This document shows, piece after piece, positions 1 to 64,000 of a DNA stretch of 64,000 nucleotides; position 1 is the first letter of the stretch, and each line of letters begins with the position of its first letter. Position numbers and translations under genes: made by a program. A model generated the notes under the pieces. The model searched no databases and was not told the origin of the DNA. It saw only the letters and a list, made by a program, of their open reading frames with translations. The stretch comes from an uncultured Acidimicrobiales bacterium (GTDB taxonomy: Bacteria; Actinomycetota; Acidimicrobiia; Acidimicrobiales; SZUA-35), in the NCBI GenBank assembly GCA_937922785.1, contig CALAJQ010000018.1:248001-312000 (forward strand). Reading direction: 5' to 3'.

Positions 1-2
1 AC

Positions 3-266
3 GTTGCTGATCAGCTCTCCTTTGACGATCTGCTGGGGCCAAACACCTCCGATCCGTCAGCTCGACCTGGTCCTGAACACAATTCAAACCGGGACGCCGC
101 AATTGACGAGATTCGAGAACGGTTTGGAGCTTCAGCCATCACTCGAGCCCGGCTTGCGGTTAAACCCGCAGATTCTGATCCAGAAAGCGGGCAAACGAAA
201 GGGTCCAAGATCAGGGTAAAACTCACTGGAGATCAGCAGTGGGGCCCTAATTCAGTGGATTCTTAA
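3..266 (+). CDS. dinB: DNA polymerase IV (Y family), C-terminal end only
   Basis: The last 87 codons of a Y-family translesion DNA polymerase; the gene enters from the left edge of the window. Reading frame 3 stays open to a TAA at 264-266. It encodes a QLSFDDLLG segment, placed where DinB proteins carry their beta-clamp-binding peptide, then AIDEIRERFG, and ends shortly after QQWGP, a common end of actinobacterial DinB. The palm and catalytic residues lie outside the window, so activity cannot be judged. DinB enzymes copy damaged templates with low fidelity. A DUF3040 gene follows on the same strand. Assignment rests on the C-terminal pattern only. Confidence 0.75.
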   Translation, partial: VADQLSFDDLLGPNTSDPSARPGPEHNSNRDAAIDEIRERFGASAITRARLAVKPADSDPESGQTKGSKIRVKLTGDQQWGPNSVDS

Positions 267-392
267 GAATAGTTATGGTCAGGAAGGCCAGATATGGCTG
301 CCACGCGTTGTCGAAACGGATGTTTTGCGCGAAACTGTAAGAACGAGTTGTGTGGCCTCGCTCTTAGCGGGGGGATAGTTGAAGGTATTGGG

Positions 393-752
393 ATGCCGCT
401 TTCGGATAACGAGCAGAAGATTCTCGCTGAGATAGAGAAGCACCTTCACGAGAGTGATCCGCGCTTAGCCAAGGAAGTCTCAGAGACGACCTTGTACCGG
501 CACGCTCTTGGCTCTCTCAAGTGGTCGATCGCTGGCTGCATTGGTGGCCTAGTGATCATGGTGGCCACGCTTCAGATCCATTTCCTTGTTGCGTTCTTCG
601 GCTTCATGCTGATGCTTGCAAGCGCTATGGGTTTCGAAAGAAACTTTCGCAATCTCGGTCGGGCCAGCATGAACTCAATGAGTGAAGCAATCAAAGCTGC
701 TGCAACAAAGCGTTCATCAGAAGACGAACTGGGCGAAGAAACAACCAGCTAG
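393..752 (+). CDS. DUF3040 family membrane protein
   Basis: A 119-residue protein of the actinobacterial DUF3040 family, function unknown. It begins MPLSDNEQKILAEIE, the family's standard opening, which is why the ATG at 393 is chosen over an in-frame start about 100 bases upstream. An N-terminal amphipathic region of about 45 residues is followed by two closely spaced hydrophobic segments (roughly residues 50-67 and 70-88) and a short charged tail ending in ETTS. In many actinobacteria a DUF3040 gene lies near dinB and the mraZ end of the dcw cluster; here about 9 kb of other genes separates them. It converges on the tgpA-like gene with only 25 bases between the two stops. Confidence 0.85.
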   Translation: MPLSDNEQKILAEIEKHLHESDPRLAKEVSETTLYRHALGSLKWSIAGCIGGLVIMVATLQIHFLVAFFGFMLMLASAMGFERNFRNLGRASMNSMSEAIKAAATKRSSEDELGEETTS

Positions 753-777
753 CCAAGAAAACCAGCGCTAGCTAGAA

Positions 778-3030
778 CTAAGCGGCCTCGACCCATTCTT
801 CGTTGGCGCTTTGAGCCTTCTTCGAGTTGAAGAATCGGCGGGGATCAATCAGGCGACCCCACCGGGCTAGACCTGATCGGTGTGCCCGGTGCGATGCCGA
901 AACGCTTGCTGCGGCCTTGTGGGCTGTGGTTACGTCTAGGTCGCCAACGCTAGATGGGCCATACCGGGCGTCAGAGGCCAGTTCTCCCAGCTGGATGATT
1001 TCCGTCGGTACTCCTTCGACAGCACTCGCTCGCAGCGCAAACTCAGTTCTTGTTTCGCTTGGTCTTCGTGATAACCCAAAACCAAGGTCGAGGTCTTCAA
1101 CAGCGTCGATCCAGGCAGCACCAACTTTTGACGAGTTGTCGCGGGCAGTGGCCCGTCGGTTGGCCCGCGAATAACGATGCCAGGCCGGAACTCCGCCGAG
1201 GTAGGCGCCCACAAGAAGAGCTAGTGCGATCCAGCGCCACGGAATGTCGACCGAGGTGTCGGGGGTAACCGGAGTGCTTGTGTCGAGCCCTGGGTCGATG
1301 CCCTGAGGGATCGACGACTGGTCTAGGGGCAAGGTGTTGTCGGGAATCGTAGACGGCGTATCTTGGGGCAAGCTTGGCTCGGCATTGGAGTCTTGGGTTG
1401 GGGCAATCTCGGTGTAAGTCGCCCCAGTTGGTGAGCCTCGGCCCGGTGTCGGCTCAAAGGCCACCCAGCCCAAGTCTCCAAACCAGAGCTCGGGCCATGC
1501 GTGGGTATGGCGTCCTGTTACCTGCCAGGTGTTTGGCTGTCCTAGAACAGGGTCGCCCCAGGTGAATCCAACAGCCACCCGGGCCGGTATTCCTAGCGAG
1601 CGGGCCATAAGGGCCATCGTCCCCGAGAACTGCTGGCAGAACCCGACTCGTTCATCAAGGAATTGTTCGATTGGGTCACCCGTCCGCGGGCTCAGTGAGA
1701 GGCTGTAATCGAAGGTACGGAAGTGATCCTGAAGCATCCTGGCTTGTTCATAGCGGTTTGTTGCGCCTGCGGTGATGGCTTGTGCTTCGGTGGCTAGCCG
1801 AGGTGTGACGTCACCGGGTATCGCCAGGTACTGCTGGCCAAAGGCTTCGCTCGGGACCTCCGGACCGGCCGACGCCAGCTCATCAGGACTGAACAACCCG
1901 ACCACCGATTGGACGGTGTAGCTAAGCCCGTCGGTTGAATCTCGAACACTTGACAGAGTGCCGGTTTCGGCATTCCACTTTACGCCGGTCTCGGAGCTGA
2001 TTTGTGACGGGGCGAATGCTGCGGGAAGCCAGATATCGGCCAGATTCTGAATATCAAAAGACTGATTCAGGGTCACAGAAGTGCCAACGTTGCCACGATC
2101 GCCGGGAAGGCGTCCGTCTTCGTCGGTGAATTCCTTCTTTGTCCGCCAGATCCCGTCTTCAAATGTGTCAAGGCCAACGATGCGCCAGTACGACGGTTCT
2201 TCGGCGGTCACGGTGAAGAGATCGACGTCTCGTTGTTCAACCAGCCGATTGTCGAGTTTGACGAACGGAGAAACCACAAACCGGGTGGGCTCGCCACTAT
2301 TACGCCAGTAGAACAGCTCACCTTCTTGTGCCCCAGGCAGGATTGGACCTAAGGCCAGTCCGCCGAGCACCGCAGCCAGTCCAAATGCTGCTGCAGGGCG
2401 AGCCACAGCGCTTGGGCCTCGCTTCAGATCGGTTGTGAGCCAAGTTTGGTTGTCGCGCATGCGGATCATGCGCTGTGTCGTTGCCCACGCGACCACCGCA
2501 GAAGCAAAAATTAGAGTGGACAAGATTTCGCGTTCGGCGATACCGAGAATGGAGCCGAAGGCAAACAGCAGCGCCCCCGGAAGAACCGGCTCGAAGGCCA
2601 GCCTGAGCCGCATCGCGCCCCAATCGGTCAGCATCGCCATCACCCACGCTCCGATCATCGAAAGCGCAAGGAATGCGGGCGTGGATGGAACCGGGGCTCG
2701 CAGTTCTCGGAACTGGACGGCGCCTTCGTCGATTAGTACTTGAGCCACCTCAAAAGTCTCACGACTGGGGATGGCACCGTAGTAACCAGTTCCTTCACCG
2801 AATTGGGCTGTCAGGAACATTGCCAATCCGGCCAAAGACAGTACTGAAGCCAGTACAAGCGGGAAGCGTGAACGGCGCAAGATAGTGGCAAGGATCGATG
2901 ACACCACAGCTGCACCCATTACCTGATAGGTGGCCGATGGTTCGCTGAAGACTCCAATGAAGGCGTAACACGCTGCCGGGACCAGTGTCAGAGTTATGAG
3001 TTCGAGTTGAAGCGAGGACTGTTTGTTCAT
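778..3030 (-). CDS. transglutaminase-like membrane protein (TgpA/DUF3488 type)
   Basis: A 750-residue protein with about five to seven N-terminal membrane segments, a large extracytoplasmic transglutaminase-like domain, a Pro/Thr-rich linker, one further membrane helix near residue 600 and a cytoplasmic tail. The cysteine-protease-like core is visible: Cys in GFCQQFSG (about residue 465), His in RHTHAWPE (about 510) and the acidic FEPTPG motif after it. The family (DUF3488, TgpA, DUF4129) is widespread in bacteria; the substrate is unknown and is probably an envelope protein. It is the last gene of a moxR-DUF58-tgpA operon and its ATG overlaps the DUF58 stop by one base (TGATG), indicating translational coupling. 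Confidence 0.88.
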   Translation of the reverse strand: MNKQSSLQLELITLTLVPAACYAFIGVFSEPSATYQVMGAAVVSSILATILRRSRFPLVLASVLSLAGLAMFLTAQFGEGTGYYGAIPSRETFEVAQVLIDEGAVQFRELRAPVPSTPAFLALSMIGAWVMAMLTDWGAMRLRLAFEPVLPGALLFAFGSILGIAEREILSTLIFASAVVAWATTQRMIRMRDNQTWLTTDLKRGPSAVARPAAAFGLAAVLGGLALGPILPGAQEGELFYWRNSGEPTRFVVSPFVKLDNRLVEQRDVDLFTVTAEEPSYWRIVGLDTFEDGIWRTKKEFTDEDGRLPGDRGNVGTSVTLNQSFDIQNLADIWLPAAFAPSQISSETGVKWNAETGTLSSVRDSTDGLSYTVQSVVGLFSPDELASAGPEVPSEAFGQQYLAIPGDVTPRLATEAQAITAGATNRYEQARMLQDHFRTFDYSLSLSPRTGDPIEQFLDERVGFCQQFSGTMALMARSLGIPARVAVGFTWGDPVLGQPNTWQVTGRHTHAWPELWFGDLGWVAFEPTPGRGSPTGATYTEIAPTQDSNAEPSLPQDTPSTIPDNTLPLDQSSIPQGIDPGLDTSTPVTPDTSVDIPWRWIALALLVGAYLGGVPAWHRYSRANRRATARDNSSKVGAAWIDAVEDLDLGFGLSRRPSETRTEFALRASAVEGVPTEIIQLGELASDARYGPSSVGDLDVTTAHKAAASVSASHRAHRSGLARWGRLIDPRRFFNSKKAQSANEEWVEAA

Positions 3031-4208
3031 CAGATTGCCGCCATTGAGTTCGCGTGCGCTTGCCAGTTTTCTGCAAAGTCTGTGACTCCGTCGTGGGTGA
3101 GCAAGCAGGGAGCCAGCTTCGGGTACTCAGATGCTGCATTGTCTGATCCGAGCTGAGTTGTGATTATCAGCATCCGTCCGAAGCTGCGCTGGGCTCGCTC
3201 TAGTGCCGTGGCTGACTCAGCAGTCAGCGTGGCTGTCACGATCACAATGGTGCCGCCGCCATGGAATCGAGTGGCGGTCTCGATCGTTTCTGCCAACGAG
3301 CCGGTTCGAACCTGCTCAAGGTAGGCAAGCCGGCTGTCAACCGCAGCCAGTTCAGACCTTGTGTTTAGATCGACGCCTGCAGGATTTGAACTGTTTGCGA
3401 ATCGGAGGGCGTCCTCGCCATTCCAAGCGGCGTAAAGAGCGCTTAGCGCAGCAGACACTGCACGTTCGAAGCCGGCGTCGTCATAGCTAGTGTTCTGGTG
3501 ATCCAACACAACTGTGACCCGACCAGTTCGCGGGCGTTCATCCTGGCGCACAACGAGCTCTCCGCGACGCGCCGTCGCCGGCCAGTTCACCCGTTTCATC
3601 TCGTCACCGACGATGTAGGGCCTCAACGCAAAGAACTCGTCCCCGCTGTTGGCAATTGAGTGAGCGCGTCGCTGTTCGGCCAGCGGGTCACGACCCGCAG
3701 CGGACTTGACTTTGGACAGGGTAATCAGGTGCGGGTGGACCAGAAGCTCTACCGATCCGGAGGCAACAACTGTGGTTTTGGTTAGGCCAAGAGGGTCGCC
3801 GAGGGTCAGGCTTAGCGGCCCGATTTCAATTGGGCCGCGCCGCGACGCCGGCAACCGGTAGGCCACTTTGGCCGGACTGCGGCGCGATATTGGAGCCAGA
3901 GCCAGCACCGCTCCTTGAGTCTTCTGAACCCGGTCTTGAACCGTCATTGTCGGCGTCGGACGCCGTGATCGGTTGTCCAGCTGCAGGTCAACCCGGGCCG
4001 GTGAACCAGCCCGAAGCTTGGCAGGACTGGCCGAGCGCGAAACGGCCAGGTCAAGCCGGATCGTGGCGGTGTAGATGATGCCGATGAGTAGAGCGGTTGC
4101 GCACATGCCAGCCAGATAAAACATCTCGATAGAACCGAATATGCGTCCGACTGCAGCACAAATAATAGTTACGACCGTCAGCCCCACGCCTGCCTTGGTC
4201 GGTCGCAT
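3030..4208 (-). CDS. DUF58 domain protein (MoxR partner)
   Basis: A 392-residue protein with two N-terminal hydrophobic segments (about residues 8-50) followed by a DUF58 domain. The family signature, GDEMKRVNWPATARRGELVV, lies near residues 200-220 and is followed by a von Willebrand A-like region (VTVVLDHQNTSYDD). DUF58 proteins are encoded almost invariably beside MoxR AAA+ ATPases, which are thought to act as chaperones for them. Here the gene sits between moxR and the transglutaminase gene with one-base start/stop overlaps on both sides (TAATG and TGATG), so the three products are made together. The biochemical role is not established. Confidence 0.88.
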   Translation of the reverse strand: MRPTKAGVGLTVVTIICAAVGRIFGSIEMFYLAGMCATALLIGIIYTATIRLDLAVSRSASPAKLRAGSPARVDLQLDNRSRRPTPTMTVQDRVQKTQGAVLALAPISRRSPAKVAYRLPASRRGPIEIGPLSLTLGDPLGLTKTTVVASGSVELLVHPHLITLSKVKSAAGRDPLAEQRRAHSIANSGDEFFALRPYIVGDEMKRVNWPATARRGELVVRQDERPRTGRVTVVLDHQNTSYDDAGFERAVSAALSALYAAWNGEDALRFANSSNPAGVDLNTRSELAAVDSRLAYLEQVRTGSLAETIETATRFHGGGTIVIVTATLTAESATALERAQRSFGRMLIITTQLGSDNAASEYPKLAPCLLTHDGVTDFAENWQAHANSMAAI

Positions 4209-5176
4209 TATGGGACCGGAACGCTTGCAAGAACTTCGGAAAGCGCTGCAGTGGCCGATCGTCCGCTAAGGAGAGCATCGGGCCGCAGAGCTAGGCGATG
4301 GTTCACTACAACCGGTGCCATGACCTTCACATCGTCGGCCTTTACGAAGTCTCGCCCAGCCGCTGCAGCATAGGCTCGGCTGGCTCGCTGGAGGCTAAGG
4401 GTTGCTCGTGGCGACATGCCTAGGCTGATGGCCGAATGGGCCCGTGTTGCGCCTGCGATGTCGATTAGGTAGCTACGAAGCTCGGGGCTAATTGCGACCT
4501 GGCTAACAAACGCTCTCAACATCATGATGTCGTCAACTGAGGCAACTGGTTTGATGTCGGCAACTACACCGTCGGCCTCGTGAGTTTGCAAGATGGCCAT
4601 CTCGTCATCGCGAGACGGGTAGCCGACCGAGATTCGCATAAGGAACCGGTCAAGTTGGCTTTCCGGCAGGGGATAGGTGCCCTCTTGTTCGATGGGGTTC
4701 TGAGTGGCAATCACCATAAAGGGCTCGGGAAGCGCATGGGTCTCGCCGTCAATCGTGACCTGCGATTCAGCCATGGCCTCTAACAGGGCGCTTTGAGTTT
4801 TTGGCGATGCCCGGTTGATCTCGTCAGCAACAAGAAGACGCGAGAAAATTGGTCCCTTCCGGAATTCAAAAGTTGAAGTTGTTCTGTTCCAGATGCTCAC
4901 GCCGGTCACGTCCGCGGGCAGCAAGTCGGGGGTGAACTGAATTCGACCGACTTCAGTTGCAATTGACCCTGCCAGTGCTTTGGCCAGAGTTGTTTTGCCG
5001 ACACCGGGCACATCTTCAACCAGCAAGTGACCGCCGGACAACAGGCACAGCAGCGTCTGTTCGACAACATTGCGCTTTCCTCTAACGACGGTTTCGATAT
5101 TGTCCGCAATGGTTCCAAACGCGTTTTGGAACTGGGTTGGACTAACTGTTGGAAGTACGTGCTGAGCGTCGGTCAC
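4208..5176 (-). CDS. MoxR family AAA+ ATPase
   Basis: A 322-residue AAA+ ATPase of the MoxR group. The Walker A motif GVGKTT is at residues 58-63, the Walker B motif LLVADE ends near 119, and the sensor region IATQNPIEQEGTYPLPESQLDRF follows in the usual order. It starts with GTG at 5176 and is the first gene of a leftward three-gene operon with DUF58 and tgpA; its TAA overlaps the DUF58 ATG. MoxR ATPases are thought to remodel or mature partner proteins carrying von Willebrand A-like domains. A divergent ROK gene begins 60 bases away across an intergenic region holding a 15-base palindrome. Confidence 0.92.
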   Translation of the reverse strand: MTDAQHVLPTVSPTQFQNAFGTIADNIETVVRGKRNVVEQTLLCLLSGGHLLVEDVPGVGKTTLAKALAGSIATEVGRIQFTPDLLPADVTGVSIWNRTTSTFEFRKGPIFSRLLVADEINRASPKTQSALLEAMAESQVTIDGETHALPEPFMVIATQNPIEQEGTYPLPESQLDRFLMRISVGYPSRDDEMAILQTHEADGVVADIKPVASVDDIMMLRAFVSQVAISPELRSYLIDIAGATRAHSAISLGMSPRATLSLQRASRAYAAAAGRDFVKADDVKVMAPVVVNHRLALRPDALLSGRSATAALSEVLASVPVP

Positions 5177-5210
5177 TCGTGGAAGGGTAACCGCCCAGAC
5201 GCGCTAGTTG

Positions 5211-5225
5211 TAGTCGGTACGACTA
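5211..5225. promoter_or_regulatory. palindrome in the moxR/ROK divergent spacer
   Basis: TAGTCG-GTA-CGACTA is a perfect 6-bp inverted repeat with a 3-base centre, in the only intergenic space (5177-5235) between two divergent genes. It is placed where an operator could act on one or both promoters. No convincing -35/-10 pair could be assigned. The GTG start of the ROK gene is 11 bases to the right. Confidence 0.3.
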
Positions 5226-5235
5226 GCTTAAGTCT

Positions 5236-6129
5236 GTGGGGCACAGTGAAGAAGTTCAACCAGCGCTAGCCATCGATATAGGTGGCACGAAGTTAGCAGC
5301 GGCTGTCGTAGACGCCAGCGGGAAGCTCAGTGGCCGTCAGGTTGTATCAACTCCCACCGAAGGTGACGCCGAGCACCTGTTTTCAACACTTTGCGTGCTG
5401 ATTGAGCCTTTCACGCCGTTCGATCAGTACTCGGTTTGTGGGGTCGGAGTCGGAGGGCCCATGTCGCCCGGAGGCGTCGAGGTCTCTCCGTTGAATATTG
5501 AGGCGTGGCGCGATTTTCCTCTCGCTGAAAGGCTGAGGGAATTCACTGGCCTCGATACTCGAGTCGACAATGATGCAAAAGCCTTAGCTTTGGCCGAGGC
5601 CTGGACTGGCTGCGCTATGGGTCAAAGAAATTTCATGGCGATGGTGGTTAGCACCGGTGTCGGTGGCGGCATCGTGCTTGACGGTCGCCTGTTAGAAGGC
5701 GAGGCAGGAAATGCAGGACATGTCGGCCACATAGTGGTCGAACCCGACGGCAACGATTTGCCCGGACACGTCAGAGGAGTGCTTGAGGCCGAAGCCTCGG
5801 GCACCGCTATTGCGCATCACACCGGAGTTGCGGCTAAGGAGTCCTGCACTGCAACTGTTGCACGGGCCGGAACACTTGTCGGGCGGGGAGCAGCCGATGT
5901 TGCCAACCTGCTCGACTTGGCGCTCGTAGTGGTTGCGGGGTCGGTAGCTCTTGGATTGGGCGAGCCGTTCTTCGCTGCTGCTCAAGCCGAGATGGACCGT
6001 GTGTGCCAGCTCAAGCACTCGCTAGGTGCGGTAATCGTGCCAGCTGGCTGCGGAGAAGAAGGCCCACTTGTAGGGGCGGGCGCAGTTGGGTTTCGTCACC
6101 TCGGACTTGACATAGGTGGCGTGCTTTAG
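5236..6129 (+). CDS. ROK family protein (sugar kinase-like), zinc cysteines absent
   Basis: A 297-residue ROK-family protein, related to polyphosphate/ATP glucokinases and N-acyl-sugar kinases. It has the N-terminal phosphate loop ALAIDIGGTKLAAA (residues 10-23), the catalytic Asp region RVDNDAKA (109-116), and GTGVGGGIVLDG (about 141-152) leading to GNAGHVGHIVVEPDG. In ordinary ROK proteins the next segment holds three or four zinc-binding cysteines just before GCLEA; here it reads NDLPGHVRGVLEAEASG with none. The core fold therefore looks complete while the structural zinc site is lost. The start is uncertain; GTG at 5236 is the only good candidate before the conserved loop. The substrate cannot be told from sequence. 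Confidence 0.82.
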   Translation: MGHSEEVQPALAIDIGGTKLAAAVVDASGKLSGRQVVSTPTEGDAEHLFSTLCVLIEPFTPFDQYSVCGVGVGGPMSPGGVEVSPLNIEAWRDFPLAERLREFTGLDTRVDNDAKALALAEAWTGCAMGQRNFMAMVVSTGVGGGIVLDGRLLEGEAGNAGHVGHIVVEPDGNDLPGHVRGVLEAEASGTAIAHHTGVAAKESCTATVARAGTLVGRGAADVANLLDLALVVVAGSVALGLGEPFFAAAQAEMDRVCQLKHSLGAVIVPAGCGEEGPLVGAGAVGFRHLGLDIGGVL

Positions 6130-6139
6130 GGCCGCATCC

Positions 6140-6391
6140 TTAAAGCGCCTTCTGCCACTCCAAGAACGTCACCATGTCTTTGGGGTTGACCGGGCCCGTA
6201 CCGTCACCGCCATAGGCCGTTTCAAGGCGGAATCGCATCCACTCGCTGTCAGGGATCGGCAGGAAGGGGCTTGTACGCCACCAACCTTTGGGGGCCAAGC
6301 TGGCCGCAGACCTCATGGCTTGAATCCAAAGGTCGGGACGGACCAGCAAAGCTAGAACTACTCGTGGGCTAAGCAGCGCCATGTTTGGCAT
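6140..6391 (-). CDS. small conserved actinobacterial protein
   Basis: A protein of 83 residues (80 from a second ATG at 6382) with a hydrophobic N-terminal half and a centre reading APKGWWRTSPFLPIPDSEWMRFRLETAYGG, followed by NPKDMVTFLEWQ. This WW..PFLP.P....RFRL pattern resembles a small actinobacterial family of unknown function. Its start lies four bases after the acyl-CoA dehydrogenase stop on the same strand, so the two are probably co-transcribed. Its 3' end converges on the ROK gene with a 10-base gap. I recognise the pattern but not a function. Confidence 0.65.
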   Translation of the reverse strand: MPNMALLSPRVVLALLVRPDLWIQAMRSAASLAPKGWWRTSPFLPIPDSEWMRFRLETAYGGDGTGPVNPKDMVTFLEWQKAL

Positions 6392-6395
6392 GTCG

Positions 6396-7649
6396 TTACT
6401 TCGGGGTGTCTTTCCAAGGACCGCGATCTGCCCGAGGCTCTTTGCCTAGACCAAGAACCATCTCGCCGACGATGTTTCGCTGCACCTGGGAGGTTCCGGC
6501 ATAGATCGTGCCCGCTCGCGCGTTGAGGAAGGTTCCGACCCAAGAGCCGGAATCGTTTGGTGCTCCGGGCGAATCACATGCAAAAGAAGAGCTTGGAAGC
6601 TTTCCTTCGATTGTCATTGCGTCAGCTCCGAGGATGTCCATTGCAAGCTCGGTTACTTCACGGTGGTAGTGGCTCCAGTAGAGCTTGAAAATGGAGGAGT
6701 CAGGACCGGGCCCTTCACCGCTGAGGAACTTTGTTAGCGTGCGCATGCCTAGGTAGCGCATGATCTCAACCTTGGAATAAGCCCACGCAAGACGCTGGCG
6801 GATAAGTGGATCGTCGGCCATACCTCTTTCCTTAGCCAGCTCAAGCAGGCGGTCAAGCTCGCCTCGGAAAGCAACAGGAGTGGTGGCCGCCGCCTCACCA
6901 CGTTCAAAGCCCAGCAGGGTCATCGCTACGCCCCAGCCGCCGCCAACTTCACCAATTACGTTTTCCTTGGGGGCGCGAGCGTCGGTAAAGAACACCTCGT
7001 TGAAGTCGCTTTCGCCTGAGATCATCTGAATTGGTCGAACTTCAACGCCAGGCTGGTCCATTGGGCACAGGATGAAAGTGATTCCTTTGTGCTTGGCTGA
7101 ATCGGCATCGGTCCGGGCCAGAACAAATATCCAGTTGGCTAAGTGGCCAGCTGACGTCCAGATCTTCTGGCCATTTAGTGTCCACTCATCGCCATCAAGG
7201 ACAGCCCGACAACCAACGTTGGCTAGGTCCGAACCGGCGTTTGGCTCTGAATAGCCCTGGCACCAGATGTCCTCACCACTGATGATTCGAGGTAAGAAAT
7301 GAGCTTTTTGCTCTTCTGTGCCCCAGTGAAGAATTGTGTTTCCAACCATTTGGATGCTGAACGCGTCGTTTGCGCCACCGGTTGGCACCCCGGCCTTCAG
7401 GAACTCTTCGGCCATGATGACCTGTTCAAGCTCGGACAAACCGGCTCCGCCATAGCTTGCTGGCCACGATGGGGCCAGCAGCTGGTTAGCTGACAGAACT
7501 TCACGCCACTCGTTTGTGAACTGGTGTGCGGCCTCGTGGTCTAGCGCACCAATGCCTTTCCAGTTGGCAGGTAGGTGCTCGGCGAGGAAAGCTTGGATCT
7601 TTTCGCGGTATGGGGTTGCTTCAGCTGAATAGGTTGGATCCATTCTCAC
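6396..7649 (-). CDS. acyl-CoA dehydrogenase
   Basis: A 417-residue FAD-dependent acyl-CoA dehydrogenase. The N-terminal helical domain (PYREKIQAFLAEHLP) is followed by the flavin-contact segment YSEPNAGSDLA, the beta-domain motif LNGQKIWTSAG and the C-terminal helical domain ending AGTSQVQRNIVGEMVLGL. It catalyses alpha,beta-dehydrogenation of an acyl-CoA; the long C-terminal helix set resembles enzymes acting on steroid or branched chains in actinobacteria, but this does not fix the substrate. The GTG start at 7649 has a GGAAGGG ribosome-binding site eight bases upstream and is preferred over the ATG at 7643. It probably shares a transcript with the small protein downstream. Confidence 0.92.
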   Translation of the reverse strand: MRMDPTYSAEATPYREKIQAFLAEHLPANWKGIGALDHEAAHQFTNEWREVLSANQLLAPSWPASYGGAGLSELEQVIMAEEFLKAGVPTGGANDAFSIQMVGNTILHWGTEEQKAHFLPRIISGEDIWCQGYSEPNAGSDLANVGCRAVLDGDEWTLNGQKIWTSAGHLANWIFVLARTDADSAKHKGITFILCPMDQPGVEVRPIQMISGESDFNEVFFTDARAPKENVIGEVGGGWGVAMTLLGFERGEAAATTPVAFRGELDRLLELAKERGMADDPLIRQRLAWAYSKVEIMRYLGMRTLTKFLSGEGPGPDSSIFKLYWSHYHREVTELAMDILGADAMTIEGKLPSSSFACDSPGAPNDSGSWVGTFLNARAGTIYAGTSQVQRNIVGEMVLGLGKEPRADRGPWKDTPK

Positions 7650-7731
7650 AAGTTAGACCCTTCCGAAACCAATGCCACAATCTGGCCGGGGTCGGGAAAT
7701 GTTGTGCCTGGTTGCCAGTTCGTGTAGCCAA

Positions 7732-8232
7732 TCAGGCAGCGGTTTGGTCCAGGTACTGACCCCACGATTCTGGAACGCGGCCTGCCGCCACCGTTACCCA
7801 CGCCAGGCGGGTTGGCGCAGTGGGTTTTGACCTGAGAACCATCGAACCTTCACTAAGGAGTCGGTTGGCCTTGGTGGTATTGCAACGGCGGCAGCACGCA
7901 ACCACGTTGGTCCAGGTGTGTTCCCCGCCTCGTGAGCGCGGGATCACATGATCGATCGATTCGGCGGGAGACCCACAGTATTGGCAGCGCCCATGATCTC
8001 TGGCGAAGATCGCCTTACGGTTGAGGGGTGCAGTTCGCTGGTAGGGCACTTTCACGTAGTACCGAAGCCGAACAACCGAAGGAATAGCCAAGCTCAAGCG
8101 CTCACTAGCGATGACATCGCCTGACTCGGCAAGGACATCAACTTTTTCAGAAAGTGCGAGCAGCATGGCGCGCTTGCCCGACACAACTCCGATTGGTTCA
8201 TAGGTTGCATTGAGAACCAGCGCCTGACCCAC
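7732..8232 (-). CDS. HNH endonuclease family protein
   Basis: A 166-residue protein with an N-terminal region typical of stand-alone actinobacterial HNH proteins (LVLNATYEPIGVVSGKRAMLLAL) and a compact C-terminal HNH nuclease domain. Visible residues are CQYC at 83-86, the catalytic DH at 94-95 in SIDHVIPRSRGG, the Asn in TWTNVVACC and a second CxxC at 114-117. This is a complete zinc-supported beta-beta-alpha metal nuclease site. The family occurs as a single conserved gene in many actinobacteria and its biological role is not settled. It starts with GTG at 8232, divergent from the rhomboid gene 56 bases away. Confidence 0.88.
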   Translation of the reverse strand: MGQALVLNATYEPIGVVSGKRAMLLALSEKVDVLAESGDVIASERLSLAIPSVVRLRYYVKVPYQRTAPLNRKAIFARDHGRCQYCGSPAESIDHVIPRSRGGEHTWTNVVACCRRCNTTKANRLLSEGSMVLRSKPTAPTRLAWVTVAAGRVPESWGQYLDQTAA

Positions 8233-8288
8233 CCCGACGACATTAGCCCTAGGCAGCTTGGGATTCCCAATGGTTTAGCATCGTGGTC

Positions 8289-8960
8289 ATGACCTCGATG
8301 ATCGAACCGAAGCGATCCGGTTTTCAGAGACCAGCGATCCGAGTGGTTGTCATCTTGCTAGCCATTGTTTTGTCGTGGTGGGCGATTGAGGTTCTTGACA
8401 CCTACCTCTTAGATGATCGCCTTCAGCGCAATGGCATTCGACCTCGACAGCGTCGTGGCTTGTGGGGGATTCTGACAGCACCGTTTCTGCACAGCGACTT
8501 CGGGCACTTGATATCGAACACGTTCCCCTTCCTTGCATTGTCAGCCCTTGTCCTCATTAGAGGCGTTCGGCGGTGGGTCAATATCACGATGCTTGGATAC
8601 ATCTTCGGCGGAGCTTTGACGTGGGCTTTTGCTGGCGGGAGCAATCACATTGGGGCCAGCGGGCTGGTATTTTGTTACTTCGGGGCTTTGTTGGGAGCTG
8701 CAGTGTTCGAGCGCCGAGCAGCCGCCTTTGCGCCCGCCCTAGTGACCGTCATGTTGTATTCCACGATGCTTGTGGGGCTTGTACCGCAGAGATTTATCTC
8801 GTGGGAAGGCCATCTATCGGGTTTTTTGGTGGGCATTGCCGCCTCCAAGATCTTCGCCGAGCCGCGGTCAGGGCGTGATCGGGCTTCAAAACAGGAGGCT
8901 CGGACCAATTCGATATTTGGAGACTCCGAGCCGTGGCTTGATGTGCCCCACGAGCGATAG
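8289..8960 (+). CDS. rhomboid family intramembrane serine protease
   Basis: A 223-residue integral membrane protein with about six hydrophobic segments. The rhomboid hallmarks are present: FLHSDFGHLISNTFPF (the HxxxxHxxxN loop, about residues 67-82), the catalytic serine in GASG (about residue 125) and the catalytic histidine in WEGHLSGFLVG (about 175). It should cleave substrate proteins within their membrane helices. An in-frame GTG six bases upstream is an alternative start. The TAG stop is the first triplet of a 21-bp tandem duplication that fills the gap to the convergent lipoate-ligase gene. Confidence 0.9.
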   Translation: MTSMIEPKRSGFQRPAIRVVVILLAIVLSWWAIEVLDTYLLDDRLQRNGIRPRQRRGLWGILTAPFLHSDFGHLISNTFPFLALSALVLIRGVRRWVNITMLGYIFGGALTWAFAGGSNHIGASGLVFCYFGALLGAAVFERRAAAFAPALVTVMLYSTMLVGLVPQRFISWEGHLSGFLVGIAASKIFAEPRSGRDRASKQEARTNSIFGDSEPWLDVPHER

Positions 8961-8999
8961 CGAGAGGTGACACAGCGCTAGCGAGAAGTGACACAGCGC
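8958..8999. repeat. 21-bp tandem duplication on the rhomboid stop codon
   Basis: Two copies of a 21-base unit (8958-8978 and 8979-8999) that differ at one base. The first three bases of copy 1 are the rhomboid TAG stop, and the CTA following copy 2 is the reverse-strand stop of the lipoate-ligase gene. Each copy ends in CAGCGC followed by TAGC, creating the self-complementary CGCTAGCG. It may act as a two-way 3' end, but no U-tract is seen. Confidence 0.8.
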
Positions 9000-9688
9000 T
9001 AGCGCGGCGTAGTTAGAGCGCGGTCAAGCTGGGCAATCACCTCATTGCGGAGGGCGCTGACATCAAATTCTGCGCCGATCTTTAGCGAGGTAAGCGGCGG
9101 CCTGTCATTGGCAACGACAGTGGCAAAGACTTCAGTCAAATCTAGGGGATCGATTCGACGATGAGCGATGCCTTGGAATCGAGCGCCGTGCTTGGTTCGT
9201 CGTTGTGACAAGCCAACGACCTTTGAGCTCCCGGCCAGAACCTCGCCATACCCAAGCGAGCCAAAGCATAGTAATCGACCGAGTTCTGGATCAGTTGCCG
9301 GGCCATCATGCACCTGAAGGTCTGACAGTCCGAGCGCTTGGAGAGCCCTGGCCCAGGCTTGTCCCACCCACAGAAATGCCTGGCCAACGTCATCTAGCCA
9401 CAAATGGTGGTCGGGGGCGATGACCACGTCTACCCAAACGCTGGTGGCAGGTTCGATGATCACTACGCCGCCGCCGCTTCGTCTCTTGACCACGTCATAG
9501 CCGCCGTTAGAGACCCATTCGTTGTTGAGAATGTCAGGGTTTTGGGTGCTTCCCAGAACCACCGTCGGCGCCGAAACCTGGTGAACCCAAATCTGGGATC
9601 GAGCTAGTGACCCGAACGACTTGGCGTGAAACGGACCGGCTGGGCCCATGGTCGAAATGATCTGAGTTTTTTCAATTATCTGCGGCAT
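8999..9688 (-). CDS. lipoate/octanoate-protein ligase family protein
   Basis: A 229-residue protein of the biotin/lipoate A/B ligase fold. It has the RRSGGG motif at residues 69-74, which binds the acyl-adenylate in LplA-type enzymes, and a candidate catalytic lysine at about 156 in GSSKVVGLSQRR. Members attach lipoate or octanoate to E2 and GcvH lipoyl domains. At 229 residues it lacks the C-terminal accessory domain of full LplA, so it could be an octanoyltransferase or a short ligase. It is divergent from mraZ; a LexA-like palindrome lies about 50 bases upstream of its ATG. Confidence 0.78.
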   Translation of the reverse strand: MPQIIEKTQIISTMGPAGPFHAKSFGSLARSQIWVHQVSAPTVVLGSTQNPDILNNEWVSNGGYDVVKRRSGGGVVIIEPATSVWVDVVIAPDHHLWLDDVGQAFLWVGQAWARALQALGLSDLQVHDGPATDPELGRLLCFGSLGYGEVLAGSSKVVGLSQRRTKHGARFQGIAHRRIDPLDLTEVFATVVANDRPPLTSLKIGAEFDVSALRNEVIAQLDRALTTPR

Positions 9689-9738
9689 CTAGCTACGCCC
9701 GGTTTTCTCTCTGCAGCAGCCCATTCACCCAAGACTAT

Positions 9739-9752
9739 CGAACAAATGTTCC
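9739..9752. promoter_or_regulatory. LexA/SOS box candidate upstream of mraZ and lplA
   Basis: CGAACAAATGTTCC fits every position of the Gram-positive SOS-box consensus CGAAC-RNRY-GTTYC, and with the preceding T it gives the perfect left half-site TCGAAC of the actinobacterial box. It lies in the spacer between two divergent genes, about 50 bases from the lipoate-ligase start and 33 bases upstream of the -35 proposed for mraZ. Binding is not shown by sequence alone. Confidence 0.55.
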
Positions 9753-9784
9753 CACCCAAGGTGGCGATATTCGCGCCTAAAGTC

Positions 9785-9813
9785 TTGCGAAGTGTGGGGG
9801 AGTGTCATAGAGT
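9785..9813 (+). promoter_or_regulatory. mraZ promoter candidate
   Basis: TTGCGA (9785-9790) and TAGAGT (9808-9813) are separated by exactly 17 bases and each match four of six sigma-70-type consensus bases. The pair lies about 110 bases upstream of the mraZ start and is overlapped by the four-repeat MraZ operator candidate, as expected for an autoregulated dcw promoter. Confidence 0.45.
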
Positions 9814-9830
9814 GTCACGCAGTGGGAGTC
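9791..9830 (+). promoter_or_regulatory. MraZ operator candidate, four 10-bp AGTG repeats
   Basis: Four consecutive 10-base blocks, at 9791, 9801, 9811 and 9821, each begin AGTG. MraZ proteins bind three or four direct repeats with 10-bp period and a (A)GTGGG or AAGTG core in front of their own operon, and MraZ is encoded 94 bases downstream. The array covers the spacer and -10 of the proposed promoter, consistent with autorepression. The last block continues into a TGGGAG-TCG-CTCCCA inverted repeat (9823-9837). Confidence 0.65.
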
Positions 9831-9923
9831 GCTCCCAGTTCTTGTAATCTCACTGGTGAGACCGCACTAGCGCCTCACTAAATCCATTCGCAGCCAGACC
9901 AGTTAGGGGAGATGAGGTGAATC

Positions 9924-10352
9924 TTGTTCGTAGGTCAGTACGACCATTCACTCGACTCGAAGAATCGAGTCGTGCTCCCCGCACCGTTTCGCGCCTACGT
10001 CTCCGATCGTGGCTACGCAACGAGGCTGGGGAGTTGCATAGGACTATGGAACGCCGAGGGATTCGCCGCAGTAGCGGAGAAGTGGCGTCAAATGCGTACG
10101 GACTCAGAGATGTCCGCAGCAACGTTCAGAGTCTTGATGAACAACGTCGAGAACGTGAAGCTCGACGGCGCCGGACGAATAACTCTGCCGGGATCTCTGC
10201 TGGAGGGGTTCGAGAATGGGGCCCAAGTCAAGGTTTGCGGCTTGTACGACCGAGTGGAGATCTGGCCAGCCCACGCGTACTTAGAAGAAGTGTCCAACCA
10301 GGCAGCAACCCCAGAGGACCTGGGACGGGCAGTCGACGATCTGGGCATCTAA
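9924..10352 (+). CDS. mraZ: transcriptional regulator MraZ
   Basis: A 142-residue MraZ protein, first gene of the dcw cluster. It starts with TTG at 9924, preceded by a GA-rich AGGGGAGATGAGG region that can serve as a ribosome-binding site, and opens FVGQYDHSLDSKNRVVLPAPFR. The two AbrB-like MraZ repeats each carry a DxK/DGAGRI-type motif: DSKNRVVLP near residue 13 and DGAGRITLP near residue 83. MraZ forms a ring and represses its own operon by binding spaced direct repeats; a matching four-repeat array lies just upstream. A 339-base non-coding gap with a structured RNA candidate separates it from rsmH. Confidence 0.96.
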   Translation: MFVGQYDHSLDSKNRVVLPAPFRAYVSDRGYATRLGSCIGLWNAEGFAAVAEKWRQMRTDSEMSAATFRVLMNNVENVKLDGAGRITLPGSLLEGFENGAQVKVCGLYDRVEIWPAHAYLEEVSNQAATPEDLGRAVDDLGI

Positions 10353-10453
10353 CCCCAGTTGCCTGACATTTGTTGCCTAAGCCGGCAGTCAGGGTGAAGA
10401 GTCAGCGGTTAGCGCTGCAATTTCGTATTTAGTAACCGGCGCGAGTTCGCCGC

Positions 10454-10488
10454 CAGCAAGCAGTCAGCAAGTCAGCAAGTCAGCAGTT
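10454..10488 (+). repeat. 8-bp tandem repeat CAGCAAGT
   Basis: CAGCAAG-CAGT is followed by two exact CAGCAAGT units (10465-10472 and 10473-10480) and an imperfect third, CAGCAGTT. It is a short, slippage-prone array just upstream of the structured RNA candidate. No function is evident. Confidence 0.7.
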
Positions 10489-10504
10489 ATCTAGATCAGT
10501 TTGT

Positions 10505-10690
10505 GAAAGGAGCTTGGCGAGACCAAGCGCACGACATCGAACATCGGTTGCCTCTCGGGCAATGGAGAGTGGTACTTCTGCCCCACAACTCCGCCCGTTA
10601 CCTCTCAAGTGCGATCAGGGAGAAATCCTGACGTACGTCCAGAGTCCGAGGGGCTACCGATGTTCGAGTTTGTGCCGCTCGCTGACACAT
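10505..10690 (+). ncRNA. structured 5' leader of rsmH (mraW-motif-like candidate)
   Basis: A perfect 12-bp inverted repeat, TCGAACATCGGT (10537-10548) with ACCGATGTTCGA (10656-10667), can close a domain of about 107 bases. Further perfect stems are GCTTGG/CCAAGC (10512-10517 with 10523-10528), TTGCC/GGCAA (10548-10552 with 10558-10562, overlapping the closing stem by one base) and TCAGG/CCTGA (10615-10619 with 10627-10631). A conserved RNA called the mraW motif has been described in actinobacteria at exactly this position, in the 5' UTR of mraW (rsmH). Position and structure fit; I cannot confirm the match to the covariance model. Confidence 0.55.
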
Positions 10691-10691
10691 C

Positions 10692-11633
10692 ATGGTCGGC
10701 GAATCGCCCGCTCCGAACTTTGAACACATCCCGGTAATGCTCGCCGAAGTCGTGGCGTTAGTAGCTCCAGTTCCGGCTGGAATCTTTGTTGATGCGACGG
10801 TCGGCGGCGGAAGCCACAGCCAGGCAATCCTCGACGCCTATCCACATCTGGAAGTTTTGGGCATTGATCGAGACCCAATGGCTTTAGAAGCCGCTGCGTC
10901 TCGTCTATCTTCCTACGGCTCGAGGGTCAACCTCGTCAGAGCTCGTTTTGATGAGATCGCTTCAGTGGTTCAGACCCTGGGTACTGATGAAATTTCGGGA
11001 TTTCTCTTCGATCTTGGTGTCTCTTCCCCTCAGCTGGATCGAGGGGAGCGAGGGTTCAGTTTTCGCAACAACGGTCCGCTGGATATGCGCATGGACCCCG
11101 ACTCAGCCCTTAACGCCAACGACATTGTGAACAACTGGCCGGTTGGTGAAATCGCCGAGGTGTTGCGTCGCAATGCGGATGAGCGCTTTGCGGGCCGCAT
11201 CGCTTCTGCAATAGTTGCCGCGCGGCCGATTGCCGATACTGCCGAACTCGCTGAAGTGACAGCTTCAGCGATCCCTGCGGCTGCAAGGCGAACAGGCGGG
11301 CATCCTGCAAAAAGAACTTTTCAGGCTTTGCGAATAGCGGTGAATTCTGAGTTGGAGATTCTTCGGCCGGCGATTGCCGATGCACTTGCTGGTCTGGCTC
11401 CGTCGGGACGAGGCCTCGTTCTGACCTATCACTCGGGCGAAGACAAGATCGTGAAAGACCTGTTCAGGACTGTTACGGCTTCGATCACCCCTCCCGGTTT
11501 GCCGGTAGATCCTGATCCGCAGCCGTTTGCGCTTCTGCGACCACCCGCTAGAAAGCCTGGCGCTGACGAGCTTGAACTGAATCCTCGCGCATCGAGTGCT
11601 CGTTTGCGCGCAATTGAACGAGTCACAGCATGA
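10692..11633 (+). CDS. rsmH: 16S rRNA (cytosine(1402)-N4)-methyltransferase RsmH
   Basis: A 313-residue SAM-dependent methyltransferase (formerly MraW) that methylates N4 of C1402 in the ribosomal decoding site. The N-terminal HIPVMLAEVV is followed by the SAM-binding loop FVDATVGGGSHSQAIL, then LFDLGVSSPQLD and the family marker RGFSFRNNGPLDMRMD. Later segments include HPAKRTFQALRIAVNSEL and LTYHSGEDKIVK. Length is normal. Its stop overlaps the ftsL start (ATGA). It is separated from mraZ by a structured leader, suggesting separate post-transcriptional control. Confidence 0.96.
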   Translation: MVGESPAPNFEHIPVMLAEVVALVAPVPAGIFVDATVGGGSHSQAILDAYPHLEVLGIDRDPMALEAAASRLSSYGSRVNLVRARFDEIASVVQTLGTDEISGFLFDLGVSSPQLDRGERGFSFRNNGPLDMRMDPDSALNANDIVNNWPVGEIAEVLRRNADERFAGRIASAIVAARPIADTAELAEVTASAIPAAARRTGGHPAKRTFQALRIAVNSELEILRPAIADALAGLAPSGRGLVLTYHSGEDKIVKDLFRTVTASITPPGLPVDPDPQPFALLRPPARKPGADELELNPRASSARLRAIERVTA

Positions 11634-12085
11634 GAGCGCTGAAGACCTTCGTTCCGGCAACTCCAGAGATCCGGGAGCCGTTTCTAAGACTGGTTGACAA
11701 AGCGGCCATCAAGAGTGAGTCGCGCCGCCGTCTGATAGTCACGCTCTCGGTTGCCGTTGTTGTGGTTGCACTATTTGCGGTGGCCTTGATCCAGGCTCGC
11801 CTGGTACAGACTCAACGTGAAGTTGATGCTCTCTATGCCGAGATCGAAACTGTGGAGGCCGAACGAGCACAGCTAGCGAATGATGTGGTGCATTCAGAGT
11901 CGCCGGATCGAATCATCGCTCGGGCCAAAGAGCTAGGAATGGTTCCGGCCCAGAAGCCAGTTCATCTCGCTGCTGTTCGGGCACCGAGTAAGTCCGCTGA
12001 GGGCGCCACTGGGATGTTCGAAGTGTCTGAGGTCGAACCCGGCGAACCTGGGTCTGTTGCAAGCGAAGAAGGCGAGGGTCAGTGA
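11630..12085 (+). CDS. ftsL: cell division protein FtsL-like
   Basis: A 151-residue single-pass membrane protein in the FtsL position between rsmH and ftsI. About 40 cytoplasmic residues precede a hydrophobic helix (about residues 37-58), then a coiled-coil-like leucine-zipper segment with alternating acidic residues (VDALYAEIETVEAERAQL) and the conserved ARAKELGMV motif near residue 100. FtsL joins FtsB/DivIC and FtsQ to activate the FtsW-FtsI septal synthase. Sequence conservation in this family is low, so the call relies on topology and context. Start and stop overlap both neighbours by four bases. Confidence 0.88.
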   Translation: MRALKTFVPATPEIREPFLRLVDKAAIKSESRRRLIVTLSVAVVVVALFAVALIQARLVQTQREVDALYAEIETVEAERAQLANDVVHSESPDRIIARAKELGMVPAQKPVHLAAVRAPSKSAEGATGMFEVSEVEPGEPGSVASEEGEGQ

Positions 12086-14010
12086 CGCGGCGTCCCCGCC
12101 GCGTCGGGCCCGACCCTCGATTTCGTGCGAACTGGGTGGTTGCTGTTTTTGCGCTGCTTGGGATCTTCTTCATCGGAGTTCTGATTGATCTGCAAGCGGT
12201 AAGGCCTGACCGCTACCGGGAACTTGGCCAAGATCAAGTAGTTCGGAATCGTGAAATTGTTAGCTATCGCGGGTCTGTTCTAGATCGCGAGGGTTTTGTT
12301 CTTGCCGCATCCACTCCTTCTCATCAGGTCATTGCCGATCCCCAGCTGGTAGATGACCCAGGGGTTACAGCAAGTCTGCTGTCACCAATTCTTGACATTC
12401 CAGTTGAGGAGCTAATTGGGGATCTAACGGCATCCTCTCCGACCGACCGATACGGCCTGCTAGCTCGCAAGATCGGTACCGAGGCCCGAGACACCATTAG
12501 AGATTTGGTTGATGACGAAGATCATGAGCTGGCGATGCGAGGAGTCTTCCTCAAGCCAGAAGAGGATCGGATCTACCCAGGCCAGAACTTGGCCCGCGGG
12601 GTTGTGGGCGGTGTAGATACTGAGGAGAACGGTATCTACGGCGTCGAAGGTACCTATGACGACCTGCTTTCAAGCGAGGCTGGCCTGGAGCGCGTGCAGC
12701 GCGGAATCTACGGCAACATCCCGGGCGTAGGGCGACGAGTAGTTGAAGCTCCCGAACCCGGCGTGGATCTCGTGCTGACAATCGACCACCGCGTTCAGTT
12801 CATGACTGAACAGATACTGGCCGACCACTGCGCCACGACTGGTACCCGCAGCGCAAACGCAGTTGTTTCCGATCCTTCGACGGGCGAAATTCTTGCGATG
12901 GCCACTGTTGTGGCCGACGGAGCTGGCAAGTGTGTAGTGCCTAAGTACAACGCCCCGATTATCGATGCCTACGAACCCGGATCGGTGATGAAAGTGATAC
13001 CGCTTGCGGCTGCGGTGGAAGACCTCGGCTACACAGCAGACTCGATTATCGAAGTCCCCGAACGCATCAAGGTTGGCGACAAGACATTCATTGACCACCC
13101 GCCTCACCCTGACGCAGAGTTCACACTTGCCGAGGTAGCGGCCCAGTCGTCCAACGTTGGCACCATCAAAATGTCTTTAGAACTGGGCGCAGACAGGTTC
13201 TACAACTGGACCCAAGCGTTTGGATTCAGCCAACCGACCGGACTGGATATGGCTGACGAGGCGTCAGGAACCGTGCGTAAGCCCAAAGACTGGTGGGGGA
13301 GTGACGCCGGATCCATCGCCATTGGCCAAAGTGTCACCGCCAACACCGTGCAGCTGGCGTCTGCCTATAACGCTGTGGCCAACGAAGGCCTGTTGGCCAA
13401 GCCCCGCTTGGTCAGGAACGTTGTTGGTGCCGACGGTGTGGTGAGGGCGGCGGACCCCACAGAGACAGTTCGGGTTTTCTCGCCCGAGACCGCAACCGAA
13501 CTGATCAAGATGTTCACGCGAGTCGTTGGTCCGGATGGAACAGCGGAGATGGCCGCAGTAGACGGCTACACAGTTGCGGGCAAGACAGGAACCGCGTGGA
13601 AAGCCTTCGACGACGGCAGTGGCAAGTTGTCCTACGGCAGCGATGGCAACCGGCGATACTCGGCAACCTTTGCTGGCATGCTGCCCGCTGAGGACCCAGG
13701 TCTAGTAGTAGTTGTGGTGATGGATGAGCCCGTTACCAACACTGCCGCAGGGGCTGTTGCCGCTCCAGTATTCGCCGAGATTGCCCAATATGCAGTTCGA
13801 GTTCTTGGCATCGCTCCTGGTGACCCAGTCGGTCAAGCTCAACTAGCTGCCACCGACGAGAAAGTTCGGGCTGTGCAAGCCCCCTATCCTGGTGGGCCCG
13901 AAGGTCCCGGCGAAATACCAGAGGTTCCAATAGACCCACCGTTGCCCAAACTTCCAGGCCTTCCTTGGATCGACGAGACCCCGGGCGCTTCTCGTCCGGC
14001 GGGAGAATAG
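12082..14010 (+). CDS. ftsI: septal peptidoglycan transpeptidase FtsI (PBP2/3 type)
   Basis: A 642-residue class B penicillin-binding protein that cross-links septal peptidoglycan. One N-terminal membrane helix (about residues 16-36) precedes a pedestal domain containing RGSVLDREGFVLA and the transpeptidase domain. Active-site motifs are all present: SVMK (catalytic Ser near residue 301), SSN near 356 and KTGT near 501. The C-terminus is a proline-rich tail of about 40 residues and there are no PASTA domains. It starts with GTG overlapping the ftsL stop and its TAG overlaps the murE GTG start (TAGTG). FtsI works with FtsW encoded downstream. Confidence 0.96.
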   Translation: MTRRPRRVGPDPRFRANWVVAVFALLGIFFIGVLIDLQAVRPDRYRELGQDQVVRNREIVSYRGSVLDREGFVLAASTPSHQVIADPQLVDDPGVTASLLSPILDIPVEELIGDLTASSPTDRYGLLARKIGTEARDTIRDLVDDEDHELAMRGVFLKPEEDRIYPGQNLARGVVGGVDTEENGIYGVEGTYDDLLSSEAGLERVQRGIYGNIPGVGRRVVEAPEPGVDLVLTIDHRVQFMTEQILADHCATTGTRSANAVVSDPSTGEILAMATVVADGAGKCVVPKYNAPIIDAYEPGSVMKVIPLAAAVEDLGYTADSIIEVPERIKVGDKTFIDHPPHPDAEFTLAEVAAQSSNVGTIKMSLELGADRFYNWTQAFGFSQPTGLDMADEASGTVRKPKDWWGSDAGSIAIGQSVTANTVQLASAYNAVANEGLLAKPRLVRNVVGADGVVRAADPTETVRVFSPETATELIKMFTRVVGPDGTAEMAAVDGYTVAGKTGTAWKAFDDGSGKLSYGSDGNRRYSATFAGMLPAEDPGLVVVVVMDEPVTNTAAGAVAAPVFAEIAQYAVRVLGIAPGDPVGQAQLAATDEKVRAVQAPYPGGPEGPGEIPEVPIDPPLPKLPGLPWIDETPGASRPAGE

Positions 14011-15410
14011 TGGCTGTGGGTGTAGCTGAGCTGGCCTCTGTGCTTGGGGTTGACGTTGCCCAGTCAGCCGACTTCCAGCTAGCTGGAATCACCCACGACT
14101 CTCGCAAAGTGCAGCCCGGGTGGCTGTTTTGCTGTGTGCCCGGCGCAGAACATGACGGCCACAACTTCGCCAGTGCTGCTCAGTCAAGCGGTGCGGTCGC
14201 TTTGTTGGTAGAGCGTCACTTGGATGGCCTAGAAGTTGCCCAGATCCAAGTTCCTGATGTCCGCAAAGCAATGGGCCCAGCCGCAGCTTTGATTCACGGC
14301 AAGCCAGCTGAGGCGATGACGACGGTTGGCATCACCGGGACCAACGGCAAGACCACGATTACTCATCTGTTGAAGTCGATCTTTGACAAGGCCGGTTGGA
14401 AGAACGAAGCAATGGGGACGCTTACGGGCGCTCGGACCACTCCCGAGGCTCCAGAACTCCAAGAGCGACTGTCGGAGTTTCGAGCTAAATCGGTTCGGGT
14501 TTTGGCGATGGAAGTCTCCTCACATGCGCTGTCGATGGATCGGGTTGGTGGAATCAAGTTTGACGTAGCGGTGTTCACAAATCTCAGCCAAGACCACCTC
14601 GACTTTCACGATTCGATGGAAGAGTATTTCCAAGCGAAGGCCAAGCTGTTCACGCCCCAGTTGGCTGAGGTCGCGATAGTCAACCTCGATGAGCCGCACG
14701 GTCGACGCATTGCCGAAGACGCCAAAATCGACGTCATCGGCTATTCCCTTTCCGATGCCGACGATCTGAATATTGACGGGCCCATCAGTCACTTCAAATG
14801 GCAAGATCAGCCCGTCACTTTGCAACTTGGCGGAACTCACAACGTCTCAAACGCAATCGCTGCGGCGAGCGTTGCCCTTCGACTGGGCATAGATCCGGTT
14901 GACATCGCCGACGGTCTTTGTGCAGCTGATCCGCCACGCGGCAGATTCGAGCTGGTGAACCTTGGACAGCCTTTTGTTGTGGCTGTCGACTATGCCCACA
15001 CACCCGACGCGTTGACTGCGGTGCTTGGCGCTGCTCGAGAGGTGGCTGGAAGCGGGCGGGTGATTGTGGTCTTTGGTTGTGGCGGAGACCGGGATGCGAC
15101 GAAGCGGCCAGTCATGGGAGCGGCTGCCGAGGCGGGATCTGACCTCACCATCGTGACAAATGACAACCCGCGTTCAGAAGACCCCGACACCATTCTTCAG
15201 GCAATAGTTAGCGGCCTGACCCGGCCCGATGATGCCATCGTTTGCGCCGACCGTGCATTGGCGATTGGTCAAGCTCTTGGCGCAGCGTCACCTGGCGATG
15301 TGGTAATCATCGCAGGCAAGGGTCATGAGACAACACAGACAATCGGCTCCGAGGTATCTGATTTCGATGACCGAGATGTTGTTATCAAGTGGATCGGGGC
15401 GAACCTGTGA
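14010..15410 (+). CDS. murE: UDP-MurNAc-tripeptide synthetase MurE
   Basis: A 466-residue Mur ligase that adds the third amino acid to UDP-MurNAc-L-Ala-D-Glu. The ATP loop GITGTNGKTT lies near residues 107-116. The NDNPRSEDP motif in the C-terminal domain is the DNPR signature that selects meso-diaminopimelate rather than lysine. The GTG at 14010 is chosen because it overlaps the ftsI stop and directly precedes the conserved N-terminus (AVGVAELASVLG); a TTG 45 bases upstream would overlap ftsI more. The next gene is mraY: the murF gene normally found between them is absent. Confidence 0.95.
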   Translation: MAVGVAELASVLGVDVAQSADFQLAGITHDSRKVQPGWLFCCVPGAEHDGHNFASAAQSSGAVALLVERHLDGLEVAQIQVPDVRKAMGPAAALIHGKPAEAMTTVGITGTNGKTTITHLLKSIFDKAGWKNEAMGTLTGARTTPEAPELQERLSEFRAKSVRVLAMEVSSHALSMDRVGGIKFDVAVFTNLSQDHLDFHDSMEEYFQAKAKLFTPQLAEVAIVNLDEPHGRRIAEDAKIDVIGYSLSDADDLNIDGPISHFKWQDQPVTLQLGGTHNVSNAIAAASVALRLGIDPVDIADGLCAADPPRGRFELVNLGQPFVVAVDYAHTPDALTAVLGAAREVAGSGRVIVVFGCGGDRDATKRPVMGAAAEAGSDLTIVTNDNPRSEDPDTILQAIVSGLTRPDDAIVCADRALAIGQALGAASPGDVVIIAGKGHETTQTIGSEVSDFDDRDVVIKWIGANL

Positions 15411-16456
15411 CCCGGCTTCTTGTGGCGACCGCTATTGCGTTCATCGTCTCGCTTGTTGGCACTTCGGCTGTCATCAAGGTTCTTACGAACCGAAAGATCG
15501 GGCAGCCAATCCGAGAGGACGGCCCAGAAGGCCACCTCATAAAGGCTGGCACTCCCACGATGGGCGGAACTGCGATAATCGCTGGCGCCGCCTTGGGTTA
15601 CATGTTGTCCCACGTCCTGGTTGGTGGCATCTTCACGGTAACCGGCCTGCTTGTGATGGCAGCGATCATGGGCGCAGGTCTGGTTGGCTTGCTTGACGAC
15701 TGGCTAAAGGTGTCTCGCGAGCGAAACCTCGGCCTGACTTCTCGGCTTAAGACCATCGGGTTGCTGAGCGTCGCTATTGGTTTTGCGGTGTCCACCAACG
15801 CTTGGACTGAAGTTCGTACCGAACTGTCTTTCACCAGCTTCAACTCTCCAGGCATAGATCTTGGAACCTTCGGTTGGCTGATATGGGCCGTCCTGATTAT
15901 TTACGGTGCGTCGAATGCGGTGAACTTGACCGACGGACTTGACGGTCTGGTAGCAGGATCGGGCATCTTCTCGTTCTTCGCTTACGCGCTCATCGGCTTT
16001 TGGATTTTCCGTCAGCCCGATGCCGTGGCTGACGTTCTATATGACGTTAACCATCCATTGGACTTGGCCGTCGTGGCCGTTGCCATGGTCGGAGCCCTCG
16101 CCGGTTTCTTGTGGTTCAACGCCGCACCGGCAGACATCTTTATGGGTGACACGGGATCGCTGGCCATTGGAACAGGTTTGGCCTGCCTCGCGTTAACAAC
16201 GAACACTCATTTGCTCTTGCCAATCCTCGGCGGCGTATACGTGGTGGAAACCTTAAGTGTCATCCTTCAGGTGTCGTATTTCAAAGCGACAAAGGGCAAG
16301 CGTCTGTTTCGTATGGCGCCGATCCATCACCACTTCGAGCTGCGAGGCTGGCCCGAAACCAAGGTGATAATTCGTTTCTGGCTTATTGCCGGCGCTCTCA
16401 CGGCTCTAGGACTGGGCCTGTTCTATGCCGACTTTGTTAGGGCGACGGTCCAGTGA
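15407..16456 (+). CDS. mraY: phospho-N-acetylmuramoyl-pentapeptide transferase MraY
   Basis: A 349-residue polytopic membrane enzyme that transfers phospho-MurNAc-pentapeptide to undecaprenyl phosphate, forming lipid I. About ten membrane helices are apparent. Conserved cytoplasmic motifs include TPTMGG near residue 46, the DDWLK aspartate pair near 100, NLTDGLDGLVAGS near 175, FMGDTGSLAIG near 245 and MAPIHHHFE near 305. It starts with GTG overlapping the murE stop (GTGA) and its stop overlaps the murD start. The length is family-typical. Confidence 0.96.
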   Translation: MTRLLVATAIAFIVSLVGTSAVIKVLTNRKIGQPIREDGPEGHLIKAGTPTMGGTAIIAGAALGYMLSHVLVGGIFTVTGLLVMAAIMGAGLVGLLDDWLKVSRERNLGLTSRLKTIGLLSVAIGFAVSTNAWTEVRTELSFTSFNSPGIDLGTFGWLIWAVLIIYGASNAVNLTDGLDGLVAGSGIFSFFAYALIGFWIFRQPDAVADVLYDVNHPLDLAVVAVAMVGALAGFLWFNAAPADIFMGDTGSLAIGTGLACLALTTNTHLLLPILGGVYVVETLSVILQVSYFKATKGKRLFRMAPIHHHFELRGWPETKVIIRFWLIAGALTALGLGLFYADFVRATVQ

Positions 16457-17850
16457 TGACAGCTTCGGAACCCAAGGCAAAATCTGACTCACATACAGAG
16501 TTTGACTCACAAGTACAGGACTTCTCGCTGGAACGCCCGTTAGTAATTGGCTTTGGCGCAGCTGGGCGCGCAACTGCTTCAGCGTTAATCGCTCGCGGGC
16601 ACATCCCCGTTGTTGTCGACGACAAGCCAACTGATGCTGTAAGTCAGCTGGCATCTGACACCGGCATCGAGCTTGTTGTGGCGCCTGACCACGACACGCT
16701 TGAGGCGATCGTGCAAAGTTGTTCGGTAGTGCTGCCCAGCCCTGGAGTCGGTGATCACCATCCGGTGTTTGCGATTGCGTCCGCTTGTTCCAAACCCATT
16801 CGTGGCGAATTCGACCTTGCCCGAATCTGGGACAACCGCCCGATAGTTGCCATCACTGGCACAAACGGCAAGACCACAGTTACAACCATTGTCACTGACG
16901 CTCTGGTTCGATCTGGTATCGCTGCGGTTGCGGCCGGGAATCTCGACGTTCCATTGGTTGAAGCGATTCGCGAAGAGTCGACCGAAGAATTTGTTGTTGA
17001 GGCTTCATCGTTCCGACTTGAGCACGCCGATCGCTTCACACCCACAGTCGCTGCTTGGCTGAACTTCGCACCCGATCACCTGGATGCTCACTCGTCGCTT
17101 GACGCCTACTTCGATGCCAAGGCCAAGATCTGGGCGACGGTAAGAAGCGGCGGCGTAGCTGTGGCGAACTCTGAGGATGACGCAGTTCTTGCTTCGGCCA
17201 CAAGGTCAGTCGACCAAGCTGAGGTTCAGCTGGTGACATTCGGGATTAACTCCGGCACCTGGCACTGGGAAAACGAGTTTCTCGTTGGTCCATCGGGACC
17301 CCTCGTGTCGAGCTCGGACTTAAAACATAGCCGGCCTCATGACTTGGCTAACGCCGCGGCTGTCGCTGCAATCGCAAGCGCCGGCGGGGCAAAGTTGACC
17401 TCCATCGCCGAAGCGCTGAAGTCCTTTGCTGGGCTTGCCCACCGAGTCGAGTTTGTTGGTACATACGGCGGAGTTACTTGGGTTAACGACTCAAAAGCCA
17501 CCATTCCTCAAGCAACTCTGGCTGCAGTCGGTGGCTACGAATCGATAGTTCTAATCGCAGGCGGTCGCAACAAAGGGCTGCCATTGGATTCGCTCCGTGA
17601 AGTTGTTCCAAACGTGCGACACGTAGTTGCCATGGGTGACGCCGCTCAGGAAGTCGCTGACGCCTTAGATGGGGTGGTCTCGGTTGAACTGGTAACCACT
17701 CTCGAAAGTGCAATTGATTGCGCATCGGCAATCGCAATCTCTGGTGACACGGTTTTGCTTTCGCCCGCCTGCACCTCATATGACCAGTACGCCAGCTACG
17801 TGGCCCGGGGCGATCACTTCAGGCATCTCGTGCAGGAGAAGTTTTCATGA
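16456..17850 (+). CDS. murD: UDP-MurNAc-L-alanine--D-glutamate ligase MurD
   Basis: A 464-residue Mur ligase adding D-glutamate to UDP-MurNAc-L-Ala. After a poorly conserved N-terminal stretch of about 25 residues comes a Rossmann-like UDP-binding segment (LVIGFGAAGRATASAL), the ATP loop ITGTNGKTTVTTI near residues 134-146, NFAPDHLDAH and WVNDSKATIPQATLAA. The C-terminal SPACTSYDQYASYVARGDHF is a reliable MurD ending. The ATG at 16456 shares one base with the mraY stop; a GTG three bases earlier is equally possible. Its stop overlaps the ftsW ATG. Confidence 0.95.
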   Translation: MTASEPKAKSDSHTEFDSQVQDFSLERPLVIGFGAAGRATASALIARGHIPVVVDDKPTDAVSQLASDTGIELVVAPDHDTLEAIVQSCSVVLPSPGVGDHHPVFAIASACSKPIRGEFDLARIWDNRPIVAITGTNGKTTVTTIVTDALVRSGIAAVAAGNLDVPLVEAIREESTEEFVVEASSFRLEHADRFTPTVAAWLNFAPDHLDAHSSLDAYFDAKAKIWATVRSGGVAVANSEDDAVLASATRSVDQAEVQLVTFGINSGTWHWENEFLVGPSGPLVSSSDLKHSRPHDLANAAAVAAIASAGGAKLTSIAEALKSFAGLAHRVEFVGTYGGVTWVNDSKATIPQATLAAVGGYESIVLIAGGRNKGLPLDSLREVVPNVRHVVAMGDAAQEVADALDGVVSVELVTTLESAIDCASAIAISGDTVLLSPACTSYDQYASYVARGDHFRHLVQEKFS

Positions 17851-19385
17851 CAACTACCACTAGACGGCCGCCCACGAAGCGCCAGGCTCCAGCCAAGCGC
17901 AAAGCTCCAGCCAAGCGCAAGGCTCCGGCTAAGAAGGCTGTGGCTCGTAAGGCGCCAGCCAAGCGCAAGGCTCCGGCTAAGAAGGCCCCACCGCACAAGG
18001 CTCCAGCTAAACGCAAACCGCCATCTACCAACGTTGCGTCCCGCAAGGCACCGGCCAGTCGGGCTGGTACCCGAAGAGCTCCCGCTCAGCGAAACGCCCC
18101 GGTGCGCCGGTCATCCGCCCCGAGACCGAGCCCAATAGATCTCCGCCAGACTGCTCCACGCGTTAGAGCCTTTATGGGCGAAGTGGACGCTCGGCGACCG
18201 CCTCCACCAAAGCAGTATGCGGCTCCGGTTGTTGCCCCAATTGCGATGCCTCGCAAGCCCCTGGCAACCACAGCCCAGGGCGAACGCCTAGCAGCAATGC
18301 TCATGTTGCTTTTCTTGGCGCTAACCCTTTTCGGGTTAGTGATGGTGCTGTCAGCATCATCGGTGACGAGTCTGTATTCAAACGACGGGTCCCCGTTTGA
18401 CATTTTCCGCCGGCAGGCGGTTTGGGCAGCACTTGGGGCTGTTGCGTTTGTTGTATTCGCTCGGATTGATTACAGGTGGGTGCAAACAATAACCACCCCG
18501 CTTTTGGCAACGTCGCTTGGTCTGCTGGTGGCGGTGCTGATTCCCGGGATGGGGTCAAACCTGAACGGGTCTAGTCGCTGGCTCGACATCGGGCCGATCG
18601 TGATTCAGCCCGCTGAGTTAGCGAAACTCTCACTCATAGTCTTTTGTGCCGATCTTCTAACCCGTAGGCGCAAACACATCTTGGAATGGCGCCTGACCAT
18701 GCTTCCGGTGATGGTCGTTGTGGCGCTTTTCTCTGCGCTCTTGCTGGCGCAGCCAAAACTGGGCACGCCAATCGTGATGGCCACCATCGCACTGTTGATG
18801 CTTTTCCTTGCCGGCACCAAGATTGCGAATCTCAGCGTGGCCACCGGCCTTGGCATCATCGCTGCGACGGCGTTCACCTTTAGTGCCGACTATCGCTACC
18901 GACGCATTACCGCCTTCCTGGATCCCTGGTCTGATCCTCTTGGTGCGGGCCGCCAAATCATTCAGTCCCAAGTTGGAATTGCGTCGGGCGGACTTCTAGG
19001 AGTCGGCCTAGGCGCTTCCAGATCGAAGTGGGGTTTTCTTCCATACGCCAGTTCCGATTTCATCTTCACCGTGGTTGCGGAAGAGATCGGGCTGATCGGT
19101 GGAGCGCTCCTGATCGTCGCTTTCTTGATGATCGGCTACCTCGGCATGCGCGCTGCGGTGCAGGCACCGGAGCCTTTCGGAATGTTGTTGGCCGGGGGTA
19201 TCACCTGTTGGCTGCTGGTTCAGGCATTCCTCAACATCGGGATGGCTATGGGGCAGCTACCGATTACAGGTGAACCATTGCCGTTCGTCTCCGCCGGAGG
19301 ATCCTCTTTGGTCACAACGCTCGCTGCGGCCGGGTTGCTTACAAACGTGGCTCGACGCGGCCGTGCTCCTAAGCCAGTGAAGTAA
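17847..19385 (+). CDS. ftsW: septal glycosyltransferase FtsW with histone-like basic N-terminal tail
   Basis: A 512-residue SEDS-family protein, the polymerase that extends septal glycan strands from lipid II together with FtsI. The membrane part begins near residue 148 and shows about ten helices with the SEDS features DIGPIVIQPAELAKL, the GRQIIQSQVGIASGGLLGVGLG loop, VVAEEIGLIGG and LPFVSAGGSSL. Unusual is the cytoplasmic extension of about 145 residues: residues 10-75 are nearly pure KAPAK/KRKAPAK repeats of histone-H1 type, then a Pro/Arg-rich stretch. Typical FtsW proteins have short N-tails. The start overlaps murD by four bases and the tail is in frame with no internal start just before the first helix, so the extension looks genuine. 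Confidence 0.94.
   Translation: MTTTTRRPPTKRQAPAKRKAPAKRKAPAKKAVARKAPAKRKAPAKKAPPHKAPAKRKPPSTNVASRKAPASRAGTRRAPAQRNAPVRRSSAPRPSPIDLRQTAPRVRAFMGEVDARRPPPPKQYAAPVVAPIAMPRKPLATTAQGERLAAMLMLLFLALTLFGLVMVLSASSVTSLYSNDGSPFDIFRRQAVWAALGAVAFVVFARIDYRWVQTITTPLLATSLGLLVAVLIPGMGSNLNGSSRWLDIGPIVIQPAELAKLSLIVFCADLLTRRRKHILEWRLTMLPVMVVVALFSALLLAQPKLGTPIVMATIALLMLFLAGTKIANLSVATGLGIIAATAFTFSADYRYRRITAFLDPWSDPLGAGRQIIQSQVGIASGGLLGVGLGASRSKWGFLPYASSDFIFTVVAEEIGLIGGALLIVAFLMIGYLGMRAAVQAPEPFGMLLAGGITCWLLVQAFLNIGMAMGQLPITGEPLPFVSAGGSSLVTTLAAAGLLTNVARRGRAPKPVK
17877..18060 (+). repeat. KAPAK-type coding repeats in ftsW
   Basis: Within the 5' part of ftsW, variants of a 15-18-base unit reading gct-cca-gcc-aag-cgc-aag recur about eight times and encode A-P-A-K-R-K. 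Copies differ at wobble positions (gct/gcg/gca and cca/ccg), so the array is not a very recent expansion. It encodes the basic tail described under ftsW. Confidence 0.75.
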
Positions 19386-19394
19386 TCTCGATCC

Positions 19395-20531
19395 GTGAGT
19401 CGACAGGCTGAAAATTTGAGCATCTCGGTGGTGATTGCAGGTGGCGGGACTGCCGGGCATACCAACCCGGGAATTGCTGTTGCTAAGGCACTAGTTGCCA
19501 AAGGACTTGACCCTAACGAGATCAGATTCGTTGGCTCCGCTCGCGGCAACGAGTCTGTTTTGGTCCCCGAAGCCGGTTTCGAGATTGATGTTTTGCCAGG
19601 GCGAGGAATCGCAAGAGAGTTCTCACGCACATCGTTGATGGCCATCGTCGCTAACTGCAGAGGACTCGTTCAGTCAATGACTTTGATGAAGAGCCTCGAT
19701 CCAAAGGTGGTTGTCTGTCTTGGTGGTTTCGCAGCCTTTGGCCCGTCAGTTGCGGCCCTAATTCAGCGAAGGCCCTTGGTGATTACAGAGCAGAACGCCC
19801 GAGCTTCTCAGGTGAACCTTTTGCTGGGGCGCTTCGCCAAAGTGTGTGCGCTTCCTTACCCAGACACTGACTTGCCCAATGGCGTTCTGACCGGAAATCC
19901 GATTAGGCCCGAGGTTGTCACCGCCGTCGATGGAGCATCGCAACAATCGTCGCGAGAGCATTTAGGACTGCCGCAAGACCGGACAGTGCTGGCAGTGTGG
20001 GCTGGCTCTCTGGGCGCACGCTCAGTGAATGTTGCGGCTCGTGATTTGGCCGAACGTTGGCGCAACCGAACCGACCTGGCTATCTACCACGTTGTCGGTC
20101 GCAGGGATTGGCCAGAGTTTGTTTCTAACCCGCCTGACGTCGGCACTGACGGGATTTTCTACAAGTCGGTTGAGTACGAGAACTCGATGCCCGAGCTGCT
20201 CACCGCAGCAGATTTCGCCCTCACCAGAGCTGGCGCATCGACCACCGCTGAGTTGGCAGTAGCGGGCCTTCCATCGCTCATGATCCCGCTGCCAATTGCT
20301 CCGCGAGATCACCAAAGAGCCAATGCTCAAGAACTGTTGAACGCAGGCGCCGCCTTTGTTATGAACGACGCAGTGTTGAACGCTCCAGGCGTTGAGGCCC
20401 TGCTTGATCCGGTTCTGGTGGATGACACACAAATCGAACAGATGAGCATCGCAGCGCGATCTGTGGCGCGACCCGGCGCCGCAACCGCTGTAGCTGAACT
20501 GGTCCTAGAACATGGCGGAATCAGTGGCTGA
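19395..20531 (+). CDS. murG: undecaprenyldiphospho-muramoylpentapeptide N-acetylglucosaminyltransferase MurG
   Basis: A 378-residue GT28 glycosyltransferase that converts lipid I to lipid II on the inner membrane face. The N-terminal glycine loop VIAGGGTAGHTNPGIAVA lies near residues 14-31; CLGGFAAFGPSVAAL, ITEQNA and TGNPIRPEV follow, and the C-terminal UDP-GlcNAc site contains LTRAGASTTAELAVAGLPSLMIPLPIA. It begins with GTG nine bases after ftsW. Its last 20 bases overlap the murC start. Confidence 0.95.
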   Translation: MSRQAENLSISVVIAGGGTAGHTNPGIAVAKALVAKGLDPNEIRFVGSARGNESVLVPEAGFEIDVLPGRGIAREFSRTSLMAIVANCRGLVQSMTLMKSLDPKVVVCLGGFAAFGPSVAALIQRRPLVITEQNARASQVNLLLGRFAKVCALPYPDTDLPNGVLTGNPIRPEVVTAVDGASQQSSREHLGLPQDRTVLAVWAGSLGARSVNVAARDLAERWRNRTDLAIYHVVGRRDWPEFVSNPPDVGTDGIFYKSVEYENSMPELLTAADFALTRAGASTTAELAVAGLPSLMIPLPIAPRDHQRANAQELLNAGAAFVMNDAVLNAPGVEALLDPVLVDDTQIEQMSIAARSVARPGAATAVAELVLEHGGISG

Positions 20532-21963
20532 CAGAGAAGTGCCTGACGCAGAAATGGCAGAAACTGCTGACAAGGTCATCGATCTAAGTCGCCAAAGACG
20601 GATCCACCTTGTTGGCCTGGGTGGGGCAGGGATGAGCGCAATCGCAGAGATCCTTGTTGGCAACGGTCACAAAGTTTCCGGAAGCGACCTTGCATCGTCC
20701 GAGCGGACCGAGAGGCTTGAAGCAGTCGGGGTACGCGCTGCTGTCGGACACGATGGCGCCAACATCGGTGATGCAGAGCTGGTGGCTTGTTCCACGGCCA
20801 TTGACGCCTCTAACCCTGAAGTGGTGGCCGCGCAGTCAGCAGGCGTTCCCGTGCTGAAACGGTCCGAGATATTGACTGCAATAACGCAGGCCTATGAAAC
20901 GGTTTCAGTAGCCGGAACCCACGGCAAAACCACAACCTCGGCAATGCTGACTATCGCTCTACGTGGCGCCGGGTTGGACCCTACCTACATCGTCGGCGGA
21001 GACGTGCTCGATCTCGGCCGGGGTGCAGCGGTAGGAACAGGTCCCCATCTCGTAGTTGAGGCTGACGAGAGCGACGGCACATTTGTTGAGCTTGAATCAA
21101 CAGCAGTAATTGTCACCAACATTGAGCCAGACCATCTTGAGTTCTACGGTGGCTTTGAACCTCTTGTGGCAGCATTCGACTCGTTCGTAACTAGCGCGCC
21201 CGGCCCAGCGGTGGTTTGCCTCGATGACGCCGGCGTGAGAGAAATGGTGGCTCGGGTTGATCGCCCTTTTGTAACCTATGGCCAAGCAGACGGATCTGAT
21301 TACCAAATCACCAGTGTCGAAGTAAGCAGCGAACAACTTGGCGTAGGTCTGTCAAAGGTCTCAGTCAAAGGGCCAAGTGGGACGCTACAGCTTGAGGTAA
21401 AGCAAGCCGGAATGCACAACGTCTCCAATGCTGTGGGGGCTCTCGCTATGGCCATTTCCCTGGGCGCGAATCCAGACAAGGCCTGCGACGCACTTAGCGA
21501 ATTCTCCGGCGTCGGCCGCCGTTTCGAGCTGCGGGGCAAGGTCGATGAGATTGTCCTGATCGACGATTATGCCCACCTGGCCACTGAGGTGGAGGCGGCA
21601 TTGGCTGCGGCTCGAAGCTTGCAGCCAGGGCGCTTGGTTGCTGTGTTCCAGCCCCACCGGTACAGCCGAACTCAAGATCTGTGGAACACCTTCACTGACT
21701 CTTTCCTACAAAGCGATCTTCTTGTGATCACCGGGATCTATTCCTCAGGCGAGGCACCTCGACCCGGGATCTCGGGCGAATTGATCGTTGGTGACATCAA
21801 AGCAAGTCACCCTGATGCGGCCGTTGTTTACGTCGAAGATCTGGACGATGTCGTAGCGTTCCTAGTCTCAGAACTCCGCTCTGGAGACGTGTGTATGACG
21901 TTGGGTGCTGGTGATCTAACCACCATTCCCGATCGCGTTGTCGCAGGACTTCGCAACAGATGA
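20512..21963 (+). CDS. murC: UDP-N-acetylmuramate--L-alanine ligase MurC
   Basis: A 483-residue Mur ligase adding the first alanine of the stem peptide. The N-terminal LVGLGGAGMSAIAEIL loop lies near residues 34-49, the ATP loop VAGTHGKTTTSAM near 131-143, and the DDYAHLATEVEAALAAARS and FQPHRYSRTQDLW signatures follow in the C-terminal half. The ATG at 20512 gives about 30 residues before the conserved domain; an ATG at 20554 would remove 14 of them. Its stop overlaps murB (ATGA). Confidence 0.95.
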   Translation: MAESVADREVPDAEMAETADKVIDLSRQRRIHLVGLGGAGMSAIAEILVGNGHKVSGSDLASSERTERLEAVGVRAAVGHDGANIGDAELVACSTAIDASNPEVVAAQSAGVPVLKRSEILTAITQAYETVSVAGTHGKTTTSAMLTIALRGAGLDPTYIVGGDVLDLGRGAAVGTGPHLVVEADESDGTFVELESTAVIVTNIEPDHLEFYGGFEPLVAAFDSFVTSAPGPAVVCLDDAGVREMVARVDRPFVTYGQADGSDYQITSVEVSSEQLGVGLSKVSVKGPSGTLQLEVKQAGMHNVSNAVGALAMAISLGANPDKACDALSEFSGVGRRFELRGKVDEIVLIDDYAHLATEVEAALAAARSLQPGRLVAVFQPHRYSRTQDLWNTFTDSFLQSDLLVITGIYSSGEAPRPGISGELIVGDIKASHPDAAVVYVEDLDDVVAFLVSELRSGDVCMTLGAGDLTTIPDRVVAGLRNR

Positions 21964-22904
21964 GTTTGGCGGGCCCAGCTGCGGTCATTCTGGCAGCTGA
22001 GCTAGGCGACGCCGTGACTCTGGGGGCCTCCATGGCGCCACTTTGTACCTACAAAGTTGGCGGCACCGCAGCAGCTCTTGTTGAAGTTGAGTCGGTGAGT
22101 CAGCTTAAGGCGATTCGTGATGTGGTGGCCGGCGATCTAGTTCCGACTCTGATGGTGGGGAGAGGTTCCAACCTATTGGTTAGTGACTCGGGCTTTGACG
22201 GAATCGCCGTGCGTCTTGGTGATGGGTACGGCCAGGTTTCTGTAAACAAGCCAGCCAACCAGTCCGTCAACAAGTCAGAAGCCGAATTGTTGGCAGGCGG
22301 CTCGGCTCTAATGCCGGTAGTGGCACGCCAGAGTGCTGCGGCAGGTCTTACTGGTTTGGAGTGGGCGGTAGGCGTGCCTGGAACAATTGGCGGGGGAGTT
22401 CGTATGAACGCCGGAGGTCACGGGTCTGAAATCGCAGCGAACTTAATCGATGTGTCAGTCTTTGATTTGTACAACGGTGGCCCAAGAACCGTGACTGCCG
22501 CCCAGCTCGAGCTGTCATACCGGCATAGCAATCTGAAATCGTCCGATTTGGTCCTGGAGGCCCGATTCGCTCTACAAGCTTGCGACCCTGAAGAAGCCAA
22601 AACGCTAATCTCTGAGATCGTTCGATGGCGTCGCGAGAATCAACCAGGTGGCCAAAATGCGGGCTCGGTGTTTACGAACCCTGATAACGATTCGGCCGGG
22701 CGCTTAATCGACCAAGCAGGCCTTAAGGGATACCGAATTGGCACCGCTGAGGTCTCGACCAAGCACGCAAACTTCATCCAAGCTGATCCGGGTGGGTCCG
22801 CCGATGATGTGAGGTCGCTTATCCAACACATTCAGGCCGTTGTGTTGGATGCTTCAGGGGTGTCTCTTGTTCCCGAAAACCGGATGATCGGATTTGATCA
22901 ATGA
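21960..22904 (+). CDS. murB: UDP-N-acetylenolpyruvoylglucosamine reductase MurB
   Basis: A 314-residue FAD enzyme that reduces UDP-GlcNAc-enolpyruvate to UDP-MurNAc. FAD-binding segments are TYKVGGTAAALVEVES, GRGSNLLVSDSGFDGIAVRLG and GLEWAVGVPGTIGGGVRMNAGGHG. Catalytic features are the tyrosine in SYRHSNL, the serine in NAGSVFTNP and the final glutamate in VPENRMIGF, which indicates the type I arrangement. It starts with ATG overlapping murC and its stop overlaps ftsQ, so murC-murB-ftsQ are translationally coupled. Confidence 0.95.
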   Translation: MSLAGPAAVILAAELGDAVTLGASMAPLCTYKVGGTAAALVEVESVSQLKAIRDVVAGDLVPTLMVGRGSNLLVSDSGFDGIAVRLGDGYGQVSVNKPANQSVNKSEAELLAGGSALMPVVARQSAAAGLTGLEWAVGVPGTIGGGVRMNAGGHGSEIAANLIDVSVFDLYNGGPRTVTAAQLELSYRHSNLKSSDLVLEARFALQACDPEEAKTLISEIVRWRRENQPGGQNAGSVFTNPDNDSAGRLIDQAGLKGYRIGTAEVSTKHANFIQADPGGSADDVRSLIQHIQAVVLDASGVSLVPENRMIGFDQ

Positions 22905-23794
22905 CGGCAACCAAGACGCGATCGAAACCAAAGACCAAGAACGCCACCAAAAAGCCGACCCAAGCCAAGAAGTCACAGGCCGATCGAGTCCATCCGAAAA
23001 TCTCTGAACGCCGATCAGGGGTGGCCAAGGACAGATCCCGACGCCGTTCTCACACCATCTTCATTTTGGGTTTCATTTCGATGATCGCGGTTATTGCGCT
23101 TGCGGTACTGGAAAGCCCTTTGTTCAACGTGGCCGAAGTGAACGCGTCAGGCCATGTCCGGGCAACCCCTGCAGAAATAGTTGAGGCGTCCGGGATCTCG
23201 GTTGGCTCACAGCTCTCTGACATTGACAAAGATCTGGCTGCCCAATCGGTGGTGGAGGCATCTCCTTGGGTAAAGAGCGCCGAAGTGGATCGCAGTTGGA
23301 ATGGCATTGTGACCATTTATGTGGTCGAGCGTTCCCCAGTCTTAGCTGTTCGGTCCAGGGCAACAAGTGAGGCGCTCATGCTGGTGGACGAAACAGGGCG
23401 CCAGCTTGTGTCGGTAACGGATGCCCCTGCTGGAGTCGTTGTTGTGGAGGGGGTAACTGTCAGTGGGGTAGCAGGCCAACCTTCAGGGATTGAGATCTTG
23501 CGGGCAGCCTCCATTGCCGACGGGTTGTCGGACCCGGTTCGAGCAATGACACGTGGGGTCAGTGTTGAGGACGGCATGGTCAGGTTGATGCTCGATGACG
23601 GAGCAAGAATTGCCGTTGGCGATCAAAGCCTTCTAGAAGAAAAGATGATTGCGGTCGAGACATTGTTTGCTCGCGTAGATATGCGGTGTTTACATGAAAT
23701 TGACGTACGTGTGCCTGCCGCACCGACTGTGACCAGGCAAACAAGAGACGGTCAGCCGAGGGCGATTGTGGAGGATTTGGGCCAATGTCTCTAA
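22901..23794 (+). CDS. ftsQ: cell division protein FtsQ with lysine-rich N-tail
   Basis: A 297-residue bitopic division protein. A cytoplasmic tail of about 50 residues is strikingly basic (TKTRSKPKTKNATKKPTQ and RSRRRS). It is followed by one membrane helix (about residues 51-70), the POTRA domain (FNVAEVNASGHVRATPAEIVEASGI), the VEASPWVKSAEVDRSWNGIVTIYVVERSPV stretch and the FtsQ beta domain. FtsQ links early division proteins to FtsW-FtsI through FtsL and FtsB. The basic tail is longer and more lysine-rich than usual and echoes the FtsW extension encoded 3.5 kb upstream. Confidence 0.92.
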   Translation: MTATKTRSKPKTKNATKKPTQAKKSQADRVHPKISERRSGVAKDRSRRRSHTIFILGFISMIAVIALAVLESPLFNVAEVNASGHVRATPAEIVEASGISVGSQLSDIDKDLAAQSVVEASPWVKSAEVDRSWNGIVTIYVVERSPVLAVRSRATSEALMLVDETGRQLVSVTDAPAGVVVVEGVTVSGVAGQPSGIEILRAASIADGLSDPVRAMTRGVSVEDGMVRLMLDDGARIAVGDQSLLEEKMIAVETLFARVDMRCLHEIDVRVPAAPTVTRQTRDGQPRAIVEDLGQCL

Positions 23795-23921
23795 CAAAAC
23801 GGGAAATAGGGCTCAGTTCGGTCTAGATTGTGCAGGTTCATTAGCAGTTCTTCGACTCAGGCCGTAGTCGTTGCTAAACCCCCGTTCGTTAATAGACGTT
23901 AATAAACAAGGACACAAGCCT
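23795..23921 (+). promoter_or_regulatory. ftsQ-ftsZ spacer with GTTAATA direct repeats
   Basis: This 127-base gap is the first sizeable break in the cluster after rsmH and probably carries an ftsZ promoter. Two GTTAATA repeats (23888-23894 and 23898-23904) are spaced exactly 10 bp, one helical turn. An AAGGA ribosome-binding site lies about nine bases before the ATG at 23922. No clear -35/-10 pair could be fixed. Confidence 0.4.
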
Positions 23922-25079
23922 ATGCAAACCCAAAACTATGTGGCGGTAATCAAAGTCATAGGTGTCGGCGGCGGAGGCTGTAACGCAGTCAACCGCATGA
24001 TCGACGCAGGCATGAGGGGTGTTGAGTTCATCTCGGTCAACACCGACGCTCAGTCGCTCTTAATGAACGATGCCGAAACCAAGATCCACATCGGCCGCGA
24101 ACTAACCCGAGGTCTGGGTGCCGGTTCTGATCCAGCCATTGGTCAACAAGCGGCCGAAGAGCACCGTGAAGAAATTGCAGCAGCGATGGACGGAGCCGAC
24201 ATGGTGTTCATCACCGTTGGCGAGGGCGGTGGCACCGGTACCGGAGCAGCGCCAGTTATTGCCGAGATTGCAAAACAGGCTGGAGCCCTGACAATCGCTG
24301 TTGTGACCCGTCCGTTCGGATTCGAAGGACGTCGCCGGGCAGCTCAGGCCGAAAGCGGTATCGCTCGCCTGAAAGAAAAGGTCGACACCCAGATCGTCAT
24401 CCCCAACGATCGACTTCTCTCAATTGCTGATGAGAAGACTTCGATGATCAACGCGTTCCGTATGGCCGATGAGATCCTGCTCAGCGGCGTTTCCGGTATC
24501 ACCGACCTCATCACCACTCCGGGTCTGATCAACACCGACTTCGCCGACGTTCGTATGATCATGAGCAACGCCGGTAGCGCTCTAATGGGCATCGGTCAGG
24601 CGTCAGGCGAAGGCCGCGCACTGTCCGCAGCCCGGGCGGCAATCGCCTCGCCGTTGCTTGAGGCCTCAATCGAAGGTGCGCGTGGCATTCTGCTCAGCAT
24701 CTCGGGCTCAAGTGAACTCGGACTGTTCGAGGTCAACGAAGCAGCCGAGATCATTCACGACGTTGCTCACCCCGACGCAAACATCATCTTTGGCACCGTC
24801 GTTGATGAGAACATGGAAGACGACATTCGTGTCACGGTTATCGCAGCGGGCTTTGATCGCTGGGACGGCGATCCTGCCGAGCGTGGCCAAGGTGGGGGAG
24901 TCGCCAGTGCCGCTTCCCAGCACGCACCACAGCATCAGCCTCAGGCCCAGACTTCATCGGATTACTCAGATTTCCTCGCCGAGGACGATCTAAGTGGGAC
25001 TCGTCAAGCGATCGACATTTTCGCAAATGACGACGATGACCTCGATGACGACTTCGACGTTCCATCCTTCTTGAAGTAG
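23922..25079 (+). CDS. ftsZ: cell division GTPase FtsZ
   Basis: A 385-residue tubulin-like GTPase that forms the division ring. The GTP loop [12 protein letters not shown] lies near residues 13-24, the tubulin signature [13 protein letters not shown] near 103-115, and NTDAQSL and [10 protein letters not shown] are in place. After the globular core there is a Gln/Ser-rich linker of about 40 residues, and the protein ends [11 protein letters not shown], the conserved C-terminal peptide that binds SepF and other partners. The ATG at 23922 fits the ribosome-binding site and the family N-terminus; an upstream in-frame start would add 17 unconserved residues. Confidence 0.97.
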
Positions 25080-25103
25080 TCGCTTTCTGCGTTAGTCCAC
25101 GTC

Positions 25104-25775
25104 GTGGCACAGAGTCTCCAGCTGCGATGTGGTAGCCGCAACGTTCGTGTGATCTCCACCGAGGTTTCCGACGGCGACTTTGCCGTCGCTCGGGCAGCCC
25201 ACGAACGCGAACAAGTGCGTCGTCAGACCCTAGATCTGCCCTGGACTTGGCTTAACCAAGTTCACGGCGTTGAAGTGGTTGAAGTGACGAGGCCCGGCGA
25301 GCATGCAGGTGCGGTAGCCGACGGTGCTTTAACTTTCGCCGTTGGGTGTCCTATTGCTGTGACCACTGCAGACTGCTCACCAGTGGTGTTAACAACTACC
25401 GACGGCGTCGCCGTGGTGCACGCCGGCTGGAAAGGCGCACTTGCTGGAGTCGTTGGCGCCGCGGCAGAACAGCTACTGGCAAACGGTGGGAAACCTGACG
25501 CTGCTTGGTTGGGTCCGTGTATCGCCGCGGAGTCCTACCAGTTCGGTCCTGGTGACCTTCAGCTAATGGAGCAACGGTTCGGCCCAGGAGTAGTTTCTGA
25601 AACAGCAAGGCAAGAGCCGGCCCTTGACATGTTTGAGGTGATCAAGAGCGCCTGTCTGGAGGCCGGATGGCCTGCCCCTGAAATCAACGCTGACACTGCG
25701 GGCCCAAACTTCTTTAGTCACCGCGCTCGGAACGATAAGGGCAGGCAAACTACGGTTGCTTACATCTATGAGTGA
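25104..25775 (+). CDS. pgeF: PgeF/YfiH family (multicopper polyphenol oxidase-like) protein
   Basis: A 223-residue DUF152 protein. The metal-site motifs of the family are visible: NQVHGVEV, TTADCSPVVL, VHAGWKGALAGVV and LGPCIAAESYQFG. Homologues were first described as laccase-like, then as purine nucleoside phosphorylases and, in E. coli, as PgeF, which edits misincorporated L-Ser in peptidoglycan precursors. A location directly behind ftsZ and before yggS is conserved across actinobacteria and fits a cell-wall role. It starts with GTG at 25104 and its last eight bases overlap yggS. Confidence 0.88.
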   Translation: MAQSLQLRCGSRNVRVISTEVSDGDFAVARAAHEREQVRRQTLDLPWTWLNQVHGVEVVEVTRPGEHAGAVADGALTFAVGCPIAVTTADCSPVVLTTTDGVAVVHAGWKGALAGVVGAAAEQLLANGGKPDAAWLGPCIAAESYQFGPGDLQLMEQRFGPGVVSETARQEPALDMFEVIKSACLEAGWPAPEINADTAGPNFFSHRARNDKGRQTTVAYIYE

Positions 25776-26436
25776 CGTTCCTTCGGTTTCTGAGATCCAG
25801 TCTCGGCTTGGGGAGGTACTCGAACGCATCGATGCAGCCGGTGGGACAATTGGTGGTGTCGACGGTGTGAAAATCGTTGCGGTAACCAAAACGTTCAGCT
25901 CGGCGGTGATCAACAATGCCGTTGATGCGGGGCTGTTGGCGCTTGGTGAGAACTACGCACAGGAGCTTCAGAAAAAGGCGGAGGTGGGTTCCGAAGCCAT
26001 CCGTTGGCACTTTATTGGAGGCCTACAAAGCAACAAGATCCGAAAGATTGCTCCGGCTGTTGCTCTTTGGCAAACCATTGACCGGTTGTCGCTGGCAAAA
26101 GAACTTGCCAAGCGGGCGCCAGGCGCAGACATGTTGATCCAAGTCAACACGACAGCCGAGCCGCAGAAGTCCGGAGCGACTCCGGCAGAGGTTCCCGAGC
26201 TTCTTGAGGTATCCAGAGAGTTAGGTCTGAATGTTCTCGGACTCATGACTGTCGGCCCCACAGAGGCAGGTGCTGACCCCAGCGGGGCCTTTGCCTCGTG
26301 TCGAGACTTGGCCGATAAGCACCAGTTGAAGGTCGTATCTATGGGTATGAGCGGCGACTACGAACGGGCAATTTCGCTTGGGTCAACAATGGTGCGCATA
26401 GGTTCGGGCCTGTTTGGTCACCGACACGCACTGTGA
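25768..26436 (+). CDS. yggS: pyridoxal-phosphate homeostasis protein (YggS/PLPBP family)
   Basis: A 222-residue PLP-binding protein with a single-domain alanine-racemase-like barrel. The PLP lysine is in VAVTKTFSS near residue 34; GENYAQEL, WHFIGGLQSNKIRKI and GLMTVGP follow. The C-terminal MGMSGDYERAISLGSTMVRIGSGLFG is the phosphate-binding signature. It controls free PLP and has no known catalysis. The ATG at 25768 overlaps pgeF by eight bases; a TTG four codons earlier is less likely. The yggS-sepF-yggT-divIVA order is an actinobacterial and firmicute hallmark. Confidence 0.93.
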   Translation: MSDVPSVSEIQSRLGEVLERIDAAGGTIGGVDGVKIVAVTKTFSSAVINNAVDAGLLALGENYAQELQKKAEVGSEAIRWHFIGGLQSNKIRKIAPAVALWQTIDRLSLAKELAKRAPGADMLIQVNTTAEPQKSGATPAEVPELLEVSRELGLNVLGLMTVGPTEAGADPSGAFASCRDLADKHQLKVVSMGMSGDYERAISLGSTMVRIGSGLFGHRHAL

Positions 26437-26488
26437 AACGTGAAAGACTAAGATTTGTCTTAATTAGCTGCCCTCGGGGGAGTCCGCA

Positions 26489-27472
26489 ATGGCGATGTTT
26501 CGAAACGTAATGGTGTACCTCGGTCTGGGTCCAGACGACGAGTATGACGAGAACTATCTATACAACGAGGGCAACGTCGACTTCGACGGCCTTGAGCGGC
26601 GGACCCAGTCCACAAGCCGGGGTGGCGACGGTGTACGTGTCTTTGATGACGAGGATGATCTAGGCGTTGGCGCAGTTCGACCTTTGCGTCCAGTGCCAGA
26701 CGGTAAAGAAGCTTCAGCTGGAGCGATGTTTGGTGAGTTGAGCTCCTCTCCAGCTGAGCCGTCAGGTTGGGGAGAGGCCCAACCTGCGGGGCAATCAGGA
26801 ACAGGTCAATCAGGAATAGGGCAATCAGGACCAGGTCAATCAGGACCAGGTCAATCAGGAATGCAGCATCCGTCCGCTGGCTTTGCTAGTCCTGAAATCG
26901 AACCTGTTCAGACTGGGACTGGCGGCAAGCCTGACCTATTCGAAAGCCGATCGTTCGGGCTTGAGGGCGAAACAAACGGATTCGATTCCTCTCGGTCTGT
27001 CAGCACCGAAGCCGCTCCCTCCGCTGCTGACTCTGCCCGCACAGCCGGCGCCTTTGCCTCTGGACCCGATGCATCGTCGGCTTCATCTAAAACCGCTCGC
27101 CCTGACAGCGCACCGTCGCAGTTGCGAACGAATTCTCAATCACAAAACGATCGGTCAACTTTCGGAATGGATGAATTTTCACAGCCACACTCAAGTTCTG
27201 GCGCAAAGCCTCGAACCGTGGTGCCTCGAGGTTTCGATGACGCTAAGAACGTCGCGAACGAATATCGCAATGGTTCACCGGTTGTAATGAACCTTCGTGA
27301 AGCTGACAAAGAAACTGGTCGCCGTTTGCTTGATTTCTCCAGTGGCATGGTTTACGGACTTGGCGGCGGTATGGAGAAGCTGGCTGCAAACGTGTTTCTC
27401 ATCACCCCTGACGGTGTTGTTGTATCAGCCGATGATCGGCGTCGGCTGGAAGAACGCGGCTACGGCCGGTAG
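26489..27472 (+). CDS. sepF: cell division protein SepF with long repetitive linker
   Basis: A 327-residue SepF, about twice the usual 150-220. The N-terminal membrane-anchoring amphipathic helix (AMFRNVMVYLGLG) and the C-terminal SepF domain (from PRGFDDAKNVANEYRNG to the end, about residues 248-327) are standard. The DFSSGMVYGLGGGMEKLAANVFLITP segment that forms the dimer is intact. Between them lie about 190 residues of low-complexity Ser/Gly/Pro/Gln sequence with five GQSGx repeats. SepF tethers FtsZ to the membrane in organisms lacking FtsA. The start is ATG at 26489 after a GGGGGAG ribosome-binding site. Confidence 0.94.
   Translation: MAMFRNVMVYLGLGPDDEYDENYLYNEGNVDFDGLERRTQSTSRGGDGVRVFDDEDDLGVGAVRPLRPVPDGKEASAGAMFGELSSSPAEPSGWGEAQPAGQSGTGQSGIGQSGPGQSGPGQSGMQHPSAGFASPEIEPVQTGTGGKPDLFESRSFGLEGETNGFDSSRSVSTEAAPSAADSARTAGAFASGPDASSASSKTARPDSAPSQLRTNSQSQNDRSTFGMDEFSQPHSSSGAKPRTVVPRGFDDAKNVANEYRNGSPVVMNLREADKETGRRLLDFSSGMVYGLGGGMEKLAANVFLITPDGVVVSADDRRRLEERGYGR
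26789..26863 (+). repeat. 15-bp minisatellite in sepF (GQSGx, five units)
   Basis: Five in-frame 15-base units encode GQSGT, GQSGI, GQSGP, GQSGP and GQSGM. The caa-tca-gga core is identical in every unit, including third positions, which indicates recent slippage-driven expansion. It lies in the disordered linker of SepF. Confidence 0.85.
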
Positions 27473-27480
27473 GTCTTAAC

Positions 27481-27738
27481 GTGTTCCGCGAGCTTCTCTG
27501 CTTTGTTGTCCTGCTCGGATACCTAGCCCTTCTACTCAGGATCGTCTTAGGTATCTTTCCGCTGAAGCAAGCTTCGCTGTGGGGGCGCGTGCACACGCTG
27601 TCCTACCAAGCGACTGACCCGTTGGTCCTAAAACTTCGCGAGGCTCTACCACCCCAACCGCCAGGTTTGCCGTTTCCAATAGCCGAGCTAGTGGCGCTGT
27701 TAATACTCATAGTGACTACCGCGATTGTTTGCCCATAA
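27481..27738 (+). CDS. yggT: YggT family membrane protein
   Basis: An 85-residue protein with two hydrophobic helices (about residues 5-27 and 66-84) separated by a loop containing VHTLSYQATDPLVLKLREALPP. This is a single YggT repeat with the TDP motif typical of the family. Its function is not established; the gene sits between sepF and divIVA in many Gram-positive bacteria and homologues have been linked to envelope and osmotic phenotypes. It starts with GTG eight bases after sepF. Confidence 0.88.
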   Translation: MFRELLCFVVLLGYLALLLRIVLGIFPLKQASLWGRVHTLSYQATDPLVLKLREALPPQPPGLPFPIAELVALLILIVTTAIVCP

Positions 27739-27810
27739 ATCGTTAGTTTTTACTGCTTCTACGGTGCTCTAACGCACCCGCGGCCCAAGCTGATCGGATA
27801 GTGTCTGGTC

Positions 27811-29754
27811 ATGGCTGTGCAAAGTGACAAACTGCGCCTTCTTCGACGGATCCCACAGATCAGATTCGAAGAAGAACTTCGTGGATATTCAAAAAGTCAG
27901 GTCGACCGAGTTCTAGAAAACTTGGCACCCCTGGCTGACGAGATTGAGGTTCTTCAACAGCACTTGGCTGAGGCGGAACAACGGGCTGCATCGGCCGAGG
28001 CCGCAGCGATCCAGGGTGGAGCACCCGCCCCGGTTGTTATGGATGCCCCAGAGGCCACCCAGGCTGCTGCCCCGCAACCTCCCGAAGACTTCGACGAGCA
28101 ACTCCGAGAAGTTATGTTGATGGCTCAGCGAACCGCCAAGGACCGCGTGGAAACGGCAGAAGCTGACGCCGAGCAGATTCGGGCTGAGTCCAAGTCCAAC
28201 GCTGACTCTTTAATGGCCAGTGCACGAACCGAAGCCCAAGAACTCAAGGCTGAGGCCCATGCCCAGCGTGAGCAGATGCTGGCAGAGGCTGAAGAAGAGC
28301 GAGCTGCGCTTTTGGAGGCTGCCAACGCGGATGCTGAAGAGCGCCGTCAGGCTGTCGAGGCCCAGTTAGTTGATTCCGAAGGGGCGCTTCGGGACGATTT
28401 GTTGGTTGAGATCAAGGAACTGCGAGACAAGCGGGCGATGCTCGCTGAAGATCTGGGGCTGTTTGAGAATCACCTCAGCGATCGCCGCGAGACGGTCAAA
28501 GCGGCACTTGGCGAGATCGACAATGCCATCAATGACCCTGCGAAGCTTCGTGAGAACGCACTAATTGAAATTGCAGACGTTCCAGACACCGATGAAGATC
28601 AGCTAACAGAGATCAGCGTGGAGAGCGAAGCTTTGGCAGAGCTTTCCGGTGAGGCCGCAAAGGCTCGCGACGCGCTTGCAGCGGCATCCACAGGTTCAGC
28701 CCCCGAACCTGAGGGGCTTGGTGTTGCAGTCGAGAACGTGACGGGCGCAGAGGTCCAAGCAGACACCTGGACTGCCCCTGAGGTCACTCCTATCGACAGC
28801 TCATCGCCCGCCGATGACATGTTCTCTACTGCGGCGATCGATCCAGTGGTTGACACAGCAGGAACCGACTTTGGCCAAGAGGACCTTGGCGGATCAGTTC
28901 CTGAGGCCGTTGCGACAGTGCCCGAGGGTTTTGTTGACCCCGGCATGGGCGACAGTGCGGTTGCCGACGCCCTTGCCAACATGGATGCTCCCATCGCCGA
29001 TCTTGGCGCCGAGCTGCCCGATTCTGATTCGCTGTCGGGTCCTGATGACCAAGCAGCTGACCGCCCTGGTGGATTCTTTGACACCTCAGCACCCGAGGAT
29101 GGACCAGCTGGCTGGGACGCCCCGCCTCCATTGGCAGCTGAGCCTGATCCGGCACCTGAGCCTGAGGAACAGTCATCAAGAGGTGGACTGTTGTCGGGGC
29201 TGCTCGGAGGGCGCCGCTCTGCGGACCCAGCTCCTCAGGCAGACTCCGGCGATTACCTGCCACCACCTTCGACCGAGGCAACTGCGGCCCCTAGCGAGGC
29301 TATGTCGGGGCTACGGAACCGACTGTCAGGTGCAGACTCAGCTGTTATCGGAACTCCAGCAGACCCCCCTTCGCTGGCTGAGGCGGCCATGAACGCTGTC
29401 ACTGAGAACGCTCCCGACGCCACTCCCGCCGATGTTGGCTTTCAAGCTCCGGCTGCTCCCGAGTTCGACGCTCCTGTTCAAGAGTCATCTAGCCCCTTCG
29501 GAGACCTGACCCGTCGAGCGGAGTCACTTAAGGACGCCGTCCCGGATCGTCCCGCATGGTCTGACGCTGTTCCCGAGAGCTTGACGCCGCCCACTCCAGA
29601 AGCGCTAGCTGGAGGTTCTGGCGATCAGTACCTAGACGAGCTGAGACGGGTCACCGGCGACGACGCCGTCCCAGACGAAGATGACGAGGCGCTTAACCGG
29701 TTCCTCAGCGAAGATGAGGACCAAGGCGGCGGCTGGTTCGGCCGCCGCAAGTAG
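27811..29754 (+). CDS. divIVA: DivIVA/Wag31-type coiled-coil protein, greatly extended
   Basis: A 647-residue protein, more than twice the length of Wag31 or DivIVA. The N-terminus has the DivIVA curvature-sensing domain (IRFEEELRGYSKSQVDRVLENLAPLADEIEVL, residues 17-50). A long charged coiled coil rich in Ala/Glu/Gln follows (about 90-260). The rest is an acidic, Pro/Ala/Asp-rich disordered region of about 380 residues with two short GLLGGRR/GGWFGRRK basic patches, the second at the extreme C-terminus. DivIVA marks poles and septa and directs wall growth. It is the last gene of the dcw run and is followed by a triple 30-bp repeat. Confidence 0.88.
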   Translation: MAVQSDKLRLLRRIPQIRFEEELRGYSKSQVDRVLENLAPLADEIEVLQQHLAEAEQRAASAEAAAIQGGAPAPVVMDAPEATQAAAPQPPEDFDEQLREVMLMAQRTAKDRVETAEADAEQIRAESKSNADSLMASARTEAQELKAEAHAQREQMLAEAEEERAALLEAANADAEERRQAVEAQLVDSEGALRDDLLVEIKELRDKRAMLAEDLGLFENHLSDRRETVKAALGEIDNAINDPAKLRENALIEIADVPDTDEDQLTEISVESEALAELSGEAAKARDALAAASTGSAPEPEGLGVAVENVTGAEVQADTWTAPEVTPIDSSSPADDMFSTAAIDPVVDTAGTDFGQEDLGGSVPEAVATVPEGFVDPGMGDSAVADALANMDAPIADLGAELPDSDSLSGPDDQAADRPGGFFDTSAPEDGPAGWDAPPPLAAEPDPAPEPEEQSSRGGLLSGLLGGRRSADPAPQADSGDYLPPPSTEATAAPSEAMSGLRNRLSGADSAVIGTPADPPSLAEAAMNAVTENAPDATPADVGFQAPAAPEFDAPVQESSSPFGDLTRRAESLKDAVPDRPAWSDAVPESLTPPTPEALAGGSGDQYLDELRRVTGDDAVPDEDDEALNRFLSEDEDQGGGWFGRRK

Positions 29755-29760
29755 CAATCC

Positions 29761-29850
29761 CCACTTCGGAACTGACCTGGCTACCAGTCACCAATTCCGA
29801 ACTGACCTGGCTACCAGCCACCAATTCCGAACTGACCTGGCTACCAGCCG
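29761..29850. repeat. 30-bp tandem repeat, three copies, after divIVA
   Basis: Three contiguous 30-base units start at 29761, 29791 and 29821 and share AACTGACCTGGCTACCAG. Copies 2 and 3 differ at one base; copy 1 differs from copy 2 at three. The array begins six bases after the divIVA stop and fills much of the gap to the convergent ileS. Each unit can form a CTGG-CTA-CCAG hairpin. There are no spacers, so it is not a CRISPR array. Confidence 0.9.
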
Positions 29851-29909
29851 GGTTTGACTGGCTACACCGCCAGAACGGGAGTGCGTGACGAGTTCCCAGG
29901 TCAGAAGAG

Positions 29910-32900
29910 TTAGTTGGATCGCTTCGCTAGTTCAATCGAGACTGATCGGCCATCGACATCGGTGGCCGATTTCTCATTTGGGTCAACAATTTCAATTGCC
30001 GTCGCGAGGACCTGGCTTGCGATCCAGTCGGTGTGCGGAGCCACAACTGCCTTAGCTTCGGGTTCTAGCCCGAGAGACAGGCTGATCCTGTCAGTAACGT
30101 CTAGGTCGGCTTCTTTGCGAGCCTGCTGAACCAGGCGAACCAGATCACGAGCGAATCCTTCAGCCTCAAGGCTTTCGGTTGTTTCGGTATCAAGAACAAC
30201 GATTGCGTCGTTACCCCTCAACCCGGCGGCCGCAACGCCTTCTTTGGGGTCCAGCGCTAGCTCGAAGTCGCCTTCGGCAAGCGTGTGTCCGGCAACCGAA
30301 ACGGTTCCGTCATCGGCCATTTCCCAATCGCCTTGCTTGGCGGCTTTGATCACTGTTTGAACGTCTTTGCCTAGCTTGGGGCCTAAGACTCGACCGTTCG
30401 GCTTTAGCCGGAAGGCCCCGAACGCCTCGGCATCGTCAGAGAACAAGACCTGCTTGACGTTCACTTCGTCGGCCAAGATGTCAGACAACGGCTCAATTAT
30501 TGACGATCCGACTCCGGCGATCGTCACGGAAGCGAGAGGCAAACGAACTCGAAGATTTCGCTCTTCTCGAAGCGACAGGGCAGCGGATGCAACCTCGCGG
30601 AGGCGGTCCATCGCCACAACAAGATCGGTGTCTACCGGCAGCTCATCAAGGGCCGGCCAATCCTGCAGATGAACCGAGGCTCCACCATTGGACGCCTCTA
30701 CTTCATCAGCGTGTAGTCCGCTCCAAATCTCTTCGGCAACAAAAGGTAGTAGCGGTGCGATCACTCGGGCAACGGTGGTCAGAACTGTGTAAAGAGTGTC
30801 CAAGGCATCGGTGTCAAGCGGTTCACCGCTGGTGTTCCAGAAACGCTCGCGGCTTCTCCGGACGTACCAGTTCGTCAGCGCGTCTAGATAGCTTTGCACG
30901 CTGGCACAGGCTGTCGCCAGGTCATATGCGTCAAGAGCAGCAGTTGCGTTGTGGACCAGCTCTGAAGTCTTGGCCAACACATAGCGGTCAAGTGTGTTGG
31001 TCGAGCTGGTGTTGAAGCTGGCTTTGTATCCGTCAGCGTTGGCGTAAAGAGTGAAGAACGAATAGGTGTTCCAGATCGGGTTAAGAACCAGCCGTACAAC
31101 TTCGCGGATGCCCGAATCGTCAGCTTCGATCCGTGTGTCCAGCCCACGAAGAATTGGCGAGGAGATTAAGTACCAACGCATTGCGTCAGAACCCACAGTT
31201 TCGAATACTTCCAGCGGGTCTGGGTAGTTGCGGAGCTTCTTTGAGAGCTTGCGGCCTTCGGCGTCAAGTAGGACGCCGTGACAGATCACGTTGGCGAAAG
31301 CCGGCTTGTCGAACAGCGCAACGCCTAGAACGTGCATGGTGTAGAACCAGCCGCGGGTCTGGGCGATGTACTCAACAATAAAGTCGGCAGGGTTGTGCTG
31401 TTCGAATTCGTTGACGTTCTCAAATGGGTAGTGGTGCTGAGCAAATGGCATTGAGCCTGACTCAAACCAGCAGTCCAAGACTTCGGGAACTCTGCGCATC
31501 ATCGACTGACCGGATGGATCGTCGGGGTTGGGTCTAACGAGATCATCGATGTATGGCCGGTGGAGGTCAGTGGGTCGAACCCCAAAGTCGGCCTCGATCT
31601 CATCGATCGATCCGTAGACGTCGGTTCGGGGGAAGTCAGGATTGTCGCTTCGCCACACCGGTAGGGGCGCACCCCAAAAACGATTGCGGCTGATGCTCCA
31701 GTCGCGGGCGCCTTCAAGCCAGCGTCCAAACTGCCCCTGTTGGATATGGTCCGGGATCCAGTTGATCTCGTTGTTGACTTCCAGCAGACGGTCGGTCAGA
31801 TCGGTGACACGTACGTACCAGCTGTTTACGGCCCGGTAGATGATGGGCGTGTCAGTGCGCCAGCAGTGCGGATAGTTGTGGTCATAGGTTTCGTGACGCA
31901 ATACGACGTTGCCCCGAGCCTTCAGAAACTTGATTACTTCTGGGTTTGCGTCAAAGACGTTCTGGCCAGCGAAGTCCACTACATCTTCGGTAAAGCGGCC
32001 TGTTTCGTCAACAGGGACGACAAGTTCGATCCCAGCGGCTTCACAGACTCGTTGATCGTCCTCGCCGAATCCGGGTGCCATGTGGACAACGCCGGTGCCG
32101 TCTCCGGTTTCGACGAAGTCAGCGCCGATGATGACAAAGGAGTTCTTGCGTCCTGCGAAGTAGTCAAAGATGGGCTGATAGGTGCGGCCGGCGAGATCGG
32201 CCCCAGTCATGGTGGCAACTACCTCAGGGGGCTCGTCGCCAACGGAGAGCTCACGTTCGTAGTTCTCTAACGCAGCCTCGGCCACCACCACGAGGTCGCC
32301 GCCTTCGATCTTTACAACCACGTAGGTGATCTCGGGTCCTACGGCTAGAGCAAGGTTCGATGGCAAAGTCCAAGGCGTCGTGGTCCACGCAGCAATTGAA
32401 AGGGGACCCGGATCGCTAGCAACGGGGTCGAGTGCAAAGCGAACAGTGAGCGCAGGGTCCTGACGTGGCCTGGTGGCATCGTCAAGCCTGATCTCGAAGT
32501 TGGAGAGGGGGGTCTCAGCGCCCCACGAGTACGGCATCACTCGGTGGGCTTCATAAAGCAAGCCCTTGTCCCAAAGTTGCTTAAACGCCCAGATGACCGA
32601 CTCCATGTAGTCGAGATTCATCGTCTTGTAGTCGTTCTCAAAGTCGACCCAGCGGGCCATGCGGTTTACATAAGTTTCCCATTCGCCGGTGTAGCGAAGG
32701 ACAGATTCACGACAAGCGTTGTTGAAGTTGCCGATGCCAAAGTCGACGATGGCTTTTCGGCCCGAAACGCCAAGTTCTTTCTCTGTTTGCATCTCGGCAG
32801 GGAGTCCGTGGCAATCCCAGCCAAAGTTCCGCTCGACCCGTTTGCCTCGCATTGTTTGATAGCGCGGCACAACGTCTTTTACGTAGCCAGTGAGAAGGTG

Positions 32901-33104
32901 CCCGTAGTGGGGGAGACCATTCGCAAAAGGAGGACCATCATTAAACACGAACCTTTCACCATCAGGTTCATCCACTCTTTGTTCTATTGATTTGTTGAAA
33001 GTTTGGTTTTCTTCCCAGCGCGTCAGAATCTTGGACTCAAGGCCCGGAAAATCGGCTCGTGAAGAGACTTCTGGATAATGATGGCTATCCGATGGGTTAG
33101 TCAC
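29910..33104 (-). CDS. ileS: isoleucyl-tRNA synthetase
   Basis: A 1064-residue class I aminoacyl-tRNA synthetase charging tRNA-Ile. The HIGH motif appears as HYGH at residues 66-69 in GLPHYGHLLTG and the KMSKS loop as KLSKK near 618 in GRKLSKKLRNYPDP. These forms and the length indicate the type 2 (eukaryote-like) IleRS, a group known to be poorly sensitive to mupirocin. The editing domain and the anticodon-binding region are present. It starts with GTG at 33104, divergent from the dksA-like gene. No T-box leader is seen in the 103-base divergent spacer. Confidence 0.96.
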   Translation of the reverse strand: MTNPSDSHHYPEVSSRADFPGLESKILTRWEENQTFNKSIEQRVDEPDGERFVFNDGPPFANGLPHYGHLLTGYVKDVVPRYQTMRGKRVERNFGWDCHGLPAEMQTEKELGVSGRKAIVDFGIGNFNNACRESVLRYTGEWETYVNRMARWVDFENDYKTMNLDYMESVIWAFKQLWDKGLLYEAHRVMPYSWGAETPLSNFEIRLDDATRPRQDPALTVRFALDPVASDPGPLSIAAWTTTPWTLPSNLALAVGPEITYVVVKIEGGDLVVVAEAALENYERELSVGDEPPEVVATMTGADLAGRTYQPIFDYFAGRKNSFVIIGADFVETGDGTGVVHMAPGFGEDDQRVCEAAGIELVVPVDETGRFTEDVVDFAGQNVFDANPEVIKFLKARGNVVLRHETYDHNYPHCWRTDTPIIYRAVNSWYVRVTDLTDRLLEVNNEINWIPDHIQQGQFGRWLEGARDWSISRNRFWGAPLPVWRSDNPDFPRTDVYGSIDEIEADFGVRPTDLHRPYIDDLVRPNPDDPSGQSMMRRVPEVLDCWFESGSMPFAQHHYPFENVNEFEQHNPADFIVEYIAQTRGWFYTMHVLGVALFDKPAFANVICHGVLLDAEGRKLSKKLRNYPDPLEVFETVGSDAMRWYLISSPILRGLDTRIEADDSGIREVVRLVLNPIWNTYSFFTLYANADGYKASFNTSSTNTLDRYVLAKTSELVHNATAALDAYDLATACASVQSYLDALTNWYVRRSRERFWNTSGEPLDTDALDTLYTVLTTVARVIAPLLPFVAEEIWSGLHADEVEASNGGASVHLQDWPALDELPVDTDLVVAMDRLREVASAALSLREERNLRVRLPLASVTIAGVGSSIIEPLSDILADEVNVKQVLFSDDAEAFGAFRLKPNGRVLGPKLGKDVQTVIKAAKQGDWEMADDGTVSVAGHTLAEGDFELALDPKEGVAAAGLRGNDAIVVLDTETTESLEAEGFARDLVRLVQQARKEADLDVTDRISLSLGLEPEAKAVVAPHTDWIASQVLATAIEIVDPNEKSATDVDGRSVSIELAKRSN

Positions 33105-33148
33105 AGGGCTTTAGCGTAGCTTCCTAGATGGGTCACTCACCGGGGGTT

Positions 33149-33179
33149 TTGGGGTGGAAGCCAAGTTTCGACATATAAT
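33149..33179 (+). promoter_or_regulatory. dksA-like gene promoter candidate
   Basis: A perfect TATAAT (33174-33179) lies 28 bases upstream of the chosen ATG. The best -35, TTGGGG (33149-33154), gives a long 19-base spacer, so the -35 is weak. GAGAAAGGG serves as ribosome-binding site. Confidence 0.45.
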
Positions 33180-33207
33180 GCGCCCCGCTTTGGGAGAAAG
33201 GGCGCAA

Positions 33208-34143
33208 ATGGCTGCGGCAACGAAAAATTCAAGGGGCAAACGGGGATCGACGAAGAAGGCGGCTGCGGTGAAACCCGCGGTGAAGAAGCGATCCGCGGCC
33301 AAGAAAACTGCGACAAGCGCCGTTAAGAAGACGGCCGCAGCAGCAGCCAAAAAGCCGGCGCGCAAGAAAGCGCCGTCTGCAAAGAAAGCATCGCCCGCAA
33401 AGAAGACGGTTGGCGCCAAGGCGGTTAAGAAAACAGCGAAGAAGGCCGTAACCAACAAGGCAGTCAAAAAGAAGGCAGCCAAAAAGAAGGCAGTTGCCAA
33501 AAAGGCTCCGGTCAAAAAAGCTGCCACTAAGAAGTCTGCAGTCAAAAAATCTGCTGGTAAAAAGGTTGCTACCAAAAAAGCAGCTAGCAAAAAGCCAGCT
33601 ACAAAAAAGACACCTGCCAAAAAGAGCGTCGCTAAGAAGTCGACAGCCAAGGCACCATCCAAAAAAGCCCCCGCAAAGAAATCGACTAGTACTCCGATGG
33701 CTACATCAAAAACCACCTCGGCGGCGCCTGAAAAAAAGGCACCACCTGCACCAAAGAAGCTCCGCATTCCTAAATTCCTAGAAGACAAAGCCTGGCTAGA
33801 TTCCCAGGTCGAACTACTAAAGCAAGAGCGCGAAAAGTACACCCGTAGCGCTGAACACCTGGCGGCAGAAGCCGCCGCCCTCATGGCCGATCGCGATCCA
33901 GGCGATGTCCAGTTCGACGAAGAGTCGGGCGAAGGCGACACCATTGCAGTTGAGCGAGACCGAGATCTTGCCCTTTCGCAGTCCGCGAGAAACTCTGTCG
34001 CTGAAATCGACGATGCTCTCAAGCGGATTGCTGAAGGCACCTACGGAATTTGTGTGCAGGGACCAGACATCATTCCGAAGGAGCGTCTGGAAGCTATTCC
34101 GGAGGCATCGGTGTGCGTCCAGCACAAAACAGCAATGTTCTAA
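33208..34143 (+). CDS. DksA/TraR-like protein with long histone-H1-like tail
   Basis: A 311-residue protein. Residues 1 to about 180 are almost entirely Lys, Ala, Thr, Ser, Val and Pro in KKA/AKK repeats, like the tails of histone H1 and of mycobacterial HupB. The C-terminal part (about 185-311) is a DksA/TraR-type module: a coiled coil (LDSQVELLKQEREKYTRSAEHLAAEAAAL), an acidic tip region and RNSVAEIDDALKRIAEGTYGIC leading to a zinc-finger-like end. That finger is degenerate, CVQG then CVQH instead of two CxxC pairs. DksA-type proteins act in the RNA-polymerase secondary channel; the tail suggests nucleic-acid binding. The ATG at 33208 has a good ribosome-binding site. lspA overlaps its last 31 bases. 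Confidence 0.82.
   Translation: MAAATKNSRGKRGSTKKAAAVKPAVKKRSAAKKTATSAVKKTAAAAAKKPARKKAPSAKKASPAKKTVGAKAVKKTAKKAVTNKAVKKKAAKKKAVAKKAPVKKAATKKSAVKKSAGKKVATKKAASKKPATKKTPAKKSVAKKSTAKAPSKKAPAKKSTSTPMATSKTTSAAPEKKAPPAPKKLRIPKFLEDKAWLDSQVELLKQEREKYTRSAEHLAAEAAALMADRDPGDVQFDEESGEGDTIAVERDRDLALSQSARNSVAEIDDALKRIAEGTYGICVQGPDIIPKERLEAIPEASVCVQHKTAMF
33220..33765 (+). repeat. AKK-type coding repeats with A-tracts
   Basis: The tail of the DksA-like gene consists of degenerate 12-15-base units around gcc-aaa-aag. From about 33510 the lysine codons shift from aag to aaa-aaa/aaa-aag, giving many A5-A7 runs, including two A-AAA-AAG heptamers read in the slippery frame (33603-33609 and 33732-33738). The first part of the tail uses gcc/gcg and aag codons instead. 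Confidence 0.7.
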
Positions 34144-34643
34144 CTAGCGTTCTGGCACCGTGCATTGCGGTGTTAGGTCTGGATCAGTTCACAAAACGGT
34201 GGGCGGTTTCCGCGCTTGCTGACGGACCAACCCAAGAGGTTCTAGGAGTTAGGTTCAATCTCTTCTTCAACCCGGGTGCGTCCTTTTCGATGTTCGCTGA
34301 CGGTTCTGCGGGTCCGGTGTTGGGAGTCTTGGCACTGATCATCTCAGCTGTGTTGTTGCGTGCTGGCTACAAGGCACAAGACCGCTGGTCGCCCATGATC
34401 TACGGCGTCATTGCTGGCGGGGCCTTGGGTAACTTCGCAGACAGATTGCTTAGGGCCGAAGACGGTTTCCTATCAGGACACGTCGTTGATTTCATCGACC
34501 TCGGCTGGTGGCCGGTTTTTAACATCGCTGACTCAGCCCTCATCGGTGGTGTTGCTGCGTTGTTCCTGGTAACGCTTACTGACAAGACCGAAGAAGAATC
34601 TGAGGCCGGCTCGTCAGGCGAAGAGATTGTCGTTGATGGTTGA
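34113..34643 (+). CDS. lspA: lipoprotein signal peptidase LspA
   Basis: A 176-residue membrane aspartic protease that removes lipoprotein signal peptides. About four hydrophobic segments are seen. The two catalytic aspartates are in GGALGNFADRLLR and FNIADSALIGG, and the DQFTKRWAV and FFNPGASFSMF segments match the family (NxGxxFS). The GTG start at 34113 has GGAGG seven bases upstream and lies inside the end of the dksA-like gene (31-base overlap). rluD starts eight bases before its stop, so dksA-like, lspA and rluD form a tight operon. Confidence 0.92.
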   Translation: MRPAQNSNVLTSVLAPCIAVLGLDQFTKRWAVSALADGPTQEVLGVRFNLFFNPGASFSMFADGSAGPVLGVLALIISAVLLRAGYKAQDRWSPMIYGVIAGGALGNFADRLLRAEDGFLSGHVVDFIDLGWWPVFNIADSALIGGVAALFLVTLTDKTEEESEAGSSGEEIVVDG

Positions 34644-35589
34644 GCGTTACAACGAAGAAGTTCCAGAGACACTCGATGGCCAGCGGGTCGATCGAATAGT
34701 TGCTCTCGTCACCGAGCTAAGCCGTTCCGAGGTTGCAAGCCTCATTGAAGCGGGCCTAGTTCTGGTGGACGGCGAGGCGCCGCCTAAGGCGTCAACAAAG
34801 CTGACAGCTGGTTCACATCTTGAGATCGAAGTTCCTGACAAACCTGTCGGTATCTCGCCCGATCCCGAAGTCTCAATCGAAGTGGTCTACAGCGATGAGC
34901 ACATCATCATCGTCAACAAACCTGCTGGCATGATTGTTCACCCTGGGGCGGGAGTCGATGCCGGAACTTTGGCCCAAGGCCTACTTCACAAGTACCCAGA
35001 GTTGGCCGAAATCGGTGATCCTGAAAGGCCCGGAATCGTTCACCGTTTGGACAAAGGAACTTCCGGATTATTAAGCGTTGCTCGCTCGCAACTGGCATAT
35101 GAGTCGCTGGGGGCCCAGCTCAGAGACCACTCGATGGAGCGCCGATACCTGACGCTCGTCTGGGGGGATCTTGAGAACAACGAAGGCGTCATCGATGCGG
35201 CCTTGGGGCGCTCTAACCGCCAGCCAATGCGTAGGGCTGTGGTAACAGAGGGTAAGCCGGCACGAACCTGGTACCGGGTCATGCAGCGTCTTGAAGATCC
35301 CAAGCTGACCGTTCTGGCCTGCCGCCTAGAGACGGGCAGAACCCACCAGATCAGGGTTCATCTTGAAGCTATTGGTAATCCGGTAGTTGGAGATGACCGC
35401 TACGGGCGAGGTGGAGGTGGCGTACGTAAAACCTTCGGTCTTGAGCGGCCTTTCCTTCACGCTCAGACATTGGGGCTTGAGCATCCCGAAAGTGGCGAGA
35501 TGCTTCGATTCCAGACACCCTTGCCTGATGACTTGGTCGCAGTGCTCACCAGTCTTGGCGGTGAAGTACCTCCGCTAGCTGACGCCTAG
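34636..35589 (+). CDS. rluD: 23S rRNA pseudouridine synthase, RluA family (RluD-like)
   Basis: A 317-residue enzyme with an N-terminal S4 RNA-binding domain (QRVDRIVALVTELSRSEVASLIEAGLVLVDG) and a RluA catalytic domain. The catalytic aspartate is in GIVHRLDKGTSGLL near residue 137, with LETGRTHQIRVHLE and PVVGDDRYG downstream. It should convert specific uridines in 23S rRNA to pseudouridine, though the exact positions cannot be told. The ATG at 34636 overlaps lspA. The 3' end overlaps the convergent nitroreductase gene by 44 bases. Confidence 0.92.
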   Translation: MVERYNEEVPETLDGQRVDRIVALVTELSRSEVASLIEAGLVLVDGEAPPKASTKLTAGSHLEIEVPDKPVGISPDPEVSIEVVYSDEHIIIVNKPAGMIVHPGAGVDAGTLAQGLLHKYPELAEIGDPERPGIVHRLDKGTSGLLSVARSQLAYESLGAQLRDHSMERRYLTLVWGDLENNEGVIDAALGRSNRQPMRRAVVTEGKPARTWYRVMQRLEDPKLTVLACRLETGRTHQIRVHLEAIGNPVVGDDRYGRGGGGVRKTFGLERPFLHAQTLGLEHPESGEMLRFQTPLPDDLVAVLTSLGGEVPPLADA

Positions 35590-36145
35590 GGCGGTCACTC
35601 GATCTGCCGGGCTCATCCGGTAGTTGATGGCCAATCGCAATCGTTGCCACTAGTCGAAAGTCATCAGGGACCCCGAACTCACCCGCAACAGACGCTTCAT
35701 TGTCAAAAAGTCCGAAGAGGCAGGCTCCGAGCGACTCGTTAGTTACGCCAAGCAAGAGGTTCTGAATGACACATCCGGCATCGACGAACCAGAACGGCAC
35801 GGACCACTGTTCAGTACCGACTGACAACGACGCTCGTGCTTTGTCCGATTCGCCGTATCGCTCTGGATAGGCAGATGGGCGAGTGGCAACAAGCACAAGA
35901 ACCGGGGCATCTAGTAGCTGTTGCCAGCGGAACTTCTCCCGTTTGGGCCCGGCCAAAGTGATGTCCCAATATCGGTTGGTTTGGGTCGGTCCCTCCAGGA
36001 CCAAGAATTCGACAGCAGCCGTGTTCCCTGCTGAAGGCGCTGCCAGCGAGTTGGCGAGGAGCGAGTCCAACAGATCGCTATCGATGGGTTCGGTTGAAAA
36101 AGCTCTGTGCATTCGACGCTTCTTAAGTGCTTTCACAAAATCCAT
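35546..36145 (-). CDS. nitroreductase family protein
   Basis: A 199-residue FMN-dependent nitroreductase-fold protein. The N-terminal KKRRMHRAFSTEPID is the RRS.R.F-type FMN phosphate motif, followed by LAAPSAGNTAAVEFLVL and, in the second half, LGVTNESLGACLFGLFDN and an ending GHQLPDEPGRSSDRPRR. The substrate is unknown; these enzymes reduce nitro compounds, quinones or flavins. The ATG at 36145 matches the family N-terminus better than a start 54 bases upstream. The 3' end runs 44 bases into the convergent rluD. Confidence 0.87.
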   Translation of the reverse strand: MDFVKALKKRRMHRAFSTEPIDSDLLDSLLANSLAAPSAGNTAAVEFLVLEGPTQTNRYWDITLAGPKREKFRWQQLLDAPVLVLVATRPSAYPERYGESDKARASLSVGTEQWSVPFWFVDAGCVIQNLLLGVTNESLGACLFGLFDNEASVAGEFGVPDDFRLVATIAIGHQLPDEPGRSSDRPRRQLAEVLHRQDW

Positions 36146-36228
36146 TACATTCAAAGCTATCGGTAGGTAACAGTGGGATCTCACCGTTGGATCCCTCAAC
36201 TCCGACCTCGCCGACTATCGTTTGCTTT

Positions 36229-37326
36229 GTGACAAACCCGCGACTGCCTGCTTTCGGGGACGGATGCATTACCGATCTAGTGCCTTATCTGTTGCCCCGA
36301 GGACGAGGAACCGCCGTCCTTCCGGCTGAGATTGGTAAGGCCGCCCGCAGCGTCTTGTTTGTTCTCGACGGACTTGGGTGGGATCAGCTCCAAGACCGCC
36401 TTCACTTGGCTCCGACTCTTGCGGGAATGTCTGGGGGTGTCATCACCACGGTCGCCCCGTCTACAACAGCAGCCGCCCTGACGTCTATCACCACCACTTT
36501 GTCGCCTGCTGAGCACGGAGTAGTTGGCTATCGGATTCGGGTTGACGATTCGCTTCTGAACACCCTTCGTTGGTGGGACGATGAAACTGGTGACGCTCGC
36601 AGGACGATGCCGCCAGAGATAATTCAGGGCTATGAGCCCTTCCAGGGTGAGAACGTGTCGGTTGTTACCAAGGCTGAGTTCAACCGCTCTGGATTCACAA
36701 AAGCTCACCTGCGTGGCGGCCGATTGACCGGTTACCGAACACCTGCAGTTCTAACTGCTCGGGTGGCTCAACTTCTGCGTGATGGAGAACAATTTGTTTA
36801 CGCCTACTGGGATGGCGTTGACAAGGTCTCTCATGAGTTTGGTTTCGGCGATGAGTTCGATGCCGAAGTTGCATTCGCCGACAGGATGGTTGCGGATCTC
36901 ATCGCAGCGGTTCCGAGCGGTACCCAGGTTGTCGTCACCGCCGATCATGGCCAGGTTGATTGTCGCAATGGTTCTGTGGATTTGAGCCCTGAAGTTAGCG
37001 CCCTTGCTACCGGCCTGTCGGGCGAAGGACGGTTCAGGTGGATCCACACTGATCCGACCGACATCGAATCGATGGCAACGCTATGCCGTGAGCTGTACGG
37101 CCATCAGTCATGGGTCGCCACGATTGATCAAATCCTGGACGAAAAATGGTTCGGACCGTCGATGAACAGCCAGATTCAGGATCGCCTAGGTCAGGTTGCG
37201 CTCTGTCCATTTGAGCCAATCTCCTATGCTGATCCGGCCGACTCTGGGCCGTTCGAGCTTGTGGGGCGCCACGGGTCCCTAACGGATGCCGAGATGCTTG
37301 TACCTCTGCTCAGTGCCAACGTCTGA
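36229..37326 (+). CDS. alkaline phosphatase superfamily (type I phosphodiesterase/nucleotide pyrophosphatase-like) protein
   Basis: A 365-residue predicted metal-dependent phosphodiesterase. The first metal site is in SVLFVLDGLGWDQL, the catalytic Thr/Ser in TVAPSTTAAALTSI, SPAEHGVVGYR follows, and the second site comprises YWDGVDKVSHEFG, TADHGQVD and the final GRHGSLTDAEMLVPLL. All metal ligands expected for the fold can be found. No signal peptide is seen, so it is probably cytoplasmic. Actinobacterial genomes often carry one such gene of unknown substrate. The GTG at 36229 best fits the domain. Its stop lies inside a 29-bp tandem duplication. Confidence 0.85.
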   Translation: MTNPRLPAFGDGCITDLVPYLLPRGRGTAVLPAEIGKAARSVLFVLDGLGWDQLQDRLHLAPTLAGMSGGVITTVAPSTTAAALTSITTTLSPAEHGVVGYRIRVDDSLLNTLRWWDDETGDARRTMPPEIIQGYEPFQGENVSVVTKAEFNRSGFTKAHLRGGRLTGYRTPAVLTARVAQLLRDGEQFVYAYWDGVDKVSHEFGFGDEFDAEVAFADRMVADLIAAVPSGTQVVVTADHGQVDCRNGSVDLSPEVSALATGLSGEGRFRWIHTDPTDIESMATLCRELYGHQSWVATIDQILDEKWFGPSMNSQIQDRLGQVALCPFEPISYADPADSGPFELVGRHGSLTDAEMLVPLLSANV

Positions 37327-37366
37327 GGGTTGGGGTGTTCAGTGCCAACGTCTAAACGTTGGGGCT
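37309..37366. repeat. 29-bp tandem duplication on a stop codon, with hairpins
   Basis: Copy 1 (37309-37337) contains the TGA stop of the phosphodiesterase gene; copy 2 (37338-37366) follows directly. Both share CAGTGCCAACGTCT. Copy 2 forms a perfect hairpin, CCAACGT-CTAA-ACGTTGG (37345-37362); copy 1 forms a shorter one, CCAAC/GTTGG (37316-37333). No U-tract follows. Confidence 0.75.
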
Positions 37367-37395
37367 GACCGTATCCGAAGGTAAAAATAGGAACT

Positions 37396-37893
37396 ATGAG
37401 TGACACCGAGCCCGAGACCCCGGAAGTAATCGAGCCGGGAACCCAAGCCGCACCCGAAGAGGTGCCGCCAAACTCGATATCAGAGCCTGCCAAGGTCATG
37501 CGAATTGGGTCGATGACCAAGCTGCTCCTTGAAGAGGTTCGTGGTTCTGCCTTAGATGAGGCGGGCCGTGATCGTCTGCGAGACATCTATGACACGTCCA
37601 TCATGGAGCTTTCGGGCGCCCTTAGCCCTGACCTAAGCGAAGAGCTGCGGGCTTTGGCTTCACCGTTCGATGACGCTGAGGTGCCCTCTGAGTCTGAACT
37701 GCGGATCGCTCAGGCTCAGCTTGTTGGGTGGCTTGAAGGACTATTCCACGGAATTCAGGCAACCCTGTTTGCCCAACAACAGATCGCTCAGCAACAACTT
37801 GCGCAGATGCAAACGCAGTCGCTACCCCAAGGAGGACCTGGTCAGCCTCCTGGCAAGCAAGGTCCACCGCCTCAAAGCGGCGTGTATCTGTAA
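37396..37893 (+). CDS. bpa: bacterial proteasome activator Bpa
   Basis: A 165-residue ATP-independent activator of the 20S proteasome. The family core is unmistakable: RIGSMTKLLLEEVRGSALDEAGRDRLRDIY, ELSGALSPDLSEEL and ELRIAQAQLVGWLEGLFHGIQATLFAQQ (about residues 36-140). A Gln/Pro/Gly-rich flexible tail follows and the protein ends GVYL. In mycobacteria the end is GQYL, a HbYX-type motif that docks in the proteasome alpha-ring; VYL keeps hydrophobic-Tyr-X. It implies that this organism has a 20S proteasome elsewhere. The start has an AGGA site seven bases upstream. The stop is within a 20-bp tandem duplication. Confidence 0.93.
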   Translation: MSDTEPETPEVIEPGTQAAPEEVPPNSISEPAKVMRIGSMTKLLLEEVRGSALDEAGRDRLRDIYDTSIMELSGALSPDLSEELRALASPFDDAEVPSESELRIAQAQLVGWLEGLFHGIQATLFAQQQIAQQQLAQMQTQSLPQGGPGQPPGKQGPPPQSGVYL

Positions 37894-37920
37894 ACAGGTC
37901 CGTGTATCTGTAAGCAGGTC
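37881..37920. repeat. 20-bp tandem duplication on the bpa stop codon
   Basis: Two 20-base copies (37881-37900 and 37901-37920) differ at one base. Copy 1 holds the last codons of bpa, gtg-tat-ctg, and the TAA stop; copy 2 repeats them out of frame. The duplication therefore copies the docking-motif codons. Confidence 0.9.
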
Positions 37921-37967
37921 AAGGAATCGAACTTGCAACTGATCAACAAGGGCGAGACACTTAGAGG

Positions 37968-38606
37968 GTGGCTTTAGAGGCGTTAACAAAGGACTGCACT
38001 GCTCTGGGAGATGCCGAGCTGGCAGAAATGGCCGATCTTTCAACGTCGGGCCAAGGCCTTGAGGCTGGCTTGTTGTCAAAGCAGGCCGAGCAATGGGTCC
38101 TCGTGACACAGGTGTTTGAGGGGCCAAAGCTCTTGGGTTTTGTGTTCTCAACCCTTGAACGGATCGGCGGCACGCCGTCAGTGGTCATTGGTCTGGGCTG
38201 TGTAGCCCGTAGCCGAAACCGGGCCGCAGTCCTTAAGGCCCTCATGCACGAGCAGCTGCACAAAGCAATCATGGCCTTCCCTGACGAAGACGTGGTGGTC
38301 GCTGCCCGGATGGTTGCGCCCGATTCTATGGAAGCACTAGAGGGTGTAAGCGCTGTTCACCCATGGCCAGATTTGCGGGCCGGCGGAGAAGAACGTGCAT
38401 GGGGACGGCGCCTAGCCAAACGGTTTAAGGCCAAGGGTTTTAATGACCGGACCATGATGGCTGACGGTGCAGCCAAGGGCCTCGTCTTGGACTACGAATC
38501 GCTTAAGAAAACCAAGGCTGACGCAGTCTTTGCCGGGCTGAAGGCCGATGGTTATGTCATTGGGTGGGGCTGGGCGATGGCTGAGTTCCTGGAAGAGTTC
38601 AAATAG
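37968..38606 (+). CDS. conserved hypothetical protein
   Basis: A 212-residue protein that I cannot assign. It starts with GTG at 37968 after a GAGG. The N-terminal half (QWVLVTQVFEGPKLLGFVFSTLERIGGTPSVVIGLGCV) has the beta-strand and loop pattern of an acyltransferase-like fold (GNAT-like), followed by RNRAAVLKALMHEQLHKAIMAFPDEDVVVAARM. The C-terminal half (RAWGRRLAKRFKAKGFNDRTMMADGA) is basic and ends WGWAMAEFLEEFK. There is no signal peptide or membrane segment. It lies between bpa and dnaE on the same strand. GNAT similarity is only an impression. Confidence 0.7.
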   Translation: MALEALTKDCTALGDAELAEMADLSTSGQGLEAGLLSKQAEQWVLVTQVFEGPKLLGFVFSTLERIGGTPSVVIGLGCVARSRNRAAVLKALMHEQLHKAIMAFPDEDVVVAARMVAPDSMEALEGVSAVHPWPDLRAGGEERAWGRRLAKRFKAKGFNDRTMMADGAAKGLVLDYESLKKTKADAVFAGLKADGYVIGWGWAMAEFLEEFK

Positions 38607-38611
38607 TCGCC

Positions 38612-38651
38612 GCTAGCAGCGCTCGCTAGCCGAGTTTGGCCTGCGGCCAAA
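38612..38651. promoter_or_regulatory. hairpins in the gap before dnaE
   Basis: Two hairpins fill the gap between the unknown gene and dnaE. The first is formed by two GCTAGC sites around AGCGCTC. The second is a perfect stem, TTTGGCC-TGC-GGCCAAA (38635-38651). The second is not followed by a U-tract, so it is not a standard terminator; it might be a weak terminator or an RNA-stability element. Confidence 0.4.
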
Positions 38652-38695
38652 ACGTCGCAGCCGGACGAATCACCACTCTGGGCCGATAAGTTTGG

Positions 38696-41600
38696 GTGGT
38701 GGGATCGTCGTTTGCTCATCTTCATGTGCACACAGAATTCTCGATGCTGGACGGCGCATCTCGATTAGATGAGCTGGTGGCCAAGGCCGCAGCCGATGGT
38801 CAGCCGGGACTCAGTATCACTGATCACGGGAACATGTACGGAGTCCTTGATTTCTACAAGGCATGTCGCAAACACGAGATCAATCCACTCATCGGAATAG
38901 AGCTTTATCAAGCAGATGAGCATCGATCCGAGCGCCCCAGTCGCCGAGGCAAGACAGATGACTCTGGGGGCAGTACCGACGGCGGCAAGAAGCTCTATTA
39001 CCACCTCATTGCCATGGCCGAAAATAACACCGGCTACAAGAATCTGATTCAGCTTGCGAGTCGGGCCTACATGGAGGGCTACTACTACAAGCCCAGGGTC
39101 GACTGGGAAGTCTTGTCCGATCACTCTGAAGGTGTGATCGCTACATCTGGCTGCCTTGGTGGTCATGTGCTGCAGAGTCTGATGAATGGCCGGCCCGAGC
39201 TTGCGCTAGAAAAGGCGGCACGATTTCAAGACATCTTCGGCAAAGACAACTTCTTTATCGAACTCCAGGACCACGGCATTCCCGAACAAGCCAAGACCAA
39301 CCCACAGCTGTTGGAGATCGCCCGCAAGATCGGTGCCCCCGTCGTAGTTACCAACGACTCGCATTACACCAACGAGATCGACTCGGTAGCTCATGACGCA
39401 TTGCTGTGCGTTCAAACCGGTTCCCTAATGTCGGATCCGGATCGATTCCAGCTGCACGGGAACCAACACTTCCTGAAGACCGCAGCAGAGATGCGCAGCG
39501 AGTGGTCTGAGCTTCCCGAAGCGTGTGACAACACACTTTGGATAGCCGAGCGGTGCGACGTCGAGATCGAATTTGGTTCGCCGCTGCTGCCTGACTTCCC
39601 AATCCCGGAGGGTCACAACAACGATGCAGACGACTACCTGCTGTATCTGACAATGGAAGGCGCTAAGAAGCGCTGGGGCGACAAGCTCGATGACAAAACC
39701 ACGGCCCGCCTTGCCTACGAACTCAAGGTCATCAAGGACATGGGCTTCAGCTCCTACTTCTTGATTACGTGGGACCTGATCGATCACGCTCGGCGGGCCA
39801 ACATCCGGGTTGGTCCCGGTCGTGGATCAGCGGCCGGCTGTGCGGTTGCTTACTGCCTTTGGATTACCGATCTTGACCCAATCAAATATGACCTCCTGTT
39901 TGAACGGTTCCTAAACCCAAGTCGTATTTCGATGCCAGATATCGACATGGACTTTGACTCTCGCTATCGAGACGAAATGATCCGGTACTGCGCCGAGCGT
40001 TACGGCCGAGACCATGTTGCTCAGATCGTGACGTTCTCTCAGATCAAGGCTCGAGCGGCGGTGCGAGATGCGGCCCGGGTATTGGGCTACCCCTATGCCG
40101 TTGGCGACAAAGTAGCCAAAGCGATGCCGCCGTTGATCATGGGCCGAGACACGCCCCTTAAATACTGCTTCGAGGAATCGGAGAAGTACATTGACGGCTA
40201 CAAGCAAGCTGGCGAGCTTCGTACGATGGTCGAGACCGAGCCTGACGTTGCCCGAGTTGTGGAAGTAGCCACCGGGCTTGAGGGTCTACGCCGCCAAGAT
40301 GGCATTCACGCTGCGGCGGTTGTAATTACTAAGGACCCGCTAACTGACTATTTGCCGATTCAGCGCAAGTCCGCTGCAGGTAAACCCATTGAGGAAGCAC
40401 CGGTTGTAACCCAGTACGAGATGCACGGGGTGGAGGAGCTGGGCCTACTCAAAATGGACTTCCTGGGTCTACGTAACTTGGACGTCCTTTCAGATTCGCT
40501 TGACCTCATCAAAAAGGTCACCGGTATCGACCTCGATATTGACAACGTTCCCTTGGATGATGGGCCTACCTTCGAAATGTTGCGGCTCGGCAACTCCATT
40601 GGCGTGTTCCAGCTTGAGTCCAGCCCGATGCGCTCGCTGATGCGTCAGATGGCTCCCACCGAGTTCGACGACATCGCCGCACTTGTTGCCCTATATAGAC
40701 CTGGCCCGATGGCCCAGAACATGCACACTTCTTACGCCGATCGCAAGAACGGCCGGGAAGAGAACGTTGCTTTCCATCCTGACGCCGAAGAGATCTTGGG
40801 CGACACGTACAACCTGTGTATCTACCAGGAAGAACTGATGCAGCTGGCGCAAAAGTTCGCTGGCTATGACCTAGCCCAGGCGGACAATCTGCGTAAGGCA
40901 ATGGGCAAGAAGGATCGGGCCCGCATTCAAGCCGAGCGCAAGGTCTTCGTTAAGGGCTGTGCCGAAGTTGGCTACGGCGAAGAACTTGGCGAAGAGCTGT
41001 TTGACACGATGGAGCCATTCGCAGACTATGCGTTTAACAAGAGCCACTCCTATGGCTACGGACTGGTCAGCTATCAGACGGCATACCTCAAGGCCAACTA
41101 TCCGGTCGAGTACTTCGCCAGCCTGCTGACCAGCGTTAAAGGATCACTGGACAAGGCTGCGATCTACTTGAACGAGTGCCGGCAGATGGGCATCAACGTC
41201 TTGGTGCCTGATGTCAACATCTCCGAGCGTGACTTCACCTCAATTACCGACCCCGAAGGCGGCCAGTTGAACGCAATTCCGTTCGGCATGAGTGCTGTAA
41301 GGAATGTGGGCGAGGCGCTGGTCGATCTGATCGTTGCCGAGAGGGCCGAGAACGGACCCTTTACTGACTTCATCAATTTCTGTGAGCGGGTTGACTATCA
41401 AGTACTAAACAAGCGGACGATCGAATCGCTTATCAAGGCCGGGGCCTTTGACTCGCTGGGCTACCCCCGTAAGGGTCTGCTGCTTGTCTATGAGGAAATT
41501 CTCGACAAGACAGTTGCCTCCCGCAAAGAAACCGACATGGGCGTGATGACGCTGTTTGGTGCGGTTGAGGAAGCAGGGGAGAAGTTCGATGATCGGCCGC

Positions 41601-42250
41601 AGGTTCCCGATCAGAGTTTTGAAAAGAGCCAGCGGCTTGCATTTGAGAAGGAGATGCTCGGGCTTTATGTAAGCGATCATCCGCTCATGGGGATTGAGGG
41701 CGCCGTGAAGCGACGAGCCGAACACTCCCTCAGCCAGATGGAAGACATGGAAGATGGCAAGTTCATCACCGTTGGCGGCGTGATAACGGGGCTCCAAAAA
41801 AAGTGGACCCGCAAAGGCGACTTGATGGCCGTTTTTGTTCTGGAGGATCTAACCCATTCGGCCGAAGTAATGATCTTCCCGAGAACCTTTGCTGACTACG
41901 GGCACCTTCTTGAAGATGATCGTGTAGTGATCGTTCGTGGTCGTAACAGCACACGAGATGACACGCCGAAGGTCATGGCTCAAGGCATCGAGGTGTTTGA
42001 CGCAGATTCCCTGTCAGCGAACAGACCACTCAAGCTCGCAATCAGGCCGGAGCAGCTGTCCGATGAATTGTTAGAGCGGCTAAAGAAGCTGTTGATCGAG
42101 CACAACGGTCATGCCCCAGTAATCATCGACCTCGGGGCGGAGAAGATGCTCCGGCTTCCTGATGAGTACAACGTTGACACCGGTGACGGCATCATTCCCG
42201 AGCTAAGAGTCCTGCTCGGGGAGAACGGCGTCCGCTTAGGAGACAGTTAG
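38696..42250 (+). CDS. dnaE: DNA polymerase III alpha subunit DnaE1
   Basis: A 1184-residue replicative C-family polymerase. The N-terminal PHP domain starts FAHLHVHTEFSMLDGA, the polymerase palm holds the catalytic PDIDMDFD near residues 415-421, and GPGRGSAAG and LYRPGPM match the family. Helix-hairpin-helix and OB-fold regions follow (TVGGVITGLQKKWTRKGDLMAVFVLED), with a C-terminal region typical of actinobacterial DnaE1. Length is normal for the replicative form rather than the shorter mutagenic DnaE2. Two GTG codons (38696 and 38699) compete as start. Its stop overlaps the convergent DUF389 gene by four bases. Confidence 0.96.
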   Translation: MVGSSFAHLHVHTEFSMLDGASRLDELVAKAAADGQPGLSITDHGNMYGVLDFYKACRKHEINPLIGIELYQADEHRSERPSRRGKTDDSGGSTDGGKKLYYHLIAMAENNTGYKNLIQLASRAYMEGYYYKPRVDWEVLSDHSEGVIATSGCLGGHVLQSLMNGRPELALEKAARFQDIFGKDNFFIELQDHGIPEQAKTNPQLLEIARKIGAPVVVTNDSHYTNEIDSVAHDALLCVQTGSLMSDPDRFQLHGNQHFLKTAAEMRSEWSELPEACDNTLWIAERCDVEIEFGSPLLPDFPIPEGHNNDADDYLLYLTMEGAKKRWGDKLDDKTTARLAYELKVIKDMGFSSYFLITWDLIDHARRANIRVGPGRGSAAGCAVAYCLWITDLDPIKYDLLFERFLNPSRISMPDIDMDFDSRYRDEMIRYCAERYGRDHVAQIVTFSQIKARAAVRDAARVLGYPYAVGDKVAKAMPPLIMGRDTPLKYCFEESEKYIDGYKQAGELRTMVETEPDVARVVEVATGLEGLRRQDGIHAAAVVITKDPLTDYLPIQRKSAAGKPIEEAPVVTQYEMHGVEELGLLKMDFLGLRNLDVLSDSLDLIKKVTGIDLDIDNVPLDDGPTFEMLRLGNSIGVFQLESSPMRSLMRQMAPTEFDDIAALVALYRPGPMAQNMHTSYADRKNGREENVAFHPDAEEILGDTYNLCIYQEELMQLAQKFAGYDLAQADNLRKAMGKKDRARIQAERKVFVKGCAEVGYGEELGEELFDTMEPFADYAFNKSHSYGYGLVSYQTAYLKANYPVEYFASLLTSVKGSLDKAAIYLNECRQMGINVLVPDVNISERDFTSITDPEGGQLNAIPFGMSAVRNVGEALVDLIVAERAENGPFTDFINFCERVDYQVLNKRTIESLIKAGAFDSLGYPRKGLLLVYEEILDKTVASRKETDMGVMTLFGAVEEAGEKFDDRPQVPDQSFEKSQRLAFEKEMLGLYVSDHPLMGIEGAVKRRAEHSLSQMEDMEDGKFITVGGVITGLQKKWTRKGDLMAVFVLEDLTHSAEVMIFPRTFADYGHLLEDDRVVIVRGRNSTRDDTPKVMAQGIEVFDADSLSANRPLKLAIRPEQLSDELLERLKKLLIEHNGHAPVIIDLGAEKMLRLPDEYNVDTGDGIIPELRVLLGENGVRLGDS

Positions 42251-43416
42251 TCGTCGCCGCCGAGGCCGATACCGGCTCCGGCTGCCTTGGCTACTGAGCC
42301 AACTACTCCGTCATCATCATCTTCGGGCTCAGCCTCTACGGCCGCGTCAGTTGTCTCGGCGTGCAGCGTCATCACTTTGAGCTCGACACCTTCATCTAGG
42401 GCAACGACCAGCTGGGCCGCTACTTGCTCTGCATCGAGGTGTGCTCCAGAATCTGACTCAGTGATGTGGATCACTTTGCCTTGTTCCTCGCTTTCGACCT
42501 CTATCGAAATCACATCGGTTTCGGGCGAGACTTCATCAAGGATTGCGGTCACAGTCTCGGTTGCTTCGGCATTGCCCATGGTTCGGTTTTGATCCCAAGC
42601 AGAGTTGAGAACCAGAGGAGTAGCCACCAGTATTCCGAACGCCATAGCTCCACGAGCGACACGTCCTAGCGGGATGCCAGCAGCGAGTTGCTCTGGCGGA
42701 ACAAGCCCGCACCAGATGAAGGTCACTGCGCCAGCGGCGATAATGCCGGCGACGTTGGCGAGGAACAACAAGGCTCCGCCCATTGCCAGGTTCCACTCGC
42801 CCATTTGCAGAGTGATACCCACCACCCCAAGTGGCGGAACCAAGGCAACCGCCACAGCAACTCCAATCAGAGCATCGGCGGCTTGGCGGCGCATTTGGGC
42901 GTAGGCTCCCGCAGCACCGGCCACCAGGGCCACACCTAGGTCGAACATGTTCGGCGCCGTCCTGGCCATTATTTCATTTGGCAACTCGCCATCTATTGGA
43001 GCAGACCTGAGGGTCAGCAGGATCTTGGCGGAGAACGCGGCCAAGGCAATTGCGAACAGCGTGCCAGCAAGTGAGATCAGGCCTGACCTCAGAGCACGTC
43101 GTGGTGAGTCCATAACGAGGGCTGCGGATACGCCTAGCACCGGAGCCATCAACGGCGCCACGACCATGGCGCCGATAACGACCGCGGTGGAGTCTGCGAG
43201 TAACCCGAGCACTGCGATAAGGGTTGACAAGGCCATGAGCGCCATGAAGCGTCTAACAAATGGACGCTCGCGCGTTCCTTCATGGAACAGACATGACACA
43301 ACCCGGGCCCGCTCGTCCCCACTCATCTGCATAGCTGAGTTGCCCATGTCAACTTTGATGTTGATCTCTGTGTTGCTGGATTCGGTATTGCTGGATCCGG
43401 TTTCTTCTTCCGCCAT
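42247..43416 (-). CDS. DUF389 family membrane protein
   Basis: A 389-residue polytopic protein of the DUF389 family. The hydrophobic core holds six or more helices with the family pattern LADSTAVVIGAMVVAPLMAPVLGVSAALVM near residues 70-100 and VGVAVAVALVPPLGVVGITL further on. The C-terminal soluble part of about 120 residues has a beta-rich pattern (SIEVESEEQGKVIHITESD) and ends with an acidic Gly-rich tail. Function is unknown; some members are annotated as hydrophobic or transporter-like. It starts with ATG at 43416 and is preceded on its strand by a 272-base region rich in inverted repeats. Confidence 0.88.
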   Translation of the reverse strand: MAEEETGSSNTESSNTEINIKVDMGNSAMQMSGDERARVVSCLFHEGTRERPFVRRFMALMALSTLIAVLGLLADSTAVVIGAMVVAPLMAPVLGVSAALVMDSPRRALRSGLISLAGTLFAIALAAFSAKILLTLRSAPIDGELPNEIMARTAPNMFDLGVALVAGAAGAYAQMRRQAADALIGVAVAVALVPPLGVVGITLQMGEWNLAMGGALLFLANVAGIIAAGAVTFIWCGLVPPEQLAAGIPLGRVARGAMAFGILVATPLVLNSAWDQNRTMGNAEATETVTAILDEVSPETDVISIEVESEEQGKVIHITESDSGAHLDAEQVAAQLVVALDEGVELKVMTLHAETTDAAVEAEPEDDDDGVVGSVAKAAGAGIGLGGDD

Positions 43417-43439
43417 TTCTCAACTCCCCTTTTTGTTTC

Positions 43440-43688
43440 ACCGTCGCTAGTGCGAACATTTATTACAAACCAGTTACAAGTCGTAACGTAACCGCAATAT
43501 AAAGCGGGTGTGGTGGATGCACACACCGGGTGATACTTAGAAAGTTGCGTGGGCACCAATACCCAAACTTTGTGGTGCTGGGCCCTGGGCGCAAAACTTG
43601 AACACACCCCGATCCGTCTGAAGGGGAGAAACAGACGAACCGAGGTGTGTGTAGTTATCCATCGACAACCCTGCGGTTGTCTTAAGGA
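43440..43688. other. structured intergenic region upstream of the DUF389 gene
   Basis: No gene is seen here. On either strand the region can fold strongly: CACACC...GGTGTG around CGTCTG-(11 bases)-CAGACG (43603-43649), GGTGTG/CACACC (43506-43528), and a perfect GACAACC-CTGC-GGTTGTC hairpin (43664-43681) next to the stop of the FAD oxidoreductase gene. Near the DUF389 start lies GTTAC-AAGTC-GTAAC (43473-43487). It is the 3' flank of one leftward gene and the leader of the next, so it may combine a terminator, an operator and a leader element. Confidence 0.4.
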
Positions 43689-45023
43689 CTAAGCAGAAGT
43701 AATTCCGTCTAAAAGCTTCTGAGCTGCTCTTTCGCCGCTCAAATAGCTTTGATCGGTCCAGATGTAGGCCCAGTCTCCGTAGCGGCCGCAGTAGGAAATG
43801 CCGATGCTGGTCAGATAGTCCTGAACCTTGGCTGCGCACGGTCCAGAGTCCAAGTCGAAGATTACGTTTGCGTATTCAACGAACCGGGCTTCAGAGAAAA
43901 CAATTTCTTCGTTTTCTTTTAGAACACCCATGACGGTTAGCTCATCGATGACCGGTTGGATGTCATCTTCAGGCTTGTGGTTCAGGGGCTTGTACTTGTC
44001 TGAGTAATAGACCTCGACCTGAACTGCACCGTGACCCGGAGGAACCGTCGTGGGGCTGAACATATGCGGAAAGCTAAGTCGAACTGACCGCATGTCTTCG
44101 TCATAGATGTAGCGCCAGTGAGCTGGGCTTAGGTCTTGTCGTGCTACGCCCACGTTGACGATCACGGTTTGGGAGCAGCTCAACTTGCCGGCGGCCTCGA
44201 CCACATCGGCCGGAGCCTCTGGGATCATCTTGATCACTTCAGCCAGCGGCGCTGAGCTAACCAAATGGTCATAAGGCTCGACATGTCCGTTCTCGAATGT
44301 GACAGTGCGGGCAGCAGCGTCGATGCGAACAGCCCTGTGTCCCAAGTTCGGTTCAACTGAGTCGAAGAACTTCCGCAGATATCCCTCGAAGCCATGAGCC
44401 TTGGGGTACCGGAATTTGTCGATGTAATGAGCTTCGTGCTGGGGAGGTGCTATAGCTCCGAGTAGAACCTCTTCGAGATCGGGGCGGTACAGCCGTGGCC
44501 CAAGCCAGTCGACGTTCATATCCTTGGCTTCACACGTGTGGTACTTCTTGCCATAGCGAGCCGGGAAATTGTTGGCAAAGGTCGGCCCATATGCTGCCAA
44601 AAGCCATTCGTGGTAGTTGGCAAAGGTCTTGGTCTCAGGCATTGGTTGTTGAGAGACTTCGATGAACTCGCTGAGGATCTTGACCACAAGGTCAGATGGC
44701 AGCGAATGAAGGTAGGCGATAGCTGGATGCTTAACCCAAGTGCCCTTGTACCAGTTGTCGACTCGAGCGTTGAGGACCTCAAATTCCTGGTCCACCGCGT
44801 CGGCAAGAACGTTCTTCATCTTTTCAATCTCAGTGAAGGAGATGTGAGGCCCATCATCGAAGATGAAGCCCTCCCGGGCAAACGATGCTGTGTGGCCGCC
44901 AAGAAATTCGTTCTTGTCGAACAGCTTCGGGCTAATGCCTTCGGCCTGGAGTCTCTGGGTCGCCCCCCAGGCAGCCATGCCCGTACCGATCACTACAACT
45001 CTGTCGCTACTTAAGTTACTCAC
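43689..45023 (-). CDS. FAD-dependent amine oxidase/protoporphyrinogen-oxidase-like protein
   Basis: A 444-residue flavoprotein. The N-terminal FAD-binding Rossmann loop is VVVIGTGMAAWGATQRL, followed by the GGHTASF second glycine motif and DGPHISF. The C-terminal GYGDW/AYIWTDQSYLSGERAAQKLL segment is where such enzymes close the FAD site (TDQSYLSG). Sequence style resembles UDP-galactopyranose-mutase and PPOX-type enzymes encoded in surface-polysaccharide clusters, but the sugar-binding residues cannot be confirmed. It lies 16 bases from the upstream SDR gene, with which it forms a leftward pair beside the rightward glycan operon. Substrate unknown. Confidence 0.78.
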   Translation of the reverse strand: MSNLSSDRVVVIGTGMAAWGATQRLQAEGISPKLFDKNEFLGGHTASFAREGFIFDDGPHISFTEIEKMKNVLADAVDQEFEVLNARVDNWYKGTWVKHPAIAYLHSLPSDLVVKILSEFIEVSQQPMPETKTFANYHEWLLAAYGPTFANNFPARYGKKYHTCEAKDMNVDWLGPRLYRPDLEEVLLGAIAPPQHEAHYIDKFRYPKAHGFEGYLRKFFDSVEPNLGHRAVRIDAAARTVTFENGHVEPYDHLVSSAPLAEVIKMIPEAPADVVEAAGKLSCSQTVIVNVGVARQDLSPAHWRYIYDEDMRSVRLSFPHMFSPTTVPPGHGAVQVEVYYSDKYKPLNHKPEDDIQPVIDELTVMGVLKENEEIVFSEARFVEYANVIFDLDSGPCAAKVQDYLTSIGISYCGRYGDWAYIWTDQSYLSGERAAQKLLDGITSA

Positions 45024-45039
45024 GTCTTTTTCCTATCGC

Positions 45040-45990
45040 CTAGTTCTTCTGCTGAGGTAGCGAACCAGCTGAGGCAAGTTGCTCACGCCACCAGCCAACA
45101 ATCTGACCGGCCGCCGATTCCATGTCATAAGCGGGCCTCCAGTCGGTGGCCTCTGTCAGTTTTGAAATGTCTGCCGTTAGTTCCTCACCTGCGTCGCCGC
45201 CGGCACCTCTGGCTCCAAACCAAAGCAAGTCTTCACGTCCAATTTGTCCTGCCACTAATTCGGCCAGTTCCCGAACCGATACCGATTCGCCACGTCCAAC
45301 GTTGACAGGGCCCTCTACATCAGAGGCCAGCAGAGCGAGGATGGCGCTCGCCACGTCAGTGGCATGAATGTAGTCACGGCGCTGGGTTCCAGCGCTTAGT
45401 TCTGCTGGCTCGCCCATAAGTAGCTGGGTGGCAACCGTGGGCACGAGTCTGGCACGTTCCTCATAAGGCCCAAGAAGGAAGAACGGTCGGGCTACACAGA
45501 CCGAAAGTTGTGAGTCGGCGTCGCTTAAGGCCATCACACGTTTGGTGGCCTCTAGTTTGCAGCGGCCGTAGGCGGTAACAGGTTCTGGCACCGTTGTTTC
45601 GGCGATGACTCCGTTCTTGGCGCCATATTCAATGACGCTGCCGGTAACCACTGCTCTTCGACCACCGTTGGCCGCAAACGACTTAACAAGACTTTCGGTG
45701 ATATCAATCCACGCGCTGTTTCGATCGTCCTCATATCGGCTTGCGGACTCGCCGTTAAACCAGGCGAGGTGGATCATGAACTCTGGCCGAACGGTGGCCA
45801 TCACTGCATTCACTGCTGCTGCATCGTTCAGGTCAGCCTGGTGCCACTGCACGCCGCTGATGTCGGTGATTTGCTTGGACGAGATTGCGTGAACCTCAAA
45901 CTCAGGCTCTTCGTCACCGCTAGGGGACAAGAGTGGGAGGAGATTGCGTCCGAGAAATCCGGAGGCGCCAGTGATCAGTAAGCGGGCCAT
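45040..45990 (-). CDS. NAD(P)-dependent epimerase/dehydratase (extended SDR), probable 4-ketosugar reductase
   Basis: A 316-residue extended short-chain dehydrogenase. The N-terminal GASGFLGRN is the nucleotide-binding glycine motif (residues 8-16), the catalytic serine lies in VTGSVIEYG and the YxxxK pair in AYGRCKLEA near residue 142. The C-terminal sugar-nucleotide part contains RRDYIHATDVASAIL. It is beside genes for CDP-glucose 4,6-dehydratase and a 3,5-epimerase homologue, so reducing a CDP-4-keto-6-deoxysugar is a plausible role (inference). It diverges from the GDP-fucose-synthase-like gene across a spacer with a CCACAT/ATGTGG inverted repeat. Confidence 0.82.
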   Translation of the reverse strand: MARLLITGASGFLGRNLLPLLSPSGDEEPEFEVHAISSKQITDISGVQWHQADLNDAAAVNAVMATVRPEFMIHLAWFNGESASRYEDDRNSAWIDITESLVKSFAANGGRRAVVTGSVIEYGAKNGVIAETTVPEPVTAYGRCKLEATKRVMALSDADSQLSVCVARPFFLLGPYEERARLVPTVATQLLMGEPAELSAGTQRRDYIHATDVASAILALLASDVEGPVNVGRGESVSVRELAELVAGQIGREDLLWFGARGAGGDAGEELTADISKLTEATDWRPAYDMESAAGQIVGWWREQLASAGSLPQQKN

Positions 45991-46053
45991 ACTCTCTCAT
46001 TCTCGACCAAAAACACCCGCTACATGGTGAGCCGTATGCACCAAATAGATAGG

Positions 46054-46073
46054 CCACATTGTCCAACATGTGG
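46054..46073. promoter_or_regulatory. inverted repeat in the divergent sugar-gene promoter region
   Basis: CCACAT-(8 bases)-ATGTGG is a perfect 6-bp inverted repeat in the 110-base spacer between divergent sugar-nucleotide genes, 27 bases before the rightward GTG start. It is a possible operator for one or both operons. No clear promoter pair was fixed. Confidence 0.3.
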
Positions 46074-46100
46074 TGGGGTTGGTTGATGTAGCGTCTTTGG

Positions 46101-47051
46101 GTGGCGATTTCCCCTGAGAGCTCCATCTACGTTGCTGGCCATAATGGCCTGGTTGGGCGCGCCTTGGTGCGCCGACTAGCGGCTGCCGGGCACGAGAATG
46201 TCCTTACCGCCAATAAGGACGAGCTGGATCTCAGGGATCAGTCCGATGTGAACGAGTGGTTTCACGAGAATCAGCCTGAATATGTGATCCTGGCGGCAGG
46301 GCTTGTGGGCGGAATTCATGCCAACAGCACACGGCCCGCAGAATTTCTATATGACAACCTGTTGATCCACGGCACGGTGGTTCATGCTTCCTGGCAAGCG
46401 AAGGTCACCAAACTGCTCTATCTCGGATCTTCGTGTGTGTATCCGCGCCTTAGCGCGCAGCCGATTACCGAAGATGCGCTGCTCACAGGGCCTTTGGAGC
46501 CCACAAATGAGGGCTATGCGCTGGCGAAGATTGCCGGCATCAAGATGTGTGAGTCCTACCGCCGTCAATACGGAGTCGATTTCATCTCGGCGATGCCAAC
46601 CAACCTCTATGGCCCCTATGACAACTTCGATCTCACTTCTTCCCACGTGATTCCAGCGCTTTTGCGTAAGTTCCACGATGCGAAGGCTGCAGGTCAGAGC
46701 GAAGTTCCGATCTGGGGTACGGGATCAGCGCAACGGGAGTTCCTGCACGTTGACGATCTTGCCGACGCCTGCGTCTTTCTGCTGGACCGCTATAGCGGTG
46801 AGCAACATTTGAACGTCGGAACTGGGGAAGACTTACCCATTGCCGACCTCGCGCTACTGATTAGAGACATAGTGCATCCTGAGGCTGAGCTCGTTTTTGA
46901 CCCGTCAAAGCCTGACGGAATGCCTAGACGAGTACTAGATGTCTCCAAAATTCATGCCCTCGGATGGCATCACGAGACAGACCTTTATAAAGGACTGGCT
47001 CAGACGTACCGATGGTTTGTAGATAACTACGACCAAGCCCGAGGGCTGTAG
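46101..47051 (+). CDS. fcl: GDP-L-fucose synthase-like epimerase/reductase
   Basis: A 316-residue extended SDR closely resembling GDP-4-keto-6-deoxy-D-mannose 3,5-epimerase-4-reductase (WcaG/Fcl). It has [16 protein letters not shown] (residues 11-26), [18 protein letters not shown] with the catalytic serine, [20 protein letters not shown] with the Tyr-Lys pair, [12 protein letters not shown] and [19 protein letters not shown]. These are the most specific motifs of the enzyme. No GDP-mannose 4,6-dehydratase is in this window, so its substrate must be made elsewhere or be another sugar. It begins with GTG and is the first gene of the rightward operon. Confidence 0.9.
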
Positions 47052-47084
47052 GTCAATACGGCGAAGCGTTAGGACTATTCTGTT

Positions 47085-47861
47085 ATGAAGGTAATACTGT
47101 TGGCGGGTGGCATCGGTAGCCGGCTAAGCGAGGAAACGGTCTCAAAACCGAAGCCCTTGGTTCAAGTCGGTAATCGGCCAATTCTTTGGCACATCATGAA
47201 GCACTACGCGGCTTACGGTCACGATGACTTCCTAGTCGCTTTGGGTTACAAGGGCGAGATGATCAAGCGATATTTCGCTGATTATGCTGACCTTGCCAGC
47301 GACCTCACTGTGAATCTCGGCGCAGGCAAAGTGATTCGTCACAAACAAGAGCCAGACGAAGCCTGGAAGGTCGGCCTCATCGATACGGGTCAGGACACTC
47401 ACACAGGCGGGCGTATTCGTAGACTCGCCCCCTACATAAACGGCTCATTCATGGCTACCTACGGTGATGGCGTGTCCGATGTCAACATCGAGAAGCTGGT
47501 TGAGTTCCACAAAAGCCACGGCAAGCTCGCAACACTGACTGCGGTGAGGCCACCAGCTCGTTTCGGCTCGCTCAGCTTTGAAGGCGATGCAATTACTGAT
47601 TTTACCGAGAAGCCTCAGACCGGTGAGGGCTGGATCAACGGTGGTTTCTTTGTGCTTGAGCCCGAAGTGCTGGATTACATCGAGGGCGATTCCATGGACT
47701 TCTCCAAGGAACCCCTATCGAACCTGGCCAAAGACGGCCAGCTCATGGCCTATAAGCACGAGACATTCTGGCAGTGCATGGACACTTTGCGAGACAAAGA
47801 GCTGCTCGACTCGCTTTGGGATGGCGGCAACGCTCCTTGGCGTAACTGGGACAACGCTTAA
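47085..47861 (+). CDS. rfbF: glucose-1-phosphate cytidylyltransferase
   Basis: A 258-residue nucleotidyltransferase that makes CDP-glucose from CTP and glucose-1-phosphate. The N-terminal LLAGGIGSRLSEETVSKPKPLVQVGNRPILWHIM is the catalytic signature, TYGDGVSDVNIEKLVEFH carries the metal aspartate, and the final FWQCMDTLRDKELLDSLW is typical of RfbF/DdhA. It opens the CDP-sugar branch. Its TAA overlaps the rfbG ATG (TAATG). Confidence 0.94.
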   Translation: MKVILLAGGIGSRLSEETVSKPKPLVQVGNRPILWHIMKHYAAYGHDDFLVALGYKGEMIKRYFADYADLASDLTVNLGAGKVIRHKQEPDEAWKVGLIDTGQDTHTGGRIRRLAPYINGSFMATYGDGVSDVNIEKLVEFHKSHGKLATLTAVRPPARFGSLSFEGDAITDFTEKPQTGEGWINGGFFVLEPEVLDYIEGDSMDFSKEPLSNLAKDGQLMAYKHETFWQCMDTLRDKELLDSLWDGGNAPWRNWDNA

Positions 47862-48949
47862 TGGCTGAGCCGTCGCCAATGAGCGCTGAGTTTTGGGCTG
47901 GCAAACGTGTTTTTCTTACCGGCCATACCGGATTCAAGGGCGGCTGGATGGCACTTTGGCTTCACAGCTTGGGAGCCGTTGTAAAGGGTTACGCACTTGA
48001 ACCTTCAACCACCCCTTCGTTGTTCGCAGCGTCGCGTCTGGGTGAGCTTGTTGAGTCCGAGATAGGTGACGTGCGCGATGGCGCTGCGTTGGCGGCTTCG
48101 GTCTCGGCCTTTAAGCCCGAGGTAGTTATTCACATGGCGGCCCAGCCATTGGTTAGATATTCCTTTGCTGAGCCGCTTGAGACTTTTGAAACCAACGTCA
48201 TGGGAACCGCCAACGTCTTAGAGGCAGTTCGCAAGGCTGGAACAGTACGCGCCGTTGTGAACGTCACCACTGACAAGTGTTATGAGAACAAAGAATGGCA
48301 CTGGGGTTATCGCGAGAACGAACCTCTGGGGGGATATGACCCCTACAGCGCTTCCAAAGCCTGTTCGGAGTTAGTGTCGAGTTCATACCGCCAGTCGTTC
48401 TTTAACGAAAGCGACTACGACGCGCACGCCTGCGCTGTCGCATCCGGTCGAGCCGGCAATGTTGTTGGCGGTGGAGATTGGTCTGCGGATCGTCTGATCC
48501 CAGACATCTTGAGGGACTTTGAGAACGGAACGCCAGTTTCTATCCGAAACCCGAACGCGATTCGACCTTGGCAACATGTGCTTGAACCAGTTTCGGGGTA
48601 TCTATTGCTGGCTCAGAACTTGTACGAGCACGGCCCGCAGTTCGCTCAAGCGTGGAACTTTGGCCCAGACGAGTCAAGTGCGAAGCCAGTCCAGTACCTG
48701 GTGTCACAGATGGTGGCCCATTGGGATGGCCACGCTTCCTGGACCGTTGACGATGGCCCTCATCCCCACGAGGCTCAGTATCTGAAGCTGGACTGCTCCA
48801 AGGCTCACAACGAGCTGCGATGGTTGCCAAAGTGGGGGATTGCAGAAACGCTGGAAGCTGTCGTCCAATGGCATCGGGCATTCTTGGCCGGTGAGGACAT
48901 GCGCGACTACTCGGTTGCCGAGATCAAACGCTATTCGGCAATGTTGTAG
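47861..48949 (+). CDS. rfbG: CDP-glucose 4,6-dehydratase
   Basis: A 362-residue extended SDR producing CDP-4-keto-6-deoxyglucose. The dinucleotide motif is LTGHTGFKGGWMALWL near residues 19-34; HMAAQPLVRYS, TTDKCYENKEWHWGYREN and DPYSASKACSELV (with the Tyr-Lys pair) and AGNVVGGGDWSADRLIPD are all diagnostic of RfbG/DdhB. It is coupled to rfbF by a one-base overlap and followed by a 3,5-epimerase homologue nine bases later. Confidence 0.94.
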   Translation: MAEPSPMSAEFWAGKRVFLTGHTGFKGGWMALWLHSLGAVVKGYALEPSTTPSLFAASRLGELVESEIGDVRDGAALAASVSAFKPEVVIHMAAQPLVRYSFAEPLETFETNVMGTANVLEAVRKAGTVRAVVNVTTDKCYENKEWHWGYRENEPLGGYDPYSASKACSELVSSSYRQSFFNESDYDAHACAVASGRAGNVVGGGDWSADRLIPDILRDFENGTPVSIRNPNAIRPWQHVLEPVSGYLLLAQNLYEHGPQFAQAWNFGPDESSAKPVQYLVSQMVAHWDGHASWTVDDGPHPHEAQYLKLDCSKAHNELRWLPKWGIAETLEAVVQWHRAFLAGEDMRDYSVAEIKRYSAML

Positions 48950-48958
48950 GTTTGCCCC

Positions 48959-49504
48959 GTGGATTTCGAGCCGACAACAGTAGATGGTTGCTTTGTAGTA
49001 TCGCTTAACAAGCTGGGTGACGAGCGAGGCTTCTTCGCCCGAGCTTGGTGTGCTGATGAGCTAGCCGCAGTTGGAGCAAGCAGCCACGTGGCTCAGGTCA
49101 ACATGAGCCGGTGCGAGACTGCTGGATTGATCCGAGGTCTTCATTGGCAAGCTGCGCCCCATCCTGAGGCCAAGTTCATGCGCACCATCTCGGGGGCCAC
49201 ATTTAACGTTTGCGCAGATGTGCGACCTGATTCTGCGACCTTTGGAAAATGGTTTGGTGTGGAGCTTTCAGCTGAGAACCGGCTGGCGCTAGTAGTGCCC
49301 GAAGGTTGTGCGAATGGATATCAGGCTCTGGAAGATGGGGCCGAAGTCCTTTATCTGACGTCGGGTGCTTATGCGCCGGGAGTCGAGCGAGGCATTCGTC
49401 ATGACGATCCGCTTTTTGGAATCGAGTGGCCGCTGGCAAACCAAATCGAGGTCTCAGACAAGGACGCTAACTGGCCCGATTTCTCGGGAAGCCCTGGGCA
49501 ATGA
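48959..49504 (+). CDS. RmlC-family (dTDP/CDP-4-dehydro-6-deoxysugar) 3,5-epimerase
   Basis: A 181-residue cupin of the dTDP-4-dehydrorhamnose 3,5-epimerase family. It shows DERGFFARAWCADEL, the catalytic histidine in LIRGLHWQAAPHPEAK, ADVRPDSATFGKW, the VPEGCANGYQAL stretch and a C-terminal DKDANWPDF. RmlC proper carries RGLHYQ; the tryptophan change is common in relatives acting on other sugars. The position after rfbF-rfbG suggests it epimerises CDP-4-keto-6-deoxyglucose, as in 6-deoxy-altrose or 6-deoxy-gulose pathways (inference). It starts with GTG and overlaps the next gene by four bases. Confidence 0.85.
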   Translation: MDFEPTTVDGCFVVSLNKLGDERGFFARAWCADELAAVGASSHVAQVNMSRCETAGLIRGLHWQAAPHPEAKFMRTISGATFNVCADVRPDSATFGKWFGVELSAENRLALVVPEGCANGYQALEDGAEVLYLTSGAYAPGVERGIRHDDPLFGIEWPLANQIEVSDKDANWPDFSGSPGQ

Positions 49505-50856
49505 GCAAGACCTCAAAGTCTCTTGCACTGTTTGGTCCTGTGGCGGCCCTTTCTACGCTGGGCCTGACTGGATTTCAGATGCTCACCAGTCAACTACTGC
49601 GACGTTGGAGCACCGACCTTAAGCTCGCGCAGCCGTGCTTTTTCACGGTTGGCACCTCGGTAGTGGCCGGGCAGCCTCTTCGACTGGCGATCCATGCTCC
49701 TCAAGGTGGCCGGCTCACCGTTGCGAGGCTAAGTGAACGTGTGGATCAACCGGTCGCCGATCTCGAGATCGAACCAATCTCTCAGAGCGGTCAATATGAC
49801 CATTGGAACGGGCTCGAGTGGTCCGAGCAGGCTGTAGAAACAGCCCACGATTGGCAGCCAGGTCTCTATCTGGTGGAGCTGTCGTCGGGCGCGGATATCT
49901 ACCGTCAAGCAGTTGCAATCTCCAGCCCGAAACCGCAACCCATCAACGTTGTTCTCGCCACGAACACTTGGAATGCATACAACGCCTTTGGTGGCCTCTC
50001 GAACTACACCGATACAGCCTCTCCCTGGCCCTTGCGAGGGGCAAACAGGGTTGCGAAGGTCATGGCATGGAGGCTTCGCGTGGGGGATCGCAAGTCGATT
50101 CCAGCTGTGCCGCTTCCGGACCGGCGTCCAAATGACCGGATCAACACAGACTTAGCAGACATATATGCCGATCCCGTTTCCGATTTCAGTCACCTAGTTC
50201 GCGCTGAATGGGCACTACTGAGGTTTTTGGACGCTCAGGGCCATTCCTACAATGTCTTCAGCGAGCGAGACTTCGCCTACAAGTCTGGTCCGTCCTCTGG
50301 CGATCTAGCGATCTTTGCTGCACACAGCGAATATTGGTCTGCTGAAATGATGGGCCGATTCGACTCCTATGTAACCGGAGGCGGGAAGGCATTGTTTGTT
50401 TCAGGCAACAACTGGTATCGGGGAGTCAAACTTCTTGCTAACGGACTCGAAGTTGTTGACCAACGTGTCGATGACAACCTGATAGCTCGCTATCTCGGGT
50501 CTGGCTATACCGGAGAGGGCTATAAGACTTCAGCCCCTTATGAGGTCGCTGACTCTTCGCACACGTTGTTCGATGGGTTGTCGGTTAGCAACGGGGACGT
50601 GTTTGGCGGCGAGCCGGGAGGGGCAGGCGCAAGCGGTCACGAAACCGACAAGATCAATTTGGGGAGCGGCCAGGTCGATGTCATTGCGGTTGGCCAGAAC
50701 CGCGAAGGTCCAGCATTTTTGACCTGGAAGCAAAACACCTCGGGTGGCTGGGTCTGCAATTTCGGCTCGGTCGCTGCGGCGCCCTGGCTTGAGCGTTGCG
50801 AGGTTATGGGTGGGATCGCCAATAACGCAATACGTCTAGCCGTCAAGTCCGAGTAA
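49501..50856 (+). CDS. N,N-dimethylformamidase large-subunit-like protein
   Basis: A 451-residue protein resembling the beta-subunit/C-terminal domain family of N,N-dimethylformamidase. A weakly hydrophobic N-terminus (residues 8-28) is followed by a beta-sandwich-like section (about 45-140) and a glutamine-amidotransferase-like fold. The latter contains ATNTWNAYNAFGGLSNY near residues 155-172, AHSEYWSAEMMGRFDSYVTGGGKALFVSGNNWYRG and a final VCNFGSVAAAPWLER. The family hydrolyses small amides in DMF degraders; many homologues have unknown roles. Here it is translationally coupled (ATGA) to a sugar epimerase inside a glycan operon, so a sugar-amide or glycan substrate is conceivable but unproven. 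Confidence 0.68.
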   Translation: MSKTSKSLALFGPVAALSTLGLTGFQMLTSQLLRRWSTDLKLAQPCFFTVGTSVVAGQPLRLAIHAPQGGRLTVARLSERVDQPVADLEIEPISQSGQYDHWNGLEWSEQAVETAHDWQPGLYLVELSSGADIYRQAVAISSPKPQPINVVLATNTWNAYNAFGGLSNYTDTASPWPLRGANRVAKVMAWRLRVGDRKSIPAVPLPDRRPNDRINTDLADIYADPVSDFSHLVRAEWALLRFLDAQGHSYNVFSERDFAYKSGPSSGDLAIFAAHSEYWSAEMMGRFDSYVTGGGKALFVSGNNWYRGVKLLANGLEVVDQRVDDNLIARYLGSGYTGEGYKTSAPYEVADSSHTLFDGLSVSNGDVFGGEPGGAGASGHETDKINLGSGQVDVIAVGQNREGPAFLTWKQNTSGGWVCNFGSVAAAPWLERCEVMGGIANNAIRLAVKSE

Positions 50857-50932
50857 ACCAGACTCAGGCCAGTTCACCACTCAGAGCGGTCAAATGTCGG
50901 AGAAACCTCTGTTTACTGGGGTGAATGACTCT

Positions 50933-50992
50933 CACGCACAGTGACTTCTACCCACGCACAGCCTTGAGCTTTACTATTTGTGCGTGTAGATT
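50933..50992 (+). promoter_or_regulatory. aminotransferase operon promoter with CACGCACA repeats
   Basis: TTGAGC (50964-50969) and TAGATT (50987-50992) are separated by exactly 17 bases. CACGCACA occurs directly at 50933-50940 and 50953-50960, and inverted as TGTGCGTG at 50979-50986, immediately before the -10. This spacing suggests an operator that controls the second half of the glycan operon. A GGAGGGG ribosome-binding site precedes the GTG at 51032. Confidence 0.55.
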
Positions 50993-51031
50993 AGTGTTAG
51001 TCACTAAGACATTCCGGCGGAGGGGCCATCA

Positions 51032-52243
51032 GTGGAATTCAAATCAGAAATCGCAACTTTGGACGTCGAATCACCTGCAACAACAGGCACAATCGACCTC
51101 AACCAAGAAACAGAGCGCATCTACCTGTCTGCTCCCGATGTTGGTCCGCAGGAGAAGCAGTTCTTATACGCGGCCGTCGAGTCTAACTGGATTGCCCCGA
51201 TCGGTCCGGAACTCACCCGATTCGAGGATGAGCTAGCCACCGTCAGTGGGCGCAAGTTCTGCGTGGGCCTGTCCAACGCCACGGCCGGGCTTCAGCTAGC
51301 ACTTCTCGCGGCCGGAGTTGGCCCCGGCGACGTCGTACTGACCTCGTCTTTAACCTTCGTTGCAAGCACGAACTCCATTCACCATGTGGGAGCAACCCCT
51401 CACTTCATCGACAGTGAGTTGTCTTCATGGAACATCGATCCTGGTCTGCTCGAAACGACCATCGAGGCAATGGCGGCTTATGGAAAGTTGCCAGCTGCAG
51501 TCGTCACTGTTGATCTCTATGGACAGTGCGCCGACTACCAAGCGATCGAAGAGATCTGCGCCCGTTACGGAGTGCCGCTGATCGAAGATTCTGCGGAGGC
51601 CCTAGGCGCTTCTCATCGTGGCCGTCCAGCTGGTTCATTCGGACAATCGTCAGTGTTCAGCTTTAACGGCAACAAGATCATTACCGCCAGCGGCGGTGGG
51701 GCGCTGGTAACCGATGATGAGTACGTGGCCCAACGCGTCCTGCACCTAGCAACTCAAGCACGCGAGGATGCCCCCCACTATGAGCACAACGAGCCTGGCT
51801 ACAACTTCCGCCTTAGCAACCTCCTGGCTGCGTTTGGTCGAGGCCAGCTTCAGACGTTGCCTGAACGCGTGGCTCGTCGCCGTCAGCTGAACACGATGTA
51901 CCGCGAATTGTTCGCAGACGTCCCAGGTGTAGGTTTCATGCCTGAGGCTGAGGGCAACCTAAGCACATTCTGGCTAACAACTCTCACGCTGGATCCTGCA
52001 GTGGCACCGGTAACAGCTACCGAGCTGAGACTAAAGCTGGAGGCCCACAACATTGAGTCTCGGCCAGTTTGGAAGCCAATGCATCTCCAACCCGCTTACA
52101 AGTCGCAGCCGGCAACACTGAATGGTGTGAGCGACGCGTTGTTCCAAAACGGAATCTGTCTTCCAAGCGGTAGTGGAATCACCGACTCAGACTTTGAGCG
52201 AGTGGCTGGCGCAATCAGCGCAGCGCTTGGGGTAAGGGTATGA
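51032..52243 (+). CDS. DegT/DnrJ/EryC1/StrS-family sugar aminotransferase
   Basis: A 403-residue PLP-dependent aminotransferase that aminates ketosugar nucleotides. Motifs are APIGPELTRFEDELA, GLSNATAGLQLALLAAGVGPGDVV, LIEDSAEALGASH (PLP-ring aspartate) and SFNGNKIITASGGGALV with the Schiff-base lysine near residue 214. About 25 residues at the N-terminus are not conserved. Together with the PglD-like acetyltransferase and the PglC-like transferase in the island it could make a UDP-acetamido-4-amino sugar, though the 4,6-dehydratase step is not present here. It starts with GTG behind a well-formed promoter. Confidence 0.92.
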   Translation: MEFKSEIATLDVESPATTGTIDLNQETERIYLSAPDVGPQEKQFLYAAVESNWIAPIGPELTRFEDELATVSGRKFCVGLSNATAGLQLALLAAGVGPGDVVLTSSLTFVASTNSIHHVGATPHFIDSELSSWNIDPGLLETTIEAMAAYGKLPAAVVTVDLYGQCADYQAIEEICARYGVPLIEDSAEALGASHRGRPAGSFGQSSVFSFNGNKIITASGGGALVTDDEYVAQRVLHLATQAREDAPHYEHNEPGYNFRLSNLLAAFGRGQLQTLPERVARRRQLNTMYRELFADVPGVGFMPEAEGNLSTFWLTTLTLDPAVAPVTATELRLKLEAHNIESRPVWKPMHLQPAYKSQPATLNGVSDALFQNGICLPSGSGITDSDFERVAGAISAALGVRV

Positions 52244-52297
52244 GAGCTAGGTCCCTAGTCGAGCTGCGCCCATGGTTTTCGTCGATCGCGTCAAGCC

Positions 52298-53281
52298 ATG
52301 AGTGCAAATGAGACTGTCGCGGGAGCACCGCGTGTAACGATTGGTATGCCGGTATTTAATACCGAGGCGTACTTGGCAGAAGCGATTGAATCGGTTCTTT
52401 CCCAGACCGTGACTGACTGGCGAATGATAATTTCGGACAACGCGTCCGACGATGGGACCACCGAGATCGCAGAGAAATATGCCGAACTCGATGATCGAAT
52501 CTCAGTACTGAAGAACGAAGTTAACCGTGGCCAATCGTTCAACTTTCGCAACTGTTTCGAGCCAACCACCACGCCGTACTTCATGTGGCTCTCTGGTGAC
52601 GACCGTCTGGAGCCCGACTATTTGCAGCTGTGCCTCGCCGAGCTTGAAACCGACTCCCATCTCATCGGTGCCTATACCTCTGCAGTAGCAATCGACTCCG
52701 ACAGTCAGAGTGCGGGACCCTTTGGCGACGGGGAAAACAACCACCTGCGCGAAAGCTCAAGTCCATCAGAGCGGTTCAACATGGCAATATTTGAGCTTCC
52801 GGCTCTTGTGTTCTTTGCTTTGTACCGTTCGGATGTGTTGCGGGCTTCGAATCTGCTAGCGCCGTTTGTCGGCAGCGATCGAGTTCTCTTGGCAGAGCTG
52901 GCGTTGGCCGGGCCAACTCGCAAGGTCGACGACATTGGGTTCAGCCGCCGGGCCCATTCAGGCTCTTACTCGCGCGCCGCGAACTCCAACCGGGATCGCT
53001 ACAAGAGCTACTGCGGTGAAGCGCCGCCACGTTTTCGAATTCTGTGGGCAACACGGCTTGTGAAGCTAACCAAGGCCGTCTTTACTTCCGATGCATCAGC
53101 GTCTGAACGCGCCAAGATGCTGAAAATGATTTACGGCCGATTTGGCTGGCTATTATTTAAGTCCGAAGTGACGCTGGGAATTCGCACAGGCGGAAAGTTG
53201 GTTACAAAGGTGACCGGCCGAGAAGTTGATTTCCAGGGCTGGCTCTTCGAGCGTCGCCGGCGAAAACTGGCGAGTAAGTGA
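52298..53281 (+). CDS. glycosyltransferase family 2
   Basis: A 327-residue GT-A glycosyltransferase. The N-terminal VTIGMPVFNTEAYLAEAIESVLSQT is the GT2 opening, ISDNASDDGT carries the nucleotide-binding aspartate, and WLSGDDRLEPDYL holds the DxD-like metal motif near residues 105-112. The C-terminal part includes a basic region probably associated with the membrane. It adds one sugar to the lipid-linked glycan; donor and acceptor are unknown. It starts with ATG at 52298 and its stop overlaps the flippase GTG start (GTGA). Confidence 0.9.
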   Translation: MSANETVAGAPRVTIGMPVFNTEAYLAEAIESVLSQTVTDWRMIISDNASDDGTTEIAEKYAELDDRISVLKNEVNRGQSFNFRNCFEPTTTPYFMWLSGDDRLEPDYLQLCLAELETDSHLIGAYTSAVAIDSDSQSAGPFGDGENNHLRESSSPSERFNMAIFELPALVFFALYRSDVLRASNLLAPFVGSDRVLLAELALAGPTRKVDDIGFSRRAHSGSYSRAANSNRDRYKSYCGEAPPRFRILWATRLVKLTKAVFTSDASASERAKMLKMIYGRFGWLLFKSEVTLGIRTGGKLVTKVTGREVDFQGWLFERRRRKLASK

Positions 53282-54777
53282 ATGCAGCCAAAGGGGCCGT
53301 AACGACTAATCCGAGCGGTCTCCGCAGCCAGATCCTTCGAGGTGGCGCCGTCATTGGAGGCGTGAGCGTCCTCTTGCGAGCATCGAGCATCATCGCTCAG
53401 CTCATTCTGGGTCGGCTGCTGCTTGGGGAAGAGTTCGGCCTGTTTGCGATCGCCTGGAGTTTCGGAGCATTTGGCGATTCGCTAAGGAGCATTCTTAAGC
53501 CGGTTCTCATCGAGGCAGTGGTTAAGAACCCTGATGATGCGGTGAGCATCTATTCCAGAGCCCTTTATGGCCTCATAGGGTTGTGTGCGGTCGGGATTGC
53601 TTTGTCCCCGTCCATCGGAGCTGCCTTAGACGTCGAAGCGCTACCGCTGCTTCTTGCATTCGTGTTGCTAACCACTCCGCTTCGGATAGTCCCGGTTCTG
53701 GGTTTCGCGCAACTAAACGCCGACCTGGATTTCGGCACGTTTGGGCGAATAATCTCTATCGCTGGCGTGATCAGGCACGTGTCGTCGGTGATCTTCGCTC
53801 TAAGCGGTTTTGGGGCCTATAGCTTTGCCGTGGCCACCGTTGTGGCATCAATCGTAGAGATCGTTGCGGTGCGCAAGGTCACAGGTCCGTTCCCTTCAAT
53901 TGGTCGGCCATCAATTCGCCCGACGGTCCGAAGATCTGCGACCACCGCAGAGTCACCCGACGCTGGTCGTCGCTGGATCTTCTTTAGCGCACTTGCTCTA
54001 ACACTTGCTGTAAGCGGAGATTACCTCGGTGCGTCTGTTTGGATATCGCCCGCAACGCTTGGGCTTTACTTCTTTGCTTACCAGCTGACGGGCGCTCTTT
54101 TTGGGCCAATGAACTTGGCGGCCACGACTGTGCTGGTGCCAGCGTTTGTAAAGATCGAGGGGGAGCAGAGTCGGCGCGACAGCTATCTAACAACGCTGCG
54201 ATCGCTAAGTGTGGTCGGAACGTTGTTCTTCATTGCCACTGCCGTGGTAATCGCACCGTTGGCGAACTGGCTTTGGGCGGGCGCCTGGAATGGAGCCATA
54301 GCGGTGATGATCATTTTCTCGGCCTACGCGCCGATCAGGCTCATTCATCCAGCCACCCAATCCATAGCTCGAGGATGCGGATTCTGGTCACTGTTCGCAA
54401 GCGACATGGCTCTAATCGGCGTCGTAACTATTAGTGCGGCATTTGTTGGGGCCTGGGTTGGCGGTCTGATCGCTTTGGCGCTGTTTGTAAACGCTGGGCA
54501 CTTGGCCGTCACGATGTCAACATCGTTCCGAGTGGGTAGTCGCCTGAAGGTTCCACTCCACCAGATCGCCAAGGCCTCACTTCTACCGTGGCTTGTCGGC
54601 TTGGGGTGTCTCGGGATAACTCATCTCTTGACCGCTGGTATCGACAGCACCGAATTTGCCGGTCTGCCAATCAGGATTGCGCTTCTTGGCACCTTGTTGA
54701 GTGTGGGGCTGCTGGTTCCCAATCGCCAGATGCTGTTGGGTCTCTTCGGATCGCTTCGGGCTAGGAGTGCCGCATGA
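53278..54777 (+). CDS. polysaccharide flippase (Wzx/MATE-like oligosaccharide exporter)
   Basis: A 499-residue membrane protein with about twelve to fourteen hydrophobic helices and an N-terminal amphipathic start typical of polysaccharide biosynthesis proteins (SVLLRASSIIAQLILGRLLLGEEFGLFAIAW). A hydrophilic central loop of about 25 residues falls near residue 215. It should move lipid-linked glycan units across the membrane. It is coupled to the GT2 gene upstream (GTGA) and to the MBOAT gene downstream (ATGA). Confidence 0.86.
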   Translation: MNAAKGAVTTNPSGLRSQILRGGAVIGGVSVLLRASSIIAQLILGRLLLGEEFGLFAIAWSFGAFGDSLRSILKPVLIEAVVKNPDDAVSIYSRALYGLIGLCAVGIALSPSIGAALDVEALPLLLAFVLLTTPLRIVPVLGFAQLNADLDFGTFGRIISIAGVIRHVSSVIFALSGFGAYSFAVATVVASIVEIVAVRKVTGPFPSIGRPSIRPTVRRSATTAESPDAGRRWIFFSALALTLAVSGDYLGASVWISPATLGLYFFAYQLTGALFGPMNLAATTVLVPAFVKIEGEQSRRDSYLTTLRSLSVVGTLFFIATAVVIAPLANWLWAGAWNGAIAVMIIFSAYAPIRLIHPATQSIARGCGFWSLFASDMALIGVVTISAAFVGAWVGGLIALALFVNAGHLAVTMSTSFRVGSRLKVPLHQIAKASLLPWLVGLGCLGITHLLTAGIDSTEFAGLPIRIALLGTLLSVGLLVPNRQMLLGLFGSLRARSAA

Positions 54778-56180
54778 TCTTTAATTCACTTCAGTTCGCG
54801 CTGTTTTTTGCGATAGTCATCTTGGCCTATTGGAGCTTGCCCCACAAGCTTCAGAACCGCTTCCTGTTGGTCGCCTCATACTTCTTTTACGGCTGGTGGG
54901 ATTGGCGGTTCCTGGGTCTGTTGGCCTTCAGCACCGCAGTTGATTTCACTGTCGGTCAGATGCTGCCGAGTGCTGAAAACGAGGTCCGGCGCAAGCGACT
55001 CCTGCTGATCAGCATGGTGACCAACCTAGGTGTGCTCGGAGTATTCAAATATTTCGGCTTCTTCAGTGAGTCTTTGAATTCAGCACTCGAATCGGTCGGG
55101 ATCGGCGCGCTCGGTCCGTCGCTATCAATCGTGTTGCCAGTTGGAATCAGTTTTTACACGTTCCAATCGATGAGCTACACCATCGACATTTACCGTGGGG
55201 AGCTGGAACCGGTAAAGAATCCGCTGGATTTTGCTCTGTATGTTTCATACTTCCCGCAGCTAGTTGCTGGACCAATCGAACGAGCTACCCGCCTAGTTCC
55301 ACAGCTCATCGCCCCGAGAACAATGCCAAGCGGCGACAGGGTCGTCAGCGGTCTTGCACTGATCGCCATTGGTCTAACCAAGAAGGTGGTAATTGCCGAC
55401 GTCGCGGCGGGCGCAGTCAACGAGGCATTCGCCGAAAGCGGGTCAGCAGGGGCTGTTCAACTATTGGTTGGCGTCTATGCGTTTGCGCTCCAGATCTATG
55501 GTGACTTCTCCGGGTATAGCGATATCGCCCGCGGCACCTCGAGACTGCTCGGGATAGAGCTAATTGAGAACTTCAAGCAGCCCTACCTTTCGACTTCAAT
55601 TACTGACTTCTGGCGTCGCTGGCACATATCGCTTTCAAATTGGCTACGCGACTACCTGTACATACCTTTGGGTGGCAACCAGAAAGGACCGCGCCGTACC
55701 TACATCAACCTTGCGTTGACTATGTTGCTAGGTGGTCTTTGGCATGGAGCGGCATCGACTTTTATTGTGTGGGGCGCGCTGCACGGCTCATTCCTTGCGA
55801 TCGAGCGTTTCTTGAAGGTGCGGCGGGAGACACCTCTGTTAACCGCAAGCGGGCTAGTTCGCGCAGTGATCACCTTCCACCTTGTCTGCCTTGCTTGGGT
55901 CTTCTTCAGGGCCGACAGTTTCGGTCAAGCCTTCGAAGTGATTTCGGGTATCGCCACGCTGCGAGCGGGAGAGATTCCGACGCTAACCATCGTGAACGTG
56001 TTGCTGACACTCGGCGCCCTAACGCTGTTCATCGATACAACTCAGCGTGTGTTCAACGATGAAATCGGCATTCGCCGGCTCCACCCAGCGATGCAAGGCG
56101 CATTCTTCGGGGTAGCCGGAGTCCTAGTCCTACTGATGAGCGGCGGCGAGGGCGTGCCGTTTGTTTACTTCCAGTTCTAA
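54774..56180 (+). CDS. MBOAT family O-acyltransferase (AlgI-like)
   Basis: A 468-residue membrane-bound O-acyltransferase with about ten helices. N-terminal FNSLQFALFFAIVILAYWSLPHKLQNRFLLVASYFFYGWW is the AlgI/DltB opening; the catalytic region contains YGDFSGYSDIARGTSRLLGI, FWRRWHISLSNWLRDYLYIPLGGN and LLGGLWHGAASTFIVWGALHG with the conserved histidine. AlgI-type proteins pass an acyl group, usually acetyl, across the membrane to a partner that modifies the glycan. The next gene encodes an SGNH protein, the expected partner. Confidence 0.93.
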   Translation: MIFNSLQFALFFAIVILAYWSLPHKLQNRFLLVASYFFYGWWDWRFLGLLAFSTAVDFTVGQMLPSAENEVRRKRLLLISMVTNLGVLGVFKYFGFFSESLNSALESVGIGALGPSLSIVLPVGISFYTFQSMSYTIDIYRGELEPVKNPLDFALYVSYFPQLVAGPIERATRLVPQLIAPRTMPSGDRVVSGLALIAIGLTKKVVIADVAAGAVNEAFAESGSAGAVQLLVGVYAFALQIYGDFSGYSDIARGTSRLLGIELIENFKQPYLSTSITDFWRRWHISLSNWLRDYLYIPLGGNQKGPRRTYINLALTMLLGGLWHGAASTFIVWGALHGSFLAIERFLKVRRETPLLTASGLVRAVITFHLVCLAWVFFRADSFGQAFEVISGIATLRAGEIPTLTIVNVLLTLGALTLFIDTTQRVFNDEIGIRRLHPAMQGAFFGVAGVLVLLMSGGEGVPFVYFQF

Positions 56181-56190
56181 GGATCGCTTG

Positions 56191-57237
56191 ATGGTGTTAA
56201 CTACAAAGGTGCCAACCCAAGACGCAGACGAGCCAGCTCCGGTGCAAACCGGGCGGGCTTTCAACCGCTCTCGATGGGTTTGGTTTCTGGCCTCGTTCGC
56301 TTTGGTAGTTGTGGTCATGGAGCTAGGCGCCCGCAAGGTCGGCCCGATCACCACACAGATTCCCATTATCTTTGAACAGCATCGCGATGCGCTTGCGACC
56401 GATGGAGACACCTATGAGATTGTGTTCTCTGGTGACTCGACCATGGGGGCAGACCTTAATCCCGTACTGTTCACAGACCTTGATGGGCGTCCTGGTTACA
56501 ACCTGTGGATGCCTACGGCGTCGCTTGTCAACCTAGAGCCGGTCCTTTTGGAGTTTGGGATCAGAGAAGACACCAGTCCAGACGTGGTAGTGATTGGCGT
56601 TACCGGGCGAATGTTCAACGAGACCGTGCGTAGCGGACGTGAGACTTTGCAAGATCAAGTGTCAAGCTCACTTCCTTGGCGTTCAAGAGTTAGCTCGTCC
56701 CGTCTAGTGACTGTGGAGCAACGAGTGAGCGAGCGGCTAAGCCTGGTTCGGTACCGAGCCGAATTGCGCAAACCGACAAACTGGATTGACGGACTCAGAG
56801 GCGGAGGCACGCAAGTAGAGCTAATAAATAACGGTCAGCTCAGTGTGTTCCTAGATGGTCACCACTCGGAGCTAACTGAAGCCTACGAAGCGGGGGAGCG
56901 GGCAGCACTGGTTGGTTATGAGTTGAGCGAAGCCGACTTTGACGCTTTGGACCGAGTCATCTCAACCCTGACTGAGTCAGGCGTCAAGGTCTATGTAGTA
57001 AACATGCCAACGTATAACGAGCTCTTTGACGACTATTACCCCAACGGCTCCGCTGACGTGGCCAAGTTCCAGGCGGAGCTGCAAGAGCGGATGAGTTCAC
57101 AGCCCGCAGTCCTGATTGACATGACAGATCTTGGAGCCAATGGCGAATTCTTTACCGACGGCAACCACATGAATCGCACTGGATCGGAAGCTTTCACCCG
57201 TGCTCTAGCGGAGGCGATTTCGCGTGACGGTCAGTGA
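56191..57237 (+). CDS. membrane-anchored SGNH hydrolase-like protein (AlgJ/AlgX-like)
   Basis: A 348-residue protein with an N-terminal membrane anchor (about residues 28-48, VWFLASFALVVVVMELGARK) and an extracytoplasmic SGNH/GDSL-type domain. The nucleophile serine is in IVFSGDSTMGADLNP near residue 87 and the Asp-His pair in DGNHMNRTG near residue 325. Such proteins complete O-acetylation of surface polysaccharides together with an MBOAT partner, which is encoded immediately upstream. The ATG at 56191 has AAGGA seven bases upstream. It overlaps the following glycosyltransferase gene by 14 bases. Confidence 0.8.
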   Translation: MVLTTKVPTQDADEPAPVQTGRAFNRSRWVWFLASFALVVVVMELGARKVGPITTQIPIIFEQHRDALATDGDTYEIVFSGDSTMGADLNPVLFTDLDGRPGYNLWMPTASLVNLEPVLLEFGIREDTSPDVVVIGVTGRMFNETVRSGRETLQDQVSSSLPWRSRVSSSRLVTVEQRVSERLSLVRYRAELRKPTNWIDGLRGGGTQVELINNGQLSVFLDGHHSELTEAYEAGERAALVGYELSEADFDALDRVISTLTESGVKVYVVNMPTYNELFDDYYPNGSADVAKFQAELQERMSSQPAVLIDMTDLGANGEFFTDGNHMNRTGSEAFTRALAEAISRDGQ

Positions 57238-58339
57238 CAGGCCTGTAGTCGTTCACGCTTCGTCGGTTCATCCAGCCCTCGATAACCGAATTCATTGGCG
57301 ACAATGTGGTTCGCTAGCCAAAGCTGGTTTCGATGTGCGTCACGTCATCCTTGGCGACAAGCCAGAACGCGGTGCTGAAGGCGTAACAATTGTCTCGGCT
57401 GGTAAGCGGCAACAGCGGTTAGCTCGGATGACCGTTGGAGCGTTTCGGGTCTTGTCGAGTGTGGTGAAACAACGGGCCCAGATCGTCCACATCCACGATC
57501 CAGAACTAATTCTTCTCGTCCCATTCTTCAAGCTATTTGGTCTCAAGGTTGTTGTTGATCTACATGAAGATCCAACGCTGCAGATTATGCACAAGAATGT
57601 GCCAGCTGGGCTTACTCGAGTGCTCCTGCCGCTGATGCGCTTAGGGCTAGCTGCCTCCAGACCGTTCGTTGATCTATTCGTAACTGCCTGGACTCATCCT
57701 CGCTTGCCCGACAAACCCGACAAGGTCATTGAAGTCCACAACTACCCGGGCGAGCTCGAGTTTCAGTCAGATGAGGCGCCGGCCTATGCCAGCCGAGATC
57801 GGCTTGCCGTATCGATCGGCAGCAACCACAAGGAGCGTTGCTTCATCGAGATGACCGAGGCCGCACGACTGCTGAAGGGCTCGGTCGAGCTCAAAATCGT
57901 AGGACCGCTCTTTCCTGAGTCGCTCAAAGATGAGTACGCAAATGAGATTGAAGAGGCGGGAGTGAACCTCACCGGTCGAAAAGAACACCAAGACGTAGAG
58001 AAGATCCTGAACAGCGCGCGAGTCGGGTTGTGTCTTCTCTACCCGACACCGCAATACAAACTCGCTGAGCCAACGAAGTTGTTTGAGTATCTCTCGGTCG
58101 GACTCCCGGTTGTTGGCGCTGACATGGGCCCAACGGCTGAGGTTCTGAGACGCCACGACTGCGGAATCCTCGTGGACCCCAAAGATCCCAAAGCAATCGC
58201 CGAAGCCATTCAGCGGATTTGTGACGACGAGTCTCTGGCGGACACGTTCTCTAAGAATGCTCTACAAGCTGCTGCCAGCTATACATGGGAGCGGCAGGTT
58301 GAAGGCTTAGTAGTCGCCTACCATCGGATACTTTCCTAG
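57224..58339 (+). CDS. glycosyltransferase family 4
   Basis: A 371-residue GT-B enzyme. The N-terminal domain starts VVVHASSVHPALDNRIHWRQCGSLAKAG and contains HIHDPELILLVPFFKLFG; the C-terminal donor site reads PTKLFEYLSVGLPVVGADMGPTAEVL with the EX7E-type glutamates, and DDESLADTFSKNALQAA ends the domain. It transfers an unknown sugar retaining its anomeric configuration. It starts with GTG and is the last gene before the terminator-like inverted repeat at 58340. Confidence 0.9.
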   Translation: MTVSDRPVVVHASSVHPALDNRIHWRQCGSLAKAGFDVRHVILGDKPERGAEGVTIVSAGKRQQRLARMTVGAFRVLSSVVKQRAQIVHIHDPELILLVPFFKLFGLKVVVDLHEDPTLQIMHKNVPAGLTRVLLPLMRLGLAASRPFVDLFVTAWTHPRLPDKPDKVIEVHNYPGELEFQSDEAPAYASRDRLAVSIGSNHKERCFIEMTEAARLLKGSVELKIVGPLFPESLKDEYANEIEEAGVNLTGRKEHQDVEKILNSARVGLCLLYPTPQYKLAEPTKLFEYLSVGLPVVGADMGPTAEVLRRHDCGILVDPKDPKAIAEAIQRICDDESLADTFSKNALQAAASYTWERQVEGLVVAYHRILS

Positions 58340-58372
58340 GTGAAAAACTCAGTTGTTAGGCTGTTTTTTCAC
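58340..58372 (+). terminator. terminator-like inverted repeat after the GT4 gene
   Basis: GTGAAAAA (58340-58347) and TTTTTCAC (58365-58372) form a perfect 8-bp inverted repeat around a CAG...CTG inner stem, with six consecutive Ts. The repeat lies directly after the stop of the glycosyltransferase gene. An A-tract, a stem and a T-tract would suit termination in both directions. It ends the main glycan operon before the mucin-like gene. Confidence 0.6.
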
Positions 58373-58501
58373 ATTTTCCGATGAATATGTTTGCCTAGGA
58401 AACGCCTGGTCAGAACGGTGCGGCTTGTTCGTGAACTTCTTCTGAACTCTGGGTCGAACTCACAAAACCCACTTTTGCAGGCCAGCAAACCAGAGCCACT
58501 G

Positions 58502-58526
58502 TTGCATATATTTGTCAATGCAAATA
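58502..58526. promoter_or_regulatory. nested inverted repeats upstream of the mucin-like gene
   Basis: Two overlapping perfect inverted repeats share the same bases: TTGCAT-(10)-ATGCAA (58502-58523) and TATTTG-TCAATG-CAAATA (58509-58526). They lie about 90 bases before the ATG at 58613 in a locally AT-rich patch and look like a regulator-binding site. A TAGAGT eight bases further on could be a -10. Confidence 0.4.
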
Positions 58527-58612
58527 CATGCTAGAGTCATCACGTTCTAAAGCTCACTGCCGATTGCGTCGTAATACCTATTTCACCCAGTGTTACTACC
58601 CAATAGGAATTC

Positions 58613-60235
58613 ATGCGTCGCAGCCAGATTCTCTCAGCAGTACTAGTCACCTTGTCCTTAGCGACGAGTGTTTGGATTGTCGCCGAGCTAACTAAAGACA
58701 ACTCTGAACAGGTAGGAGCAGGACTACCCTTCGTTGACGGCGAGACCGATTCGTCGTCTGATGAATCTGACGGGGCACCATTGGGAGACCCAAGCGAATC
58801 GACCACCTCGACTGGCCCGGCATCTCCCGCTCCGGCCAACCCGACTCCAGGCAACCCGTCACCAACTTCGCCTGGAACACCCACCACGCTTGCCCCTACA
58901 ACCACGGGTCCAGCGCCGACCACTCCGAACGGCCCGACCGCCCCAACCTCTGGCCCAACAACCACTAACCCTTCAACGTCACCGCCCACGACTGCGGCAC
59001 CTACAACTGGAGCTCCGACGACGGCTGCGCCAACAACCGCAGCTCCTACCACTGGAGCGCCGACAACTGCAGCACCCACTACTGGAGCTCCGACGACGGC
59101 TGCGCCGGCAACTGCTCCTCCCACCACTGCAGCACCAACACCTGCGGCACCAGGCAACCTCCGCATCGGTATTGTGGGAATGACATCTCTTGCCAACTAC
59201 GGCGTTGAGGGTTCACGACGTCTCTCATACCGCGTTGAAGCAACGCAAACTAGCAACGTCGAATCTCTCCGCCTTTACTTCATCGACAATGCCACTCGCA
59301 CCGGATACGCCAGCGGAACCGGCGGCAAGATCCGTGTTCAGATCGCTCCTGACGACGGAACAGGCAAGCCTGATGAGGCTCGAATGTTCCCAGGCAAGTT
59401 TGACGCTGAGTTTGGCTTGACTAACGGCCGGTACGAAGGCCCGGACCGGCGTGGCTTTGTCAGAAACAAGTTGCTTGGACTTTGGACGTTTGATCAGCCA
59501 ATCCCACTTGTAGCGGGTCAGACCTATCACATCGTGTTCAAGAACATAGATCCGAATCCCGCGGCGAACTACATCGGAATTGACCTAGTCATCGACATGG
59601 TCAAAATCGGTTCCGGCGACCCCTGCATCCAGAGCCCAGCTCGACCTGCCAACCTTGCGTTTCTTCGTAACATGAGCGGCAACTCTTGGGAGGACTTCAC
59701 CTGCGACAACAGAGGCTACACGTGGACTCCCATCTATGAATTCCGATATGCCAACGGTGCTGTTCAGGGACAGGGTGTGATGCAATGGGACGTCGTTGCC
59801 CAATACAGAATCTCAGGCAACGCCGCTGTCAGAACGACAATCCGTCTACCTAAGGATCAGACAGTCTCCGAACTCGCAGCGCGGGTTGAGCGCCACGCAA
59901 CTGGTTCGGTATCGCTTCAGCTTGAGACCCTAGACGGAGAGGTTTTAAGGTCGGTGACGGCTGCAACCAACGGACTTGGCAACTACCGAAACGCCGTTTG
60001 GGCTGAAGGTTCGGTTGCTCCGATAACCCTGAAGGCCAACACCGACTACGCGCTGGTTGTACGGCCTCTGAATGGTTACAGCGGGTCGATAGTTCCGGTC
60101 CAAGCTGGCCTCAACTACGGCTTCCACCCTTCATCAAACATGCCTTTCGGCGTTGCACAAACCAGCTCGAATGGCACGTCATGGACAGCCTGGTCCGGTG
60201 GTGGCGTTCGCTACTTCCCGTTCGCAGTCAACTAA
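58613..60235 (+). CDS. exported protein with mucin-like Thr/Pro/Ala domain
   Basis: A 540-residue protein of unknown function. An N-terminal signal peptide or membrane anchor (ILSAVLVTLSLATSVWIVAEL, about residues 6-26) is followed by an acidic stretch and a domain of about 130 residues built of TTAAPTTGAP-like repeats. The rest (about 180-540) is beta-rich and resembles secreted carbohydrate-binding or glycoside-associated sandwich domains (LVAGQTYHIVFKNIDPNPAANY, PITLKANTDYALVVRPL). No catalytic motif was recognised. Thr/Pro-rich domains are typical sites of O-glycosylation, and it is encoded inside a glycan island with its own promoter region, so it may be the target of that glycan (inference). 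Confidence 0.75.
   Translation: MRRSQILSAVLVTLSLATSVWIVAELTKDNSEQVGAGLPFVDGETDSSSDESDGAPLGDPSESTTSTGPASPAPANPTPGNPSPTSPGTPTTLAPTTTGPAPTTPNGPTAPTSGPTTTNPSTSPPTTAAPTTGAPTTAAPTTAAPTTGAPTTAAPTTGAPTTAAPATAPPTTAAPTPAAPGNLRIGIVGMTSLANYGVEGSRRLSYRVEATQTSNVESLRLYFIDNATRTGYASGTGGKIRVQIAPDDGTGKPDEARMFPGKFDAEFGLTNGRYEGPDRRGFVRNKLLGLWTFDQPIPLVAGQTYHIVFKNIDPNPAANYIGIDLVIDMVKIGSGDPCIQSPARPANLAFLRNMSGNSWEDFTCDNRGYTWTPIYEFRYANGAVQGQGVMQWDVVAQYRISGNAAVRTTIRLPKDQTVSELAARVERHATGSVSLQLETLDGEVLRSVTAATNGLGNYRNAVWAEGSVAPITLKANTDYALVVRPLNGYSGSIVPVQAGLNYGFHPSSNMPFGVAQTSSNGTSWTAWSGGGVRYFPFAVN
58975..59150 (+). repeat. coding repeats for TTAAPTTGAP in the mucin-like gene
   Basis: About ten units of 15 bases with the pattern (gca/gct)-cc-acn-acn-gcn/ggn encode APTTA/APTTG in tandem. 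Units vary mainly at third positions. This gives a Thr/Ala/Pro-only rod between the signal region and the folded domain. Confidence 0.75.
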
Positions 60236-60275
60236 CATTTGGCCCATTTAGCCAGACAGAAAGCGAGCACCTATC

Positions 60276-60899
60276 TTGTCTAAATTGGCACCGCCACTAG
60301 GTGTTCGGCTGATTGGGGGCGGCGGCCACGCCTGCGTCATAGTCGACGCTGTGAGGCTTGCAGGCGGCACCATCGATGGCTTCTTTGACGATGCAGTTGA
60401 TGCAAGCCTTCTTGATCTTGAGCGCCTCGGTTCGTTTGCGGACCTAAGCGACGCCTCCCTAGACGTTCCCCACATTTTTGCGATTGGGGAACTCAGTCGT
60501 CGCGAGCAACTGATTGGTGATTTTGCCGGAGGATTGGCAACTGTTGTCCACCCCGCAGCGATGTTGGCCCAACTGGTTGACCTGGGGGCGGGTTCGTTTG
60601 TTGGGGCAGGCGCTGCGATCAACAGCCGAACCCGAATCGGTCCAAATGCAATCGTAAACACCCTCGCCATCGTCGAGCACGATTGCAATCTCGGTAGCAA
60701 CGTTCACGTAGGGCCAGGTGCGGCCCTGGGTGGTGGGGTCCAGATAGGCGACAACTGCCTCATTGGCATCAACGCCAGTGTGAGGTCAAATGTGAGTATC
60801 GGCAAGAATTGCACCATCGGAGTTGGTGCGGCCGTCGTCACTGATGTAGCTGACGGTCAGGTCATGGTTGGTGTGCCCGCCCGCCCAATCAACCAGTAA
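60276..60899 (+). CDS. pglD: PglD/NeuD-type sugar O/N-acetyltransferase
   Basis: A 207-residue left-handed beta-helix acetyltransferase. The N-terminal nucleotide-binding half opens VRLIGGGGHACVIVDAV (residues 10-26). The hexapeptide repeats contain the active-site histidine in NTLAIVEHDCNLGSNVHVGPGAALGGGVQIG near residue 134, and it ends VMVGVPARPI. PglD acetylates the 4-amino group of UDP-4-amino sugars; with the DegT aminotransferase and the PglC-like transferase nearby this makes a plausible diacetamido-sugar branch. It starts with TTG at 60276. It converges with the GT4 gene with a three-base gap. Confidence 0.88.
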   Translation: MSKLAPPLGVRLIGGGGHACVIVDAVRLAGGTIDGFFDDAVDASLLDLERLGSFADLSDASLDVPHIFAIGELSRREQLIGDFAGGLATVVHPAAMLAQLVDLGAGSFVGAGAAINSRTRIGPNAIVNTLAIVEHDCNLGSNVHVGPGAALGGGVQIGDNCLIGINASVRSNVSIGKNCTIGVGAAVVTDVADGQVMVGVPARPINQ

Positions 60900-60902
60900 G
60901 AC

Positions 60903-62123
60903 CTAGCTCAAGTTCATTACTTCGCAAAGTACTTTTGTCCACTGCGCTTCAACACGAGCCCAGCCGAACTCGGTGAAGGCCGTAGCGACTCGTTGTCCTC
61001 GCTCGCTGCGTAGCCGAGCAGTTTCGCGCTCCGCAGCACTAAACGATTCCGCCCAAGCGGCCGCTGTGCTGTCGCACCGGGCGCCAAGCCCGAGCTTGTC
61101 AAGGACCGCAGCTTCATCTGGCTCTAGTGAGTTGAGTATGAACAGGCCCTCAGCCATGTACTCGTAAATCTTGTTCGAGAGCGTGGTGCCTTGGCCGGTC
61201 CTAGGTGGAGCAATCCCGACGTCTGCTTGGGCTAGAAAGCTGGGAACTTCCGAAGATAACAGCCAACCCGTGGTGGTGATCGTGGACTGTCCCTTTGTGA
61301 GTTGATCCACCAGCTCACGCTGTTCTCCGTCGCCAATTACGGTGAGCGTTGGTTCGGGTTGGCAACCCTTGCGGGTATCGACGAAGCGGACCCAGCCTTC
61401 CAACATAGAACCCAGGTCGAACAACTGACTGAGCGATCCGACGAACACTGCCGAAAACGGCGCTGCGGGTGCTGGCCATTCAGCGTCATCAACAAGCGGT
61501 TCGCCGACCAGTCCAATTGGAATCGCCTCGTGACGCTTCGCATTGGAGGGGGCTCGCTTCAGCATTGTCTCCGACATCGCAACCACCGCTGACGCACGAC
61601 GCAATTCATAGGCAAGCGCTTTGCCGGCTGCATTGGCGAGCGGGCGGGTAACTGGATCAAGGCGCGAAGTCGGCACCATGGCGTCTGGCCATAGATCTCG
61701 GACATCTGCAACGATTGGCACCGAGTCTCCTAGTGCCTTGCGAATTGAGCTGATCAGTCGCGGTGGTGGGAAGCCAACGATGATTGCATCGAAGTCTGAT
61801 TCCGTTCGGAAAAATGCCTCTGCGCCCCTGTTGAAGTCTCCCAGCGACAGGGCACGGTCCTTGCTCCTTGTGCTGGCAAAGGCACGAGTGGGAATCAGTA
61901 TCATCCGACCTTCGTCTCCGACGTGGCCGGTGGAGTCCAATGAGCGCTGATTCTGGCGGAACTGATTGTAAGTGGGGATTAGGCGTGTTATCTCGACGCC
62001 AGCTTTGGTCAATGCGGCCGAGAGTAGACCGAGGCGGATCTTCCGGTAACCCTCGTCCAGTACTGAACCTTCGCCATAGTGAACAATCGCTATTCGGCGC
62101 CCAGCAAGGGGATGCGAAGACAC
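60903..62123 (-). CDS. glycosyltransferase family 4 (leftward)
   Basis: A 406-residue GT-B glycosyltransferase in the leftward pair with the phosphoglycosyl transferase. N-terminal IAIVHYGEGSVLDEGYRKIRLGLLSAALTKAG, an acceptor-side VADVRDLWPDAM and the donor-side FVGSLSQLFDLGSMLEGW and GTTLSNKIYEYMAEGLFILNSLEPDEAAVL are typical of WbuB/GT4 enzymes. It begins with GTG three bases after the sugar-transferase stop. It probably adds the second sugar to the PglC product. Confidence 0.88.
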   Translation of the reverse strand: MSSHPLAGRRIAIVHYGEGSVLDEGYRKIRLGLLSAALTKAGVEITRLIPTYNQFRQNQRSLDSTGHVGDEGRMILIPTRAFASTRSKDRALSLGDFNRGAEAFFRTESDFDAIIVGFPPPRLISSIRKALGDSVPIVADVRDLWPDAMVPTSRLDPVTRPLANAAGKALAYELRRASAVVAMSETMLKRAPSNAKRHEAIPIGLVGEPLVDDAEWPAPAAPFSAVFVGSLSQLFDLGSMLEGWVRFVDTRKGCQPEPTLTVIGDGEQRELVDQLTKGQSTITTTGWLLSSEVPSFLAQADVGIAPPRTGQGTTLSNKIYEYMAEGLFILNSLEPDEAAVLDKLGLGARCDSTAAAWAESFSAAERETARLRSERGQRVATAFTEFGWARVEAQWTKVLCEVMNLS

Positions 62124-62126
62124 CGC

Positions 62127-62804
62127 TTAGCCCTGACCTGTGGCCTGAGCGCCATCTGGGCCCGTATAGATTTCAGTTAGGTCAACTCCGTCAGCCCCTT
62201 GCCCAGAGACAACAGCAGTGACGGTCTTCCACAGAATTTTCACGTCGTTGCGGAACGATAGATTCTCGATGTACTCAAGGTCGTGTTCGAAACGTTCGTC
62301 CCATGGCATATTGTTGCGGCCGTTCGTCTGGGCTAGGCCAGTAAGTCCAGGCCGAACTTGGTGCCGTTGCGCATGGCGCTGGGGGTAGTGGTTTAAGTAA
62401 GAGGTGAACAGCGGCCTGGGGCCAACGAGGCTTAGATCTCCCCGATAGACGTTGATCAGACTGGGTAGTTCGTCGATGCTGGTTCGTCGCAAAAAGGAAC
62501 CCCACCAGTGTGTCCGCAGCTTGTCTTCGAGTAGCTGACCTGACTCATCGCAGTCCTGGGTCATTGTTCGGAATTTGATCAGATCGAATTCAGTCCCCGC
62601 GATTCCTGCCCTCGTTTGACGGAAGATGACGGGGCCGCCAAGAAAGACTCGGGTGAGGATCGCTGCAACAATCCAGATCGGTGCGGTGGCAACGCCTACC
62701 GCTACTGCACCCGTCAGGTCCATGATGCGTTTCCAGCGCCGCATCGGCAGGGGGTCAACTGGCCATGGGGGCCCTTGAACGCCTCCTGTGGTACTTGTTG
62801 TCAT
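62127..62804 (-). CDS. polyprenyl-phosphate phosphoglycosyl transferase (PglC/WecA-independent type)
   Basis: A 225-residue monotopic phosphoglycosyl transferase of the bacterial sugar transferase family. A short N-terminal tail precedes the re-entrant hydrophobic helix (about residues 28-52). The catalytic Asp-Glu pair is in RRTSIDELPSLINVYRGDLSLVGPRPL near residues 107-133, followed by RPGLTGLAQTNGRNNMPWDERFEHDLEYIENLS. It transfers phospho-sugar to undecaprenyl phosphate and so starts glycan assembly. It starts with ATG, downstream of an imperfect GTTACAAC/GTTGTTAC inverted repeat. Confidence 0.93.
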   Translation of the reverse strand: MTTSTTGGVQGPPWPVDPLPMRRWKRIMDLTGAVAVGVATAPIWIVAAILTRVFLGGPVIFRQTRAGIAGTEFDLIKFRTMTQDCDESGQLLEDKLRTHWWGSFLRRTSIDELPSLINVYRGDLSLVGPRPLFTSYLNHYPQRHAQRHQVRPGLTGLAQTNGRNNMPWDERFEHDLEYIENLSFRNDVKILWKTVTAVVSGQGADGVDLTEIYTGPDGAQATGQG

Positions 62805-62923
62805 GCTGGTGATATCCCTCGTTACAACTGACGTTCGTTGTTACTGCTAACTACAAATTCTACTACCTATGCAAAACGCGCCCTAGGGCACAAGTCACTT
62901 CGGCGGTGGGTCGTTTGGCCCGC

Positions 62924-63964
62924 TCAGGGTCCTTCGTCGTCTTCGATTTCGCCGCTTAGTTGGGCTCGCTCGATTGTTCCGATGAACTGGCGCCGCCCTT
63001 TGTGCTCGTCGCCAGTGAGCAGCGGATAGTCCACGTCCCATTTCGATAAAGCATCGGGGCCTACTTCGATGTCATCCAGTAGGTCCCCATCGGCCCAGTA
63101 GCGGATCCGACCTTTGTCGTAGCTGAGCTTGAGAGTTACTAGATCATCCTCATCAACAAACACGCCGTCATACAGGTTGATGATGAAGGACGATCCGGCT
63201 CTAAATCGAAGGCTGGCTTGATCCCGGTGCTGGCCGATATGAAAGTTGAAGTCACGGATATGGGTGCCGGTAGACGAGGTCACGATCCGGGTGGGTCCCG
63301 TTTGCTCTAGATCGCCCGAAGACACCGTCACTTCGACACTGAACTGATCTCTATCGATGGCGCCGCAATAGAAGCTGCTGCGCTGGTCTTTGGTGGCCAC
63401 CTCTCCTTGGGTCAAAACCAAAGTGGACTCGCCACCCCGAGCGGCAACGTCGAAGTCGTCGCACAAACGCCACCGTTTGACGGCGGGTGCTGTGGCGACG
63501 AGCGTCACGAGGAGCACGACGGTAGAAACTGCCGAGGCTGCCGCCACTGCTCTGACCCCTGCTGGCCGGCGTTCGTCTCCTGCGCCAACAAGGGCGACTA
63601 CCAACATGGCGGCGCCGATCGCCCCAAGGTCTATGAGTACATCGGTCCAGGTTGCCTGCCGGCTCTGTCCTGAGAAGCGCTGCGACAGTTCTGTGGCAGG
63701 CGCCAGGATTGCGAAACTAGATCCGACGACGGCGATGGTTCGAATGACACTCCACCAACGAGTCAACAAAACTCCGACAGCCATGCTCGGTATGAAGAAC
63801 AACAGAAAGTGGGCATAGACAGAGTCGCCACCCAGATTCAGGTTGATGCCAAAGAGTCCGAGCAGCAGCACGAGCCCCTGCAGAGCAAAGAGGAATGCCG
63901 AGGCAAGCGTGATCCACCACGCGCCACCGGGCTTGGTAGCGTCGCGCTCGCTCGTAGTTCCCAT
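62924..63964 (-). CDS. VanZ-like membrane protein fused to a LamG-like domain
   Basis: A 346-residue protein with an N-terminal VanZ-like membrane part of about four helices (DSVYAHFLLFFIPSMAVGVLL, PATELSQRFSGQSRQATWTDVLIDLGAIGAA) and, after one further helix, a soluble domain of about 200 residues. The latter is beta-rich with the feel of a concanavalin/LamG sandwich (FVDEDDLVTLKLSYDKGRIRYWADGDLL). The VanZ family is found in teicoplanin resistance and in polysaccharide loci but lacks a firm function. The ATG at 63964 is chosen; a TTG three codons earlier is possible. It lies leftward beside the sugar-transferase gene. Confidence 0.78.
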   Translation of the reverse strand: MGTTSERDATKPGGAWWITLASAFLFALQGLVLLLGLFGINLNLGGDSVYAHFLLFFIPSMAVGVLLTRWWSVIRTIAVVGSSFAILAPATELSQRFSGQSRQATWTDVLIDLGAIGAAMLVVALVGAGDERRPAGVRAVAAASAVSTVVLLVTLVATAPAVKRWRLCDDFDVAARGGESTLVLTQGEVATKDQRSSFYCGAIDRDQFSVEVTVSSGDLEQTGPTRIVTSSTGTHIRDFNFHIGQHRDQASLRFRAGSSFIINLYDGVFVDEDDLVTLKLSYDKGRIRYWADGDLLDDIEVGPDALSKWDVDYPLLTGDEHKGRRQFIGTIERAQLSGEIEDDEGP

Positions 63965-64000
63965 CCGGGGCAAATGATATAGCTACAGGCTCCGATGCTT

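Follow-up and report, generated by a model that had tools for sequence, protein, structure and literature searches.

The window (the whole 64-kb stretch of DNA analysed in this study) carries on its forward strand, at positions 33208–34143, a ddbA-like gene encoding a protein of 311 aa. As judged from the reading of the open reading frame, profile searches and amino acid composition, this protein is composed of a histone-H1-like arm followed by a DksA-like module. The neighbouring genes, recognized by their open reading frames and synteny, are the divergently oriented ileS (29910–33104, reverse strand) and, on the forward strand, lspA, encoding signal peptidase II (34112–34643, start inferred), and a gene for an rluD-like pseudouridine synthase (34637–35589). 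The lspA gene overlaps the 3' end of the ddbA-like gene and is itself overlapped at its 3' end by the rluD-like gene, which fits one transcript. The block of ileS, ddbA-like gene, lspA and rluD is found again in genomes across the class and also outside it, and the operon with lspA and rluD that was proposed in the initial annotation is supported.

Upstream of the ATG at 33208, there is a purine-rich, ribosome-binding-like sequence GGGAGAAAGGG (33192–33202, forward strand), preceded by the hexamer TATAAT (33174–33179, forward strand), which was identified by sequence match and may serve the ddbA-lspA-rluD transcript as its -10 element. This is the sole exact copy of TATAAT on both strands of the window (4.1 expected by chance). 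The perfect -10 named in the initial annotation is thus present as a hexamer, but it is accompanied by no -35 element (no hexamer at normal spacing agreed in 4/6 or more positions) and is rare upstream of the related genes, being found in only 3 of 33 family members, for which the start codons were guessed.

The IleS proteins encoded at the ddbA locus throughout the class fall into two groups according to their identity with the window protein (29910–33104 compared with loci L008–L079), i.e. roughly 37–48% and 51–71%, with values coming partly from short contig pieces. At loci L031–L033, L071, L074–L077 and L079, ileS is co-directional with the ddbA-like gene, and not divergent from it. The two groups and the strand switch suggest replacement or rearrangement of ileS in place.

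Arm and module of the DdbA-like protein

The N-terminal arm (residues 1–182; 33208–33753, forward strand) was delineated on the basis of a Pfam profile, its composition and its recurrence in the family. It contains 32% lysine and 27% alanine, has a pI of 12.0 and a net charge of +61, and its residues 5–178 match the Pfam family HC2 (histone H1-like) with an E value of 1.9e-5, which is below the curated cut-off. The fusion of an H1-like segment with a DksA module, described in the initial annotation, is therefore real, but the segment is not a tail: it is N-terminal and precedes the module. With a fixed threshold, an in-frame, lysine-rich and strongly positive arm was found to precede the module in 31 of 33 family members, in 22 of 26 orthologs of the same order and in 32 of 37 of the same class, but in only 5 of 22 orthologs from elsewhere in the phylum; several of the relatives counted as armless represent short contigs or are borderline with respect to the threshold. 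The length of the arm varies among relatives.

The five armed orthologs from elsewhere in the phylum include those of four Streptomyces-like genomes (one genus, genomes of about 7–9.7 Mb, 100% complete, Streptomyces identity presumed from size and content), in which a Lys/Ala arm and a module with an intact CCCC finger are encoded beside ileS, lspA and rluD. The search for the same architecture in other Actinomycetota, recommended in the initial annotation, has thus revealed it in all parts of the class as well as in the Streptomyces-like genomes.

Such conservation also bears on the location of the protein start. If the Lys/Ala stretch were untranslated and the real protein began near the module, an internal ATG would be available at Met165. 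Nevertheless, the arm is in frame not only in the 31 of 33 family members, but also (using the threshold) in 54 of 63 other genomes of the class or order, and the ribosome-binding-like sequence lies directly before the ATG at 33208. A start located after the arm, which the initial annotation had considered as evidence against its proposal, is therefore unlikely, and an untranslated arm appears extremely improbable.

The 129 residues following the arm are acidic (pI of 4.7, charge of -9) and comprise the DksA-like module (33766–34140, forward strand), assigned by AlphaFold2 modelling, fold matches and profile searches. Residues 277–304 match Pfam zf-dskA_traR (E value of 0.0025), and the module matches the NCBIfam models bacill_yteA (5e-19) and DksA_like (2e-11), all of these scores being below the respective cut-offs. 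The AlphaFold2 model of the module (pLDDT of 88, built from a 103-row alignment, with no metal included) shows a two-helix coiled coil and a globular domain, as in canonical DksA. Foldseek searches with this predicted structure indicated DksA2 of Pseudomonas aeruginosa (4ijj; E value of 1.9e-5) as the best solved match and Escherichia coli DksA (1tjl) as the next one, and DksA within RNA polymerase complexes was also matched. Another structure among the matches, 6ptg from Chlamydia, is also cysteine-poor.

The tip of the predicted coiled coil (33889–33939, forward strand; DRDPGDVQFDEESGEGD) is conserved in the class, and the loop connecting the two helices in the AlphaFold2 model (module residues 42–55) reads DRDPGDVQFDEESG. 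A strict DxxDxA motif was not found in this loop, which carries DPGDVQ (DxxDxQ) instead. The columns of the alignment place DPGDVQ opposite DSGDGA (DxxDxA) of the Streptomyces-like orthologs, with the two acidic residues retained and the alanine not. The first acidic residue is present in 95 and the second in all of the 103 aligned sequences. The aspartates of the DxxDxA tip are needed for the function of DksA and TraR, but not for DksA binding (PMC9239242). Since the two acidic residues are kept and the alanine is lost, the effect of the ddbA-like protein on polymerase may differ through its DxxDxQ tip.

It could be argued that the module is a degenerating remnant and that the protein is now only an H1-like DNA-binding one: its finger lacks two of the four ligands, and in a sister group none of the four cysteines is left (SSLE). 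The remainder of the module does not show such decay, as it is mostly 42–76% identical across the class, its IPxxRLEAIP core is kept together with the predicted fold, 82 of 150 orthologs carry the stretch FDEESGEGD at the tip without any difference, and module residues G46, D47, F50, D51, E53 and G57 are nearly invariant. Degeneration of the module is thus improbable.

Zinc finger variation among the relatives

The region corresponding to the zinc finger (34051–34125, forward strand) has the sequence YGICVQGPDIIPKERLEAIPEASVCVQHK, with Cys282, Gly285, Cys303 and His306 at the canonical ligand positions and Asp287 located five residues after the first cysteine (Cys+5). The protein therefore lacks the canonical DksA C4 finger, CxxC-x17-CxxC, and the earlier observation that CVQG and CVQH stand where two CxxC pairs would be expected was confirmed: two of four zinc ligands are replaced.

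Matches to the module were found in 141 of 148 genomes of the class and 144 of 198 genomes of the phylum, and the whole protein used as a query gave matches in 35 of 39 family genomes; some of these are paralogs. Among 157 orthologs, the ligand patterns were CCCC (46), CACC (17), CGCH (15, i.e. the window protein and 14 relatives of its family), CSRY (11), SSLE (10), CCCD (10) and CSTA (8), the rest being other combinations. When the four ligand positions were masked for tree construction, 32 changes of pattern were counted on the tree, compared with a mean of about 100 after shuffling, and the finger patterns are thus inherited by lineage. The second-position cysteine changed at least four times, although counts of independent losses are rough, the tree being based on few columns, with many of its forks left open. 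Four family members (L137, L138, L139 and L142), constituting one clade on a long branch, carry C-x2-D...C-x2-H at the finger positions.

Of the orthologs sampled from the class and the order, 18 combine an arm with an intact CCCC finger, which indicates that the arm and the finger change are independent. The idea that the loss of the finger is tied to the arm was accordingly rejected. Armless relatives with full CxxC pairs, regarded in the initial annotation as a potential argument against the feature, do exist in part: seven were found elsewhere in the phylum, at a similar locus. They show that both traits are lineage-specific and do not make the feature false.

The globular domain most likely retains its fold without zinc, by analogy with P. 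aeruginosa DksA2, in which two cysteines are kept and which is zinc-free (PMC9213440); retention of the fold with an altered ligand set is less likely. In the latter case, the finger of the window's clade would have been rebuilt, with zinc held by Cys282, Asp287, Cys303 and His306 (C-D-C-H). This agrees with the presence of Asp at Cys+5 in all 15 C-G-C-H sequences, with C-x2-D...C-x2-H at the canonical positions in four other family members (a possible alternative metal site), and with the C-C-C-D pattern observed elsewhere in the phylum. On the other hand, Asp at Cys+5 lies two residues past the canonical position, an acidic residue at Cys+5 also occurs in relatives devoid of the other ligands (e.g. 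CEVSGEPIP), and most of the ligands are missing in many close relatives. A rebuilt site is therefore rather unlikely. It is less probable still that, as an H1-armed DksA protein with a C-D-C-H site, it controls polymerase in response to metal or redox conditions differently from DdbA and DksA. Published DksA homologs that lack the C4 finger can work like DksA (PMC9239242; PMC9213440).

Interpretation and comparison with known DksA-type proteins

The window protein is very probably an acidimicrobial ortholog of DdbA, i.e. a nucleoid-associated protein of the DksA superfamily, in which two finger ligands have been replaced (C-G-C-H). Its arm would bind DNA or the nucleoid, and its DksA-type module would bind RNA polymerase and affect transcription, while the globular domain is expected to hold its fold without the normal C4 zinc site, presumably free of zinc. 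Broad nucleic acid binding combined with RNA polymerase contact had already been put forward in the initial annotation; we retain this as an inference, but the known DdbA type had been overlooked there.

The same genome also encodes two RelA/SpoT-domain proteins and two HU-type proteins. A second DksA-like protein encoded in it (112 residues; G000:C20:18189-18413; L002, L003) is armless and has an intact CEIC...CINC finger.

The gene reveals no new kind of regulator. The combination of arm and module is already known as the DdbA type, described in 2013, and the only unusual feature is the replacement of finger cysteines, which its bacterial relatives share and for which there are precedents among other DksA proteins. 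No description of the arm combined with a changed finger in this class was found in the literature searched, the coverage of which was partial. The DdbA type, with its chromatin-like arm and polymerase-binding module, is near-universal in one class of Actinomycetota, where its fold and locus are maintained and its zinc site has been altered or lost repeatedly. Provided that these proteins are functional, they can do without the C4 finger, and the variants that occur naturally in the lineage could be used to probe the role of the finger.

Several known systems may be compared with the window protein. E. coli DksA (1tjl) shares with it the coiled coil and globular domain (TM-score of 0.66–0.76), but has a C4 zinc finger and a DxxDxA tip and lacks the arm. 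YteA-type TraR/DksA proteins (TIGR02890) provide the best NCBIfam match of the module (the 5e-19 mentioned above); however, the score is below the curated cut-off and the arm lies outside the model. DksA2 (4ijj) has the DksA fold and, similarly to the window protein, has kept the first cysteine of each pair and lost the second, so that its C-T-C-A (in the alignment) is close to C-G-C-H. It has no H1-like arm and is a paralog expressed under zinc starvation (PMC9213440), whereas the window gene is placed in a conserved housekeeping locus. The closest parallel in architecture is DdbA of Streptomyces coelicolor (SCO2075), which has an N-terminal H1-like and a C-terminal DksA domain and is reported to bind DNA, to modulate RNA polymerase and to affect nucleoid compaction (reviews PMC9043899, PMC11942623). 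The ileS, lspA and rluD neighbours are also common to the Streptomyces-like orthologs and the window gene, while the differences concern the finger, in which these orthologs keep four cysteines and the window protein has C-G-C-H, and the tip, which is DSGDGA (DxxDxA) in the former and DPGDVQ (DxxDxQ) in the latter.
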